Source: Bacteroidales bacterium (GTDB lineage Bacteria > Bacteroidota > Bacteroidia > Bacteroidales > GWA2-32-17). Taken from it: a stretch of DNA of 52,259 bases. Location of the stretch: contig JAOAFV010000038.1 of the NCBI GenBank assembly GCA_026416095.1, positions 1 through 52,259 of the forward strand, given 5' to 3'. The translations under genes and the position numbers were made by a program. The notes under the pieces were generated by a model that ran no database searches, had not been told where the DNA came from, and saw only the letters and a list, made by a program, of their open reading frames with translations. This document shows positions 1-52,259 of the stretch, one piece after another; positions within the stretch are counted from its first letter, which is position 1; every line of letters starts with the position of its first letter.

Positions 1-212
1 GCATTTGTTAATTTTTCTTCTGAAACATACTCTTTTTTTGAAATTCTAAATCCGTTTTCAACAAAAAATTTATAATATTCAATAGAATCGGGATATTTAG
101 TTAAATACTCCAAATATTTTTCATTACCTAATGCTTGTTTAGCTTTAAGTTCTGCCGTTTGGCTATTTAATAGTAAAGGAAAAATTAAAAAAACAATTAT
201 AAAATTTTTCAT
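1..212 (-). CDS. Secreted protein, N-terminal part only (runs off the window)
   Basis: The frame opens at ATG 210-212 on the minus strand and stays open to the window edge (70 codons). It starts MKNFIIVFLIFPLLLNSQ, a classical Sec signal peptide: a lysine, a hydrophobic core, then a likely cleavage after Ser-Gln. The mature part (TAELKAKQALGNEKYLEYL...) is charged and helical and names no family that I recognise. The C-terminus lies outside the window. I see no good -7 promoter motif just upstream. The call as an exported protein rests only on the signal peptide. Confidence 0.6.
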   Translation of the reverse strand, partial: MKNFIIVFLIFPLLLNSQTAELKAKQALGNEKYLEYLTKYPDSIEYYKFFVENGFRISKKEYVSEEKLTN

Positions 213-405
213 ATGAAATTTTTAAAGTAGACGAACACTCATTAATTAGGTTGCTTTTTTTTAACTATTTTATCATAATTTTATTCTCTTTCGTTGTTGC
301 TTTTAAAACAACTGAAATCTTTTTAAAGCAAAATATTATGTTACAAAATTGTTTCTTAAATTTATAAAAACATTTTGAATTCACATTTTATTTTTTAAAT
401 GCACT

Positions 406-1743
406 TTATAAGTCCTCTTCATTTTCTATAAACTTTATACCTAATTTCTCGAGTTTTTCCAAGATTGGTATATATAAATTGGGTGTAACAGGCACATGGA
501 TGCCTGGTTCATTAAATTCACCTTTCATAAGCATTTCTACTGCAAAAGCTGTGGGCATTCCTACTGTAATAGCCATTGCTGTGTCTTTTTCGTCTTTACC
601 AATTACAACAAGCGATGATGTTATCTTTTTCTTTTTTTTATTAAGTTCGTAAATAAAAACATGTTGCATTACTATCATGTCTTTATCTCCAGGCTCAAGT
701 TTCCATTTTTGTTCAAGTAAATTTTGTAATATTTGAGCAGGTGTGGCTTCTTTTAAATTAATAGGTTTTTTTTCGAATATACCTGTAAATTTGAGGAGAT
801 TCATTTCTTCAGAGTCCATTTTAATATTAAATAGCTTACATATTTTTTCCTCAACAGTAAGGTTTTCGTGATAAGGTAAGTACATGTTTATAAAATCGCG
901 ATATGTTAATTTTTCAAGTCCTTCGACATTATATGTATTGTCGGTCAAACCTAATTGAACAAAAATATCCCATGCACTACAATAAGGAGGCCTGCGCAAT
1001 GTGCCTCTGAACAAAGTAGGAATGCCCTCAATTCCATATAACTTTTCGTAAATAAGTGAATCGCGATTAGCGTAAACATCGAATTCGCCATAATCAAGAA
1101 CCTTTATTCTGTATGTACGTTTAAACAATTGTTGATAAGGAATATACTTAATAGATCCGTTTTCTCTATAGCGAGCAACACCTCCCTGCCCAGCAAGAAC
1201 AACGTTACGTGGATTCCATGTAAATTTATAATGCCAAGGATTATTATCGCTTTCAGGAGCAATAAGCCCGCCAGTGTTACTATAAAAAGCAAGCAATGTG
1301 CCCTCTTTATGTTTAATTTGATCTATTATTTTCATTGCCGACATATGATCGATCCCAGGATCTACACCCAATTCATTTAAAAAAATTAAACCATTACTAA
1401 TAACATCTTTCTCCATTTCTCGTAATTCTTTTGAAACATACGAAGCAGTTACCATGTGTTTCTTATGTTTAACGCAATACTTTGCAACTATTGGATGCAT
1501 AAAAGCAGGTACATATGAAATCACAATATCACTATTGGAAATATGTGTTTCGACTTCAGATTCATTATTAACATCGATGCTTATAAAAGAAAGATTTAAA
1601 GAATTAGAGAATTTACTTTTTGCTTTTTCAATATCTTTGTCGCCAACTTTAATGTTCCAGTTGTTTTCTTTTCCTCTTTCAGCAAGGTATTTAATCATAG
1701 TTGTTGCCGACATCCCCGCACCCAGAATTAATATATCTTTCAT
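406..1743 (-). CDS. Saccharopine dehydrogenase (L-glutamate-forming type)
   Basis: NAD(P)-dependent enzyme of the LYS9 type, which interconverts saccharopine with aminoadipate semialdehyde and glutamate in lysine metabolism; cytosolic. The N-terminus carries a Rossmann nucleotide-binding motif (ILILGAGMSATTMIKYLAE). The middle has a catalytic-domain run typical of the family: the stretch GGLIAPESDNNPWHYKF followed by a W-N-P-R segment. The length, 445 residues, fits bacterial LYS9-like proteins. The frame also opens six codons earlier at 1761, but MKDILILGAG at 1743 is the natural start because the dinucleotide-binding strand begins there directly. It is divergent from the TMTC-like operon. 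No other lysine-pathway gene is nearby, so pathway direction cannot be told. Other saccharopine dehydrogenase-like oxidoreductases (for example carboxynorspermidine synthase) are less likely given the LYS9-type motifs. Confidence 0.85.
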   Translation of the reverse strand: MKDILILGAGMSATTMIKYLAERGKENNWNIKVGDKDIEKAKSKFSNSLNLSFISIDVNNESEVETHISNSDIVISYVPAFMHPIVAKYCVKHKKHMVTASYVSKELREMEKDVISNGLIFLNELGVDPGIDHMSAMKIIDQIKHKEGTLLAFYSNTGGLIAPESDNNPWHYKFTWNPRNVVLAGQGGVARYRENGSIKYIPYQQLFKRTYRIKVLDYGEFDVYANRDSLIYEKLYGIEGIPTLFRGTLRRPPYCSAWDIFVQLGLTDNTYNVEGLEKLTYRDFINMYLPYHENLTVEEKICKLFNIKMDSEEMNLLKFTGIFEKKPINLKEATPAQILQNLLEQKWKLEPGDKDMIVMQHVFIYELNKKKKKITSSLVVIGKDEKDTAMAITVGMPTAFAVEMLMKGEFNEPGIHVPVTPNLYIPILEKLEKLGIKFIENEEDL

Positions 1744-1789
1744 AAATTGAAAATTTTTCAAAAATCAAAAAAAAAAAATTAAAAAAAAT

Positions 1790-1797
1790 TACATTTG
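1790..1797 (+). promoter_or_regulatory. -7 box TACATTTG for the TMTC/purB operon
   Basis: An exact match to the Bacteroidota -7 consensus TAnnTTTG, 27 bases before ATG 1825. It overlaps the TTG at 1795, which rules that TTG out as a start codon. No clear -33 TTTG is visible in the A-rich stretch upstream. Confidence 0.55.
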
Positions 1798-1824
1798 TTT
1801 TCAAGAAATAGTAAAAAAAATACA

Positions 1825-3885
1825 ATGAACAAAAAAAAATTTAACAAGAATAGTATTAAACATAAATCCCTAACTCTACAAAATGAACATTCCAAACCAA
1901 ACTTCATTCCATATTTAGTAATCTTAATATGTTCTTTTATATTATATGGTAACACTATTTTCAATGATTATGCATTAGACGATGCTATTGTTATCACTCA
2001 AAACATTTACACACAAAAAGGCTTAAAAGGAATACCTGAAATTTTATCGAACGAATTTTTCACAGGTTTTTTCAAAGTAAGAAAAGATCTTGTAACAGGT
2101 GGACGTTACAGACCTTTTTCGATGATAACTTTTGCCATTGAATACGAATTTTTTGGAAAAAATCCTCACATTAGTCATTTTATTAATGTTTTATTATTTG
2201 CTATTCTATGTATTTTCATTTACAAAACAATGGAAAAACTCCTGTATCGTTATAATTATCAAAAAAAGTGGTATTGGAGCATGTCTTTTATAACCACAAT
2301 AATATATCTTGCTCATCCAATTCATACCGAAGCAGTGGCAAATATTAAAGGAAGAGATGAAATTCTGTCGATGCTCGGATCGATGATGTCATTTTATTAC
2401 TTAATTAGGTTTACAGAAAATAAAAATAACAAATATTTGATTTATATATTCTTATCATACATAATGGCAATGTTTTCTAAAGAAATAGCAATAACCTTTT
2501 TTGCAACAATACCACTTGGCATGTGGTTCTTTTTAAAAGAGCGATTGAAACTTACAATAAAGCCTTTTATGACAATGGCAGCTGCAGCAATAATTTATTT
2601 TATAGCTCGACACGAAGTATTATCGGCTCCAAGTATAAAAACTATGCCTGAATTACTTAACGATTCATTTCTGGAAATGAACACATCTCAAAAATATGCA
2701 ACTATAACTTATACTTTAGGATTGTACATAAAACTCTTATTTATTCCACACCCTCTTACTTACGATTATTATCCGTATCACATACCAATAATGGAGTGGT
2801 CGAACTGGCAAGTAATTATATCTCTTTTGACTATATTATTCCTCGGCTTCATTTCTATTATTAAATTTAAACAACAAAATATACTTTCTTATGGTATTTT
2901 ATTTTATGCTATTTCTTTAGCTCCAGTTTCAAACATATTTTTCCCAGTTGGTACTTTTATGAACGAAAGATTTGTATTCGTTGCTTCGCTTGGTTTTTGC
3001 ATGATTATGGCATATTTTTTTTCTGAATATTTACCTTTAAAAGTTAATAAGAAGATTATTATTGCTTTATTTTCTATTTTAATTTTACTTTATAGTATTA
3101 AGACTTTCACACGTAATTTTGATTGGAAAAACGATTTTACCTTATTCACTCACGATGTAAAAATATCTGTTAACGGCGCAAAAAGTAATTGTTCGGCTGG
3201 TGGTAAACTTCTTGAAGAAGCCCAAAAACCCGAAAATGCTGCTAAACGCGAGGAGTATTTAAAACTCTCTTTAAAATATCTTAATCATGCGCTGAAAATT
3301 TATCCTCGCTATATTGATGCACTTTTATTGTTGGGTAATGCATACTTTGAATATAACAAAAATTACGATTCTACTATATGGGCTTATTTACAAATCTTAA
3401 AGATTAATCCGGAATATGATCTTGTATATTCTAATCTTGATATAATTTTCAGAAATCTTGATAGTGTCGATTATAAAATAAAAGTCTACGAAGAAATATT
3501 CAAAATAAATCCTAATAGGTTTGAGGTTAATTACCAGCTTGGAAATTTATATGGAAGATATAAAAACGATTTAAAGAAGGCAAAGTACTTTTTGCATAGA
3601 GCCGAAAAAATAAAACCTAACGATCCATCAGTACTGAAGGATCTTGGTGTGGCATATGGCTTTTCGCAACAATTTGATTCTTCGCTTATGTATTTACTAA
3701 AGTCTCTTCAATATGAAGATAAAGATCCTCAAACATACATGAACATTGCTGTTACCTATATAAATTTAAAAGATATTGCTAATGCTATCAAATATTACAA
3801 TATAGCTGTAAGTAAAGACCCAAAAATTAAATCTGAATACTTCGAAAGCTTAAAAATGAACTATGAAAAAAAACTTAAAAAATAA
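1825..3885 (+). CDS. TMTC-like membrane glycosyltransferase with TPR domain, copy 1
   Basis: Multi-pass membrane protein (about ten hydrophobic segments, to about residue 420) followed by about six tetratricopeptide repeats (about residues 440-680). The membrane half resembles the TMTC/DUF1736 family of GT-C-fold proteins. It has an acidic first-loop motif NDYALDD near residue 50, the conserved HPIHTEAVANIKGRDEI, and a DUF1736-like segment with LLFIPHPLTYDYYPYHIP. Human TMTC1-4 are O-mannosyltransferases; a sugar-transfer role here is inferred from family only, and acceptor and donor are unknown. ATG 1825 is chosen over TTG 1795, which lies in the -7 box. It is first of three tandem paralogues, and its 3' end overlaps the next gene by 23 bases, so they are co-transcribed and probably translationally coupled. 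Confidence 0.8.
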   Translation: MNKKKFNKNSIKHKSLTLQNEHSKPNFIPYLVILICSFILYGNTIFNDYALDDAIVITQNIYTQKGLKGIPEILSNEFFTGFFKVRKDLVTGGRYRPFSMITFAIEYEFFGKNPHISHFINVLLFAILCIFIYKTMEKLLYRYNYQKKWYWSMSFITTIIYLAHPIHTEAVANIKGRDEILSMLGSMMSFYYLIRFTENKNNKYLIYIFLSYIMAMFSKEIAITFFATIPLGMWFFLKERLKLTIKPFMTMAAAAIIYFIARHEVLSAPSIKTMPELLNDSFLEMNTSQKYATITYTLGLYIKLLFIPHPLTYDYYPYHIPIMEWSNWQVIISLLTILFLGFISIIKFKQQNILSYGILFYAISLAPVSNIFFPVGTFMNERFVFVASLGFCMIMAYFFSEYLPLKVNKKIIIALFSILILLYSIKTFTRNFDWKNDFTLFTHDVKISVNGAKSNCSAGGKLLEEAQKPENAAKREEYLKLSLKYLNHALKIYPRYIDALLLLGNAYFEYNKNYDSTIWAYLQILKINPEYDLVYSNLDIIFRNLDSVDYKIKVYEEIFKINPNRFEVNYQLGNLYGRYKNDLKKAKYFLHRAEKIKPNDPSVLKDLGVAYGFSQQFDSSLMYLLKSLQYEDKDPQTYMNIAVTYINLKDIANAIKYYNIAVSKDPKIKSEYFESLKMNYEKKLKK

Positions 3886-5869
3886 ACCTAATAACAAATT
3901 AGCAATACCTTTAATAGTCTTAGTTACATTCTTATATTACTTTAACACTATTTTCAACAAGTATGCGTTGGACGACATAGTAGTAATAACAAAAAACAAA
4001 TTTACACAAAATGGAATAAAAGGTATTTATGATATTTTAACTAACGACATGTTTACAGGTTATTATGGTAAGAAACAAGACCTTGTAAGTGGTAATCGTT
4101 ATCGCCCTCTACCTATGATAACATTTGCTATCGAAAAAGAATTATTTAATAACAATCCTCATATTAGCCATTTTTTTAATGTTCTTTTATTTGCAGTACT
4201 TAATGTTTTATTATTCATTGTTCTAAATAACCTTTTTGAATCACTTAATCAAAATAATGTTTGGTACCTTTCATTTCCGTTTATTGCTACAATTCTATTT
4301 GTTTCTCATCCTATACATACCGAAGCAATTGCTAACATTAAAGGAAGAGATGAAATTTTATCTCTTCTATTTTCATTAATTACATTCCATTATTCTTTAA
4401 AGTATACTACTTGTCAAAAGAAAAAGTTTCTATTTATTGTTTTTTTATCTTTTATATTTGCAATGTTTTCTAAGGAAATTTCTGCTGTATTTTTATTGTT
4501 AATTCCATTATCGTTATGGTTTTTTAGAGAGATTGAAATAAAAAAAATAATAAAAATTTTTTTTGTCTTGCTCATGCCTTTTATAATTTACTTAACTATT
4601 AGGGCAATTGTTTTATCGGCACCTTCTGAACATGTTGGTTATAGCAGCTTAATTAATAATTCCTTTTTAGAAATGAATCTTCTACAAAAGTATTCGACAA
4701 TATTTTATGTCATTGCATTATACATTAAACTTCTTTTTATTCCTTATCCACTAACTTCCGACTATTATCCATATCACGTTCCAATAGTAGAACCTTATCA
4801 TTTAAGGTTTATTGTTTCTTTTATCTTAATTTGCTTTCTTTTTTATATAACTTTAAAACATTTTAAAAAGAAAAGTGTTTATTCTTTTTCTATAATTTTT
4901 TTCTTTGTGGCTATTTTTCCTGTATCAAACATTCTATTTCCAATAGGCACATTTATGAGTGAACGCTTTTTATTTATACCCTCTATAGCATTTTGCATTA
5001 CAATAGGAAATTTTTATTCTAATTATTTACTGAATAAAATTAAAAATCAGGGAATACCAAAAATTTTAATTTGTTTATTACTCATTATCTATCTTATTAT
5101 CACTTTGAAACGTAATGAAGAATGGCACGACAATTTCACATTATTTTCAAAAGACATAAAAACTTCAAAAAATAGTGCTTGGGGCAATTTAGTATATGGT
5201 TCAGTATTACTGGAAAAAGCCGAGGAAGCTTATAAGAGTAAAGACTCTTTAACTGCTAAAAAATACCTTGAACAATGTTTTCCTTACTTGTACAAAGCTT
5301 TAAAAATATATCCCGATTATCTTGAGGCTTACTTACATCTTGGTGCTGCTTATTATTATTACAATAAAAATTACGATTCAATTATTTGGGCATATACTAA
5401 TGTTGTACGTATCGATAAAAATTACGATTTAGCTTATTGGAATTTTGAAATTGTGTTTAAAAATTATAACGATTACAATAAAATGATTAAAACATATGAA
5501 AAATTATTCCAGTATAATCCTCACCGATTTGAGGTGAATTACATGTTAGGCTTTCTGTATGGAAAATATAAAAACGATCTTGAAAAATCGCTTTATTACC
5601 TTAACAGGGCATATAGAATAAAAAATAACGATAAGCAATTATTAAAAGACTTAGGAGTTGCTTACGGATTAAAAGCAAAATTCGATTCATCATTGTTCTT
5701 TTTTAGAAAATCTATAGTTGCCGACTCTAACGATGCTCAATCATATTTAAATATGGCAATAACTTTCTACAACATTAATTACTTCGACAGTGCTTTATTT
5801 TATTACAAAAAAGCTAAACAAAAAAATGCTTCGTTACATGTAGAGAATTTTGAAAAACTGTTACAATAA
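3863..5869 (+). CDS. TMTC-like membrane glycosyltransferase with TPR domain, copy 2
   Basis: Paralogue of its neighbours, with the same order of parts: acidic motif NKYALDD near the N-terminus, HPIHTEAIANIKGRDEI between membrane helices, LLFIPYPLTSDYYPYHVP in the DUF1736-like part, then TPRs in the last 230 residues. Repeats such as NNDKQLLKDLGVAYGL closely match the same site in copies 1 and 3. The start ATG (MKKNLKNKPNNK) overlaps the 3' end of copy 1 by 23 bases, and copy 3 begins two bases after this stop. All catalytic-looking acidic and histidine positions are kept, so this is not a pseudogene. Function as a GT-C glycosyltransferase is inferred from the TMTC family. Confidence 0.8.
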   Translation: MKKNLKNKPNNKLAIPLIVLVTFLYYFNTIFNKYALDDIVVITKNKFTQNGIKGIYDILTNDMFTGYYGKKQDLVSGNRYRPLPMITFAIEKELFNNNPHISHFFNVLLFAVLNVLLFIVLNNLFESLNQNNVWYLSFPFIATILFVSHPIHTEAIANIKGRDEILSLLFSLITFHYSLKYTTCQKKKFLFIVFLSFIFAMFSKEISAVFLLLIPLSLWFFREIEIKKIIKIFFVLLMPFIIYLTIRAIVLSAPSEHVGYSSLINNSFLEMNLLQKYSTIFYVIALYIKLLFIPYPLTSDYYPYHVPIVEPYHLRFIVSFILICFLFYITLKHFKKKSVYSFSIIFFFVAIFPVSNILFPIGTFMSERFLFIPSIAFCITIGNFYSNYLLNKIKNQGIPKILICLLLIIYLIITLKRNEEWHDNFTLFSKDIKTSKNSAWGNLVYGSVLLEKAEEAYKSKDSLTAKKYLEQCFPYLYKALKIYPDYLEAYLHLGAAYYYYNKNYDSIIWAYTNVVRIDKNYDLAYWNFEIVFKNYNDYNKMIKTYEKLFQYNPHRFEVNYMLGFLYGKYKNDLEKSLYYLNRAYRIKNNDKQLLKDLGVAYGLKAKFDSSLFFFRKSIVADSNDAQSYLNMAITFYNINYFDSALFYYKKAKQKNASLHVENFEKLLQ

Positions 5870-5871
5870 TA

Positions 5872-7836
5872 ATGAGTTTTAAACTTTTAAATAAAAATTT
5901 TATTCTTATTGTTATTCTTTCGTTTATTTTTTATGGTAATACAATTTTAAATAATTATGCAGTCGACGATATTGTTGTTATAACAAAAAATTCATATACT
6001 CAACAAGGTATAAAAGGGATACCTAAAATACTCACAAACAGCATGTTTGCTGGCTTTTATGGCGAAAAAAAAGATTTTCTAATAGGTGGGCGTTACCGTC
6101 CGTTTTCGCAAATTACTTTTGCCATAGAACACGAAATATTTGGAAATAATCCTCATGTAAATCATTTTTTTAATGTATTTTATTTTGCCATTTTAAATGT
6201 TGTTTTATTTATACTTTTGTCAAAGTTTAGCAATCACAATGTTAGTTGGTATAAGTCGGTACCTTTAATTGCTACATTGTTATATATTGCTCATCCTATT
6301 CATACCGAAGTTGTAGCAAATATTAAAGGTCGAGATGAAATTTTTGCCCTACTTTTTTCATTGCTTACAATGTTATTTTTTCTTAAAAGTATTAAAACAT
6401 CAAAAGCTACTTATAACTTTTTGGTATTCGTTTTCTTTTTAATTGCACTATTGTCCAAAGAAATTTCTTTAGTATTCCTATTTATTATTCCTTTTAGTAT
6501 TATTTATTTCGATTTAGGTAACACTAAAACAGTTCTTAAAAAAATTACTCCTTTGTTAGGGGCTACTATTATCTATTTAATACTGCGACATATAGCTTTA
6601 TCGGACATAAAAAAATTAGAAGGTTATGTTAGCGATTCTTTCATAGAAATGGACGTTTATCAAAAATATTTTACAATTATTTATATAATCTTTTTGTATT
6701 TAAAATTACTATTTGTTCCACATCCATTAACTGTGGATTATTATCCTAACAATATTACTCCTGTTAATTATCATGAATTCAGATTTATAATTTCTTTATT
6801 TACAATATTATCAGTTTTTATTATAGCACTAATTTCTTTTAAAAAAAATAAAATTGTGTTTTTTTCTATTGTGTTGTTTTTTGCTTTCATTATTCCAGTA
6901 TCAAACATTTTTTTCCCAATAGGAAGTTTTATGAACGAAAGATTTCTGTTTGTTCCATCAGTTGGTTTTTGCCTTACTATGGCACATTTTTATGTCAATT
7001 ATTTTTATAATAAAATTAAACATATTTTTGCGAACAGTTTGTTGATAGCTATTATTATCGTATACTTTATAATTACCATTACTCGAAACTTTCAATGGAA
7101 AGATAATTATACTCTACTTTCGCACGACATAAAAGTTTCACCAAATAGTGCGTGGGGAAATTATTCTTTTGGGTATACCTTATTAGAGAAAGCCGAGAAA
7201 TTAAGCGATTCTCTCATTAGAGCTCAATTGTTACAAAAGTCAATTTATCATCTGAAAAAAGCAACAGAAATATCTCCTACTTCAATAGAATCGTATTTTA
7301 TGTTAGCAGGAGCTTATTATTATTACAATAAAAATTTTGATTCCATTGTTTGGGCCTACAAAAAAATTTTACTTATTGATAACAACAACAACGACGTATA
7401 TAAAAACTTAGAAGCTATGCTTGCTTCGTGTAAAAATACTGATTTTATTTTAAAAACTTATCAAGACCTCTTTAACATAAACCCAAATAGATTTGAAGTC
7501 AATCACATGCTTGGATTTTTGTATGGCAAATATAAAAACGACATAAATAAATCGTTGTTCTTTCTTAACAGAGCATACAAACTTAAAAATAACGATATAC
7601 AAGTACTTAAAGACTTAGGAGTTGCTTATGCTATTGCTGGTAATTACGATTCTTCTTTGTATTTTTTATTTAAGGCATTAAATGCCGATACAAACGATGC
7701 TCAGTTGTATCTTAATATTGCTGTTACATATTACCATAAGAAAAGTTATGATTTAGCTTTAAAATATTATAACTTTGCAAAGAAAAAAAATAGTAAAATT
7801 TTTCTCGAAAATTTTGAAAAACTTTTTATTAAATGA
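5872..7836 (+). CDS. TMTC-like membrane glycosyltransferase with TPR domain, copy 3
   Basis: Third tandem paralogue, 654 residues. It keeps the family motifs with small changes: NNYAVDD in the first loop, HPIHTEVVANIKGRDEI, and LLFVPHPLTVDYYPNNI in the DUF1736-like part. C-terminal TPRs end in a run close to that of copy 2. The first 30 residues are a single hydrophobic anchor with little cytoplasmic lead. The last codons overlap the start of purB (ATGA), so the adenylosuccinate lyase gene is translationally coupled to this glycosyltransferase-like gene. Copies 2 and 3 look closer to each other than to copy 1 in the TPR part. Substrate unknown. Confidence 0.8.
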   Translation: MSFKLLNKNFILIVILSFIFYGNTILNNYAVDDIVVITKNSYTQQGIKGIPKILTNSMFAGFYGEKKDFLIGGRYRPFSQITFAIEHEIFGNNPHVNHFFNVFYFAILNVVLFILLSKFSNHNVSWYKSVPLIATLLYIAHPIHTEVVANIKGRDEIFALLFSLLTMLFFLKSIKTSKATYNFLVFVFFLIALLSKEISLVFLFIIPFSIIYFDLGNTKTVLKKITPLLGATIIYLILRHIALSDIKKLEGYVSDSFIEMDVYQKYFTIIYIIFLYLKLLFVPHPLTVDYYPNNITPVNYHEFRFIISLFTILSVFIIALISFKKNKIVFFSIVLFFAFIIPVSNIFFPIGSFMNERFLFVPSVGFCLTMAHFYVNYFYNKIKHIFANSLLIAIIIVYFIITITRNFQWKDNYTLLSHDIKVSPNSAWGNYSFGYTLLEKAEKLSDSLIRAQLLQKSIYHLKKATEISPTSIESYFMLAGAYYYYNKNFDSIVWAYKKILLIDNNNNDVYKNLEAMLASCKNTDFILKTYQDLFNINPNRFEVNHMLGFLYGKYKNDINKSLFFLNRAYKLKNNDIQVLKDLGVAYAIAGNYDSSLYFLFKALNADTNDAQLYLNIAVTYYHKKSYDLALKYYNFAKKKNSKIFLENFEKLFIK

Positions 7837-9176
7837 AATTAAACGAACTTACCGCTATATCTACCATAGATGGTAGGTATAGAGATAAACTAAAAGAATT
7901 AAGCCAATATTTTAGTGAGTTTGCGTTAATCAAAAAAAGATTGTATGTCGAAGTATTATACATTATTGAACTAAGCAAATTAAATTTAAAAGGTTTTGAA
8001 AATTTACCTCAAAACTTTAATGAAGATGTTTATAATATATTTTTGAAATTTAATATCACCGAAGCAAAAAAAATAAAAGAAATCGAAAAAAAAACAAATC
8101 ACGATGTAAAATCTATTGAATACTACATACGAGAAAAATTTGATCAACTCAAACTAGATAAATATAAAGAATATATACACTTTGGCTTAACATCACAAGA
8201 TATTAATAATACTGCTATACCATTACTTTTAAAAGAGTTTATAGAAAAAATATATAAAAAACTATTAAAAGACCTATTAATTGCTTTTGAAAAAATATCG
8301 GAAGAAACAAAAGATATTACAATGCTATCACATACACATGGTCAACCAGCCTCTCCCACAAAAATGGGGAAAGAAATAGAAGTATTCATTGAACGACTTC
8401 AAAATCAAATAGTTTTATTAAATCAAGTACCTATTTGTGCTAAATTTGGCGGAGCTATAGGTAATTTTAATGCCCATTATGCTGCTTACCCCGAAATAGA
8501 TTGGCATAAGTTTGCTGATTATTTTGTTGAAACTATTCTTGGACTAAAACGATACAAAAAAACTACTCAAATTGAACATTACGATAATCTAGCTGCTCTT
8601 TTCGATAATATTCGCAGAATAAACGTTATTCTTATCGATTTTTGTCGCGATATGTGGCTATACATTTCTATGGACTATTTTAAACAAAAAGCCATCAAAA
8701 ATGAAGTAGGTTCATCTACAATGCCTCATAAAATAAATCCTATTGATTTTGAAAACGCTGAAGGCAATTTGATGTATGCAAATGCCATTTTAGATTTTCT
8801 TTCAAACAAATTACCAATTTCAAGGCTTCAGCGCGATTTAACCGATTCTACTGTTATTCGTAACATTGGTATACCCCTGGCACATTCTATACTCGCTTAT
8901 AAAAATATTATAAAAGGTATATCTAAACTTCAAATAAATCGTAATAAAATAATAGAAGATTTAAAAAATAATTGGGTTGTTGTTACTGAAGCAATTCAAA
9001 CAATTTTAAGACGCGAAAATTACCCTAATGCTTACGAAGAACTAAAATTACTTTCACGTAAATCTGAGAAGATAACAAAAAAAGATATTCTTAGGTTTAT
9101 TAATAAACTAAAAGTTAATAAAAAAGTAAAAAACGAATTAAAAAAAATAACACCTTTCAACTATACGGGAAAGTAA
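7833..9176 (+). CDS. purB: Adenylosuccinate lyase
   Basis: Cytosolic homotetrameric lyase of purine synthesis: it releases fumarate from SAICAR and from adenylosuccinate. The fumarase/aspartase superfamily signature GSSTMPHKINPIDFENAEGN is complete, including the mobile-loop serine. The first conserved region, HFGLTSQDINNTAIPLL, and the second, SHTHGQPASPTKMGKE, are also present. The length of 447 residues is normal. The start ATG overlaps the stop of TMTC-like copy 3 as ATGA, and its own stop overlaps the start of the ABC exporter as TAATG, so it sits in the middle of a coupled envelope-gene operon rather than with other purine genes. No loss of key residues was seen. Confidence 0.95.
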   Translation: MKLNELTAISTIDGRYRDKLKELSQYFSEFALIKKRLYVEVLYIIELSKLNLKGFENLPQNFNEDVYNIFLKFNITEAKKIKEIEKKTNHDVKSIEYYIREKFDQLKLDKYKEYIHFGLTSQDINNTAIPLLLKEFIEKIYKKLLKDLLIAFEKISEETKDITMLSHTHGQPASPTKMGKEIEVFIERLQNQIVLLNQVPICAKFGGAIGNFNAHYAAYPEIDWHKFADYFVETILGLKRYKKTTQIEHYDNLAALFDNIRRINVILIDFCRDMWLYISMDYFKQKAIKNEVGSSTMPHKINPIDFENAEGNLMYANAILDFLSNKLPISRLQRDLTDSTVIRNIGIPLAHSILAYKNIIKGISKLQINRNKIIEDLKNNWVVVTEAIQTILRRENYPNAYEELKLLSRKSEKITKKDILRFINKLKVNKKVKNELKKITPFNYTGK

Positions 9177-11005
9177 TGAAACACATTTTCATATTACTTA
9201 AGTTTGTTAAAAAATATTGGATTAAAGCTTTGTTAAATGGTATATTTAATATTTTAGGCTCTTTATTTGGGCTTTTCAGTTTAACAATGGCAATTCCTTT
9301 TCTTGGTATTCTATTTGGCACCCAAGATAGAGTTTACAATGCAGTACCTTTTGAACTTTCTTATAAAAGTATTCAACATAATTTCAATTATTTTCTTACT
9401 CAACAAATTGAGAAACATGGAGAAGCACATGCTTTATTAATAATCGCAATAATTGTAGTTATAACTTCGTTTCTTAAAAATGCATGTGTTTTTACTGCCA
9501 ATTATTTTATGGCACCAATAAGGAATGGAGTAATACAAGATATAAGAAATCGTCTTTACAGAAAAATATTACAACTACCTTTATCTTACTTTACTAATGA
9601 AAAAAAAGGAGATATTATAACACGAATGTCGAACGATGTACAGGAAATAGAATGGAGTATTATGAGTTCAATAGAACTTATTATAAGAGATCCTATTACC
9701 ATTTTAATTTACCTTACTACACTTTTAATTATGAGTTATCAATTAACACTATTTGCTCTTGTGTTAATACCTCTAAGTACGTTGTTAATTGGGAGAGTAG
9801 GAAGAACCTTACGTAGTCAATCGGGGCACGGGCAAAGACGAATTGGAAACATAGTAAGTGTAGTAGAGGAAACATTAAATGGCATAAAAATCATAAAAGC
9901 ATTTAATGCCGAAGAAAAAATGAGACGACGTTTTGAACATATGAACAATTTTTATACACAACTAATGAACAAAGTATTTCGCCGTCGATATCTTGCTTCT
10001 CCTTTAAGCGAATTTTTGGGAACAGTTGTTTTGGTTATCATAATGTACTTTGGAGGATCTTTAGTTTTAAATAACCAAACAAACATGAGCTCACAACAAT
10101 TTATAGCATACCTTATAATATTTTCGCAAGTAATAAACCCGGCAAAAGCGTTATCGCAAGCTTATTACAATATTCAAAAAGGAGCTGCTTCATACGATAG
10201 GATAAAAAAAATACTTGATGCAGACATTATAATTTATGAAGACCCTAATGCTATCGAAAAAACTTCTTTCGATAAGGAAATAGAATTTAGAAATGTATCA
10301 TTTAAATATGAAAATGAAATAATATTAAAAAATATAAGTTTTACAATCAAAAAAGGACAAATGGTTGCTCTAGTAGGTCCTTCTGGTGCTGGAAAGAGTA
10401 CTATTGCCGATCTTATTCCTCGCTTTTACGATGTTACCGATGGGGAAATTCTTATTGATGGTATAAATATTAAAAAAATAAAAATAAAAGATCTTAGAAA
10501 CCTAATGGGAATTGTAACACAGGAACCTGTTTTATTTAACGATACATTTTATAAAAATATTGCTTTTGGCAAAGAAAATGCCACCTATGAAGAAATTATA
10601 AATGCAGCCAAAATATCAAATTCCTATGACTTTATAATGGAATATCCAAACCGTTTTCATACAAACATTGGTGAAGGAGGAAGTAAACTTTCGGGTGGTC
10701 AACGGCAAAGAATAAGCATTGCACGTGCAGTGCTTAAAAATCCGCCTATTCTTATTCTCGACGAAGCAACTTCTTCGCTCGATACAGAATCGGAACGCCT
10801 AGTACAAGATGCTATCGAAAATCTTATGAAAAACCGAACATCGCTTGTAATTGCACATCGCTTATCTACTGTCGTCAATGCCGACTTAATACTAGTAATA
10901 AATAACGGCGAAATTGTTGAACGCGGTACTCATGAGGAACTTTTAGCCCAAAATGGATTATACCGCAAACTACACGACTTGCAAAATCAACACGTTGTTG
11001 TATAA
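9176..11005 (+). CDS. ABC exporter, fused permease and ATPase (MsbA-like)
   Basis: Half-transporter of 609 residues that would act as a homodimer in the inner membrane. Residues about 1-330 are the six-helix type IV exporter domain, with the coupling segment SYFTNEKKGDIITRMSNDVQ. Residues about 355-600 are the ATPase: Walker A GPSGAGKST, Q-loop in MGIVTQEPVLF, signature LSGGQRQR, Walker B ILILDEATSSLD and H-loop in SLVIAHRLSTV are all intact. The closest general types are MsbA lipid flippases and multidrug exporters. Being downstream of three membrane glycosyltransferase-like genes fits export of a lipid or glycolipid, but the substrate is not shown by sequence. The start codon overlaps the purB stop by one base. 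Confidence 0.9.
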   Translation: MKHIFILLKFVKKYWIKALLNGIFNILGSLFGLFSLTMAIPFLGILFGTQDRVYNAVPFELSYKSIQHNFNYFLTQQIEKHGEAHALLIIAIIVVITSFLKNACVFTANYFMAPIRNGVIQDIRNRLYRKILQLPLSYFTNEKKGDIITRMSNDVQEIEWSIMSSIELIIRDPITILIYLTTLLIMSYQLTLFALVLIPLSTLLIGRVGRTLRSQSGHGQRRIGNIVSVVEETLNGIKIIKAFNAEEKMRRRFEHMNNFYTQLMNKVFRRRYLASPLSEFLGTVVLVIIMYFGGSLVLNNQTNMSSQQFIAYLIIFSQVINPAKALSQAYYNIQKGAASYDRIKKILDADIIIYEDPNAIEKTSFDKEIEFRNVSFKYENEIILKNISFTIKKGQMVALVGPSGAGKSTIADLIPRFYDVTDGEILIDGINIKKIKIKDLRNLMGIVTQEPVLFNDTFYKNIAFGKENATYEEIINAAKISNSYDFIMEYPNRFHTNIGEGGSKLSGGQRQRISIARAVLKNPPILILDEATSSLDTESERLVQDAIENLMKNRTSLVIAHRLSTVVNADLILVINNGEIVERGTHEELLAQNGLYRKLHDLQNQHVVV

Positions 11006-11052
11006 TCGCTAAAAAATGAAAACATATAACACTCTAAGGAATAAACAATTTG

Positions 11053-12279
11053 TTAATTCTCTTGACTTTTTTGTAACTTAATATTTTTTAAATTCTTTAA
11101 ATAATCAGTAGGTGTTATTCCAGTAAATTTTTTAAAAGCTCTATAAAAAGCCGATTTACTGTTAAAACCACATTCCTGATAAATATTTTCTAAACTATAT
11201 TTACCAACATCGTACATATTAAGAATTTTCTTTGCTTCTTCAATTCTATAATAATTAATAAAATCGAAAAAGTTCATATTAAATTTTGTGTTAATGGTAA
11301 GCGAGATATTATGAGAACAAGCATTCAAAGCCGACGAAAATTTAGTTAAATTTATCGTAGGATCAAGATAAGGTTTTTCTTTTTCAAGGTATTCTAAAAT
11401 TTTTTTATAATTCTCTTCGATTTCAACTTCAGTAAGCTTATACTTTTTTTGTTTTATTTCTTTTTTTAATTCTTTTATTTCCCTACACAAAGGTTCCTCA
11501 AATGCTTTATACTTTTCTAGTGATTGGCTATTATTTAAAAGAACACAATATTGTTGTTTACTAAAAATAGCATTTTTATGAAAGGCATAAAAAAGAAAAA
11601 ATATATTAATGCTTAAAACTAAACTTGGAATCACAAAATATTCTACATAGCGAGTTTGTATGGTAGAATAAAGAATTATCAAAAACGAATTTAAGATAAT
11701 TACCAATCGTAAAAAATTTTTTAAATATGAAATGTTGATTTTATCTATATCAGAGAAAAAGCCTTTTGCTGTTTTTTCATGTTGTAAAGTTATAAGAAGC
11801 GAATTTATAAAATAACCCATCCATACAGTTACCGCAAGAAAATTTATGATATTCATTTGCCACGGATAACACATTTTATCGAATAAACACGTAAGATATT
11901 CATGTTGTTTATTTGCTGGCATAAGTTTGAATTCAATATAAAATGCAATATCGATTATTATACCAATCAATGTAATGTAATGCCAAGGATTTCTCCATGA
12001 AACAGATTGACCAAGCATTGATTTAGTGTACCAGTATGTAAGAAAGCCATATGTTAAAGCTGTACCCTGAAATATAAACAATGATATTGGCCACTTGTAT
12101 ATGTAATCAGATAGAATAATAATATTATTTATAAAGTTTAAACCAGGACATAAAATAATCAACCCCAAAATAACGTTTGTCTTTGAGTTTTTTCTTCGAA
12201 AAAGTAAAATACTACTTAAGATTATTATATTTACAACTATAATGAGGTTGTACGTCATGAAAAAATTTAAATCAAACAT
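11053..12279 (-). CDS. Membrane-anchored AraC-family transcription regulator
   Basis: The N-terminal half (about residues 1-235) is made of about six or seven hydrophobic helices. The C-terminal half holds an AraC-type double helix-turn-helix: first helix pair around FSSALNACSHNISLTINTKF, second around SLENIYQECGFNSKSAFYRA, ending FKKFTGITPTDYLK. A charged, probably coiled segment rich in E and K (about residues 255-300) links the two. This layout is common in Bacteroidota and implies that a membrane signal is passed directly to DNA; the signal is unknown. It converges on the ABC exporter gene, ending 47 bases from it. A strong -33/-7 promoter lies just upstream. Confidence 0.88.
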   Translation of the reverse strand: MFDLNFFMTYNLIIVVNIIILSSILLFRRKNSKTNVILGLIILCPGLNFINNIIILSDYIYKWPISLFIFQGTALTYGFLTYWYTKSMLGQSVSWRNPWHYITLIGIIIDIAFYIEFKLMPANKQHEYLTCLFDKMCYPWQMNIINFLAVTVWMGYFINSLLITLQHEKTAKGFFSDIDKINISYLKNFLRLVIILNSFLIILYSTIQTRYVEYFVIPSLVLSINIFFLFYAFHKNAIFSKQQYCVLLNNSQSLEKYKAFEEPLCREIKELKKEIKQKKYKLTEVEIEENYKKILEYLEKEKPYLDPTINLTKFSSALNACSHNISLTINTKFNMNFFDFINYYRIEEAKKILNMYDVGKYSLENIYQECGFNSKSAFYRAFKKFTGITPTDYLKNLKNIKLQKSQEN

Positions 12280-12305
12280 AAAAAGTTTACAATTTAATAG
12301 TTTTA

Positions 12306-12338
12306 CAAATTTAATAATTTAAGTTTTTTTATTCAAAA
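12306..12338 (-). promoter_or_regulatory. -33/-7 promoter of the AraC-type regulator
   Basis: Read on the minus strand: TTTTG at 12338-12334, 20 bases of spacing, then TAAATTTG at 12313-12306. This matches the Bacteroidota sigma-ABfr consensus with ideal spacing, and it lies 27 bases ahead of the start codon at 12279. Confidence 0.65.
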
Positions 12339-12460
12339 ATTTTAATTTTTAATTAATTATTTTATTATTAAAAAAAAATGAAAAATTTTAATAAATTATT
12401 ACTTTTAATTTAACATTTAAACATATGAATTCGCAGAAAGAAAAAACTTAAAAGCGCTAA

Positions 12461-12742
12461 CTTTTAGTATTTATTTATATCAAATTCATAGCTATCGCTA
12501 TAACAAATTTAAAAGCTCAATGGGCTAACAACGGTTTAAATAATATGTTTTTATCGTTGTTGGTTATTACTAATAACAATTTATACGTATCAGCAAATTC
12601 TCTTATGGGCCCTGATGGTGGCTTATTTAGATCATTAAACAATGGAGATAGCTTGGATACTTTATCACTATCCGATTTAACTTTTCAAACCCTAATTTGT
12701 TTCGAACGCCATGGAACGAATTTTATGGTGCTAACCTTTTAG
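12461..12742 (+). pseudogene. N-terminal remnant of a secreted BNR/propeller-type protein
   Basis: The frame is open from 12461 to the TAG at 12740-12742 but has no good start. An ATG at 12425 is in another frame and stops after eight codons. The translation reads like the end of a signal peptide (AITNLKAQ) followed by a mature N-terminus WANNGLNN. Further on is GPDGGLFRSLNNGDSLDTLS, which has the look of the BNR/sortilin-type repeat found in secreted Bacteroidota propeller proteins (GGxFRSxNNGxSW). After 12700 the likely continuation shifts to another frame. I read it as the decayed 5' end of a much longer gene. The family assignment rests on one repeat-like stretch. Confidence 0.4.
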
Positions 12743-12807
12743 GATTATTTGTTAATAATTGTAATAGCTGATAGCAGGTGCCTTTAATAGAAAAAATATA
12801 AAATTAC

Positions 12808-12918
12808 GCGAACTTTGCAAAACCTTTTATAAAGGTCATTAAATATTTTGGAAAATGTTGATTTTCAATTATATTTAATTGTAAAAAACTTATTTTTAGG
12901 TAGTTTTGCAAAGGTCTC
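12808..12918 (+). mobile_element. MITE-like inverted-repeat element, copy A (111 bases)
   Basis: The left end GCGAACTTTGCAAAACC and the right end TTTTGCAAAGGTCTC are imperfect inverted repeats of GAGACCTTTGCAAAA. Inside are an ACCTTTTATAAAGGT palindrome and a shared AT-rich core (ttgatttt... ttaattgtaaaaaa). Copies B and C near the right end of the window share ends, core and length. There is no coding capacity, so it would need a transposase supplied elsewhere. Confidence 0.6.
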
Positions 12919-13229
12919 ATAATGAATAAATTTTGTTGTTTATAACATAAAATTGTAAAAAAAAACATAGATTTTTCTGTATTTATTTTATAAAAATAAA
13001 ATTTTATATGTATTAATTGTAAAAAATTATTTTAGGTCACTCATATTCGTTCATTTAATTAAAAAATTAAAAAAAATAAAAAAATGTAAAAAAGTGGTGA
13101 AATCTTTTTTTCAAATGCTTTTTTTAAGTGAATTCCCTTTTTTTATTTTTAAACTCATTTACCGTTTTGCTTTTCAATAATTTTTTATCAACTTAATATA
13201 ATTCAAAAACTTAAATTCATTTATAACTT

Positions 13230-13258
13230 TTTGAGTTCCTAAAAAAACACTAATTTTG
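13230..13258 (+). promoter_or_regulatory. Promoter of the glycan cluster's first gene
   Basis: TTTG at 13230-13233 and an exact -7 box TAATTTTG at 13251-13258. The spacing of 17 bases is somewhat short. The start codon at 13276 is only 17 bases past the -7 box, giving a leader of roughly ten bases. Confidence 0.5.
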
Positions 13259-13275
13259 AAAACATTTTTTTAAAT

Positions 13276-13950
13276 ATGTTTAAAAATTTTTTTCACGTCG
13301 TAACTGAAAATATTTGCCTTATTAAATATTTTCTTTCGAGTTCTTATAGAAGTTTTGCTCAAAACGGCGAAGATTTACTTTTAAATAAATATTTTCAAGG
13401 TGTAAAAAGCGGTTTTTATGTAGACATTGGATCAAATCATCCAATTATTTTAAATAATACCTATTTTTTTTATAGAAGAGGATGGAGAGGTATTACAATT
13501 GAACCTAACAAACAATTTAATTATTTGTATAAGTTGTTCAGACCTAAAGATATACACATTAATGAGTTTGTAAGCGATAAAGAAGAATATTGTTACTATT
13601 ATTATTTTAAAGAACATGTTTTTAACTGTTTAAGCGAAAATAACTTAGAAAGTAAAGAAATAATACATAAAATTAAAGTTAAAACAGTTCCATTCGATAA
13701 AGTTGTTAACCCATTTTTAGAAAAAATAGAATCATTTAATTTATTGTCGATTGATATTGAAGATAAAAGCAGTTGTATATTAAACACACTAATAAAATTA
13801 ATTAGATTACCAGAAGTCATTTTAATTGAGTTTGATTATTTTACGATAGATGATATATTAAATTCACAAGAAAATAGATTATTACAAGATCTTGGTTATG
13901 AATTATTTTCTGTGGTTTTTAAAAATTTATTTTACAAAAAAACAAAATAA
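13276..13950 (+). CDS. FkbM-type methyltransferase-like protein
   Basis: 224 residues resembling the FkbM/Methyltransf_21 fold. There is an FAQNGEDLLLNKYF lead-in typical of the family, then the SAM-binding strand-loop GFYVDIGSNHP and an acidic second-strand end ITIEPN. A late motif reads LLSIDIED where most members have a LSIDVEG-type motif, and the following helix (KSSCILNTL) departs from the usual HELEVL pattern. The glycine after the acidic residue is lost, so activity is uncertain. It probably methylates a surface sugar. First gene of a glycan-like cluster with its own promoter; start ATG supported by the promoter distance. Confidence 0.75.
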   Translation: MFKNFFHVVTENICLIKYFLSSSYRSFAQNGEDLLLNKYFQGVKSGFYVDIGSNHPIILNNTYFFYRRGWRGITIEPNKQFNYLYKLFRPKDIHINEFVSDKEEYCYYYYFKEHVFNCLSENNLESKEIIHKIKVKTVPFDKVVNPFLEKIESFNLLSIDIEDKSSCILNTLIKLIRLPEVILIEFDYFTIDDILNSQENRLLQDLGYELFSVVFKNLFYKKTK

Positions 13951-14002
13951 TTACAAAAGAAACAGTTTATTTTGTATCGTAAAAACTTAATTTCTAAAAA
14001 GC

Positions 14003-14821
14003 ATGATATCAATAATTATTATAAATTATAATTCCTTAGAAGAAACCAAAAATTGCATTGAATCTATTTTTAAATATACAACTAATATTTCATACGAAAT
14101 AATTTTAGTCGATAACGCCTCAACTAATCAAGAAGAGTTGAACAACTTATTAAAATATAATAACATAAAAATTATAAAAAACGCTATAAATAAAGGTTTT
14201 GCAGCAGGTTGTAACGACGGCATAAAAGCTGCAAAAGGTGATTACATATTACTTTTAAATAACGATACTATTCTAAAAAACAATGCTATATTAAGTGTTT
14301 ATGAGTTTATAAAAACAAAACCTGACATTGCTTTTGCAACTTGCAAAGTGCTCGACGAACATGGAAACCCTCAAGGTGTATGCAAATCTTTTTTTACTAT
14401 TAGTAAGTTAGCATTTGAACTTTTACGCTTAAATAAAGTATTTCCTAAAAAAATTACTGCAAAATACCTATGGGGAGCATTTTTCAATTATGATGAATAT
14501 GCTTATCCCGACTGGATTGCAGGAACATTTATGATGTTTCGTAAAAGTATCTTAAAAATATTTCCCAATAACAAACTACCCGAAACTTTTTGGATGTACT
14601 ACGAAGATATGGAATGGTGTTGGTTAGCAAGAAAAGCAGGATATAAAAATGCTTTTATACCAGATGGCGTTATTATTCACTTATCTAAAAGTAAAACCTT
14701 TTTTTATAACCAATTAGTAAAAAACAATCTGAAAGCTTTTTTATTCAAATATCATAATTATTTTTATGCAACTATTGTTTTATTTTTATACAATTTATTA
14801 TTAAAGCAAAATGAAATATAA
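14003..14821 (+). CDS. Family 2 glycosyltransferase (WbbL/rhamnosyltransferase-like)
   Basis: GT-A fold inverting glycosyltransferase of 272 residues. The N-terminus MISIIIINYNSLEETKNCIE begins the nucleotide-sugar binding fold. EIILVDNASTN and NKGFAAGCNDGIKAAKGDY follow, with the metal-binding DxD-type site as LLLNNDT. Near residue 200 is YYEDMEWCWLARKAGYKN, the conserved acceptor-side ED motif with its base. The C-terminus has one hydrophobic stretch (ATIVLFLYNLLL) that could touch the membrane. It overlaps the next gene by 11 bases. Likely role: adding one sugar to a lipid-linked surface glycan in the cytoplasm. Donor unknown. Confidence 0.88.
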   Translation: MISIIIINYNSLEETKNCIESIFKYTTNISYEIILVDNASTNQEELNNLLKYNNIKIIKNAINKGFAAGCNDGIKAAKGDYILLLNNDTILKNNAILSVYEFIKTKPDIAFATCKVLDEHGNPQGVCKSFFTISKLAFELLRLNKVFPKKITAKYLWGAFFNYDEYAYPDWIAGTFMMFRKSILKIFPNNKLPETFWMYYEDMEWCWLARKAGYKNAFIPDGVIIHLSKSKTFFYNQLVKNNLKAFLFKYHNYFYATIVLFLYNLLLKQNEI

Positions 14822-15620
14822 TAACATAGCAATAATTGTAAGTTCTTGCGACAAAAATTGCGATGTTTGGGATTTATTTTTCATTCTTTTTCAAAAGTAT
14901 TTCCCCAACAATGTATTTAACACTTATCTATTTAACAATTTTAAAGAATACAACTTTGATAATATTAAAATTGTAAAATCTTTAAAAATTTCAAGCTGGT
15001 CAAGCGAACTAAAAGCTTGTTTGTTACAAATTCCCGAAAACATTGTAATTTTATTCCTGGATGATTATTTTCTTTATAAGCCAACCGATAGTGACTTACT
15101 ATTCAAATTATTGGAATTTTTTATAAAAAATGAGTTGCAATATATGCAAATAAGCGCCTTCCCGAAAAAATTTAGTAAAGCTTGGTTCAAATATGAAATA
15201 GTCGATGATAACCTAAGAATAGGCAAAATTTTTGAAAATCAACCTTATAGGATTTCCTTACAAGTAAGCATTTGGCAAAAGAACTTTCTTATTGAATTAT
15301 TGCACAAAGAAATGAATCCTTGGCAATTTGAAGAAAGCGTTAATAAAAATTTACCTACTAGTTTTAAAACTTATTATTATTACGGTAATCCAAACCTAAA
15401 ATATGTCCATGGTCCTTTTACTTATATTTGTAGTGGTATAACACAAGGTGTATGGATGCGTGAAAGTATTAAGCTAGCAAAAAAAGAAGGAATAAAGTAC
15501 GATTTTTCCAAAAGAAAAACAGAAAATTATCTTGCTTATATTTATAGAATGTTTTACACTAGTTCTCCCTTTTTTGTTAGACATTTGCTAGATTATTGTA
15601 GAAAAAATTTAAAATTTTAG
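14811..15620 (+). CDS. Uncharacterised glycosyltransferase-like protein
   Basis: 269 residues; I do not recognise a named family. The start MKYNNIAIIVSSCDKNCDVW and a central VILFLDDYFLYKP look like a GT-A fold with a DD metal site at about residue 85. The C-terminus has aromatic-rich runs (KTYYYYGNPN, MFYTSSPFFVRHLL). There is no signal peptide or clear membrane helix. The 11-base overlap with the GT2 gene implies translational coupling and shared use in glycan assembly. A frame that continues rightward after the stop (15613-15914) is open but has no convincing start; I did not call it. Confidence is high for a real gene, modest for function. Confidence 0.6.
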   Translation: MKYNNIAIIVSSCDKNCDVWDLFFILFQKYFPNNVFNTYLFNNFKEYNFDNIKIVKSLKISSWSSELKACLLQIPENIVILFLDDYFLYKPTDSDLLFKLLEFFIKNELQYMQISAFPKKFSKAWFKYEIVDDNLRIGKIFENQPYRISLQVSIWQKNFLIELLHKEMNPWQFEESVNKNLPTSFKTYYYYGNPNLKYVHGPFTYICSGITQGVWMRESIKLAKKEGIKYDFSKRKTENYLAYIYRMFYTSSPFFVRHLLDYCRKNLKF

Positions 15621-15848
15621 ATTTCTGAACATATACTTCTTTAAAGTAAAAGTTATTGTATATAACTTTAAATTTTTCGTAAATATTTACAGATCAACAC
15701 TTCTGAGAATAAAAAAGTATAATTTTCTTTTTAGAAATTTAAGTAATTTTATTTGGTTTGTTATAAAAATGATTTTAATACAAAAGGTTGCATTGTATAA
15801 GTATTATGCAAAAAGATTTTATCAATTTTTTTCCCAAACTTATTTACA

Positions 15849-15856
15849 TACCTTTG
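15849..15856 (+). promoter_or_regulatory. -7 box TACCTTTG before the second FkbM gene
   Basis: Exact TAnnTTTG match 15 bases before ATG 15872. No convincing -33 element. Implies a very short leader. Confidence 0.45.
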
Positions 15857-15871
15857 TAAATAAATTATCAA

Positions 15872-16735
15872 ATGAAAAAGATATTACGATTTATAAGAAA
15901 TTTAGTTCCATTTAAAATTTACATATTCAAGTTAATAAGACCATTAAAATTACCTAGAAACATTATACAACACTTATGGTTTAAAGGTAAATTTAAAGTA
16001 GAAGTAGAAAACAAAAAATATTTTAGGATGCACCACAATGGGTGCTATATAGAAAATGAACTATTTTGGTATGGTATGAATGGTTATGAAAAAGAAAGTT
16101 TGAAAATATGGAAAGAGTTATCTAAAAAAAGCAAAGTTATATTTGATATTGGTGCTCATTCAGGAATATATTCTCTTGTTGCCTTTTGCGTTAATCCAAG
16201 TGCTTCTGTGTATGCCTTTGAACCATTAGAAAGAATATATAATAACCTTATCAGGAATATAAAATTAAATAACTATAACATTAAAGCATTGAACATCGCT
16301 ATATCTGATACTTCTGGTAAAAAAGTAATTTATGATAGAAAAACACCACAAGAAACAGGTGCTACTTTAACACCACCTTCCGATTTTACGGAGATTTTAT
16401 CTTACGAAGTTAATACTTTGAGCATAGACGATTTTATAAAAAAAAATAACATAAAGAAAATTGACCTTTTAAAAATTGATGTTGAAACTCATGAGCCTTT
16501 TGTATTAAAAGGTTACAATAATATTATCAATCATAATCCCTATATTTTAATTGAAATATTATATGATTATATTGGACAAGAAATAGAAGAAATTTTAAAT
16601 TCCTATGGTGTTAAATATGAATATTTCTTTATTAACGAAGAAAAAGGATTACAAAAAACAAGCACCATAAAACGAATGAGCGATAAATATTTTAATTATT
16701 TGCTTATTCCTTATAACTCCAATTTAGTTTTTTAA
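15872..16735 (+). CDS. FkbM family methyltransferase
   Basis: 287 residues with a complete-looking SAM-dependent methyltransferase core. The glycine-rich motif I is VIFDIGAHSGIYSLVA (about residue 93); an acidic end to strand 2 follows as VYAFEPLERIYNNL. The late FkbM motif IDLLKIDVETHEPFVLKGY holds the acidic residue and the histidine usual for the family. The basic, aromatic N-terminus may bind membrane lipid or acceptor. It likely O-methylates a sugar of the surface polysaccharide made by this cluster. Unlike the first FkbM-like gene at 13276, its motifs are conserved. It is separated from upstream genes by 251 bases and has its own -7 box, so it is probably a separate transcript. Confidence 0.87.
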   Translation: MKKILRFIRNLVPFKIYIFKLIRPLKLPRNIIQHLWFKGKFKVEVENKKYFRMHHNGCYIENELFWYGMNGYEKESLKIWKELSKKSKVIFDIGAHSGIYSLVAFCVNPSASVYAFEPLERIYNNLIRNIKLNNYNIKALNIAISDTSGKKVIYDRKTPQETGATLTPPSDFTEILSYEVNTLSIDDFIKKNNIKKIDLLKIDVETHEPFVLKGYNNIINHNPYILIEILYDYIGQEIEEILNSYGVKYEYFFINEEKGLQKTSTIKRMSDKYFNYLLIPYNSNLVF

Positions 16736-16747
16736 TCAAAAAAAGTA

Positions 16748-16755
16748 TACTTTTG
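16748..16755 (+). promoter_or_regulatory. -7 box TACTTTTG almost touching the next start codon
   Basis: Exact TAnnTTTG match whose last base is only five bases before ATG 16761. If used, transcription would start at or within a few bases of the ATG, giving a leaderless mRNA. The protein's first membrane helix leaves no room for a later start. Confidence 0.45.
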
Positions 16756-16760
16756 TATTA

Positions 16761-18848
16761 ATGTTTAAAAATCGTAAAATAGAATTTGGGTATATTTTAT
16801 TTCTTATTTCAATATATGTTTTAAATCTTATTTTTCTTAAACCTGGCTTTTATGGATGGGACGACATTGAATACTCAAATCTTGCTTATCAATGGGCTAA
16901 TAACAAATTTTCTTTATCTAATAATCATTTTACTTATAGAACTCCAATAATTTTACTTACAGGAATTTGTTATAAGCTTTTTGGAGTTAACGATATAAGT
17001 TCTGCTTTACCTACTTTACTTTTAATTTTCTTAATTTGTTTGATTATACAAAATATACTGTATTCCAAAGATTCAAGGATAGTTATAACCGCCATTACAC
17101 TGTTTGCTCTTTCTTATCCAGTTATTTTATATTTTAATAAACCTATGCCCGATATTTATGTTGCTTTATTTTTATTTTTGTCATTTTTTTTTCATTACAA
17201 GCACAATTTTGAGGTAAAAAAGAAAACCGCTTTTTATTCTTTTCTTTGTAGTTGCTCACTTGCACTTGCTTTCATAACAAAAGAAGCTATAATAATTGTT
17301 TTCCCTGTGTTCTTTTTACTTTTTTGGCTAGATATAATAAAAAATAAAGAATATAAGTTCTGGCTTTATACACTTTTGTTTTTAGTATTAATTTTTCTCA
17401 TTTATCATTATATTATTTATTGCAAAACAGGTAATCTTTTTAGCAGATACTTAAAGATTCTTCAAAATTCTTATGAGAATCCGTGTAATTACGAAAATTA
17501 TCCATTTATACATACATTTAAAAGAATAACTTACGAATTTTGGGTTGAGTTAATAAAATATGGTACACTCGTATCTTTTTCATTTGCCTTGCCTTTTTTA
17601 TTTAATAAAAAATTGTTTAGCTACAATCGGAATAATTATTGGCTTATTGTATTAATAATTGCACTTATTTCAGCGAATTTTATGACAAAGAGTTACAAAT
17701 CATATTCGCCAATGTGTCTTGATGTGCGTCATTATATGTTTTTATTTCCATTAATTGCTGTTGCTTTAGCTGTGTATGTAACAAAATTTTTCTTTACTCC
17801 AATAAATTTTACAACGAGAATTATTTCATTATTATGCTGTCTTATTCTTCTATATATTGCTTACATTAATAATTGCAACATAGAAGTTAATTATTTTAAC
17901 ATCGTTTCTGTAACATTAATTATTCTAACTTTTTTACTTACAAAATATCATAAATTACGAAATTTACTTTTTTCTATTTTTATCTTATCTTTTCTTTCAA
18001 CTTTCATCTCTTATTCAATAGAAACTCTTAATCATAACACATATAAATACATTAGACAATTTGTGTTGAAAAACTTTTCTAACGAACATGTAAACAAAAA
18101 AGTATTTTGCGATATTGTTTTAAAAAGAATTTCAGAATACTGCTTAACTTGGGATACTTCGAAAGTACAATTTATCGATAAAACCGGCATATATACAATA
18201 CCTAGTACAAAGAATGTAAAATATTTTTATTATGCTAATAGTTACTCCTGGTGGCTTTCTGAAAAGATAAATAAATTTCATAGCATTCTCGATTGGTCAT
18301 TAGTTTTTCCTAATATTAAAATTATAGACAGTCTATTAGATAATAGATTATACGAAATTATAAAGCCAAGAAATGTGTTGATACCTTCGGGAAAATATTA
18401 TTTTTATTGCAACCACGAATTTAATTACTACCACAATTTTAACATCGACAAAAAAAATATTGTAACCGACAATAATTGTTATTACAAAATCCCTTCTGAA
18501 GGTTTTTCCACTACTTTTATTATTGATTCAAAAGCTTTGGTCGACAGCAATTCTATGAAATTCGAGATTGTATATAGCTGTAATTTGTTATATCCTAAAC
18601 CAACTAATGCTCTTCTTGTACTTGAAGTAAGAAATTACTTAGATAGCTGTATTTTTTGGCTTGGAAAAAAAATTTCAGAAATAATAAAACCATCAATTAA
18701 ATGGCAACATTTTAAATACAATGTCAGTTACGATTTTAATAATAAAAGTAAATACTTTATTATAAAACTTTATATATGGAATAACGACAAACAACAAATA
18801 TTAGTTGATGACATTAAAATTGAAATAACAAAACTTTCGCATCTTTAA
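16761..18848 (+). CDS. GT-C membrane glycosyltransferase (ArnT/PMT-like)
   Basis: 695 residues. The first two thirds form about eleven or twelve hydrophobic helices. The first periplasmic loop has the GT-C acidic motif FYGWDDIEYSNLAYQW (about residue 30-45), as in GT39/ArnT enzymes that use lipid-phosphate sugars. The loop continues with a THFxYRTP-like segment (NNHFTYRTPIIL). The last 230 residues are a soluble beta-rich domain, probably periplasmic, ending in a jelly-roll-like stretch (KHFKYNVSYDF-type pattern). Likely role: transferring a sugar from a polyprenyl-phosphate donor to a surface acceptor. It ends the glycan cluster. Acceptor unknown. Confidence 0.8.
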   Translation: MFKNRKIEFGYILFLISIYVLNLIFLKPGFYGWDDIEYSNLAYQWANNKFSLSNNHFTYRTPIILLTGICYKLFGVNDISSALPTLLLIFLICLIIQNILYSKDSRIVITAITLFALSYPVILYFNKPMPDIYVALFLFLSFFFHYKHNFEVKKKTAFYSFLCSCSLALAFITKEAIIIVFPVFFLLFWLDIIKNKEYKFWLYTLLFLVLIFLIYHYIIYCKTGNLFSRYLKILQNSYENPCNYENYPFIHTFKRITYEFWVELIKYGTLVSFSFALPFLFNKKLFSYNRNNYWLIVLIIALISANFMTKSYKSYSPMCLDVRHYMFLFPLIAVALAVYVTKFFFTPINFTTRIISLLCCLILLYIAYINNCNIEVNYFNIVSVTLIILTFLLTKYHKLRNLLFSIFILSFLSTFISYSIETLNHNTYKYIRQFVLKNFSNEHVNKKVFCDIVLKRISEYCLTWDTSKVQFIDKTGIYTIPSTKNVKYFYYANSYSWWLSEKINKFHSILDWSLVFPNIKIIDSLLDNRLYEIIKPRNVLIPSGKYYFYCNHEFNYYHNFNIDKKNIVTDNNCYYKIPSEGFSTTFIIDSKALVDSNSMKFEIVYSCNLLYPKPTNALLVLEVRNYLDSCIFWLGKKISEIIKPSIKWQHFKYNVSYDFNNKSKYFIIKLYIWNNDKQQILVDDIKIEITKLSHL

Positions 18849-19017
18849 ATTAATCTAATTTGTTAAAACGAGAAAATATTATCGAAAAGAAAAAATTATA
18901 ATTCTTTTGCTTGACTTCTGCAATAAATAAGTATAAACATGTTCTTATAATTTACATAATTAATGAATTCGTTTAACAAAGTGTAAGAATACTATACTAA
19001 TTTAGCATAAAAGAATG

Positions 19018-19025
19018 TATATTTG
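19018..19025 (+). promoter_or_regulatory. rel: -7 box TATATTTG inside the longest rel reading frame
   Basis: Exact TAnnTTTG match that begins just after the ATG at 19015, so that ATG would lie upstream of the transcript. It lies 19 bases before ATG 19045, which is taken as the true start. Confidence 0.5.
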
Positions 19026-19044
19026 TAAAAATTTTACTTTAGTA

Positions 19045-21303
19045 ATGGAAGCTTCAATCACTCCTGAAGAAAAGTTAGTCCTTGATAATTACTTGAAAGA
19101 AATAATAGATTTATGTCCAAGATGTAAAGAAGAAAAAAGCAAAGAGCTTATTTATACAGCATACAACATAGCATATAAGGCACATGAGACTAGTAGAAGA
19201 AAAAGCGGAGAACCGTTTTTATTTCATCCATTAAGAGTAGCACGTATTTGTGTCGAAGAAATTGGTCTTGGAGTTACCTCTGTAATTTGTGCTTTGCTAC
19301 ACGATGTTATTGAAGATGCTGATTATTCAATCGAAGATATTCAAAAACTTTTTGGTGAAACAATAGCTAAAATCGTAGATGGTTTAACAAAAATCAAAAA
19401 GGTGCTAGACGATCAAAACAGTTCAATAAATAAAGAAACTTTCAAAAAGATACTTTTAGCAATGTCGGACGATGCAAGAGTAATACTAATTAAGCTTGCC
19501 GACCGTTTAGATAATATGCGTACCTTATCTGCATTACCGCCATATAAGAAGAATAGAATAATAATGGAAACTTTATATTTCTATGCCCCCTTAGCTCATA
19601 GATTAGGGTTATATAAGATAAAAACTGAACTCGAAGATCTTTCATTAAAGTATCAACATCCCGATGTATATGAAAAAATAAAACAACAAATAGAAGAAAC
19701 AGAACGTGCACGTCAGGAATTTATAAATGAATTTTGTGCTCCCATAAAAGAAAAATTAGATACGCTTAATATAAAATACTCAATAACAAGCCGAATAAAA
19801 TCTATTTATTCTATTTACAATAAAATGATTAGAAAAAACGTACCTTTCGAAGAAATATACGATTTATTTGCTATCAGAATAATATTCGAACCTATTGAAA
19901 CAATGTCAGAAAAAGCTCTATGCTGGCAAATATATTCACTTGTAACAGATATTTATACCCCTAATCCCGATAGGTTAAGGGATTGGGTTAGCAGTCCTAA
20001 ATCGAACGGATATGAAGCATTGCATACTACTGTAATGAGCCGCAAAGGAAAGTGGGTCGAAGTACAAATAAGATCAACCAGAATGGACGAAATAGCAGAA
20101 AAAGGTTATGCAGCTCACTGGAAATATAAAGATGGTAGTGAAGAAACAGAACTTGAAAAGTGGTTTAAAAGAATAAGAGAAATATTGGAAAGTGGAGCTG
20201 AATTAGCAACCGAATTTATAGACGAAATAAAACTTTTTACCGACGAAATTTTTGTATTCACACCAAAGGGCGAATTAAGAAGACTTCCTGCTGGTAGTAC
20301 TGTTCTCGATTTTGCTTACGATATTCATACCGAAATAGGCGACCATGCTATAGGTGCAAAGGTTAATTATCACCTTGTTCCCCTTAATTATAAACTTAAA
20401 AGCGGCGATCAGGTCGAAGTACTCACAAGCGAAATACAACAACCCGAAGAAGAATGGCTTAAGTTTGTTGTTACTACTAAAGCAAGAGTTAGAATTAATG
20501 AGAAGTTTAAAATGCTAAAAAAAGAACGAATAGAAAGAGGTAAAAAATTATTAGACCAAAAGTTAAAAGAGCTTGGTTACCCTATCGATGGCACAACTTA
20601 TAAAAAACTTTACCGAGGTTATAATGTTACTTCTAAAGAATTGCTACATTTAAAAATTGGCTCCGGCGAAATACTACTCGATGACCTTGATAAAATAATG
20701 AAGAAAAAAAGAAAAAATAAATGGTTAAGATTTTGGAAAATTCAAATTGCTAAAACAGCTAACCGCTTAACACTTAAAAAAACCGATGAGAAAAAAGATA
20801 TTACGCCTATAGATAAAAAACAAATTTATCAGATAAAAGATATTGAAAAAAATGAAGGAATTAAAACTATACGATCAAAGTGTTGTATGCCACTGCCTGG
20901 TGACCAAGTAATCGGCTACCTTGCCGAACCCAATGTAATTGAGGTTCATAAAAAAGACTGTCCTATTGCAATAAAAAAAATTGCAAATAATGGCAGTAAA
21001 GCGGTTATGCTCGAATGGGTTCCTGAAAAACGATTAACATACCTCGTACAAATAAAATTAAGTGGTAACGATCGAATGGGTTTAGCTAACGAAATTACTA
21101 ATTTGTTATCAAACGAAATGGAAATAAACATGCGCACTATACACCTCGAAGCTACAGATGGAAGGTTTACTGGCTATATTGAACTTTATATACACGATTC
21201 TTATAATTTAAAAGAATTAATAAAGAAACTTAAAGATATTAAAGGAATTGGTCAAGTTGTAAAAGTAGAAAACCCACAAGAAGATAATGAGGAAGTTTTA
21301 TAA
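19045..21303 (+). CDS. rel: Bifunctional (p)ppGpp synthetase/hydrolase (RelA/SpoT homologue)
   Basis: Long Rel/Spo enzyme of 752 residues. An HD hydrolase domain comes first (HPLRVARICVEE, then ALLHDVIEDADY with H, D and the ED pair intact), so hydrolysis is probably active. The synthetase domain follows, with ITSRIKSIYSIYNKM, EIYDLFAIRIIF, GYEALHTTV, and EVQIRSTRMDEIAEKGYAAH. A TGS domain (IFVFTPKGELRRLPAGSTVL) and a C-terminal ACT domain near residues 680-750 complete it. The reading frame extends to ATG 19015, but a -7 box overlaps that codon, so 19045 is preferred. The stop codon is two bases from the end of a decayed ychF fragment on the other strand. The last 120 bases are repeated, decayed, near 32.6 kb. 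Confidence 0.93.
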   Translation: MEASITPEEKLVLDNYLKEIIDLCPRCKEEKSKELIYTAYNIAYKAHETSRRKSGEPFLFHPLRVARICVEEIGLGVTSVICALLHDVIEDADYSIEDIQKLFGETIAKIVDGLTKIKKVLDDQNSSINKETFKKILLAMSDDARVILIKLADRLDNMRTLSALPPYKKNRIIMETLYFYAPLAHRLGLYKIKTELEDLSLKYQHPDVYEKIKQQIEETERARQEFINEFCAPIKEKLDTLNIKYSITSRIKSIYSIYNKMIRKNVPFEEIYDLFAIRIIFEPIETMSEKALCWQIYSLVTDIYTPNPDRLRDWVSSPKSNGYEALHTTVMSRKGKWVEVQIRSTRMDEIAEKGYAAHWKYKDGSEETELEKWFKRIREILESGAELATEFIDEIKLFTDEIFVFTPKGELRRLPAGSTVLDFAYDIHTEIGDHAIGAKVNYHLVPLNYKLKSGDQVEVLTSEIQQPEEEWLKFVVTTKARVRINEKFKMLKKERIERGKKLLDQKLKELGYPIDGTTYKKLYRGYNVTSKELLHLKIGSGEILLDDLDKIMKKKRKNKWLRFWKIQIAKTANRLTLKKTDEKKDITPIDKKQIYQIKDIEKNEGIKTIRSKCCMPLPGDQVIGYLAEPNVIEVHKKDCPIAIKKIANNGSKAVMLEWVPEKRLTYLVQIKLSGNDRMGLANEITNLLSNEMEINMRTIHLEATDGRFTGYIELYIHDSYNLKELIKKLKDIKGIGQVVKVENPQEDNEEVL

Positions 21304-21556
21304 ACTTACACATTAAACCTGATGTGCAAAATATCACCGTCTTGTACTATGTAATTTTTCCCTTCAATAAAAAATCTGCATTTCTCCTTACATCCCTGTT
21401 TCCCATTATATTCTATAAAGTACTCAATGTTTCATTGCTCCAGATCTAATAAATCTTTTCTCATGATCGAAGTAGATAACGCTAGTTGTTTGTTGAGCAG
21501 TCATTCCTTTTATTGTAGCCTTATTATCTCTTTTGGGCCTATGGTAAAATAAGTAA
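21184..21556. repeat. Direct repeat, left copy: rel 3' end joined to ychF 3' end
   Basis: Aligns base by base with 32596-32971 in the same orientation. The middle 145 bases (around 21240-21385) differ at only a few positions; the flanks differ more. The ychF half is the decayed part in this copy. Weaker ychF similarity continues to about 21612. Confidence 0.85.
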
Positions 21557-21612
21557 TTATGTTCAAAAAGTTGTGTAAAAAAAAAATTATTGATTAACTC
21601 GTAATTCAGCAT
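21306..21612 (-). pseudogene. Decayed C-terminal fragment of ychF
   Basis: On the minus strand this matches the last 100 or so codons of the intact ychF-like gene at 32718-33803. Intact TIKKGTTAQQAAGVIHSDLE appears here as TIKGMTAQQTTSVIYFDHE, and EKGFIRAEVMKY as EKRFIRSGAMKH. A stop (TGA after MKH, at 21424-21426) and frame changes break the frame before the C-terminus, whose DNA is still clearly recognisable down to the old stop at 21306. There is no N-terminal GTPase part. It is best explained by duplication of the rel/ychF junction followed by decay. Confidence 0.85.
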
Positions 21613-22025
21613 TTATTAAGTACCAGAGAAATAAAACATTCCATAAATAACTTCACTAAGCAATAACTTTTTAGGCTAATTAAGAAATTAACATCATTTT
21701 GCTCTCAAAAATTTTTATTTAACATCATTGTTTTATAATTGTTTTATGTTACTTATACAAGTAAATCTTTGAAAAGAAAGATTCAGCCAAAATTGATATA
21801 CAAAGTATTTAAGACCTACAACAAATGTGTATCCAATTAAAGGAAATTACTATCAGTAGGCATTAAAATGTGTATGATCCTGTAAAAAAGAAATCGAAAA
21901 GTATAATAGGAAAATACCTTAGAAAAATAACCAAAGCAATAAAACTACTGCGAAACATCCTTGTTGAAAGACGATAGTAATTATTACCAATCGAAGGAAT
22001 TTTAAGATAGATGAACCATGTAAAG

Positions 22026-22315
22026 ATGTACAAGAGTGATAACGAAATAGAACACATGTTTTATGTGTAAAATCACCTATTTAAAGCCGATAAAACATTT
22101 ATGCAAAGTGAGAAAGCATTGGAAGTCTAATTGTTTATTTCGCATATTGTTTTATAATATGGTACAATGAGACCTACAAGATGTTAACGGGAAAAGATCT
22201 GATATTACAATATTCACGCAAAAACTACATTGACATATTGCCTGATATTAAACAAGTGAAGATAATGGAGTATGGCAGAATGTCGCTGTTACAATTAAAA
22301 CGATTAATTCCATAA
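22026..22315 (+). pseudogene. C-terminal remnant of an IS1634/IS4-type transposase
   Basis: Read across two in-frame stops and one frame change, the translation is MYKSDNEIEHMFYV*NHLF, then KADKTFMQSEKALEV*LFIS, then WYNETYKMLTGKDLILQYSR, ending QVKIMEYGRMSLLQLKRLIP. This follows the C-terminal pattern of IS1634-group DDE transposases as I know it: a YKSRxxIE(x)MF segment with the catalytic glutamate, a DKTYMQ(S/D)E-ALEGWLFI segment, then YYxIYKxL and KYSPKD. The N-terminal DDE part was not recovered upstream. It is clearly dead. Family assignment is from memory of the motif, not a search. Confidence 0.55.
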
Positions 22316-22628
22316 AAAAGTTTAAACTAAAACTCTAATCTTGTACCACTTTACTTTTTATGGGATTACAATTTAAACTAATAAATTTATCGACTCCCCT
22401 ATTGCAATAAGAATAAACTTTCTGAGTTATCAAAAAATATAAAAAATATGCTTCGAAAAAAGATTAAGTAGAAAAATCCGTTAACAATTACATAATTTTG
22501 ATGTATTTGTTTCTATTTTTGCTATTATTCTTGTTTTATCCTTTCTATTAAGCCTGAGAATAAAAATTTCTGGATTATTAAGCATCAACTCTTAATTGCT
22601 TTAATATAAAATCTACTAACCAACCTGA

Positions 22629-22760
22629 CTAATTGTAGAGAATTATTGCGACGGTAAGGTTTGCTACCTGTTCAAAAATTGCAACGAAGTAAAAGAACTC
22701 GGCAACAGCAATTTGTCAGTTGTTGACATTGGAGTAAGACAAACCTTTGTTCTAATTTAG
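22629..22760 (+). pseudogene. Short C-terminal coding fragment, origin unknown
   Basis: An open frame of 43 codons with no start, after a TGA at 22626. It has protein-like composition: a cysteine-containing part (NYCDGKVCYLFKNCNE) and an end like a beta strand (LSVVDIGVRQTFVLI, then TAG). It could be the last piece of an outer-membrane or secreted protein. I do not recognise a family, and chance is possible. Confidence 0.25.
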
Positions 22761-22946
22761 TTTTTAAAATTCGTAACAGCACGAATTTATATGTTGATAA
22801 TACGGCAACGTGCGTTCACATTCACCTATAAGCGATAATTTTAATAAATGAGTTTTACGGGGCAATTTTACACTCGCAGAATTAAACCTATGGGAGAAGT
22901 TGTTTAAATAGAAAACTTTACTTCGACCAAAATCAACATTATATTG

Positions 22947-23332
22947 TGGAGTTGCCGGGATTCGAACCCGGGTCCAGATAAGAAGCAAAATTGCTTTCTA
23001 CATGCTTAGCACATTTTTAGTTTCGGAATTAAGTAAGTAATGTGCAACTTCTTAATTCCTATCCTACAGTATAGTAGAAGTAAAGCCCTGTAGGAACAAC
23101 TTTACTTCTGCCTGTTTTTACGACACCTCACATCCAAACGCCACAGGCAGGCTTTTGGGGAGGTGCTCGCTCTTAATCTTATATAAAGATTAAGCAGCGA
23201 GAGATAAACCAGAGTTGACGCTTTTTTTCCCCGACCTGGTAATCGGGACGGAATGTTTTTTTACGAGTAACATTCCAAACCTCGGCATGCTTACAATTTT
23301 ACTTTCTTTCTGTCAAATACCAATTCAACCCC
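22947..23332 (-). ncRNA. ssrA: Transfer-messenger RNA (tmRNA)
   Basis: The 5' end on the minus strand is GGGGTTGAATTGGTATTTGA at 23332; the 3' end is GGGTTCGAATCCCGG then CAACTCC and A at 22947. The acceptor halves pair as GGGGTTG/CAACTCC. CCA is not encoded (the next bases are CAA), so it must be added. The conserved GCATGCCGAGG, pseudoknot 1 (CGAG/CTCG and GGAATGTT/AACATTCC), and later stems (CACCTC/GAGGTG, GAAGTAAAG/CTTTACTTC, CCTACAG/CTGTAGG) are all visible. The tag frame ends AGC-GTC-AAC-TCT-GGT-TTA-TCT then CTC-GCT-GCT-TAA (stop 23192-23190), giving ...SVNSGLSLAA. The resume codon is uncertain. The LAA end for ClpXP is kept. It rescues stalled ribosomes together with SmpB. It has its own promoter upstream. 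Confidence 0.96.
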
Positions 23333-23343
23333 AAAATCTTTTG

Positions 23344-23374
23344 CAAAGTTATATTTTTATTTAATTATAGTCAA
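23344..23374 (-). promoter_or_regulatory. -33/-7 promoter of the tmRNA gene
   Basis: On the minus strand: TTG at 23374-23372, 20 bases, then TAACTTTG at 23351-23344. It ends 11 bases before the mature tmRNA 5' end. Confidence 0.65.
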
Positions 23375-23521
23375 GTAAAAAAATTTTTCTTGTAAAATAC
23401 AAAAAACTCAATACATATCTTTAGTAGAATTAATTTTCTTCATTAAATAAACCAAAAAAATGCAGCCAATTCACAATTGGCTATTTTTCCTATATACTTT
23501 AATAAATTGTTTACATTTTTA

Positions 23522-23552
23522 TTGGAAAAATTAATAACAAATAATAACTTTG
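23522..23552 (+). promoter_or_regulatory. -33/-7 promoter inside the longest frame of the hybrid kinase
   Basis: TTG at 23522-23524, 20 bases, TAACTTTG at 23545-23552. If real, the kinase cannot start at the TTG at 23477. Confidence 0.45.
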
Positions 23553-23557
23553 TATTA

Positions 23558-25429
23558 TTGAAAACTAAAAGATTAATATCACTTATAAAACCTTTTTATT
23601 TACCAATCATTTTATACATTAGTGGTGTTGTAATAGTGCTTTATTTTGCATACAATTACAAAAAGAATGAACTTAACGAGAAAGAAAATTATAACTTAAA
23701 AAATGTTTCAAAAATTGTAAGTTATATATTCCCTTCATCTACTATTGACTTATATTATTCAGAAAAAAACAATGAAGATAACATAATTTTCTACAGCAAT
23801 TTTTTTAAAAGAATTTCTTTTGAAAATAATATTGAAAGCATAGTAATTTTTACTCTTTTAAACAACGATATCGATATTATAATTCCTTACGCCTCTAAAA
23901 ATAAATTCAAAGAATTAAAAAGTATTACACCAAAATTAAAAAAAAATTTTAATGACAATTTTTTTACTCATAACAATCGTAAGTACTATGTTACGTATAA
24001 TATAACACCCTATGGACAAAAATTTTACATTGCTTTAATAAAAAATCAGAACGAATTAAAAACCACCTTAAAAAAAGAAATAATACGAAATGGATTTATT
24101 GGATTCATATTGACGATATTATTAACGCCTATCATATATCAAATAATAAAATTAGATACTCGTTTAAACAAAAGATTAATAAAAAAAGTTCAGCAACGCA
24201 CAGAAAAACTTTCTAAATTACTTGCTGAACAAAAACAGACTACTATTATGTTGGAAAAATCACTTAAGGAAAATAAAGAACTAAACGAAAAACTAAAAGA
24301 AACTCTTAACATAAAATCAAATATATTGACTACATTAAATCATGAGATAAGAAATCCTCTAAATGTTATAGTTGGAGTAAATAGTTTATTTATGCAAACA
24401 GAATTAACTCCTCAGCAATATGAACTTTGCAAAGCAGTAGAATTTTCTGCAGAAAAAATATTAAATATTTTATCAAACTTGTCACAGTCTTCTCTTATTG
24501 AAAAAGAATACCAAATAGAACATAAAAGTGTTAAAATACCTGAAATAATTAAAAATATTGTCGATAATTACAGAAACATATTAGAAATAAAAAAAATTAT
24601 TATAGAAATAGATTACGATATAAATTTACCATCTTATTTTGAATCTGACGAAACTCTTTTAAGACAAATATTTTTTAACACCCTTGGTTATATTATCAAT
24701 AATTTAGAAGATAGCAAAATCATGATATTTTTAACAGTTGAAAAAATCTTTTTTGAAAGTAATCAGATTTTAGTAAAAATAATAATTACTACAGGAGCAA
24801 TTATAAACAGCAACGAACAAATAAATCAAATAAGAAAATTTTTACAAGAAGAAAATATATTAACCGAAGAATTTAATTTTGGAGTAAATCTTACAATATT
24901 AAAACATATTATTAGAATGCTTAAAGGTACAATAAACATATATAATGATAAAGAAAAGGGAACAACTTTTGAGTTACTATTTCCTTTTAAAATAGGTACA
25001 TCTACAAAATCTCTTACCCAAATTCCTGTTGTTTCTGAAAAACCTAAAAAGTCTTATAATAAATTAACTATATTAGTTGCTGAAGATAATGAATTGAATC
25101 AAAGAATATTATCTCAAATTATAACTAATCTTGGACACAATGTTCTTTTGGCAAAAAATGGTCATGAAGTAATTAAAATAATGAAAAAAAATAATGTAGA
25201 TCTTGTGTTCATGGATTTAGATATGCCTGAATTAAATGGTTTAGAAACAATAAAATATATTAAACAACATCCACAAGAGTTTCTATCACCGAATGTTTCA
25301 ATAGTGGCTTTAACAGCTTATACAACTCAATCTATAGAAAACAAGTGTAAAGAAGTAGGTGTCAAGTATTTTATTAATAAACCTATTAATTTTGAAAAAA
25401 TTAGAGAAATTTTAAACATTTTCACATGA
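23558..25429 (+). CDS. Hybrid sensor histidine kinase with receiver domain, degenerate ATPase motifs
   Basis: Inner-membrane sensor: helix 1 at about residues 14-33, an extracytoplasmic domain of about 145 residues, helix 2 near residue 185, then a coiled coil. The DHp helix carries the phosphoacceptor in LNHEIRNPLN (His codon at 24341-24343). The ATP-binding domain is recognisable in length, but its boxes have drifted: N box as FFNTLGYIINN (second Asn lost), G1 as ITTGAIINS (no Asp), G2 as FNFGVNLTIL. A full receiver domain ends the protein, with Asp in DLVFMDLDMPELNG and Lys in FINKPINF. No ATG exists near the 5' end. The frame opens at TTG 23477, but TTG 23558 is preferred because a promoter overlaps the earlier part and it leaves a normal lead before helix 1. 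Confidence 0.8.
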   Translation: MKTKRLISLIKPFYLPIILYISGVVIVLYFAYNYKKNELNEKENYNLKNVSKIVSYIFPSSTIDLYYSEKNNEDNIIFYSNFFKRISFENNIESIVIFTLLNNDIDIIIPYASKNKFKELKSITPKLKKNFNDNFFTHNNRKYYVTYNITPYGQKFYIALIKNQNELKTTLKKEIIRNGFIGFILTILLTPIIYQIIKLDTRLNKRLIKKVQQRTEKLSKLLAEQKQTTIMLEKSLKENKELNEKLKETLNIKSNILTTLNHEIRNPLNVIVGVNSLFMQTELTPQQYELCKAVEFSAEKILNILSNLSQSSLIEKEYQIEHKSVKIPEIIKNIVDNYRNILEIKKIIIEIDYDINLPSYFESDETLLRQIFFNTLGYIINNLEDSKIMIFLTVEKIFFESNQILVKIIITTGAIINSNEQINQIRKFLQEENILTEEFNFGVNLTILKHIIRMLKGTINIYNDKEKGTTFELLFPFKIGTSTKSLTQIPVVSEKPKKSYNKLTILVAEDNELNQRILSQIITNLGHNVLLAKNGHEVIKIMKKNNVDLVFMDLDMPELNGLETIKYIKQHPQEFLSPNVSIVALTAYTTQSIENKCKEVGVKYFINKPINFEKIREILNIFT

Positions 25430-25464
25430 ATTTTATTGCTTTTTTTTATAAAAATAAAGTTTTT

Positions 25465-25472
25465 TAATTTTG
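25465..25472 (+). promoter_or_regulatory. -7 box TAATTTTG before the LPP20-like gene
   Basis: Exact TAnnTTTG match, overlapping the TTG at 25470 that opens the longest frame and 15 bases before ATG 25488. It decides the start at 25488. Confidence 0.5.
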
Positions 25473-25487
25473 TATAAAATTCCTTCT

Positions 25488-26519
25488 ATGAGAAAAACAA
25501 TTTCTTTGTTACTTGTTAGTGTTTTTTTTATTTTTTTTAATGCTGAATCTCAGGTTTCCAAAAAGAAGAATAAAACAAAAAAAATTAAAGAAACAACAAT
25601 TGAACAATCTCAGATAAAAGAACAACAAACACCACAAACAGAAAATAGACCTAATAGAGATGAATCACTTAAAAAACCTGAATCTGCAAAATTTTCATCT
25701 ACACAAGTACAAATTACACCTAATGATATTGAAAATATTATTAATCAATCAAAACCAATAGTTACACAAAAGCCCAATGGTTCTATAAACTGGACAGAAC
25801 AATACATTGAAGCAAAAGGTCGATCTGTAATTGATAATCAGAGATTTACTAATCCAGCACAGGCAAAACTTATGGCTCAAAGAGGAGCAATTGTTGATGC
25901 TCAACGGAATTTGCTCGAAATAATAAAAGGAGTAAATATAACAAGCGAAACAACTGTACAGGATATGATTACAACACGCGATTATATTTATACTCGCTTA
26001 GATGGCATTATCAAGGGGGCACAACAAATTGGAGAACCTGTTGAAAAAGAAGGATTTATAGAAGTTACATTGCGCGTACCTATTTATTCTAAAGATGGTC
26101 TTGCTCCTGTTTTTTACAATGAAATAGAAAAAACTAAAAAAAGTATTACCGTTAGTGATATTGTAAACGAAATACCACAAGAAGTAAAAGATCAGGTTTT
26201 AAACGGTATAGTTTTTAATATGGGGGGAAAAAGATTTGATCCTTCCATGTTCCCCATTGTTGTTGACGAGAATGGCAATCTAATTTTTGATTTCTCCAAA
26301 ATTTATGACTTAAATTCTGGCAAGTTCCCTAAAATTGTGCAAACAACCGAAGAGTTATTAAAGGAATTTGGTTTTAAAAAAGGTGTTGAAATACTTAATG
26401 TTATTAAAGCCGAAAATGGTAAAATAACAATTGATACTCCTTCGGCTAAAAAAGTTAACTGGCAAAAAATAGGCGACACCGCCGCAAAAATAGGTAAGTT
26501 TTTGTTAATGCTTATTTAA
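25488..26519 (+). CDS. Secreted LPP20-like domain protein
   Basis: The start MRKTISLLLVSVFFIFFNAESQ is a Sec signal peptide cleaved after Ser-Gln or nearby. There is no lipobox cysteine, so it is not a lipoprotein itself. A low-complexity K/Q/T linker follows (about residues 25-90). The LPP20/FlgT_N-like domain (about residues 95-215) begins at EQYIEAKGRSVIDN. It continues AKLMAQRGAIVDAQRNLLEI and NITSETTVQDMITTRDYIY, with the A-x-R-x-A-x-x-D-A-x-R-x-L pattern of that family, and ends in a VTLRVPIY strand. The C-terminal 100 residues have no recognised fold. It shares the domain with the next gene 10 bases on, so the two probably form one envelope complex. Exact function unknown. Confidence 0.75.
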   Translation: MRKTISLLLVSVFFIFFNAESQVSKKKNKTKKIKETTIEQSQIKEQQTPQTENRPNRDESLKKPESAKFSSTQVQITPNDIENIINQSKPIVTQKPNGSINWTEQYIEAKGRSVIDNQRFTNPAQAKLMAQRGAIVDAQRNLLEIIKGVNITSETTVQDMITTRDYIYTRLDGIIKGAQQIGEPVEKEGFIEVTLRVPIYSKDGLAPVFYNEIEKTKKSITVSDIVNEIPQEVKDQVLNGIVFNMGGKRFDPSMFPIVVDENGNLIFDFSKIYDLNSGKFPKIVQTTEELLKEFGFKKGVEILNVIKAENGKITIDTPSAKKVNWQKIGDTAAKIGKFLLMLI

Positions 26520-26529
26520 ATTTTTTACT

Positions 26530-27813
26530 ATGATGATGAAAAAAATTATCTGCTTGGTTTTTGTTATTTTATTTTGTGCAATTTATAATGTACACTCTCA
26601 AAAAAAGAAGAAAAATAAGTCTACCACAGTTACTGAGCAAAATAAACAACAGCAAGTACAGCAGTCATTTCAACAACCACAGTCTTTTACAGTTAATCAG
26701 AATCTCCTAAAAGATCAGAATTTGAAAGATGTAGAAGCAAAAGGTGTAGGGTTAAAACGAGAAGATGCTCTCCAAGATGCTTTAAGGAATGCTGTATCAC
26801 AGGCAGCAGGTGTCGTAATACAAAGCGAAACAAATGTTGAAAATTTTGTTGTGGTAAGAGATGCTGTTTCTGCTCGTACCGAAGGATATATTGCCTCTTA
26901 TAATGTAATTAAAGAAATACCCTTTCCTGATCGTTACGAAATAACAATAAACGCAAAAGTAAGTTTAAATCCATTAAAAGCCGATATACAATTACTTGCT
27001 AAGTCAATTGGTGGTGTTCGTTTCTTGGTTATGTACGACGACAGAAATATCAAACCCGAAGAAAAACAATATTACGATTATATTATTGATAGAATTAATG
27101 AATTTCTTGCAGAAAGAAAATACCGTTATATTGAAAGAGCTCGTTTCAATGAATTACTTAAAGAAGCAAAGCAACTATTTCACGATAAAAATGTAACAGC
27201 TGAAACGTATGTGCAGCATTTAGGATTAAAAGCCGACGCTCAGTTTATAATACTTGTTTCTAATTTACAATTTTCGTCTCGCTCCGAAGCATTTGATACT
27301 CGCACTGCAACAAAAGTCACTATTGAAGCAAAAGCATACGATAATTGTACAGCGGAAGGATTAGGCGTTGTTTCTTTAGAAAGCAGCTGGAAATCGGGAG
27401 TCGACAAAAATTCTGTTTTACAAGAAGCTATTAAGGAAAGCATTTCTAAAAATTTTACAAAACTTTTATACTTATTTAATTCATATATAGGTAACTGGGT
27501 TAATAACGGAACGCCATTTGAACTAAGATTTTATAATATTGGAACATTTAGAGATTTTCGGGAACTTAGAAACAAAATGCTAAACGATCCTCGCTTTGGT
27601 GGTCAAATTGAAATTGTTAGCTTTGATAATTATACCAAACTAAATCTTACCTTTAAAGACAGACCTGATGAACTTGCTTATAAGATACTCGATTATGCCG
27701 ACGCTATTCCTGAATTTAAACAAAAAGTGCTTGACGTAAAATTGATTTACGGCAGACAAATTAATTTTGCTCCTAAAAATGTTTCTATTCCTGGAATTGA
27801 TAAAAATAAATAA
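26530..27813 (+). CDS. Secreted protein with LPP20/FlgT_N-like domain, paralogous to upstream gene
   Basis: Signal peptide MMMKKIICLVFVILFCAIYN followed by a K/Q-rich linker. The LPP20/FlgT_N-like domain at about residues 65-150 carries VEAKGVGLKREDALQDALRN, AVSQAAGVVIQSETNVENF and YEITINAKVSL. A second domain (about residues 155-290) starts GGVRFLVMYDDRN and includes YIERARFNELLKEAKQL, resembling the middle and C-terminal parts of periplasmic FlgT- or CsgG-like assembly factors. A third part (about 320-410), with EIVSFDNYTKLNLTF, looks like another small alpha/beta domain. There are no flagellar genes here, so FlgT is only a fold analogy. The operon position suggests joint action with its neighbours at the cell envelope. 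Confidence 0.75.
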   Translation: MMMKKIICLVFVILFCAIYNVHSQKKKKNKSTTVTEQNKQQQVQQSFQQPQSFTVNQNLLKDQNLKDVEAKGVGLKREDALQDALRNAVSQAAGVVIQSETNVENFVVVRDAVSARTEGYIASYNVIKEIPFPDRYEITINAKVSLNPLKADIQLLAKSIGGVRFLVMYDDRNIKPEEKQYYDYIIDRINEFLAERKYRYIERARFNELLKEAKQLFHDKNVTAETYVQHLGLKADAQFIILVSNLQFSSRSEAFDTRTATKVTIEAKAYDNCTAEGLGVVSLESSWKSGVDKNSVLQEAIKESISKNFTKLLYLFNSYIGNWVNNGTPFELRFYNIGTFRDFRELRNKMLNDPRFGGQIEIVSFDNYTKLNLTFKDRPDELAYKILDYADAIPEFKQKVLDVKLIYGRQINFAPKNVSIPGIDKNK

Positions 27814-27816
27814 CCT

Positions 27817-28746
27817 ATGAAAAAGTTAGTTTTTATATTAAGTGTAATTTATGTTAATTGTTTTTCGCAAGGTGCAAGTGTTACCGTTTTTTCTGAAAAA
27901 GGCGATAAATTCTGGCTTATACTTAATGGACAAAAAATTAACAAGTCGCCCGATGTAAGAGTTATTGCAGATAATCTCATGGAAGTTTCATATAAAGTTA
28001 AAATTATCTTTGATGATCCTCAAATTCCCGATGTTGAATCTACAATTTACACAAAAGATGTAGATGGTAACTTTTTAAAAGCTACTTATGCTATTCGAGT
28101 AAAAAAAGGAAAATACAAGTTGACTTTAATAAGCGCCGAAACTATTTCGCCTACTCAAAATATTGGACAGCCAACTATTCCACAATCCACACAACCACAA
28201 CAAACACAACAAACAGCTGTACAACCAGCACAATCTTCTACAAATTTAACCACAATGCCACAAACAAACGTTACAGTTACTGAAACCCAAGAAGGAATTA
28301 AACTTAATATTCAAACCCCTGGCCTAAATATTCATAATCAAGGTGCTAATGTTCAACACCAAACACACACAAGTTCTTTTAACACTTTACCTTTTAAACA
28401 GCAACAAATAGTAATGCAACCAACTCCAATAAAACCGGCTTCTACAGATTGCACACCTATGGCAGATTCTGACTTTCAGGAGGCACTCAATTCTATTTCT
28501 AGTAAAAACTTCGAAGATTCTAAACTAACACTCGCTAAACAAATTACAAGCAGTAATTGTTTAAAATGTTCACAAATTAAAGCAATTATGAAAACCTTTT
28601 CTTTCGAAAATACTCGCCTCGAATATGCAAAGTTTGCTTACAAATATGCCTTTGATAAAAATAATTATTTTATAATAAATGATGCTTTTCAGTTTGAAAG
28701 CTCGATCGACGAATTAAATGAATATATTAATAGTATTAATAATTAG
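27817..28746 (+). CDS. Secreted DUF4476 protein
   Basis: Signal peptide MKKLVFILSVIYVNCFSQG. Residues about 20-110 form a beta-rich domain (VTVFSEKGDKFWLILNGQKI, then DDPQIPDVESTIY) seen with DUF4476 in Bacteroidota. A Q/T/P-rich linker follows (about 110-205). The C-terminal DUF4476 domain (about 210-305) has the pattern DFQEALNSISSKNFEDSKLT, LAKQITSSNCLKCSQIKAIM and KTFSFENTRLEYAKFAYKYA. The start lies three bases after the stop of the previous gene, so it belongs to the LPP20-like operon. Molecular role unknown; the three proteins together look like an envelope module. Confidence 0.8.
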   Translation: MKKLVFILSVIYVNCFSQGASVTVFSEKGDKFWLILNGQKINKSPDVRVIADNLMEVSYKVKIIFDDPQIPDVESTIYTKDVDGNFLKATYAIRVKKGKYKLTLISAETISPTQNIGQPTIPQSTQPQQTQQTAVQPAQSSTNLTTMPQTNVTVTETQEGIKLNIQTPGLNIHNQGANVQHQTHTSSFNTLPFKQQQIVMQPTPIKPASTDCTPMADSDFQEALNSISSKNFEDSKLTLAKQITSSNCLKCSQIKAIMKTFSFENTRLEYAKFAYKYAFDKNNYFIINDAFQFESSIDELNEYINSINN

Positions 28747-28794
28747 AGCTTCTTTCAATTTTGTATAGATTTTTTATAATTGCATTCTTTTTAA

Positions 28795-30075
28795 ATGAAA
28801 AATTTAAGTGTTATTTTTTATCTTAACCACAAAAACTTATATAGCTACAATCATCTTATAAGTGCAATTGAAAACAATAATATTGATGAAATTTTTGATC
28901 TATATTTTATTAGCAATACTTCTGAATTAGTAAAAAAAATCATTAATTTATCTAGCATTTGCAAGGTAGTAGTTGTTTGTTTTTCTTTTTGTACACCTCA
29001 AGTTTTTGAGATAAACAATATATTGACTGAAATAAATAAGGTTAAAAAAGAGAATGTGATTTTAATTGCAGGAGGACCACATCCCACAGGAATGCCTTTC
29101 GACACTCTAAATATTGGCTTTGACATTGTTGTTTTAAGCGAAGGTGAAGATTCTTTATGTAAAATATTATCATCTATAGCAAATAATACTTCTTTTGAGA
29201 ACATTACAAATATTGCTTACAAAAGCTCAAATGGAATTATAACTATAACTCGTTACAAGGAATATGTAAATATTAATAATTATTTTTCTCAATCTGAAAA
29301 ATATAAGATGTTTGGGCCAATTGAAATAACTCGTGGTTGCTCGATTAAATGCTCTTTTTGTCAAACTTCTTATATGTTCGGTACAAAATTACGACACAGA
29401 AATATCGATAATATACTAAGACAAGTAGAAATTTTAATTCGACATAATATTTACGATATTAGATTTATTTCACCTAGTATTTTTGCATATGGTTCATCAA
29501 ATGGTAAAGATATAAATTTTAAAACAATTGAGGAGCTTTTTTCTAAAATTCACAATCTAATAAAAGAAAAAGGACGTATGTTTATAGGTACCTTTCCATC
29601 AGAAGTTAGACCGGAACATGTTAATGACGATACTTTATTGCTAATAAAGAAATATGGGAGTAATAATAATATAATAATTGGAGCTCAAACAGGTAGCGAG
29701 AAGTTATTACATCTATACAATAGGCATCACACCGTATCAGATATAATCAAAGCTGTAAAATTAACCACTAAATACAATTTATTACCAAATGTAGATTTTA
29801 TCTTTGGCTTCCCCAACGAAACTGATGAAGACATAGATTTAACTCTTAATCTCATAGAGGAACTAATTAATATTGGTGCTAGAATACACGCTCATTACTT
29901 CATTCCTCTTCCGCAAACTCCATTGTGGGGCAAAAAACCAACTCCTATTAATAAAAAAGTTCTTAATAAACTCTATAAATTATCTTCTAATTCACTTTTA
30001 TACGGTCAATGGCAAAATCAAATAAAAATAGCTTCAGAAATTTTCTATAAATTTTCTTTTAACAATAATGAGTAA
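28795..30075 (+). CDS. B12-binding-type radical SAM protein (MJ_1487-like family)
   Basis: 426 residues. The N-terminal part (about 1-140) has a Rossmann-like B12-binding fold, with VILIAGGPHPTGMP and FDIVVLSEGEDSL, but no DxHxxG cobalamin histidine motif. The radical SAM core (about 170-400) begins EITRGCSIKCSFCQTSYMFG, whose three cysteines are spaced C-x3-C-x2-C for the 4Fe-4S cluster. IIGAQTGSEKLLHLYNRHHT and VDFIFGFPNETDED follow as usual for B12-radical SAM proteins. The layout fits the B12-binding/radical SAM subgroup described from archaeal MJ_1487 (family call from memory). The reaction is unknown; related proteins do methylations and C-C rearrangements. It is not clearly co-transcribed with the DUF4476 gene (48-base gap). 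Confidence 0.8.
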   Translation: MKNLSVIFYLNHKNLYSYNHLISAIENNNIDEIFDLYFISNTSELVKKIINLSSICKVVVVCFSFCTPQVFEINNILTEINKVKKENVILIAGGPHPTGMPFDTLNIGFDIVVLSEGEDSLCKILSSIANNTSFENITNIAYKSSNGIITITRYKEYVNINNYFSQSEKYKMFGPIEITRGCSIKCSFCQTSYMFGTKLRHRNIDNILRQVEILIRHNIYDIRFISPSIFAYGSSNGKDINFKTIEELFSKIHNLIKEKGRMFIGTFPSEVRPEHVNDDTLLLIKKYGSNNNIIIGAQTGSEKLLHLYNRHHTVSDIIKAVKLTTKYNLLPNVDFIFGFPNETDEDIDLTLNLIEELINIGARIHAHYFIPLPQTPLWGKKPTPINKKVLNKLYKLSSNSLLYGQWQNQIKIASEIFYKFSFNNNE

Positions 30076-31289
30076 TACGTCTTTTACGTATATTATAAAA
30101 TAATTGGTACTTTAGCTTAATATATTTTCAATTGTCATTTTTTCTAAATTTTTATTTAATCTTTCAAAGGTACCTCTAGCAAAAGGATTGATCAAAAAAA
30201 TAGTTTGTAAAAAAAAGTATTATGCCTAAAGAATAAAAAAATTCTTTCTCTCTTTTTTTACTCAATTCATTTCTTTTGTCTACTCCTTCTTCCAAACTTA
30301 CTTGTTATTACTTACCTTTTTATAACCTCTTTCTTATCTCCAACTTCATCTATCCTAATGAATGAATGCAACAAAGACTCTGACCACTATAATCATTACA
30401 TACCATTTATCCTCCCCTTTTTCTCGTTTCTTGTTTCTCCCCTATCTCATATACCGCCTTACCCTTTAACACAAATAGACTTATTGTTATATACGCATTT
30501 ACTATAGCCTCCCCATCTTCAAAACTTCGCACCTATCTCCTCTAACCTCTTATTTTACCTCACTCACAATAACCTGTTAAATACCCTCTTCTCTGCTAAT
30601 TCGCTACTAAACTTACTCAATCTATTATTGCTTCACCTTCTCTTCTCCTAAGCCTAACCCCAAAAATCTCATCGCACTCAAATTACCTTTTAAAAACTCT
30701 TTGCATTCTACATCATTCTCTAATACCCTTGCTCTATTAGTACCCTTTAAATAAAATTATACCTATTATACATTGGTCGATCTTCTACCTCTATTTTTTA
30801 CCTTTTTTATCTACTTCTATAATCTTATTTATATTACTTTACTTACAGCCTAAAATACTCGCTTTCCCTTGTCTTACTAACCTCATAAGTGTCAGAAAAC
30901 TCATTTGTGTCAATCATTATCATGGCGTTAATGTATAACTTCTATTAAAATTCTTATAAGAAATTATCACCTAAAGTTATTAACTAGCCTAATGAAAATA
31001 TTTTTGTAAAGGTTTCAAAACATAAAAACGATATACACTCAATTCTGGCGTTTACTAAATAATACTTTTTTACACAAAAAAGATTGCTAATATTTCAATC
31101 AAAAACTATTCTTAATGGTTTAATATTACTCTTTAAAAAGTAAGCACTTGAAATGTAATGTTAAACTTATGAAACACTTAAATCTGATTATGTTGTCTAT
31201 TAGTTTGTAGTTGTAAATATACACTTAATGTTTTTGATAAAAACTGCGATAATAAAATAATCCTCAACATATTTTGGTGGTAATGTTAA
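30076..31289. other. 1.2 kb without a gene, including a strand-skewed tract
   Basis: 30076-30230 is plain AT-rich sequence starting with a small hairpin (ATACGT-cttt-ACGTAT at 30075-30091). 30235-30890 is the pyrimidine-rich tract listed separately. 30891-31289 is AT-rich again, with a single end-like motif TTTTTGTAAAGGTTTC (31001-31016) similar to the right end of the inverted-repeat elements. No intact reading frame. Confidence 0.5.
30235..30890. other. Strand-skewed, pyrimidine-rich tract of about 650 bases
   Basis: The plus strand is rich in C and T and nearly lacks G: in row 30421-30480 I count 20 C and 4 G, and in row 30541-30600, 19 C and 2 G. T also exceeds A. G+C is near 35-40%, above the surroundings. 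The minus strand is therefore purine-loaded. One minus-strand frame contains protein-like runs broken by stops (such as NNRLSKFSSELAEKRVFNRL and RIDEVGDKKEVIKR), so it may be an old foreign gene in decay. No family recognised. Confidence 0.5.
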
Positions 31290-32024
31290 TTATCTTACAC
31301 AACGGCAGTAGGCGGTTTGATCATATTGACACCACGTCCATGCTCCAGTACTTTCACGAAAATTTAGCCATTGGCCAACAGTATTATAATCTAATACTGG
31401 CTGTCCTACCCATATCATATTTGTATAAGCTGGCTGGCTCGTTAAAAAATTACCATTGCTATCTTTAACTTTGTCCCAATTGCTCATGTAATATACAACG
31501 TCACCCGTTGTGGGCATACGCCAATCTGTATAAGTTCCTTCTTCAAGTGTTGCGCAATAATTTGCGCAGTTTCTCCATGTAATTGCACTACTGCTGGGAT
31601 TACTGATCATTTGTACGCTTGTACCAGAGCCACCTCCTGTACTTAATGTCGTCCATTGGGGAGCATTACCACTGCCTTGGCTTGTCAAAACCTGCCCTGC
31701 TGAGCCAGGCCCATTTGTTGTTGCTATTAGATATATCCATTTGTTTCCATCCCAGTAATAAAAACCAGCACCATTACCATTTGTCATATTGGCATTGGTA
31801 TTATAAACAATTAAGGAGGGAGCAGGATTTGAAATTGTGTTAATATCAGTAGTGCTGCTTAGTGATACTCGTGGAATTAGGACACCTTTGTCGCTTGCTG
31901 CTATTTCAACCATGGCCGAACTATGAGGATCTATTCCAGTTGAAGATACACTAACTTGGCCTATTAATAAGTAATTTAAAGCATATGAACATATTAAACA
32001 ATAAGTTAAAACAAAACATCTCAT
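31290..32024 (-). CDS. Secreted protein with DUF1566/Lcl-like C-terminal domain
   Basis: 244 residues. An N-terminal signal peptide (MRCFVLTYCLICSYALNYLL, cleaved before or after GQ) comes first. Next is the common Bacteroidota surface N-domain with KGVLIPRVSLSSTTDINTI, SLIVYNTN and AGFYYWDGNKWIYL. A glycine/serine linker leads to a C-terminal Lcl/DUF1566-like fold: ITWRNCANYC, TYTDWRMPTTGDVVYYMSNW, WVGQPV, and a final cysteine pair CRCVR. The gene is unusual for the window. It is much richer in G+C (rows of 45-53%) and has a perfect Shine-Dalgarno GGAGG five bases before ATG, which its neighbours lack. It lies just inside the right direct repeat. I infer recent acquisition. Confidence 0.75.
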   Translation of the reverse strand: MRCFVLTYCLICSYALNYLLIGQVSVSSTGIDPHSSAMVEIAASDKGVLIPRVSLSSTTDINTISNPAPSLIVYNTNANMTNGNGAGFYYWDGNKWIYLIATTNGPGSAGQVLTSQGSGNAPQWTTLSTGGGSGTSVQMISNPSSSAITWRNCANYCATLEEGTYTDWRMPTTGDVVYYMSNWDKVKDSNGNFLTSQPAYTNMIWVGQPVLDYNTVGQWLNFRESTGAWTWCQYDQTAYCRCVR

Positions 32025-32029
32025 AATAC

Positions 32030-32036
32030 CTCCTTT
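32030..32036 (-). promoter_or_regulatory. Strong Shine-Dalgarno site (AGGAGGT)
   Basis: On the minus strand AAAGGAGGTATTATG: a full anti-16S match five bases from the start. No other gene in the window shows one. A candidate promoter, TAATTTTG at 32153-32146 with TTTTG at 32174-32170 (spacing 16, short), lies 120 bases upstream. Confidence 0.55.
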
Positions 32037-32439
32037 TTTTTATGCTTATTCACTACAACGCTTTTTTTAAATAGTTAAAAAAATATAATTCATGTAAACT
32101 TACCTTTCTATGAGTAAAAAATATAATTGTCAACTTTAAATCTATCAAAATTAATTTTTGAATTTTTGACAAAAGTATTAAAAAATTAAAATAAGAAAAA
32201 ATTTTTCGTAAAAATTTTTATCATCTTAGTAAAACTTTTGACAGCATTTACGAAAAATTAGAGCTATTATCAATAAAGCATATAAAATCACTCTTATGAT
32301 AATTTTATAGAATGTTAGATGCTAATTGACATTTTAGTAATCCTGTTATTGATAAATTATTTACATTTTTCCTTCTTTAAATTATATTATCAAGCGCAAT
32401 AAAAAATAAAAATTCACTATTCATATCGAAGCTAAATAT

Positions 32440-32715
32440 GAAAAGATTTGGTGGTTATATTGAACTTTATTTATTCACAATCTGTCCGCAGTGTTGAATG
32501 TAGCTCAATATAAGTTTACTGGCTATATTAAAATCTTTACACTTATAAATGTTACCTTGTTATAAATAGTAAACTTAATTTATTTTCTACATTAACCTTA
32601 TATACACGATTCTTACAATTTTAAATAATTAATAAAGAAACCTAAAGGTATTAAAGGAATTGGTCAAGTTGTAAAAGTAGAAAACCCACAAGACAATAAT
32701 GAGGTAGTTTTATAA
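32440..32715 (+). pseudogene. Decayed 3' fragment of rel
   Basis: Matches the last about 170 bases of rel (21130-21303), the best part being 32596-32715. The rel C-terminus IKGIGQVVKVENPQE is still readable here, followed by a changed end and the TAA at 32713-32715. Upstream, 32440-32595 is a scrambled version in which GGTTATATTGAACTTTAT and TTTACTGGCTATATT pieces are separated by unrelated bases. No upstream rel domains exist here. It is the counterpart of the ychF fragment at 21.3-21.6 kb. Confidence 0.85.
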
Positions 32716-32971
32716 ACTTACACATTAAACCTTATGTGCAAAATATCACCGTCTTGTACTATGTAATTTTTCCCTTCAATAAAAAATCTGCCTTTCTCCT
32801 TACAGCCCTGTTCCCCTTTATATTCTATAAAGTCTTCGTATTTCATAACTTCAGCTCTTATAAATCCTTTCTCAAGATCGGAATGTATAACACCTGCTGC
32901 TTGTTGAGCGGTCGTTCCCTTCTTTATTGTCCACGCTCTTATTTCTTTTGGGCCTATAGTAAAAAAAGTAA
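32596..32971. repeat. Direct repeat, right copy: rel 3' end joined to ychF 3' end
   Basis: Second copy of the junction repeat at 21184-21556, same orientation. Here the ychF half is the functional 3' end of the gene and the rel half is the decayed part. Confidence 0.85.
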
Positions 32972-33803
32972 GAAGCCCTAATAATTCATATGCCTTGCGT
33001 ATTACTTTATCTATAGCCGCTTCTTCTATACCATAATCCTTTAAAAACATTATTCTTTCTTCGTCATTTGTTAATTCTGCTATTTCGGCTTCAATTTGAG
33101 CCGACAAAATTATTAAGTCCTCGCTTTTAGCCTTTAAATATTCTGAAATTTGCCTACTATAATTGTTGCCTAATTCTATATCATCGGCATTAACATTAGC
33201 TACGTATAATACTTTCTTTTCTGTTAATAAGAATAAATCGCTAATATACTTGAGTTCGTTTTCACTCAAACTAATGTTACGCACAGAAACAAAATTTTCT
33301 AAACCATGCTTAACCTTTTCTAATATTTCAATCTGTTTTTTTAATTCTTTATTACCACTTTTATATATTTTCTCAGTTTTTTGAATTTTCTTTAATACTG
33401 ATTCTAAATCTCTTGATTGAAGCTCAAGCTCAAACTCTTCAACATCTCTAATAGGATTTATAGTTCCCATAGGATGAGGAAATAAATCATTTTCAAAACA
33501 TCTTACAACGTGGATTAATAAATCGCAATTTCTTATTGTACTTAAAATTTTTACTTTTCGTTCTGTACTTGTTTGTTTTAAATCAAAACCTGGAATATCA
33601 ATCACATTAATAGAAGTAAAAACAAGCTTTTGTGTTTCTTGAATCTTACTTAACTCATAAATCCTGCGATCTGGTACATTTATATTGGCAATATTAACAG
33701 TATCATCGAAAGTACCAGTATTAACCTTATTTTTTGTCATGCAATTAAAAAGAGTGGTTTTACCACTTCTTTTTATTCCTACTATCCCGCAACTAAGTGG
33801 CAT
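32718..33803 (-). CDS. ychF: YchF/OLA1-like P-loop ATPase/GTPase (divergent)
   Basis: 361 residues, the usual YchF length. The P-loop is GIVGIKRSGKTTLFNCMT (most YchF have GLPNVGKST). The G3 region reads NVIDIPGFDLKQTS in place of the usual DIAGLVKGASKGEG. The NxxE motif that gives YchF its ATP preference appears as YVANVNADD, with Glu replaced. A coiled-coil insertion lies in the middle (about 130-180). The C-terminal TGS-like domain is highly conserved, with WTIKKGTTAQQAAGVIHSDL and YIVQDGDILHIRFNV. So it is clearly of the YchF family but altered in nucleotide-binding motifs; it may be the paralogue annotated as a DUF933 protein rather than the housekeeping YchF. Role in translation or stress is inferred from family. 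Confidence 0.8.
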   Translation of the reverse strand: MPLSCGIVGIKRSGKTTLFNCMTKNKVNTGTFDDTVNIANINVPDRRIYELSKIQETQKLVFTSINVIDIPGFDLKQTSTERKVKILSTIRNCDLLIHVVRCFENDLFPHPMGTINPIRDVEEFELELQSRDLESVLKKIQKTEKIYKSGNKELKKQIEILEKVKHGLENFVSVRNISLSENELKYISDLFLLTEKKVLYVANVNADDIELGNNYSRQISEYLKAKSEDLIILSAQIEAEIAELTNDEERIMFLKDYGIEEAAIDKVIRKAYELLGLLTFFTIGPKEIRAWTIKKGTTAQQAAGVIHSDLEKGFIRAEVMKYEDFIEYKGEQGCKEKGRFFIEGKNYIVQDGDILHIRFNV

Positions 33804-34522
33804 TTTTTTTTGCTAAAATTAATAAAATTGTATTTTAGAAAATATTTTATTTTGATATCTTAATAACATGCTGTAAACAATAATACCCAAGAATACTAAG
33901 TTGTAAAATGAAAGTTTAAATACAATTAAAAGTTGTCTTTAAATGATAAGTAAATTATTTTTTGATAAAATAAAAGTTTTGTGAAATATTCTCAAGAAGT
34001 TGCAATAATGTGAGCACTAATTTTTTTAAGTATTATAAAAAGAATTATGCAATTGGTTTTTTATATTTTACAACATACGTAGAACAAGACGAAGGGAATT
34101 TTTTAAGAGAGGGAATAATTTAGAAATTGTAGTTTGTAGATCGTTGAAATGTAATAAAGTATAGCTATAATCTTAAGGTAATTACGAATTAGAAAAAGTT
34201 AGAGACTTTGAATTGTTTTAATGAGTTATTTTTGCTTTTTACCTGTTATTAACATCCTTGATACTACTGTCGGCATCGGGCTTTAATTGGCAATTTCTGC
34301 TGTTTACTCATAAAATTATAAAAATTCATACTTTCCTTGTATTGCAAAAGATCAACATTTTTAGTATTTTTTTGCATTTTTGCAAAGCTTTCATTGCTAC
34401 ATAAAAGCTATTATAGTCTCTTAATTGCATAGTAATAAGCTAAAATTTAAATTTTTAATTTTTTTATTTCTGATAAAATTCATAAATAATTAAAACTCTT
34501 TATTATTAACTTCGAGAAAAAA
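33804..34522. other. 0.7 kb intergenic region
   Basis: AT-rich, mostly featureless. A 37-codon minus-strand frame at 34264-34377 is listed separately, and a plus-strand hydrophobic open stretch without start overlaps it (about 34231-34404). A near-consensus -7 box TAACTTCG (34507-34514) precedes sufB. Nothing else was seen. Confidence 0.4.
34264..34377 (-). CDS. Possible small protein or gene fragment (37 residues)
   Basis: ATG-started frame MQKNTKNVDLLQYKESMNFY continuing to ...KLPIKARCRQ and TAG. The composition looks protein-like, and the frame stays open ten codons upstream of the ATG. No promoter, no family. It may be the C-terminal scrap of a lost gene. Low confidence. Confidence 0.2.
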   Translation of the reverse strand: MQKNTKNVDLLQYKESMNFYNFMSKQQKLPIKARCRQ

Positions 34523-35956
34523 ATGGAGGATAAGGATACAATAAAAAATATAACTGAACAAGAATATAAATTTGGCTTTGTTTCAAATATAGATACTGAA
34601 TATTTTCCGCGAGGTATTAACGAGGAAATAATAAAAGAAATATCTAAAAAGAAGGAAGAGCCAGAATTTATGCTTGATTTTCGCTTGAAAGCTTTTAATA
34701 AATGGAAAACGATGAAAATGCCTCAATGGGCCAATCTTAAAATACCTGATATAGATTATCAGAATATAATATACTATGCGGCACCAAAGAATAAACCCAC
34801 ATCACTCAACGATATAGATCCCGAAATTCTTAGAACATTTGAAAAGCTTGGTATTCCTCTCGACGAACAAAAACAATTACTTGGCGTAGCTGTTGATGCT
34901 GTATTAGATAGCGTATCGGTGAAAACTACGTTTAAAGAAACTCTTGCCAATCTTGGAATAATATTTTGCTCAATAAGCGAAGCAATAAAATCATATCCTG
35001 ATCTTGTAAAAAAATATTTAGGTAGTGTTGTACCAATTTCAGATAATTTTTTTGCTGCTTTAAATTCGGCCGTTTTTAGCGATGGTTCTTTTGTATATAT
35101 CCCCAAAGGAGTTAGATGCCCAATAGAACTCTCTACTTATTTCAGGATTAATGCATACAATACCGGCCAGTTTGAAAGAACACTTATTATTGCCGATGAA
35201 AATTCTTATGTTAGTTATCTTGAAGGATGTACCGCACCTATGCGAGATGAAAATCAATTACATGCAGCTGTTGTTGAATTAATTGCTTTACCTGGTGCCG
35301 AAATAAAATACTCCACTGTTCAAAATTGGTATCCAGGTGACAAGAATGGCAATGGTGGAATTTTTAACTTCGTAACTAAAAGAGGAATATGTTACGAAAA
35401 TGCAAAAATTTCATGGACACAAGTTGAAACAGGTTCTGCCATTACTTGGAAATATCCTTCGTGTATACTAAGAGGAGATAATTCTGTTGGTGAATTCTAT
35501 TCAATTGCTGTTACTAAAAATTACCAACAGGCCGATACAGGCACAAAAATGATTCACATTGGCAAAAATACACGAAGCCGTATTGTATCGAAAGGAATCT
35601 CGGCTGGATATAGTAATAATACATATCGTGGACTTGTAAAAATTATGAAAGGAGCAGAAAATGCAAGGAATTACACTCAATGCGACTCATTACTTATTGG
35701 CGACAAATGCGGAGCTCACACTTTCCCTTACATCGAAATAGAAAATCCAACAGCTATTGCAGAACACGAAGCAACAACTTCGAAAATTAATGAAGACCAA
35801 CTATTTTATTGTAATCAGCGTGGAATAAAAACCGAGGACGCTATTGCACTAATTATTAGTGGTTATGTTAAAGAAGTTATTAATAAATTACCTATGGAAT
35901 TTGCTATTGAAGCTCAAAAACTATTGCAAATAACATTAGATAGTAGTATTGGCTAA
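34523..35956 (+). CDS. sufB: Fe-S cluster assembly scaffold protein SufB
   Basis: Core scaffold of the SUF system: SufB with SufC and SufD builds Fe-S clusters in the cytosol. 477 residues, normal length. Typical runs are [60 protein letters not shown], and in the beta-helix end [20 protein letters not shown] followed by [17 protein letters not shown]. The cysteine in LEGCTAPM and the late [18 protein letters not shown] are present. ATG 34523 follows a near-consensus -7 box by eight bases. sufC follows 10 bases after the stop. No sufS, sufE or sufA lies in the window. Confidence 0.96.
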
Positions 35957-35966
35957 AATTTACTTT

Positions 35967-36719
35967 ATGCTAACAATAAAAAATTTAAAAGTAAAAGTAG
36001 AAGGAAAAGAGATTTTGAAAGGTATAAATTTGGAAGTAAAAAAAGGAGAAACACACGCCATAATGGGGCCAAATGGCTCAGGGAAAAGTACCCTTGCAGC
36101 TGTTCTTGCTGGCCGTAATTATATGGAAATCACAGAAGGAGAAGTTTATTTCAATAACGAAAATCTCTTAATGCTTAAGCCCGAAGAAAGGGCTCAAAAG
36201 GGATTGTTCCTTGGGTTTCAGTACCCCATTGAAATTCCAGGAGTAACAATGATTAATTTTCTCAAAACTTCATTAAACGAAATTAGAAAAGCACAAAATC
36301 TTGAACCATTAAATGCCGTTGATTTCTTAAAATTTATCAAAGAAAAAAAAGAATTAGTACCTTTTGGTTTTGAACTAACTGGTAGACATGTTAATGAGGG
36401 GTTTTCGGGAGGAGAAAAAAAGAAAAACGAAGTTTTTCAAATGTTGGTCCTTAATCCAACCCTCGCTATTCTCGACGAAATTGATAGTGGCCTTGATATT
36501 GATGCTTTAAAAGTAGTTGCTAATGCTATAAACAATTTCAAAAATGACGAAAATGCCGTTATTCTCATTACCCATTATCAACGATTGTTAAATTATGTTA
36601 TACCCGATTTTGTGCACATATTTTACGATGGAAAAATTATTAAAAGTGGCGATAAAACTTTGGCCTTCGAACTTGAAGAAAAAGGTTACGATTGGATAAA
36701 AGAATCTGTTTCATCTTAA
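35967..36719 (+). CDS. sufC: Fe-S cluster assembly ATPase SufC
   Basis: ABC-type ATPase subunit of SufBCD, 250 residues. Walker A GPNGSGKST, Q-loop in LGFQYPIEIPGVT, signature FSGGEKKKNEVFQM with the SufC-specific extra lysines, Walker B LAILDEIDSGLDIDAL and the H-loop in ILITHYQRLL are all intact. The frame opens at TTG 35949 inside sufB, but ATG 35967 (MLTIKNLKVKVEG) is the natural start: the first beta strand begins there and the length is then typical. It lies 10 bases after the sufB stop and five bases before sufD, so the three genes form one operon. Confidence 0.96.
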   Translation: MLTIKNLKVKVEGKEILKGINLEVKKGETHAIMGPNGSGKSTLAAVLAGRNYMEITEGEVYFNNENLLMLKPEERAQKGLFLGFQYPIEIPGVTMINFLKTSLNEIRKAQNLEPLNAVDFLKFIKEKKELVPFGFELTGRHVNEGFSGGEKKKNEVFQMLVLNPTLAILDEIDSGLDIDALKVVANAINNFKNDENAVILITHYQRLLNYVIPDFVHIFYDGKIIKSGDKTLAFELEEKGYDWIKESVSS

Positions 36720-36724
36720 ATCAT

Positions 36725-38050
36725 ATGGAAACTATTCATTTAATAAAAGAAAATTTTACAAAACATATAACAAATTTTAATAATAAAGAACTTATTAATT
36801 TTAAAAATTCTCATTTTAACAATGTTTTAAATTTTGGCTTACCGCAAAGAGGAAACAAAAAGTATTTAAACTTTGAATTCATTAAATATCTTTCAAACGA
36901 AAATATCAATTTAAAAAGTAACAACAATTACATTCTTGATGTTGAAGAAATATTTAAATGCGATGTGCCCGATTTAAATGTTTTTACAATTTTTACTATC
37001 AATGGCTTTTACTACAAAAACAATAATTTAAGACATCTTCAAAACGAAGGAGTTATTATTAAAACTATTTCTAATGAACAACAGTTACAAGATTATGTAA
37101 GTAACAGTTCTAATAATAACGATTTTTTATCGGATTTAGTTGATTCTTTTTTTAACGAAATAATTCTTATACATATACCAAAAGGTATTAAATTAAGCAA
37201 ACCACTTCAAATTATTAATCTTATATACGAATACTATAGTATACAATCGTATATAAAATTTATTCTACTAAACGAAAGCGAAGAGGAAAACGATATTATA
37301 TTATGCAATCATTCCATTGGTGATAATGTATACATATTTGGTATAAATATTAATGTTATCCTTAAGGCTAATTCTAAAATTAACATATACCAAATGCAAA
37401 ATATAAACGACAAAACATTTCACTTTGTTAATTCTTTTGTAAATCAAGAATATAACTCAAAATTAAAAATAGTTTCGGTAACACTCAGATCGGGAATATT
37501 TCGAAATAATACAGAAATATCACTAAATAATCAATTGGCTGAAAGTAAAATTTATGGTTTGTGGCTTACCGATAAAGAACAGATTACCGAATACCATACA
37601 AACATAGAACATAACTCACCAAATACAAGTAGCTTACAGCTATTCAAATCTATACTCGACAATAAAGCTACTGGCATATATAGTGGTAAGATTGTTGTTA
37701 AAAAAAATTCACAAAAAGTTACAGCATATCAGTCAAATAAAAACTTACTAATTTCTAAAGAAGCTAAAATAAAATCGTTACCCCATCTTGAAATATATGC
37801 CGACGACGTTAAGTGTTCGCATGGTTCAGCTACAGGCAAACTCGACGATGATGCTTTGTTTTATCTTATATCAAGAGGCATTCCACATAAAGAAGCATGC
37901 ATATTATTAATGGAAGCATTTTCGTCGGAAATAGTTAACAAAGTAGATATAGAATCACTCAAAAATTCACTTCAACATTTAGTTAATAAGCGCTTACGTG
38001 GCGAACTTGAATACTGTCATAGATGTAACATTTGTAAAACCGACCAATAA
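36725..38050 (+). CDS. sufD: Fe-S cluster assembly protein SufD
   Basis: Beta-helical partner of SufB and SufC, 441 residues. The N-terminal half is divergent, as is common for SufD. The C-terminal half has the family runs HTNIEHNSPNTSSLQLFKSI, ATGIYSGKIVVKKNSQKV, KSLPHLEIYADDVKCSHGSA, TGKLDDDALFYLISRGIPHK and EACILLMEAFSSEIVNKV. The frame also opens at TTG 36692 within sufC, but ATG 36725 (METIHLIKENF) avoids that overlap and sits five bases after the sufC stop. Weaker conservation than SufB is expected. The end carries an unusual cysteine/histidine tail, YCHRCNICKTDQ, that could bind metal. Confidence 0.93.
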   Translation: METIHLIKENFTKHITNFNNKELINFKNSHFNNVLNFGLPQRGNKKYLNFEFIKYLSNENINLKSNNNYILDVEEIFKCDVPDLNVFTIFTINGFYYKNNNLRHLQNEGVIIKTISNEQQLQDYVSNSSNNNDFLSDLVDSFFNEIILIHIPKGIKLSKPLQIINLIYEYYSIQSYIKFILLNESEEENDIILCNHSIGDNVYIFGININVILKANSKINIYQMQNINDKTFHFVNSFVNQEYNSKLKIVSVTLRSGIFRNNTEISLNNQLAESKIYGLWLTDKEQITEYHTNIEHNSPNTSSLQLFKSILDNKATGIYSGKIVVKKNSQKVTAYQSNKNLLISKEAKIKSLPHLEIYADDVKCSHGSATGKLDDDALFYLISRGIPHKEACILLMEAFSSEIVNKVDIESLKNSLQHLVNKRLRGELEYCHRCNICKTDQ

Positions 38051-38107
38051 CTCCAGAATTTACAACTTTATTGTGTTTATTGTTTTAATGAATTTTCAAA
38101 TACTTAC

Positions 38108-38115
38108 TATATTTG
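38108..38115 (+). promoter_or_regulatory. -7 box TATATTTG before the MscS-type channel gene
   Basis: Exact TAnnTTTG match 18 bases before ATG 38134. No well-placed -33 element. Suggests the channel is transcribed apart from sufBCD. Confidence 0.45.
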
Positions 38116-38133
38116 TAAAAAATCAAGATTCTT

Positions 38134-39378
38134 ATGATTCAATCATTAAAAGACCTTCTATTAAGCTTTGGTTTAAGCCAACAGTGGGCTGAGTTTTTTA
38201 AAATACTTATTTCATTTATAGTACTCTTTGGTTTAGCTTACGTTTCAAATTATATAACAAAACGCTTTATTTATTTGATATTTAAAAAAATTGTTAAGAA
38301 AACACCATTTGAATGGGACGATATTCTTTTAAAAAATAAATTTTTTTACAGATTCTCTCATATTGTACCAGCCTTGTTAATCTACATAATATCGCCATAC
38401 ATATTAACTGGTTATCCAAAAGCAATTGTTGCTTTAAACGATTTTGTATACGTTTACTTTGTTGTAATGGGGGTTTTTATTGTAAGTGCTTTTCTCGACT
38501 CTGTTAACGACATATACATGCAAAATCCAATATCAAAAGATAGACCAATTAAAGGAATACTACAGGTAATAAATATTGTAAATTTTCTTATAGGTATTGT
38601 TCTTATTATCTCTATAATATTTCATAAAAATCCTACTTACTTTTTAACGGGCATTGGAGCTTTAAGTGCTGTTCTATTACTTATTTTTAAAGATACTCTG
38701 CTTGGCTTAACTGCAGGTTTTCAATTATCATCAAATAAAATGATAAAAATTGGCGATTGGATATCTATTCCACAAAAAAACGTTGATGGCATTGTTACCG
38801 AAATAACACTTCATACTGTTAAAATCGAAAATTGGGATAAATCAATTGCAATGATTCCATCGTATACACTTGCAAATGAATTATTTATAAACTACGAAGC
38901 AATGTTACTTTCGCAGGCCAGACGTATTAAACGCTCATTATTTATAGATATCAATACTGTAAAATTTCTTTCGTTAGAAGAAATAGAAAATTTGAAAAAT
39001 GTTGAACTTCTTCGCGACTATTTAAACGAAAAACTTGAAGAAATTAAAGAATACAATAAAAATCATAATTTCGATCTACAAAACCCAATAAATGGCAGAT
39101 GGCTTACTAACATAGGTACGTTTAGAATTTATGCTTACAATTATTTACTTAGCTTAGAACACATAAGAAAAGATTTAACGTGTATGGTGCGCCAGTTACC
39201 CCCTTCCGAAAATGGTATACCACTTGAAATTTATGCTTTTAGCAACTACATAGATTGGCATCAATTCGAAAGAGCTCAAGCCGATATTTTCGATCACCTA
39301 ATGGCTGTTATTCCTATTTTTAACTTAAAAATTTATCAGAACCCTACTGGCAACGATTTTGCAAAAATTTTAAGATAA
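38134..39378 (+). CDS. Mechanosensitive ion channel, MscS family (YbdG-like)
   Basis: 414 residues with five hydrophobic helices in the first 190 residues. The pore-lining helix and start of the beta domain read TGIGALSAVLLLIFKDTLLG then LTAGFQLSSNKMIKIGDWIS, the standard MscS pattern. The beta domain continues VDGIVTEITLHTVKIENWDK and IAMIPSYTLANELFINY. A large C-terminal cytoplasmic extension with RRIKRSLFIDINTVKFLS and LEIYAFSNYIDWHQFERAQA resembles the YbdG/MscM group more than small MscS. It acts as an osmotic release valve in the inner membrane. It is 83 bases after sufD with its own -7 box. Confidence 0.9.
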   Translation: MIQSLKDLLLSFGLSQQWAEFFKILISFIVLFGLAYVSNYITKRFIYLIFKKIVKKTPFEWDDILLKNKFFYRFSHIVPALLIYIISPYILTGYPKAIVALNDFVYVYFVVMGVFIVSAFLDSVNDIYMQNPISKDRPIKGILQVINIVNFLIGIVLIISIIFHKNPTYFLTGIGALSAVLLLIFKDTLLGLTAGFQLSSNKMIKIGDWISIPQKNVDGIVTEITLHTVKIENWDKSIAMIPSYTLANELFINYEAMLLSQARRIKRSLFIDINTVKFLSLEEIENLKNVELLRDYLNEKLEEIKEYNKNHNFDLQNPINGRWLTNIGTFRIYAYNYLLSLEHIRKDLTCMVRQLPPSENGIPLEIYAFSNYIDWHQFERAQADIFDHLMAVIPIFNLKIYQNPTGNDFAKILR

Positions 39379-39436
39379 CTATGTAAGAAAACTTTTTATG
39401 TTCTACGCGTTTTTTTATTCATATTAACAGAATTTT

Positions 39437-40276
39437 ATGAAAAAACTTTTTTATGTAATACTTCTTCTTAATTATAACCTTACCTTTTCACAAGACATAA
39501 ATTTTGTCTTTTATAAAATGTTAGAAGAAATTGACAAAATTAACTCAATATCATTTATTATTAATGTAAAGGAAAGATTCTATGATAAAATAAAAACAAG
39601 CAAAGGTTTTTTTAAAATAAACTATAATCCATTTAGACTATATTACAAACAACTTGATCCACCTACTTATGCCGAAGTACTGATAAACGATAAATACAAA
39701 ACACATGCTCTTGTAAACCCTAATAGTTTTCCATTTATAAACTTAAAGTTATCGGTTTACGGAAGCAAATTACGCGAATCACAGCATCACAACCTTTATC
39801 AGGTTGGATACAAATATTTTGCCGATATTATTAGACACCTCATTAAAAAATACAATGTAACCGATCTGAGCAAAATAGGTAACATAATTACTGATTTTAA
39901 TTATAATAACACTTCTTATTACAAAATAACCCTTATAAATAAAAATTATTCTATAATAAACTACAAAGTAGAAGAAAATATAACTCCACAATTTTTAGCT
40001 TTAAAATTAAATTTATGCGACATAAGTATCCTTGAACTTAATCGCTACATGACCGACATTTTTTACGAAATTAAAAAAGGAACTGTAATAAAAATTCCTT
40101 CCGATTACGCTAAAAAAATAGAAATACTTATCGATAAAAAATTATTTATCCCTGTATTAATCAGTGTTTACGACAATAATGGGTTATTCGAAGAATACTA
40201 TTTTGAAAAAATTAAAATTAACTGTAACTTTACCCAAAAAGATTTCGATGAAAACAACGAAGAATATGGGTTTTAA
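39437..40276 (+). CDS. Secreted DUF1571 / LolA-like protein
   Basis: Signal peptide MKKLFYVILLLNYNLTFSQ, then 260 residues resembling DUF1571, a LolA/LolB-like half-barrel for lipid or lipoprotein handling. Matching runs are MLEEIDKINSISFIINVKER, KGFFKINYNPFRLYYKQL, EVLINDKYKTHALVNPNSFP, and a late YEIKKGTVIKIPSDYAKKIE that ends in EEYYFEKIKINCNFTQKDFD. Likely periplasmic. It is 58 bases after the channel gene, same strand, with no clear promoter between, so they may be co-transcribed. The family call is from pattern memory and the role is inferred. Confidence 0.65.
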   Translation: MKKLFYVILLLNYNLTFSQDINFVFYKMLEEIDKINSISFIINVKERFYDKIKTSKGFFKINYNPFRLYYKQLDPPTYAEVLINDKYKTHALVNPNSFPFINLKLSVYGSKLRESQHHNLYQVGYKYFADIIRHLIKKYNVTDLSKIGNIITDFNYNNTSYYKITLINKNYSIINYKVEENITPQFLALKLNLCDISILELNRYMTDIFYEIKKGTVIKIPSDYAKKIEILIDKKLFIPVLISVYDNNGLFEEYYFEKIKINCNFTQKDFDENNEEYGF

Positions 40277-40610
40277 TTATCTAACGCTTAATTATTCTTT
40301 CTTTGCTCTTAATTTAACATTCTTTTCAAAAAGAAATTTAAACTTATAAAAAAAATTATGGCAAAAACAATACATATTCCAAAAAACTAACTGTTACAAA
40401 GATGCAATTAAACTTTAATTATATTATTGAAAAGAGTATTAAATTCTAAAAAATGAAACTACATTGTAAAAACAATCCCCTAATTCTGGTATCAATAGAA
40501 AAGAAAGAATACAATGAAACTTTAAAAAAAATAGTAAAATTAAAAATATTAAATATTTGTTTTAAAAACATAAACATAACATTTGTCAATAAATTTATAA
40601 ATAAGATAAT
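40277..40610. other. Intergenic region with a possible small gene
   Basis: AT-rich. It contains a ten-codon ATG frame (MAKTIHIPKN, 40357-40389), judged too short to call, and the 53-codon frame listed at 40453-40614. No terminator or full -7 match was seen. Confidence 0.4.
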
Positions 40611-40614
40611 ATGA
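40453..40614 (+). CDS. Possible small protein coupled to the pseudokinase gene
   Basis: 53-residue frame MKLHCKNNPLILVSIEKKEY... ending KFINKII. Its TGA stop overlaps the ATG of the downstream hybrid kinase-like gene as ATGA, the arrangement used for translational coupling in the TMTC-purB operon. It is lysine- and isoleucine-rich with no motif that I recognise. In DNA this AT-rich such a frame can occur by chance, so confidence is low. Confidence 0.3.
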   Translation: MKLHCKNNPLILVSIEKKEYNETLKKIVKLKILNICFKNINITFVNKFINKII

Positions 40615-43031
40615 TTGAATTACTTAGTACTTTAAACAAAATTTCGAAAGAACTTGCTGTATCGGTAATAGATAAACAAAAGTCGTTACAAATAATTTAT
40701 GAAAATTTAGTAAATGTGTTAAACATTAAAAATATTATTTACTTTCAATTAGAGAAAACCAATATAACTCCATTATTGGCAGTATTCGATTTTTCAGAAA
40801 AGAAAATAAATGCAGATTTTTATAAAGAAAGTTCTATAAAACAACTAAAAAATGGTATATACGAAGTCAATAAAACAAACAACAATTTTAATTTAATTAA
40901 CGCAAATTACAACAAAATATTATTATCATCTGTTTTTTTAAACAATGAATTACTTGGCTATTTAGCTTTTTATTCAGAAAAAGAAAATTTCAATTTACCA
41001 GAATTAGAACTTATTGAAAACATTTCTTACAAATGGGGAAGTATCATTGGAACTCATGAAAGTTTTCAGATAATTATCGAAAAACAAAAAAATTTTGAAA
41101 ACATTCTTAACAACTTTCAAGACATTGTATTGATTGTAAGCAAAAACGAGAATGTTATATTTCATAATAAAGCATTAACAGAAATAATTGGTATTACCGA
41201 CGAAGAGACGACAGAAATAAAACTTAGTGATATTTTTTTCGAAGAATATAAATACGATTTATATAATGCAATAGACAAAATATTTTCAGGTAGCCCTTAC
41301 GAATTTTGTTATGTTCCTTTAAAATCCTTTAGCAACGATATAATACCTGCAGAATCATTCATTACAAAAATAACATGGTATGACGACGAAAAATTATTTT
41401 TTGTAATAAGAGACTTAAAAAAATACAAAGATATTGAAGAAAAACTAAAGAATGTTCAAGAACAATACGAAAACATAAAAGCTTTGTTTTTTAAAACAAT
41501 TAATGGCTTAAGCTTTTCAATGAGAACTCCTCTTTATTCTATTATTGGAATAGCTGAATTATTAAACAAAACAAATCTTAACTCTCAACAAAAGAACTAT
41601 TTGAATGTTTTAAAAAATGCTGGTGAACAAGCAATTCATTATGTAGAGCAATTGTTTAATATGACATACTTAGAACATGGGAAAATTATACCACAAAAAG
41701 TTGCTTTCTCCCTTAAAAATACCCTGATTAAAATTTTAAACTTATTCTATCTAAAATCAACATTTAAAGGAGTAGAAATTATTTGTGAATATGTTGACAT
41801 AGGAGAAGATTATTACTTACGCGGCGATGAAAATAAATTGTTCTTAATTATTCAAAACATACTTGAATATTCTTTACGTAATACAAAAAAAGGTAAAATA
41901 ATTATAAATATCAACAAAGACGAAAAAAATAATTTAATCATCGATATTCACGATAGTGGCATTATACTTTCACCAGAAAAAACAACCGAATTAATAAAAT
42001 GTTGCAAATATTTAACTCCCTATTTTGATACTGCTACAAAAGAGTTAGAATTCGAATTGACTATTGCATACAACTTTGCAAAATATTTGAACGGAGAATT
42101 TACATTCGAAGGCATTCCTCACTATGGCAATAGATATAAATTAATCTTACCATTAGAAGAAAGTACTTTCAACGAAGTAGAAATTCAAAAAGCAAAATAT
42201 TCTTTTGACATTCACCAAGAAAAACTTGAAAACATTAAAATTTTAATTGTCGAAGACGATATATTTAATCAATATATTTTAAAAGAATACCTTGTTCAAC
42301 TAAATGCAAATATAGATACAGCAAACGATGGGAAATCGGCAATTGAACTACTAAGAAAAAACTTATATTCATTAGTTATAGTTGATATTCGCTTGCCCGA
42401 CATGAATGGAAAGGAAATATTAAATTTTATTAAAAACAATCTACAACCTCCCTATAATAAAATTCCTGTTATCGCTATCACAGCTAATGCCGATATTAAC
42501 GAACATAACGATTTACTAAACTACGGTTTTAACGATACTATAACAAAACCAGCATCTCTTCCAGTAATATACTCTAAGATATTAAAACAAATTGGATATT
42601 CAAAAAAAATTTTCGACGAAAAAATAAAAGAACAAATAAATAAAGTTATTTTTAAAGAAGTTACAGAAGAATTTTACAATCTCGAAAACTTTAAAAGTTC
42701 TTTGAACAACGACACAAAAGCTATTATCAATTTACTTGAAATTTTTATAAAACAAACAACCACTAACCTTGAATTGCTCAATAAAGCCCAAAAAGAAAAA
42801 AACTTAGCAGAAATTGATTTTATTACTCATAAAATGCGACCTTCTTTATCTTTACTAGGAATGAAAAAGGCCGAAGAACTAGTTGCTCTTATAAATTCTT
42901 CGGCCAAAAATAACTTTGAAATTGAACGTATTGCCTCAAATATCTCTAAGTTACAACAAGTATTAATTTTTACTTTTGAATTATTAAAAGAAGAAATAAA
43001 AAAACTTAAAGAGCAATTAAGCAATGGCTAA
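40611..43031 (+). CDS. Hybrid histidine-kinase-like protein without phosphoacceptor His (GAF-PAS-DHp-CA-REC-HPt)
   Basis: 806 residues, no membrane helix, so cytosolic. In order: GAF-like sensor (about 1-155), PAS (about 165-285; IVLIVSKNENVIFHNKALTE), DHp helix (about 290-355), ATPase-like domain (about 395-515), receiver (about 542-665) and HPt (about 690-795). The H box reads SFSMRTPLYSIIGIAELL: the His of the usual SHEIRTPLN is Phe302 (codon TTT at 41514-41516). The ATPase boxes are also worn: NILEYSL for the N box, DSGIILS for G1, EFELTIAY for G2. The receiver keeps Asp592 (VVDIRLPD context) and Lys647 (TKPAS); the HPt keeps His740 (THKMRPSLSLLG). It is likely a pseudokinase scaffold that takes phosphate from another kinase. 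It overlaps the next gene by eight bases. Confidence 0.85.
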   Translation: MIELLSTLNKISKELAVSVIDKQKSLQIIYENLVNVLNIKNIIYFQLEKTNITPLLAVFDFSEKKINADFYKESSIKQLKNGIYEVNKTNNNFNLINANYNKILLSSVFLNNELLGYLAFYSEKENFNLPELELIENISYKWGSIIGTHESFQIIIEKQKNFENILNNFQDIVLIVSKNENVIFHNKALTEIIGITDEETTEIKLSDIFFEEYKYDLYNAIDKIFSGSPYEFCYVPLKSFSNDIIPAESFITKITWYDDEKLFFVIRDLKKYKDIEEKLKNVQEQYENIKALFFKTINGLSFSMRTPLYSIIGIAELLNKTNLNSQQKNYLNVLKNAGEQAIHYVEQLFNMTYLEHGKIIPQKVAFSLKNTLIKILNLFYLKSTFKGVEIICEYVDIGEDYYLRGDENKLFLIIQNILEYSLRNTKKGKIIININKDEKNNLIIDIHDSGIILSPEKTTELIKCCKYLTPYFDTATKELEFELTIAYNFAKYLNGEFTFEGIPHYGNRYKLILPLEESTFNEVEIQKAKYSFDIHQEKLENIKILIVEDDIFNQYILKEYLVQLNANIDTANDGKSAIELLRKNLYSLVIVDIRLPDMNGKEILNFIKNNLQPPYNKIPVIAITANADINEHNDLLNYGFNDTITKPASLPVIYSKILKQIGYSKKIFDEKIKEQINKVIFKEVTEEFYNLENFKSSLNNDTKAIINLLEIFIKQTTTNLELLNKAQKEKNLAEIDFITHKMRPSLSLLGMKKAEELVALINSSAKNNFEIERIASNISKLQQVLIFTFELLKEEIKKLKEQLSNG

Positions 43032-43545
43032 TATTATTTCTTTAAACGGAAAAACTCCCAAATGGGGTGATGATTGCTTTATTGCTTCGAATGCAACTTT
43101 AATTGGCGATGTTGTTATTGGTAATAGGTGTAGTATTTGGTTTAATGCTGTATTACGGGGCGATGTACATTACATCCGCATAGGCGATGATGTTAATATT
43201 CAAGATTGTGCAGTAATCCATTGTACCTACCAAAAAGCTCCTGTAAAAATAGGTAATAAAGTTTCTATAGCTCATAATGCTGTTGTGCACGGTTGTACAA
43301 TTCACGATTATGTACTAATTGGTATTGGAGCAATTATCCTTGACAACTGTGTAATAAACAGTAATAGCATTATCGCTGCAGGAGCATTATTATTAGAAAA
43401 TACAATTGTCGAAGAAGGAAGTGTATATGCAGGAGTACCAGCAAAAAAAATTAAAGATGTAGATATTAACCTACTTAAAAATCAAATTGAACGCATTGCT
43501 AACAACTACTACCTCTATGCAAGTTGGTATAAACAAACCTTATAA
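43024..43545 (+). CDS. Gamma-carbonic-anhydrase-like hexapeptide-repeat protein
   Basis: 173 residues forming a left-handed beta-helix. Hexapeptide repeats run from IASNATLIGDVVIGNRCSIW through NSIIAAGALLLENTIVEEGS. The family's fixed points are present: SIWFNAVLRGDVHYIRIGDD, NIQDCAVIHC, and KVSIAHNAVVHGCTIHDYVL with the three histidines that bind the metal in Cam-type enzymes. It ends with the typical VYAGVPAKKIKD. Whether it is an active carbonic anhydrase or another YrdA/PaaY-type protein is open. It overlaps the end of the hybrid kinase-like gene by eight bases (ATG within its 3' end), so the two are coupled. Confidence 0.9.
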   Translation: MANIISLNGKTPKWGDDCFIASNATLIGDVVIGNRCSIWFNAVLRGDVHYIRIGDDVNIQDCAVIHCTYQKAPVKIGNKVSIAHNAVVHGCTIHDYVLIGIGAIILDNCVINSNSIIAAGALLLENTIVEEGSVYAGVPAKKIKDVDINLLKNQIERIANNYYLYASWYKQTL

Positions 43546-43557
43546 ATTATTTTAAAA

Positions 43558-46500
43558 TCATTTCTCGTAAAGCACAGTTATGTAACCAGTTTTTTCTATA
43601 TTGTAGTATTTTCCTGTACCTTTTATTAAATAAAAATAAGTTCCAGGAGAAACTTTAACCCCTGCGCTAGAATATCCATCCCATGTAAGTGTTACTGCTT
43701 CTAAGTAATATATAATTGCTCCCCACCTATTAAATACATAAAATTGCAAAGGAATTTCGCAATTAGAGTTATAAATAAATATATCGTTATATCCATCGTT
43801 GTTTGGAGTTATAATATTGGGAATTTCGTTTTCATCAAGAAAAAAATCGTTAACTTTAATAGTATCAGTGAAAACGCAACCTACCATGTCTTTAATGCCT
43901 AAAATATATTGTCCTCCACAAACATTTGTTTCTATGGTGTCAATTTCAACGGTATTTAAATAAAAAGTATAAGGTTTAATTCCTCCAGAAGCTGAAATAA
44001 TTATTTGGCCATTACAAACACCAGGACAAGTAGCATCTTTAATATTTATTCTATCAACACTTGGAGCAGTTAAATATTCATCAATAAAAATAAGTGCAGA
44101 ATCTTTACAATTTTTACTATCTATTACTACAGCCTTATAATATCCGGTGCACAAGTTTTCAATGGTATAACTATTTTCGCCTGTACTCCACATTACATTA
44201 AAAGGAGGATAATCGCCAACTATAAATAAGTTTGCCTTACCTGTACACTGTCCTTTACAGCTTTTTGCAGTTTGCGAAAAAATATCTATAGTTTCTTTAT
44301 ACAATTGCTTTACCTCTATATTGTTAAGTTGTGAAATACATCTGTTACTATCGATCACAGTTAATGAATAAATTCCAGGTAAAAGATTTAATGCGTTATT
44401 ATTTGAAGAAACGGACTCTGACCAGAAATACTCGTATGGAGGAGTTCCTCCGCTTGTGGTCGTATATATTGCTCCTTTATCATTGTTACATTGCAAATGG
44501 ATTATGCTATCAACAATTACTGAAAGAATAGGTACTTGAGGAATATTAATAGAAAAATGTTTTTCACAATTATTAGCATCATAGATAGTTAGGTTGTAAA
44601 TTCCTGCTGGTATATCTATAATATCTTCCGAATTTATTGAATCATTCCATAAAAAGGTTAAAGGCAACGTGCCCCCCCACGCACTAACATAGATTGCAGC
44701 ATTTGTATCGCCATAGCACTTCGTAAAAATAATTGAGTCGAAAATAACAATAATATCTGGTGGAGATGTAATGGTAATGGAAACACTATCTTTACAATTA
44801 TTAGCATCGTTAACTACAATAACATAATTCCCTTCTGAAAGATTAGCAAAATTGCCAGATTGGCTTGTTAATCCTAAAGGGTTGAGTATAAAAGTATATG
44901 GTATGGTACCTCCTTGTGCCGATACATAGACTTTTCCACTGCTATCACCATAACATTGAATGTGTTTTATACTATCTATTGTAGCAATCAACGGTAGAGG
45001 TTCAATTATTTCAACAGAACCACTTATACTACAATTTTGGGCATCGGTAACGGTGTAATAATATGTACCGGGTCCTAAATTTATTGGATCAACAATTGAA
45101 TCATTCCAACTAACAGTGTAAGGAGCAATTCCTCCATTTATAATTAACGAAATAGCACCATCGTTATTACCGTTGCAAGATACATTTTTAACTAAAGCCG
45201 ACACTGAAAGAAGATTTAACGAAGTTTTTAAAGTTGTGTCAATTTTACCAGCATACCACCAAGTATTTATTGTTTTTAAATCTCCCAACGAACATGGTAT
45301 ATTTCCACTACAAGAGATTGTATCTAACCATGTATGACACAATATTTCAGCACTATTGCATCCGTTTAATTCGGAGGTACCATTGGGTATATTAGAATCA
45401 TCCCAAAATTGTAAAGGATTATATAAAGAATCGTATGGATAAACAAGATTTATTTTAAAACCATTTGGATTGGCTTCAACATCGTAAAGTGGTGTATGTG
45501 TTTCACAATTAAAGTACTCTAATTTAAGATTAAACGTAAAATCACTTGCAATTTCATTACCATAGTTATCTTTACCGTCCCATAAAATGCAATTAAAACC
45601 AGGAGAAACAAATTTCGTAATTTTTACATCGCTACCCCCTTCTTGGTAGCCTGCTACTGAATCAAGATCAAAATATAAATGAATTAATCCTTGTTTTGTA
45701 ACATTTATATTTATACAATAAGGACCGGGATAGCAACCACTAATAAAAATTGAATCGACTATTTTCCCTGTTTCACTAATTTTAAAGATAGTAGTATCGG
45801 GTATGTTCAAAAAAACTTTAAATTCTGGCAAAGTATGTAGCCCAAATGCCGATTTTCTATCATTAATAATATCACCTGTATTAAAACACCCACTACTATT
45901 GGCCGACATTACAAAAACAAATGGACGCATGCCGTTAAAATCGAAAGAAGTTACTACACTATCTTTCGTATTGTAAACATAAACCTTTCCAAAAAAAGGA
46001 TCAGCAAAAGGATCGGCATTGCCAAAATAAGGCAATGTAGTAAATTGCCAAGCTTTTGACCAAATTCTTCCGTTTTTAATATTATTATCATTATCGGTTA
46101 TCGTTATATCAAAATATTCAAAAATACGGCGTTCGTATCCATAAGATGAATCGCCAAAACAAGAAAATACAGTATAGTTGCTATTAAGCCATTGCTTAAT
46201 AATAATTCCATCTTCGTAACTAATAAAAGCCGATGGTATTGTTATTTGTTGAGCCTCGGCAGAATCGGCTATACCCATCGATATAACTCCCCCATAAGGT
46301 ACATTATTAACAATAATAGCGGCAACTGCACCTGCTTGCTGGGCTTTTAGCACCTTTGTGGTAAAGTAACACAATCCTCTGTCGATTAAAGCAATTTTAC
46401 CTAATAAACTATTAGGCTCGTATCCATTACATCCAGTAAACAATGAAGAACTATCGGGTATGTAAACTATTTCTGAACATATAAGTGAATCGGCAAAAGC

Positions 46501-47028
46501 AGGACCAAACGATGCCAAGCCAATATTAAAAAACCTTTCTTCGGGTTGTTTAATTACAAGCCAGTTTGGATACTTGGGCATGTCAAATTCGATGTAATAA
46601 TCGCCTATTTCGATTGGGTGTATAACAATTGGATTGTATCCTTGGGGGGTTACATTAACTGGACCTGCTATTGCTTCGGTATAATTATTAATAAACCCTA
46701 TTCCATTCGAAGGGATTGTATCGGGGCCATATACTACCTGACCAGACGGAGAAATAATTCGAAAAACTACATCGTTCTTTAAATTACCAGAATAGTCGTA
46801 AATATTTCCGAAACCAATATATATTATCTCATTTGTATCAGCAATCGAGATATACAATTTGTGCTCTGGCGCACAATTATACATGGCAAAAGGACTAAAA
46901 TAAGGCATAATTTGAATTCTGTTTTCGCATGAGTCTGAACTTTGTAGTGGCTTTGTACCTTCTGAATATACAGCGTTATACAAAAAAAGTGTTAAAAAAA
47001 AATTTATTATAAGTTTTAATAAATTCAT
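43558..47028 (-). CDS. Large secreted SprB-repeat protein with gliding-motility/T9SS C-terminal domain
   Basis: 1156 residues. Signal peptide MNLLKLIINFFLTLFLYNAV. A PA (protease-associated) domain lies at about residues 195-290 (GKIALIDRGLCYFTTKVLKA, QQAGAVAAIIVNN, IPSAFISYEDG). After a long beta-rich region come about five or six SprB-type repeats (about 605-1075), each with NGDGxI-like or CYGDSSG / CNGNNDGAI starts and a GIAPYTVSW / GTLPLTFLWN core. The C-terminus IPNIITPNNDGYNDIFIYNS, FYVFNRWGAIIYY and PGTYFYLIKG is the gliding-motility-associated (type B) sorting domain, so export is by type IX secretion and the protein should sit at the cell surface. It probably acts in adhesion. It has a near-perfect promoter 14 bases before the start. 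Confidence 0.9.
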   Translation of the reverse strand: MNLLKLIINFFLTLFLYNAVYSEGTKPLQSSDSCENRIQIMPYFSPFAMYNCAPEHKLYISIADTNEIIYIGFGNIYDYSGNLKNDVVFRIISPSGQVVYGPDTIPSNGIGFINNYTEAIAGPVNVTPQGYNPIVIHPIEIGDYYIEFDMPKYPNWLVIKQPEERFFNIGLASFGPAFADSLICSEIVYIPDSSSLFTGCNGYEPNSLLGKIALIDRGLCYFTTKVLKAQQAGAVAAIIVNNVPYGGVISMGIADSAEAQQITIPSAFISYEDGIIIKQWLNSNYTVFSCFGDSSYGYERRIFEYFDITITDNDNNIKNGRIWSKAWQFTTLPYFGNADPFADPFFGKVYVYNTKDSVVTSFDFNGMRPFVFVMSANSSGCFNTGDIINDRKSAFGLHTLPEFKVFLNIPDTTIFKISETGKIVDSIFISGCYPGPYCININVTKQGLIHLYFDLDSVAGYQEGGSDVKITKFVSPGFNCILWDGKDNYGNEIASDFTFNLKLEYFNCETHTPLYDVEANPNGFKINLVYPYDSLYNPLQFWDDSNIPNGTSELNGCNSAEILCHTWLDTISCSGNIPCSLGDLKTINTWWYAGKIDTTLKTSLNLLSVSALVKNVSCNGNNDGAISLIINGGIAPYTVSWNDSIVDPINLGPGTYYYTVTDAQNCSISGSVEIIEPLPLIATIDSIKHIQCYGDSSGKVYVSAQGGTIPYTFILNPLGLTSQSGNFANLSEGNYVIVVNDANNCKDSVSITITSPPDIIVIFDSIIFTKCYGDTNAAIYVSAWGGTLPLTFLWNDSINSEDIIDIPAGIYNLTIYDANNCEKHFSINIPQVPILSVIVDSIIHLQCNNDKGAIYTTTSGGTPPYEYFWSESVSSNNNALNLLPGIYSLTVIDSNRCISQLNNIEVKQLYKETIDIFSQTAKSCKGQCTGKANLFIVGDYPPFNVMWSTGENSYTIENLCTGYYKAVVIDSKNCKDSALIFIDEYLTAPSVDRINIKDATCPGVCNGQIIISASGGIKPYTFYLNTVEIDTIETNVCGGQYILGIKDMVGCVFTDTIKVNDFFLDENEIPNIITPNNDGYNDIFIYNSNCEIPLQFYVFNRWGAIIYYLEAVTLTWDGYSSAGVKVSPGTYFYLIKGTGKYYNIEKTGYITVLYEK

Positions 47029-47923
47029 TTTTTGTTAAAAACAAATATAAATAAATTTTGCTGAAAATCCAAAACATGTAAGTTTTTAATAAATTTAAAC
47101 ACAATTTTATTGTTTGTATAGTTTTACTCTAATTAATTTTACATAAATTGTTCAATACTACCTTTATGCCACAATCGATGTAATTAATAAACTAAAGGCA
47201 ATTAATCTAATTATTATTTTTTTTAAAACTATAATAATTTATATTCTCTAAAATAAAGTTATTATTCACACTATTAACAAATTATGCTGAATTTACAGTA
47301 GAATTGAGTTAATAGCATAAAGAGTAATTAATTTGTTTACTAAATCTATTTTATTGGTAAATAACCATTACTTATTGATTTCACTTTATTTCATTTGTAA
47401 CATTAACTGAAGGTTTGATAAGTCAATATTCAAAAAAACATTAATGAACCTCTCTAATTTAAAACATTAAACTTATCTACACCTTAACAAAAACACAACA
47501 ATGTGTTTTTCTCCTCTAAACAATAACTTAAGTAAAAATTATTGAGCTTATCAAAGCGAAGGTACCTCTTTAAGTTAAAATAAACACAAAATATAATCAC
47601 AGTGCAAACCTTAAAAAATAACCTATCTCTTTTTATTAATAAATTTTTTACTAAAAAGTAACAATGATTAAAATATTTAATCAAAGGAAAAATATTCAAT
47701 AAACAAAATTTATTGCAACAATTATTAAGAAAATAAAAATTAATTAGTTTTTTTTCGCTTATTTTGTTTAATATTTTTATAGGTCTTTTATTAAAATAAG
47801 CAAATTACATTAAATAACAATTTATTGTAAACTTAATTTTACAAAAACAACGATAACAATATAGATAATTTCATATAAAGATTTTTAACATATTGCACAA
47901 TTATGTTTATTTTGTGTAAAAAA
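47029..47923. other. 0.9 kb AT-rich intergenic region
   Basis: Apart from the promoter of the SprB-repeat gene at its left end I see no gene, RNA or repeat. A 71-codon minus-strand frame (47484-47699) is rich in Leu, Phe, Tyr and Cys and looks like chance. It may hold transcription ends of uvrA. Confidence 0.45.
47042..47074 (-). promoter_or_regulatory. -33/-7 promoter of the SprB-repeat gene
   Basis: On the minus strand TTTTG at 47074-47070, 20 bases, TATATTTG at 47049-47042, an exact Bacteroidota consensus. The start codon is 14 bases on, giving a leader of only a few bases. Confidence 0.65.
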
Positions 47924-50704
47924 TTAATATAAATTATTTTCGTGTTTTAGCTTTTCTTTTAAATAGTAAAGAGTATAACTTTTACTATTAGCATCTTTTA
48001 AAAACTCAATTAAGGGGCCACAATAATTAAGATAACCTCCTTCAATACCTCCTTGTGGACCAAGGTCTATAATATAGTCAGCTTTTTTTATAATATCTAG
48101 ATTGTGTTCAATAACAATAAGAGTAGCACCTTCGTCGATAAGTTTATAAAAAGTCTTAATTAATAGTTCCACATCTTTAAAATGAAGCCCTCTTGAAGGT
48201 TCATCGAATATAAATATTGTGCCATTTATTTTTTTTTCGCATAGATAAAATGCTAGTAGTAATCGTTGTAATTCCCCTATACTCATTTTATTAGTAGGTT
48301 GCCCTAGTTTTAGATAGCCCAAACCAACATGTTCAAGAATTTTAAGTTTGTCGGCTATTTTCCTCTCTAAAGGCGATTCTTTATTGCTGAAAAAATTAAT
48401 AGCTTCCGATACTTCCATTTCAAATATATCATATATATTTTTGCCATTATATTCTACTTGTAGTATCTCTTTTTTAAAACGTTTACCATTACATGCTTCG
48501 CAAGTTAAATAAATATCGGCCATGAATTGCATTTCTATCTTAATAACTCCTTCGCCCTTACATTCTTCGCATCTTCCGCCTTTCATATTGTATGAAAAAT
48601 AATGAGGTTTATAATTATTAATTTTAGATAAAGATTGTTCGCTAAAGATGTCTCTTAAGTAATCGTAAATTTTTAGGAAAGTTAACGCATTAGATCTACT
48701 CGAAGGTGTTATGGAATTTCGATCTATAAGAATAACTTTAGAAACACTATTTAAATCACCATCTAGAAAATCGTAACCTGTAACTTTAATATTTTCGCCA
48801 AGTGTTTTACGAATTGCATTATATAAAATATCTTTTACAAGTGTCGACTTTCCTGATCCGCTTACACCTGTTACTGCAATAAAATTGTTAAGGGGGAAAG
48901 ATACAGTAATATTTTTTAAGTTATGTAAATAAGCATTGTGTAAAGTGATTTTTTTCTTACTTAAATTTTTTTTATGCGATACTTTAAAATTTTCTGTAGT
49001 ATATAAATATTTAGCTGTTAAACTAGTATTAACATAATTTTTCAAATCGGTTGGCATTCCGGCAAAAACTACTTCGCCACCATATTTTCCCGCACCAGGT
49101 CCTAAGTCAATAATATAATCGGCATTTTTAATTATTTGTTCGTCGTGCTCAACTACAACAACTGTATTTCCTAAATCGCGCAAATAAAACAGAGCTTTAA
49201 TTAAATTTTCAGTATCTTTAGGATGCAAACCAATTGTGGGCTCATCGAGAACATATAAAGACCCTGAAAGATTATTTCCAAGAATAGCGGCAAGATGTAC
49301 TCTCTGTAGTTCACCTCCAGATAAAGTACTTGTGCTTCTATTAAGTGTTAAATAATCTAACCCTACATTAATTAAAAAGTCGATTCTTTTGTTTATTTCT
49401 TTAACAGGATTTTCTATAATCTTTCTCTCAAATTGAGTTAGGTTAATAGTGTCGAAAAAAATTTTTATATCTTTTACTTGCATGTTTACTATATCGCCAT
49501 AGCTTTTACCTCCTACTTTAATTTGTTCAATTTCTTTTTTCAGACGCGTACCTTTACAGTCCGGACATATAATTTTATCTCTATATCGTGATAGTAATAC
49601 TCTATATTGTATTTTATACGCATTCTTTTTAACAAACTCAAAAAAGTCGTTGATACCATAAAAATATTCACAACCATTCCATAATATATTCTTTTGTTCA
49701 GAAGTAAGCTGGTAATATGGTTTATGTATAGGGAAATTAATTTTATGAGCATTTTCTATTAACTGTTCTTTCCATTCGGTTAAAAATTCTCCTTTCCAGC
49801 ATGCTACTGCATTGTCGTAAACAGATTTTGTTTTATCTGGAATTACTAAATCTTCGTCAATTCCAAGCACATGTCCAAAACCTTCGCATGTATTGCAGGC
49901 ACCAAGAGGACTGTTATAATTAAATAATTGTATATTTAATTCTTTATATGGAAATTCGACTGTATCAAAAAAATTTTTAAAAACTTTAAAATTCCACTTC
50001 GAATTTGATAAATATCCAATAATACATATTTTATTTCCCAACTTAAAAGATAACTCAATCGATTCACTTAAGCTCTTATAATCTTTTTCATTTTTATCGA
50101 CAATAAACCTTTGGGTAATAACAATAATTTTATGTCCATCTATATTATTTAGATCTGAAATTTTGTAGATGTTATTATTAAAAAACACTCTATTAAAGCC
50201 CTCTAGGTTAAGCGATTTTAATATTTGTTTATCTAATACTGTGGTTTCAAAGCCAATAAAACCTTCTGTTTTATCTTCTAACGAAAGTATAAAATCTAAA
50301 ACATCGCTCACATTATATTGCTTAATTTCCTGGCCAGTTTTAGAAGAATATACCCTTCCTATTTTAGAAAAAATTAAACGTAGATACTCAGCAATTTCGG
50401 TAACAGTGCCAACAGTAGAACGAGGATTTGAGATTACGTTTTTTGCTTCAATAGCCACAGCAGGTGGTAGATTTGTTATAAAATCAACGTCTGGTTTGGG
50501 AATTTTAGGAAGAAACTGCCGCACATAAGAAGATAAGCTTTCTATATATCTTCGTTGTCCTTCTGCATAAAGGGTATCTATTGCTAAAGAACTTTTTCCG
50601 CTACCAGATAAACCTGTAATAACCGTTATTTTGTTTAAAGGTATTTTTACGTTAATATTCTTCAAATTGTTAACCCTTGCACCTTTAATTTCGATAAAAT
50701 GCAT
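47924..50704 (-). CDS. uvrA: Excinuclease ABC subunit A
   Basis: DNA-damage recognition ATPase of nucleotide excision repair, 926 residues. ATPase I: Walker A GLSGSGKSS, signature LSGGELQRVHLA, Walker B LYVLDEPTIGLH. ATPase II: Walker A GVSGSGKST, signature MSIGELQRLLLA (Gly-to-Ile change from LSGGE), Walker B IFIFDEPSRGLH. The UvrB-binding zinc module keeps GACNTCEGFGH but has lost the earlier cysteine pair (the segment before it reads FFDTVEFPYKELN). The later CxxC at IICPDCKGTRLKKE and the damage-sensing zinc finger (GRCEECKGEGV ... LTCEACNGKRF) are intact. The start MHFIEIKGARVNNLKNINV is standard. It may be a second, specialised UvrA rather than the main one. Divergent from the sigma factor gene. 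Confidence 0.92.
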   Translation of the reverse strand: MHFIEIKGARVNNLKNINVKIPLNKITVITGLSGSGKSSLAIDTLYAEGQRRYIESLSSYVRQFLPKIPKPDVDFITNLPPAVAIEAKNVISNPRSTVGTVTEIAEYLRLIFSKIGRVYSSKTGQEIKQYNVSDVLDFILSLEDKTEGFIGFETTVLDKQILKSLNLEGFNRVFFNNNIYKISDLNNIDGHKIIVITQRFIVDKNEKDYKSLSESIELSFKLGNKICIIGYLSNSKWNFKVFKNFFDTVEFPYKELNIQLFNYNSPLGACNTCEGFGHVLGIDEDLVIPDKTKSVYDNAVACWKGEFLTEWKEQLIENAHKINFPIHKPYYQLTSEQKNILWNGCEYFYGINDFFEFVKKNAYKIQYRVLLSRYRDKIICPDCKGTRLKKEIEQIKVGGKSYGDIVNMQVKDIKIFFDTINLTQFERKIIENPVKEINKRIDFLINVGLDYLTLNRSTSTLSGGELQRVHLAAILGNNLSGSLYVLDEPTIGLHPKDTENLIKALFYLRDLGNTVVVVEHDEQIIKNADYIIDLGPGAGKYGGEVVFAGMPTDLKNYVNTSLTAKYLYTTENFKVSHKKNLSKKKITLHNAYLHNLKNITVSFPLNNFIAVTGVSGSGKSTLVKDILYNAIRKTLGENIKVTGYDFLDGDLNSVSKVILIDRNSITPSSRSNALTFLKIYDYLRDIFSEQSLSKINNYKPHYFSYNMKGGRCEECKGEGVIKIEMQFMADIYLTCEACNGKRFKKEILQVEYNGKNIYDIFEMEVSEAINFFSNKESPLERKIADKLKILEHVGLGYLKLGQPTNKMSIGELQRLLLAFYLCEKKINGTIFIFDEPSRGLHFKDVELLIKTFYKLIDEGATLIVIEHNLDIIKKADYIIDLGPQGGIEGGYLNYCGPLIEFLKDANSKSYTLYYLKEKLKHENNLY

Positions 50705-50719
50705 TCAAAAATTTTTTTA

Positions 50720-50727
50720 CAAAAATA
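50720..50727 (-). promoter_or_regulatory. -7 box TATTTTTG for uvrA
   Basis: Exact TAnnTTTG match on the minus strand 15 bases before the uvrA start. No clear -33 element. Confidence 0.4.
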
Positions 50728-50753
50728 GTTATAGTATGTTGAAACTTTTTTAC

Positions 50754-50761
50754 TATTTTTG
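50754..50761 (+). promoter_or_regulatory. -7 box TATTTTTG for the ECF sigma factor
   Basis: Exact TAnnTTTG match that contains the TTG at 50759 opening the longest frame, so that codon is not the start. It implies a leader of about 60 bases to ATG 50831. No well-spaced -33 element. Confidence 0.4.
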
Positions 50762-50830
50762 CGTTTAATTAAAAAAACTGCTGCTTATAGGGTATATCTT
50801 TATACACAGGGGCTAAAAATAAAAACAAAA

Positions 50831-51427
50831 ATGAAAACATCGGTTCTACCCGATGATAAGCTAATAGAAGCTTATTTATCGGGAAATGAAGCAGCAGTTG
50901 TTGAATTAATAAATCGTCATAAAAGAAAAGTTTACAGTTATATTTATATTCGAACAGGTAATAAGGAATTAGCATGCGATATATTGCAGGAGGTATTTGT
51001 AAAAGCATTTTATTCAATTAAGCAAAAAAAATACACCGAAATTGGTAAATTCGATTGTTGGCTTATTCGAATTGCACATAATCTTATTATCGACTACATC
51101 AGACAAAATAGTAAGTTAAAACTAACCCCCATCGAAACAGACCAATACGCGTTAACAGAAACACTATTTCTAAAATCTTCAGAAACTTCCGACAAAAAAA
51201 TCTTGAGAAATGAAGATATAAGAGACATAAGAGAACTATTAAACAAACTTCCTGCTAATCAGAAAGAAATTATTATCATGCGTCATTTTCTAGGTATGAG
51301 TTTTAAGGAAATAGCCGAAAGAACTAATGTTAGTATAAATACTGCTCTTGGTAGAATGAGATATGCTTTAATAAATCTAAAGAAGTTAATAGCTCAATAT
51401 AAAATTGAATTAATTAACATCGATTAA
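50831..51427 (+). CDS. ECF-type RNA polymerase sigma factor
   Basis: 198 residues from ATG 50831 (MKTSVLPDDKLIEAYLSGNE). Region 2 spans about residues 10-75, with VELINRHKRKVYSYIYIRTG, then DILQEVFVKAF for core binding and -10 recognition (FDCWLIRIAHNLIIDYIRQN). Region 4 (about 130-190) has LPANQKEIIIMRHFLGMSFK and the helix-turn-helix EIAERTNVSINTALGRMRYA. The long frame starting at TTG 50759 adds 24 residues unlike any sigma factor and overlaps a -7 box, so it is rejected. No anti-sigma gene follows on the same strand; the next 800 bases are noncoding. Regulon unknown. Confidence 0.9.
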   Translation: MKTSVLPDDKLIEAYLSGNEAAVVELINRHKRKVYSYIYIRTGNKELACDILQEVFVKAFYSIKQKKYTEIGKFDCWLIRIAHNLIIDYIRQNSKLKLTPIETDQYALTETLFLKSSETSDKKILRNEDIRDIRELLNKLPANQKEIIIMRHFLGMSFKEIAERTNVSINTALGRMRYALINLKKLIAQYKIELINID

Positions 51428-51651
51428 AAAGCTTATAAAAAGGAATAAATATACTTTCTAATATCTTTTAACGATAAAAGTAAAACCTAAAATAGTAATT
51501 TTGTAATAAAAAACATATCTTAATAAAAAAGTATGCAAAATTTTATGTTCGAGCATAAACTATTATCTTAAGTCTCTTTATAAGTGTAAAAATAGTGTTT
51601 TTGTAAAAAAGTGATTTAAAAATTTTGCTTTTAAGACAACTCTTATAAATT

Positions 51652-51765
51652 GAGATCTTTGCAAAACCTTTTGTAAAGGTCTATTAGTATTTCGAATAAA
51701 TATTGATTTTTCAACTATATTTAATTGTAAAAAAAATTATTTTCAGATAGATTTGTAAAGGTCTC
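51652..51765 (+). mobile_element. MITE-like inverted-repeat element, copy B (114 bases)
   Basis: Left end GAGATCTTTGCAAAACC, right end TTTGTAAAGGTCTC. Inside are the ACCTTTTGTAAAGGT palindrome and the AT-rich core shared with copies A and C. No target-site duplication was obvious. Confidence 0.65.
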
Positions 51766-51944
51766 CCATTAATAATTTTTCTTAAGTGTTTTTTTAGTAA
51801 GTTGTAGTTCAATAATTCATATTCTTCTGTAAATTAATTTTCTTTAAGATTTTTTCATCTATTTTCACTATCTTTTATAAGCCAACAATTTCTATTTGTT
51901 ATCTCTACATAAACTTTAAATCAGTATTTTCATTGTTAAATTTT

Positions 51945-52054
51945 GAGTCCTTTGCAACACCTTTTGTAAAGGTACCAAGGAATTTTAGAAAATATTGATT
52001 TTTAATTATTTAATTGTAAAAAAATTATTTTTCGGGTAGGCTTGCAAAGGTCTC
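51945..52054 (+). mobile_element. MITE-like inverted-repeat element, copy C (110 bases)
   Basis: Left end GAGTCCTTTGCAACACC, right end CTTGCAAAGGTCTC. Same palindrome (ACCTTTTGTAAAGGT) and core as copies A and B. Same orientation as B. Confidence 0.65.
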
Positions 52055-52259
52055 AACAAGTATATAATTCATGAAAGATGAAAAATGTTTAGGACACTTG
52101 AAATTGATTATGAAAACTACAATGTCAAAGTTAATTAAACTTTATTATAATATCGACATAGCCGAAACTATTTCAAATCTTACTGGCAAATGAATAAAAC
52201 AAACAAAAAAGTACAATGTAGTTTTTGAATATAATAGTGGTATAAATAAAAATTTGTAT

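Follow-up and report, generated by a model that had tools for sequence, protein, structure and literature searches.

The protein encoded at positions 40611–43031 (+ strand) of the 52,259-nt stretch of DNA analysed here (the window), hereafter the 40611 protein, is an 806-aa chain with no internal stop and the layout of an unorthodox hybrid kinase, in which Phe stands in place of the phosphoacceptor His. From its sequence, and with a probability of roughly 55%, we take it to be a pseudokinase phosphorelay node that would be loaded in trans via Asp592 and His740. This reading is well supported as regards the loss and more weakly as regards the relay, which we infer.

Residues kept and lost

The H box of the 40611 protein reads LSFSMRTPLYSIIG, and the His position is occupied by Phe302, encoded by a TTT codon (41514–41516, + strand); the initial annotation had given both the substitution and the coordinates of the gene correctly. 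It had also described the N, G1 and G2 boxes as worn. Damage is certainly present, but for the most part it amounts to outright loss, since the N-box Asn has become Tyr420, Gly452 of G1 has become Ile (I452) and both Gly of G2 have become Glu (Glu480 and Glu482), leaving Asp448 and Gly450 of G1. The further statement that the receiver Asp592 (codon 42384–42386, + strand) and the HPt His740 (codon CAT, 42828–42830, + strand) are kept was borne out in full, and the partner receiver residues E548, D549, T624 and K646 are kept with them. When seven kinase residues were scored (the H; the N; the D, G and G of G1; the two G of G2) alongside six receiver/HPt residues (E548, D549, D592, T624, K646 and H740), 2/7 of the former were present versus 6/6 of the latter (Fisher p 0.021). 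The same six residues occur in 8/8 other full-length orthologues, and 4/4 of those within reach are present in the partial orthologue L017.

A nearby His serving as acceptor had been named as one finding that would speak against a pseudokinase. In the alignment, none of the nine His in the 40611 protein falls at the acceptor position, and the nearest two, H343 and H356, occur in the window sequence alone. Judged by these motifs, the protein would not pass for an active HisKA-type kinase, in acceptor His or in N, G1 and G2 boxes. It would pass for an unorthodox hybrid, having a histidine kinase core, a receiver and an HPt domain in one chain, with catalytic residues present.

Domain layout

Pfam gives the domain order PAS-HisKA-HATPase-REC-HPt, the HPt falling below its cut-off; all coordinates that follow are on the + strand. 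The PAS domain (residues 161–268; 41091–41414) is a sound call, with PF00989 scoring 27.2 bits against a cut-off of 22.6. Behind it lie the DHp/HisKA helices (residues 298–365, Pfam HisKA 304–357; 41502–41705; PF00512, 37.8 bits, cut-off 26.9) and the CA/HATPase_c domain (residues 405–516; 41823–42158; PF02518, 37.0 bits, cut-off 26.4), from which the N box, half of G1 and G2 are gone. With both of these Pfam models above cut-off, the protein is, on sequence, a member by descent of the HisKA/HATPase_c fold family. The receiver domain (residues 544–656; 42240–42578; PF00072, 77 bits) carries all of the receiver residues listed above. The HPt domain (residues 708–765; 42732–42905) scores 16.8 bits, below the Pfam cut-off of 24.6. 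Its helices appear in the AlphaFold model, and the domain rises above the cut-off in orthologues L037 (30.8) and L041 (25.3).

The initial annotation proposed sensing through both GAF and PAS domains, of which the PAS part stands. The N-terminal region (residues 1–150; 40611–41060) has an alpha/beta layout in the AlphaFold model and gives neither a Pfam GAF match nor a PDB sequence match, and GAF_2 appears below its cut-off (E 0.0047) in a single relative, the g2 orthologue L041. A GAF-like N-terminus is thus tentative, a reasonable guess only. In the AlphaFold model as a whole (pTM 0.33), the individual domains are fair and their overall arrangement is not trustworthy. On a simple Kyte-Doolittle scale, no strongly hydrophobic 19-residue stretch suggestive of a membrane helix was found (maximum mean 1.25). 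The best NCBIfam models were TorS (170 bits), ArcB (159 bits) and BarA (146 bits), all far below their equivalog cut-offs.

Orthologues and the order of loss

The comparison covered ten genomes of the family, the window's own included, with four in the genus, five in group g2 and one (G005) in g3. An orthologue match at E 1e-50 or better was found in 10/10, and the ten genes can be regarded as orthologues because the tree and the gene order agree. Conservation of the H-to-F change among homologues, a check that the initial annotation put forward, turned out to extend across the genus: the acceptor site is aromatic in 4/4 genus genomes (F, F, F and Y, with Tyr in L010), and it is His in 6/6 other family genomes. 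The corresponding codons are TTT, TTT, TTT and TAT in the genus versus CAT or CAC elsewhere in the family, so that a route from His through Tyr to Phe by single base changes would be possible.

Since the genus relatives are without the same key His, a sequencing slip is unlikely, and an evolved pseudokinase is the better explanation. An assembly error as the source of Phe302 is likewise unlikely, with four genomes having an aromatic residue at the site. In a second collection, two different named MAGs (L037 and L038) are gene-identical to L008 and L009, and L044 is identical to L017.

The three genus relatives L008–L010, which are without the His, retain the N, G1 and G2 boxes. The loss of the His therefore preceded that of the ATP site, which followed on the branch leading to the window copy. 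The g3 orthologue L017 (G005; L128:3-1961) has the reverse pattern, in which the His is present, the N-box Asn is replaced by Phe, one G1 Gly by Ser and one G2 Gly by Asp; this g3 case is one gene, cut by the contig end. Such mirror-image combinations, ATP boxes without a His in L008–L010 and a His with N, G1 and G2 each short of one residue in L017, are what could be expected if autophosphorylation persisted on another residue, or if an ATP site were lent to a partner's His in a split or heterodimeric kinase. One study has also reported autophosphorylation of RcsD, which is likewise without the His (PMC3762810), so that His loss alone is no proof of a loss of labelling. Most of the ATP boxes of the 40611 protein are gone, so at most its relatives would be capable of such chemistry, and we regard this explanation as very improbable.

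A tree of 36 kinases (IQ-TREE), whose rows were chosen as the query's best matches and were all read at the seven kinase positions, recovers the genus as one clade (100/100), with g2 as its sister (95/87), g3 next (99/94), then L043 and L045, which have complete boxes, and then L016. When the two long rows are left out, genus, g2, g3, L043/L045 and L016 still follow one another in this order, and the genus-g2 node receives 94/88. All seven residues are present in 30/36 of the kinases. The six exceptions are L003 (the other kinase in the window), L017 and the four members of the genus, which alone lack the His. Because the 36 rows were picked as best matches, how often the His is lost in general cannot be read from these counts. 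The tree requires the His-to-aromatic change once, on the genus stem, and damage to the ATP site three separate times. A topology uniting the window copy and L017 as a single damaged clade is disfavoured (p-AU 0.035). In the tree, the closest relatives are loci of Bacteroidota, and the orthologue records are Bacteroidales/Bacteroidetes MAGs, for example SKW241 (L037) and GWA2_32_17 (L040).

Together, these genes form a stepwise series, from everything kept (g2), through three genus members with the ATP site but no His, to the window copy, where both are gone, with the reverse in one g3 gene. Such a gradient, found in nature, lends itself to the question of what in a hybrid kinase still counts after it ceases to make phosphate, and of why the receiver and HPt residues outlast those of the kinase.

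Other signalling proteins of the genome

Ten distinct kinases were found by profile (E 1e-3) in those loci of the window's own genome that Pfam and protein searches had turned up, the same number as in a whole-genome HisKA search. The His is present in 9/10 of them and the ATP boxes are recognisable in 8/10. A second hybrid kinase in the window (23477–25429, + strand) has the His, with its N-box Asn replaced by Tyr, its G1 Asp by Thr and the Gly of G1 and G2 damaged. Its best matches in 8/9 other family genomes (L133–L140; three of the genus and five of g2) all have complete boxes, and no match was found in G005 at E 1e-40. A third protein, on contig C24 (L131:2259-4892, 878 aa), has a complete receiver and no HisKA or HATPase_c domain by Pfam. 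In the three other genomes of the genus, the C24 protein is best matched by hybrid kinases that have the His and complete or nearly complete ATP boxes, at 26–30% identity, too low to prove orthology.

Across the 40611, 23477 and C24 proteins, 16/16 receiver/HPt residues are present versus 8/21 kinase residues (Fisher p 7e-5, with the C24 core hard to align). Since receivers are generally well conserved, this result is no clean test of function. Two HPt domains were detected in the genome, that of the 40611 protein and a stand-alone 113-aa protein on contig C35. The gene for the latter lies directly behind, and overlaps by 4 bases, that of an intact hybrid kinase with the order CHASE8-HAMP-HisKA-HATPase-REC (L130:2636-4824).

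It is conceivable, if doubtful, that several hybrid kinases of this small-genome Bacteroidales lineage are becoming self-silent relay nodes, with an active kinase, such as that on C35 with its HPt, feeding a shared network. The basis for this idea is that three proteins are without ATP-site residues, two of them also without the His, and have complete receivers. If true, it would mean a shared phosphate network in which sensors steer the flow instead of making phosphate.

Rate of change and selection

Among the three other genus copies, all of which lack the His, whole-gene NG86 dN/dS values were 0.07 (L008-L009), 0.18 (L008-L010) and 0.15 (L009-L010), with dS at 1.8–2.7 and hence near saturation. 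By domain, the L009-L010 comparison gave 0.09 for DHp+CA and 0.06 for REC, again with dS near saturation. Constraint in these relatives is weakest on the HPt, with values of 0.31 and 0.33 against L010. The estimates are rough, yet they are far from neutral and suggest that purifying selection continued after the His was lost.

The window copy has changed much faster. Its dN/dS against L008 is 0.42 with dS saturated, and its end branch in the tree is 3.06 changes per column versus 0–0.37 in its genus. As a protein, it is 32–34% identical to the other genus members, compared with 59% between G002 and the other two. The 23477 kinase has sped up likewise, at 32–34% to genus relatives that are themselves 64–86% identical. 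The two genes that flank the 40611 kinase show no such jump, with the gamma-carbonic-anhydrase-like (gamma-CA-like) gene at 73–75% in the window versus a genus level of 78–79%, and the DUF1571 gene at 45–51% versus 46–49%; the speed-up of the kinase is therefore not common to them. GC content is 0.256 in the window copy versus 0.30–0.35 in the nine orthologues, and the window's genome measures 2.46 Mb, whereas four of the g2 genomes reach 4.3–4.8 Mb and the fifth, 74% complete, 2.3 Mb.

Figures of this kind invite the main rival explanation, that of decay, under which a small AT-rich genome is losing its signalling genes and the 40611 gene is an early pseudogene whose frame is still unbroken and whose receiver and HPt residues are merely slow to change. 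Three hybrid proteins of the genome without ATP-site motifs would be in keeping with it, as would the fast branches of two of them (32–34% versus 59% for the 40611 kinase and versus 64% for the 23477 kinase), the low GC, the small genome and the weak constraint on the HPt. Decay accounts less well for three open frames and for the retention of every receiver/HPt residue scored in those proteins beside 8/21 of the kinase residues. It must also accommodate a His loss common to the whole genus, in which the other three copies have dN/dS values of 0.07–0.18, and neighbouring genes that have not sped up. We consider decay unlikely, though still to be reckoned with, and prefer a pseudokinase relay node.

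Comparison with known systems

The 40611 protein can be likened in its working to RcsD, an inactive kinase with an HPt, and it would combine this with a substitution like that of DivL. In the enterobacterial Rcs phosphorelay, the HPt of RcsD is described as carrying phosphate beside an inactive kinase domain (PMC5651002, PMC13317618). RcsD has an inactive kinase core and a C-terminal HPt, as the 40611 protein would have, its own inactivity being judged from motifs. RcsD differs in being membrane-bound and in having an ABL domain before the HPt, whereas the 40611 protein has a complete receiver and no hydrophobic stretch; the RcsD model NF007907 matches it at 71 bits, against a cut-off of 634.

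DivL, a pseudo-histidine kinase of Caulobacter, is described as having a Tyr at the acceptor site and no autokinase activity, and as sensing a phosphorylated regulator (PMC4211667). With DivL, the 40611 protein shares an aromatic acceptor site (in 4/4 genus genomes, Tyr in one and Phe in three, where DivL has Tyr), PAS input and, presumably, the lack of autokinase activity. DivL differs in being alphaproteobacterial and is described as PAS, DHp and CA only, whereas the 40611 protein adds a receiver and an HPt and has its nearest kin in Bacteroidota.

This likeness raises the possibility of an allosteric partner of the DivL type, whose core would dock on or sense another kinase or a phosphorylated regulator, with its own receiver and HPt chemistry secondary. 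The Tyr of L010 and the Phe of the three others sit at the site of DivL's Tyr. The DHp is also the best-kept domain among the other genus members, at 82% identity between L010 and L008/L009 compared with 65% for REC. Searches of the PDB by sequence and by fold list the kinase regions of RetS and DivL along with many ordinary kinases. The Foldseek list for the AlphaFold model does not decide between the explanations, because ordinary kinases and phytochromes stand in it beside RetS and DivL. A protein that only docks would have no need of receiver and HPt residues, yet every scored one of these is kept. Compared with the other genus members, moreover, the window copy has diverged about as far in its DHp (39% identity) as in its REC (38%), and DivL itself is described as PAS domains with a kinase module (PMC4211667). 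An allosteric role alone thus strikes us as quite unlikely.

The unorthodox hybrid kinases ArcB, TorS and BarA have the same HisKA-HATPase-REC-HPt order as the 40611 protein, which differs from them in being without the H, the N, half of G1 and G2, and in scoring far below their equivalog cut-offs. A likeness to the LadS-GacS network lies in a hybrid protein handing phosphate to another kinase, LadS being described as sending its phosphate through the HPt of GacS (PMC4866733). LadS differs in that its relay starts at its own transmitter His, which, according to the same source, it needs.

Subfamily II ethylene receptors are plant membrane receptors with a degenerate kinase domain and, in some, a receiver. 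Such plant receptors also surfaced in the literature searches, which brought up few well-studied histidine pseudokinases (DivL and RcsD). No prior report of the present pseudokinase family was found among the listed papers on pseudo, degenerate or inactive histidine kinases, Rcs and DivL, a list that mostly leaves out subscription papers. Stepwise loss within one genus, along with two other worn proteins in the same genome, adds to the interest of the case.

A possible route for phosphate

In the preferred reading, that of a pseudokinase relay node, the protein descends from an unorthodox hybrid kinase of ArcB/TorS layout. As the sequences show, the acceptor His gave way to an aromatic residue in the genus ancestor, after which most of the ATP-binding boxes were lost on the window's branch, with the receiver Asp592 and its partners and the HPt His740 retained. 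The protein would then probably no longer be able to load itself with phosphate. Asp592 could instead receive phosphate from the DHp of another kinase or an HPt, with the C35 hybrid kinase and its HPt as the best candidate in this genome. Phosphate might then pass via His740 to response regulators whose genes lie elsewhere, or drain in the opposite direction. The PAS and GAF-like part, together with the retained DHp helices, might set the timing by docking and dimerising. Counting against a relay are the fast window copy, which is like that of a decaying gene, an HPt that falls below the Pfam cut-off and is under the weakest constraint in the relatives, and a neighbourhood that offers no second receiver or kinase.

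Gene neighbourhood

No second receiver or kinase was found near the 40611 gene in the loci of the relatives (L037, L038, L126 and L127), and the sole other receiver in the window is that of the 23477 kinase; relay partners would thus be unlinked. A DUF1571 gene lies upstream of the kinase in all four genus genomes (window, L037/L127, L038 and L126). In the three others, the order is DUF1571, DUF2147-like, kinase and gamma-CA-like, with the DUF2147-like gene identified by Pfam in L126 and by tblastn at 63–64% in L037/L127 and L038. The DUF2147-like gene is missing from the window, where positions 40277–40610 hold 334 AT-rich bases with no tblastn trace of it.

Downstream of the kinase lies the gene for the gamma-CA-like hexapeptide protein (43024–43545, + strand; 173 aa; NF050158, 144 bits, below the cut-off of 250). 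A gamma-CA-like gene is found 3′ of the kinase in 9/10 family genomes. In G005, the odd one out, the contig ends within the kinase, and the gamma-CA-like gene sits on another contig beside other genes. Of 48 listed matches, 30 became loci, and the pair occurs in 0/20 of the readable ones from other families. A functional tie between the two genes was considered and set aside, the pairing being treated as local gene order.

The initial annotation also called the two genes translationally coupled. In the window, the start of the gamma-CA-like gene does overlap the stop of the kinase by 8 bases (43024–43031), and coupling is possible there. As a conserved feature the claim did not stand, for this overlap is peculiar to the window among the nine linked genomes, the other eight having 2–37 bases between the genes.
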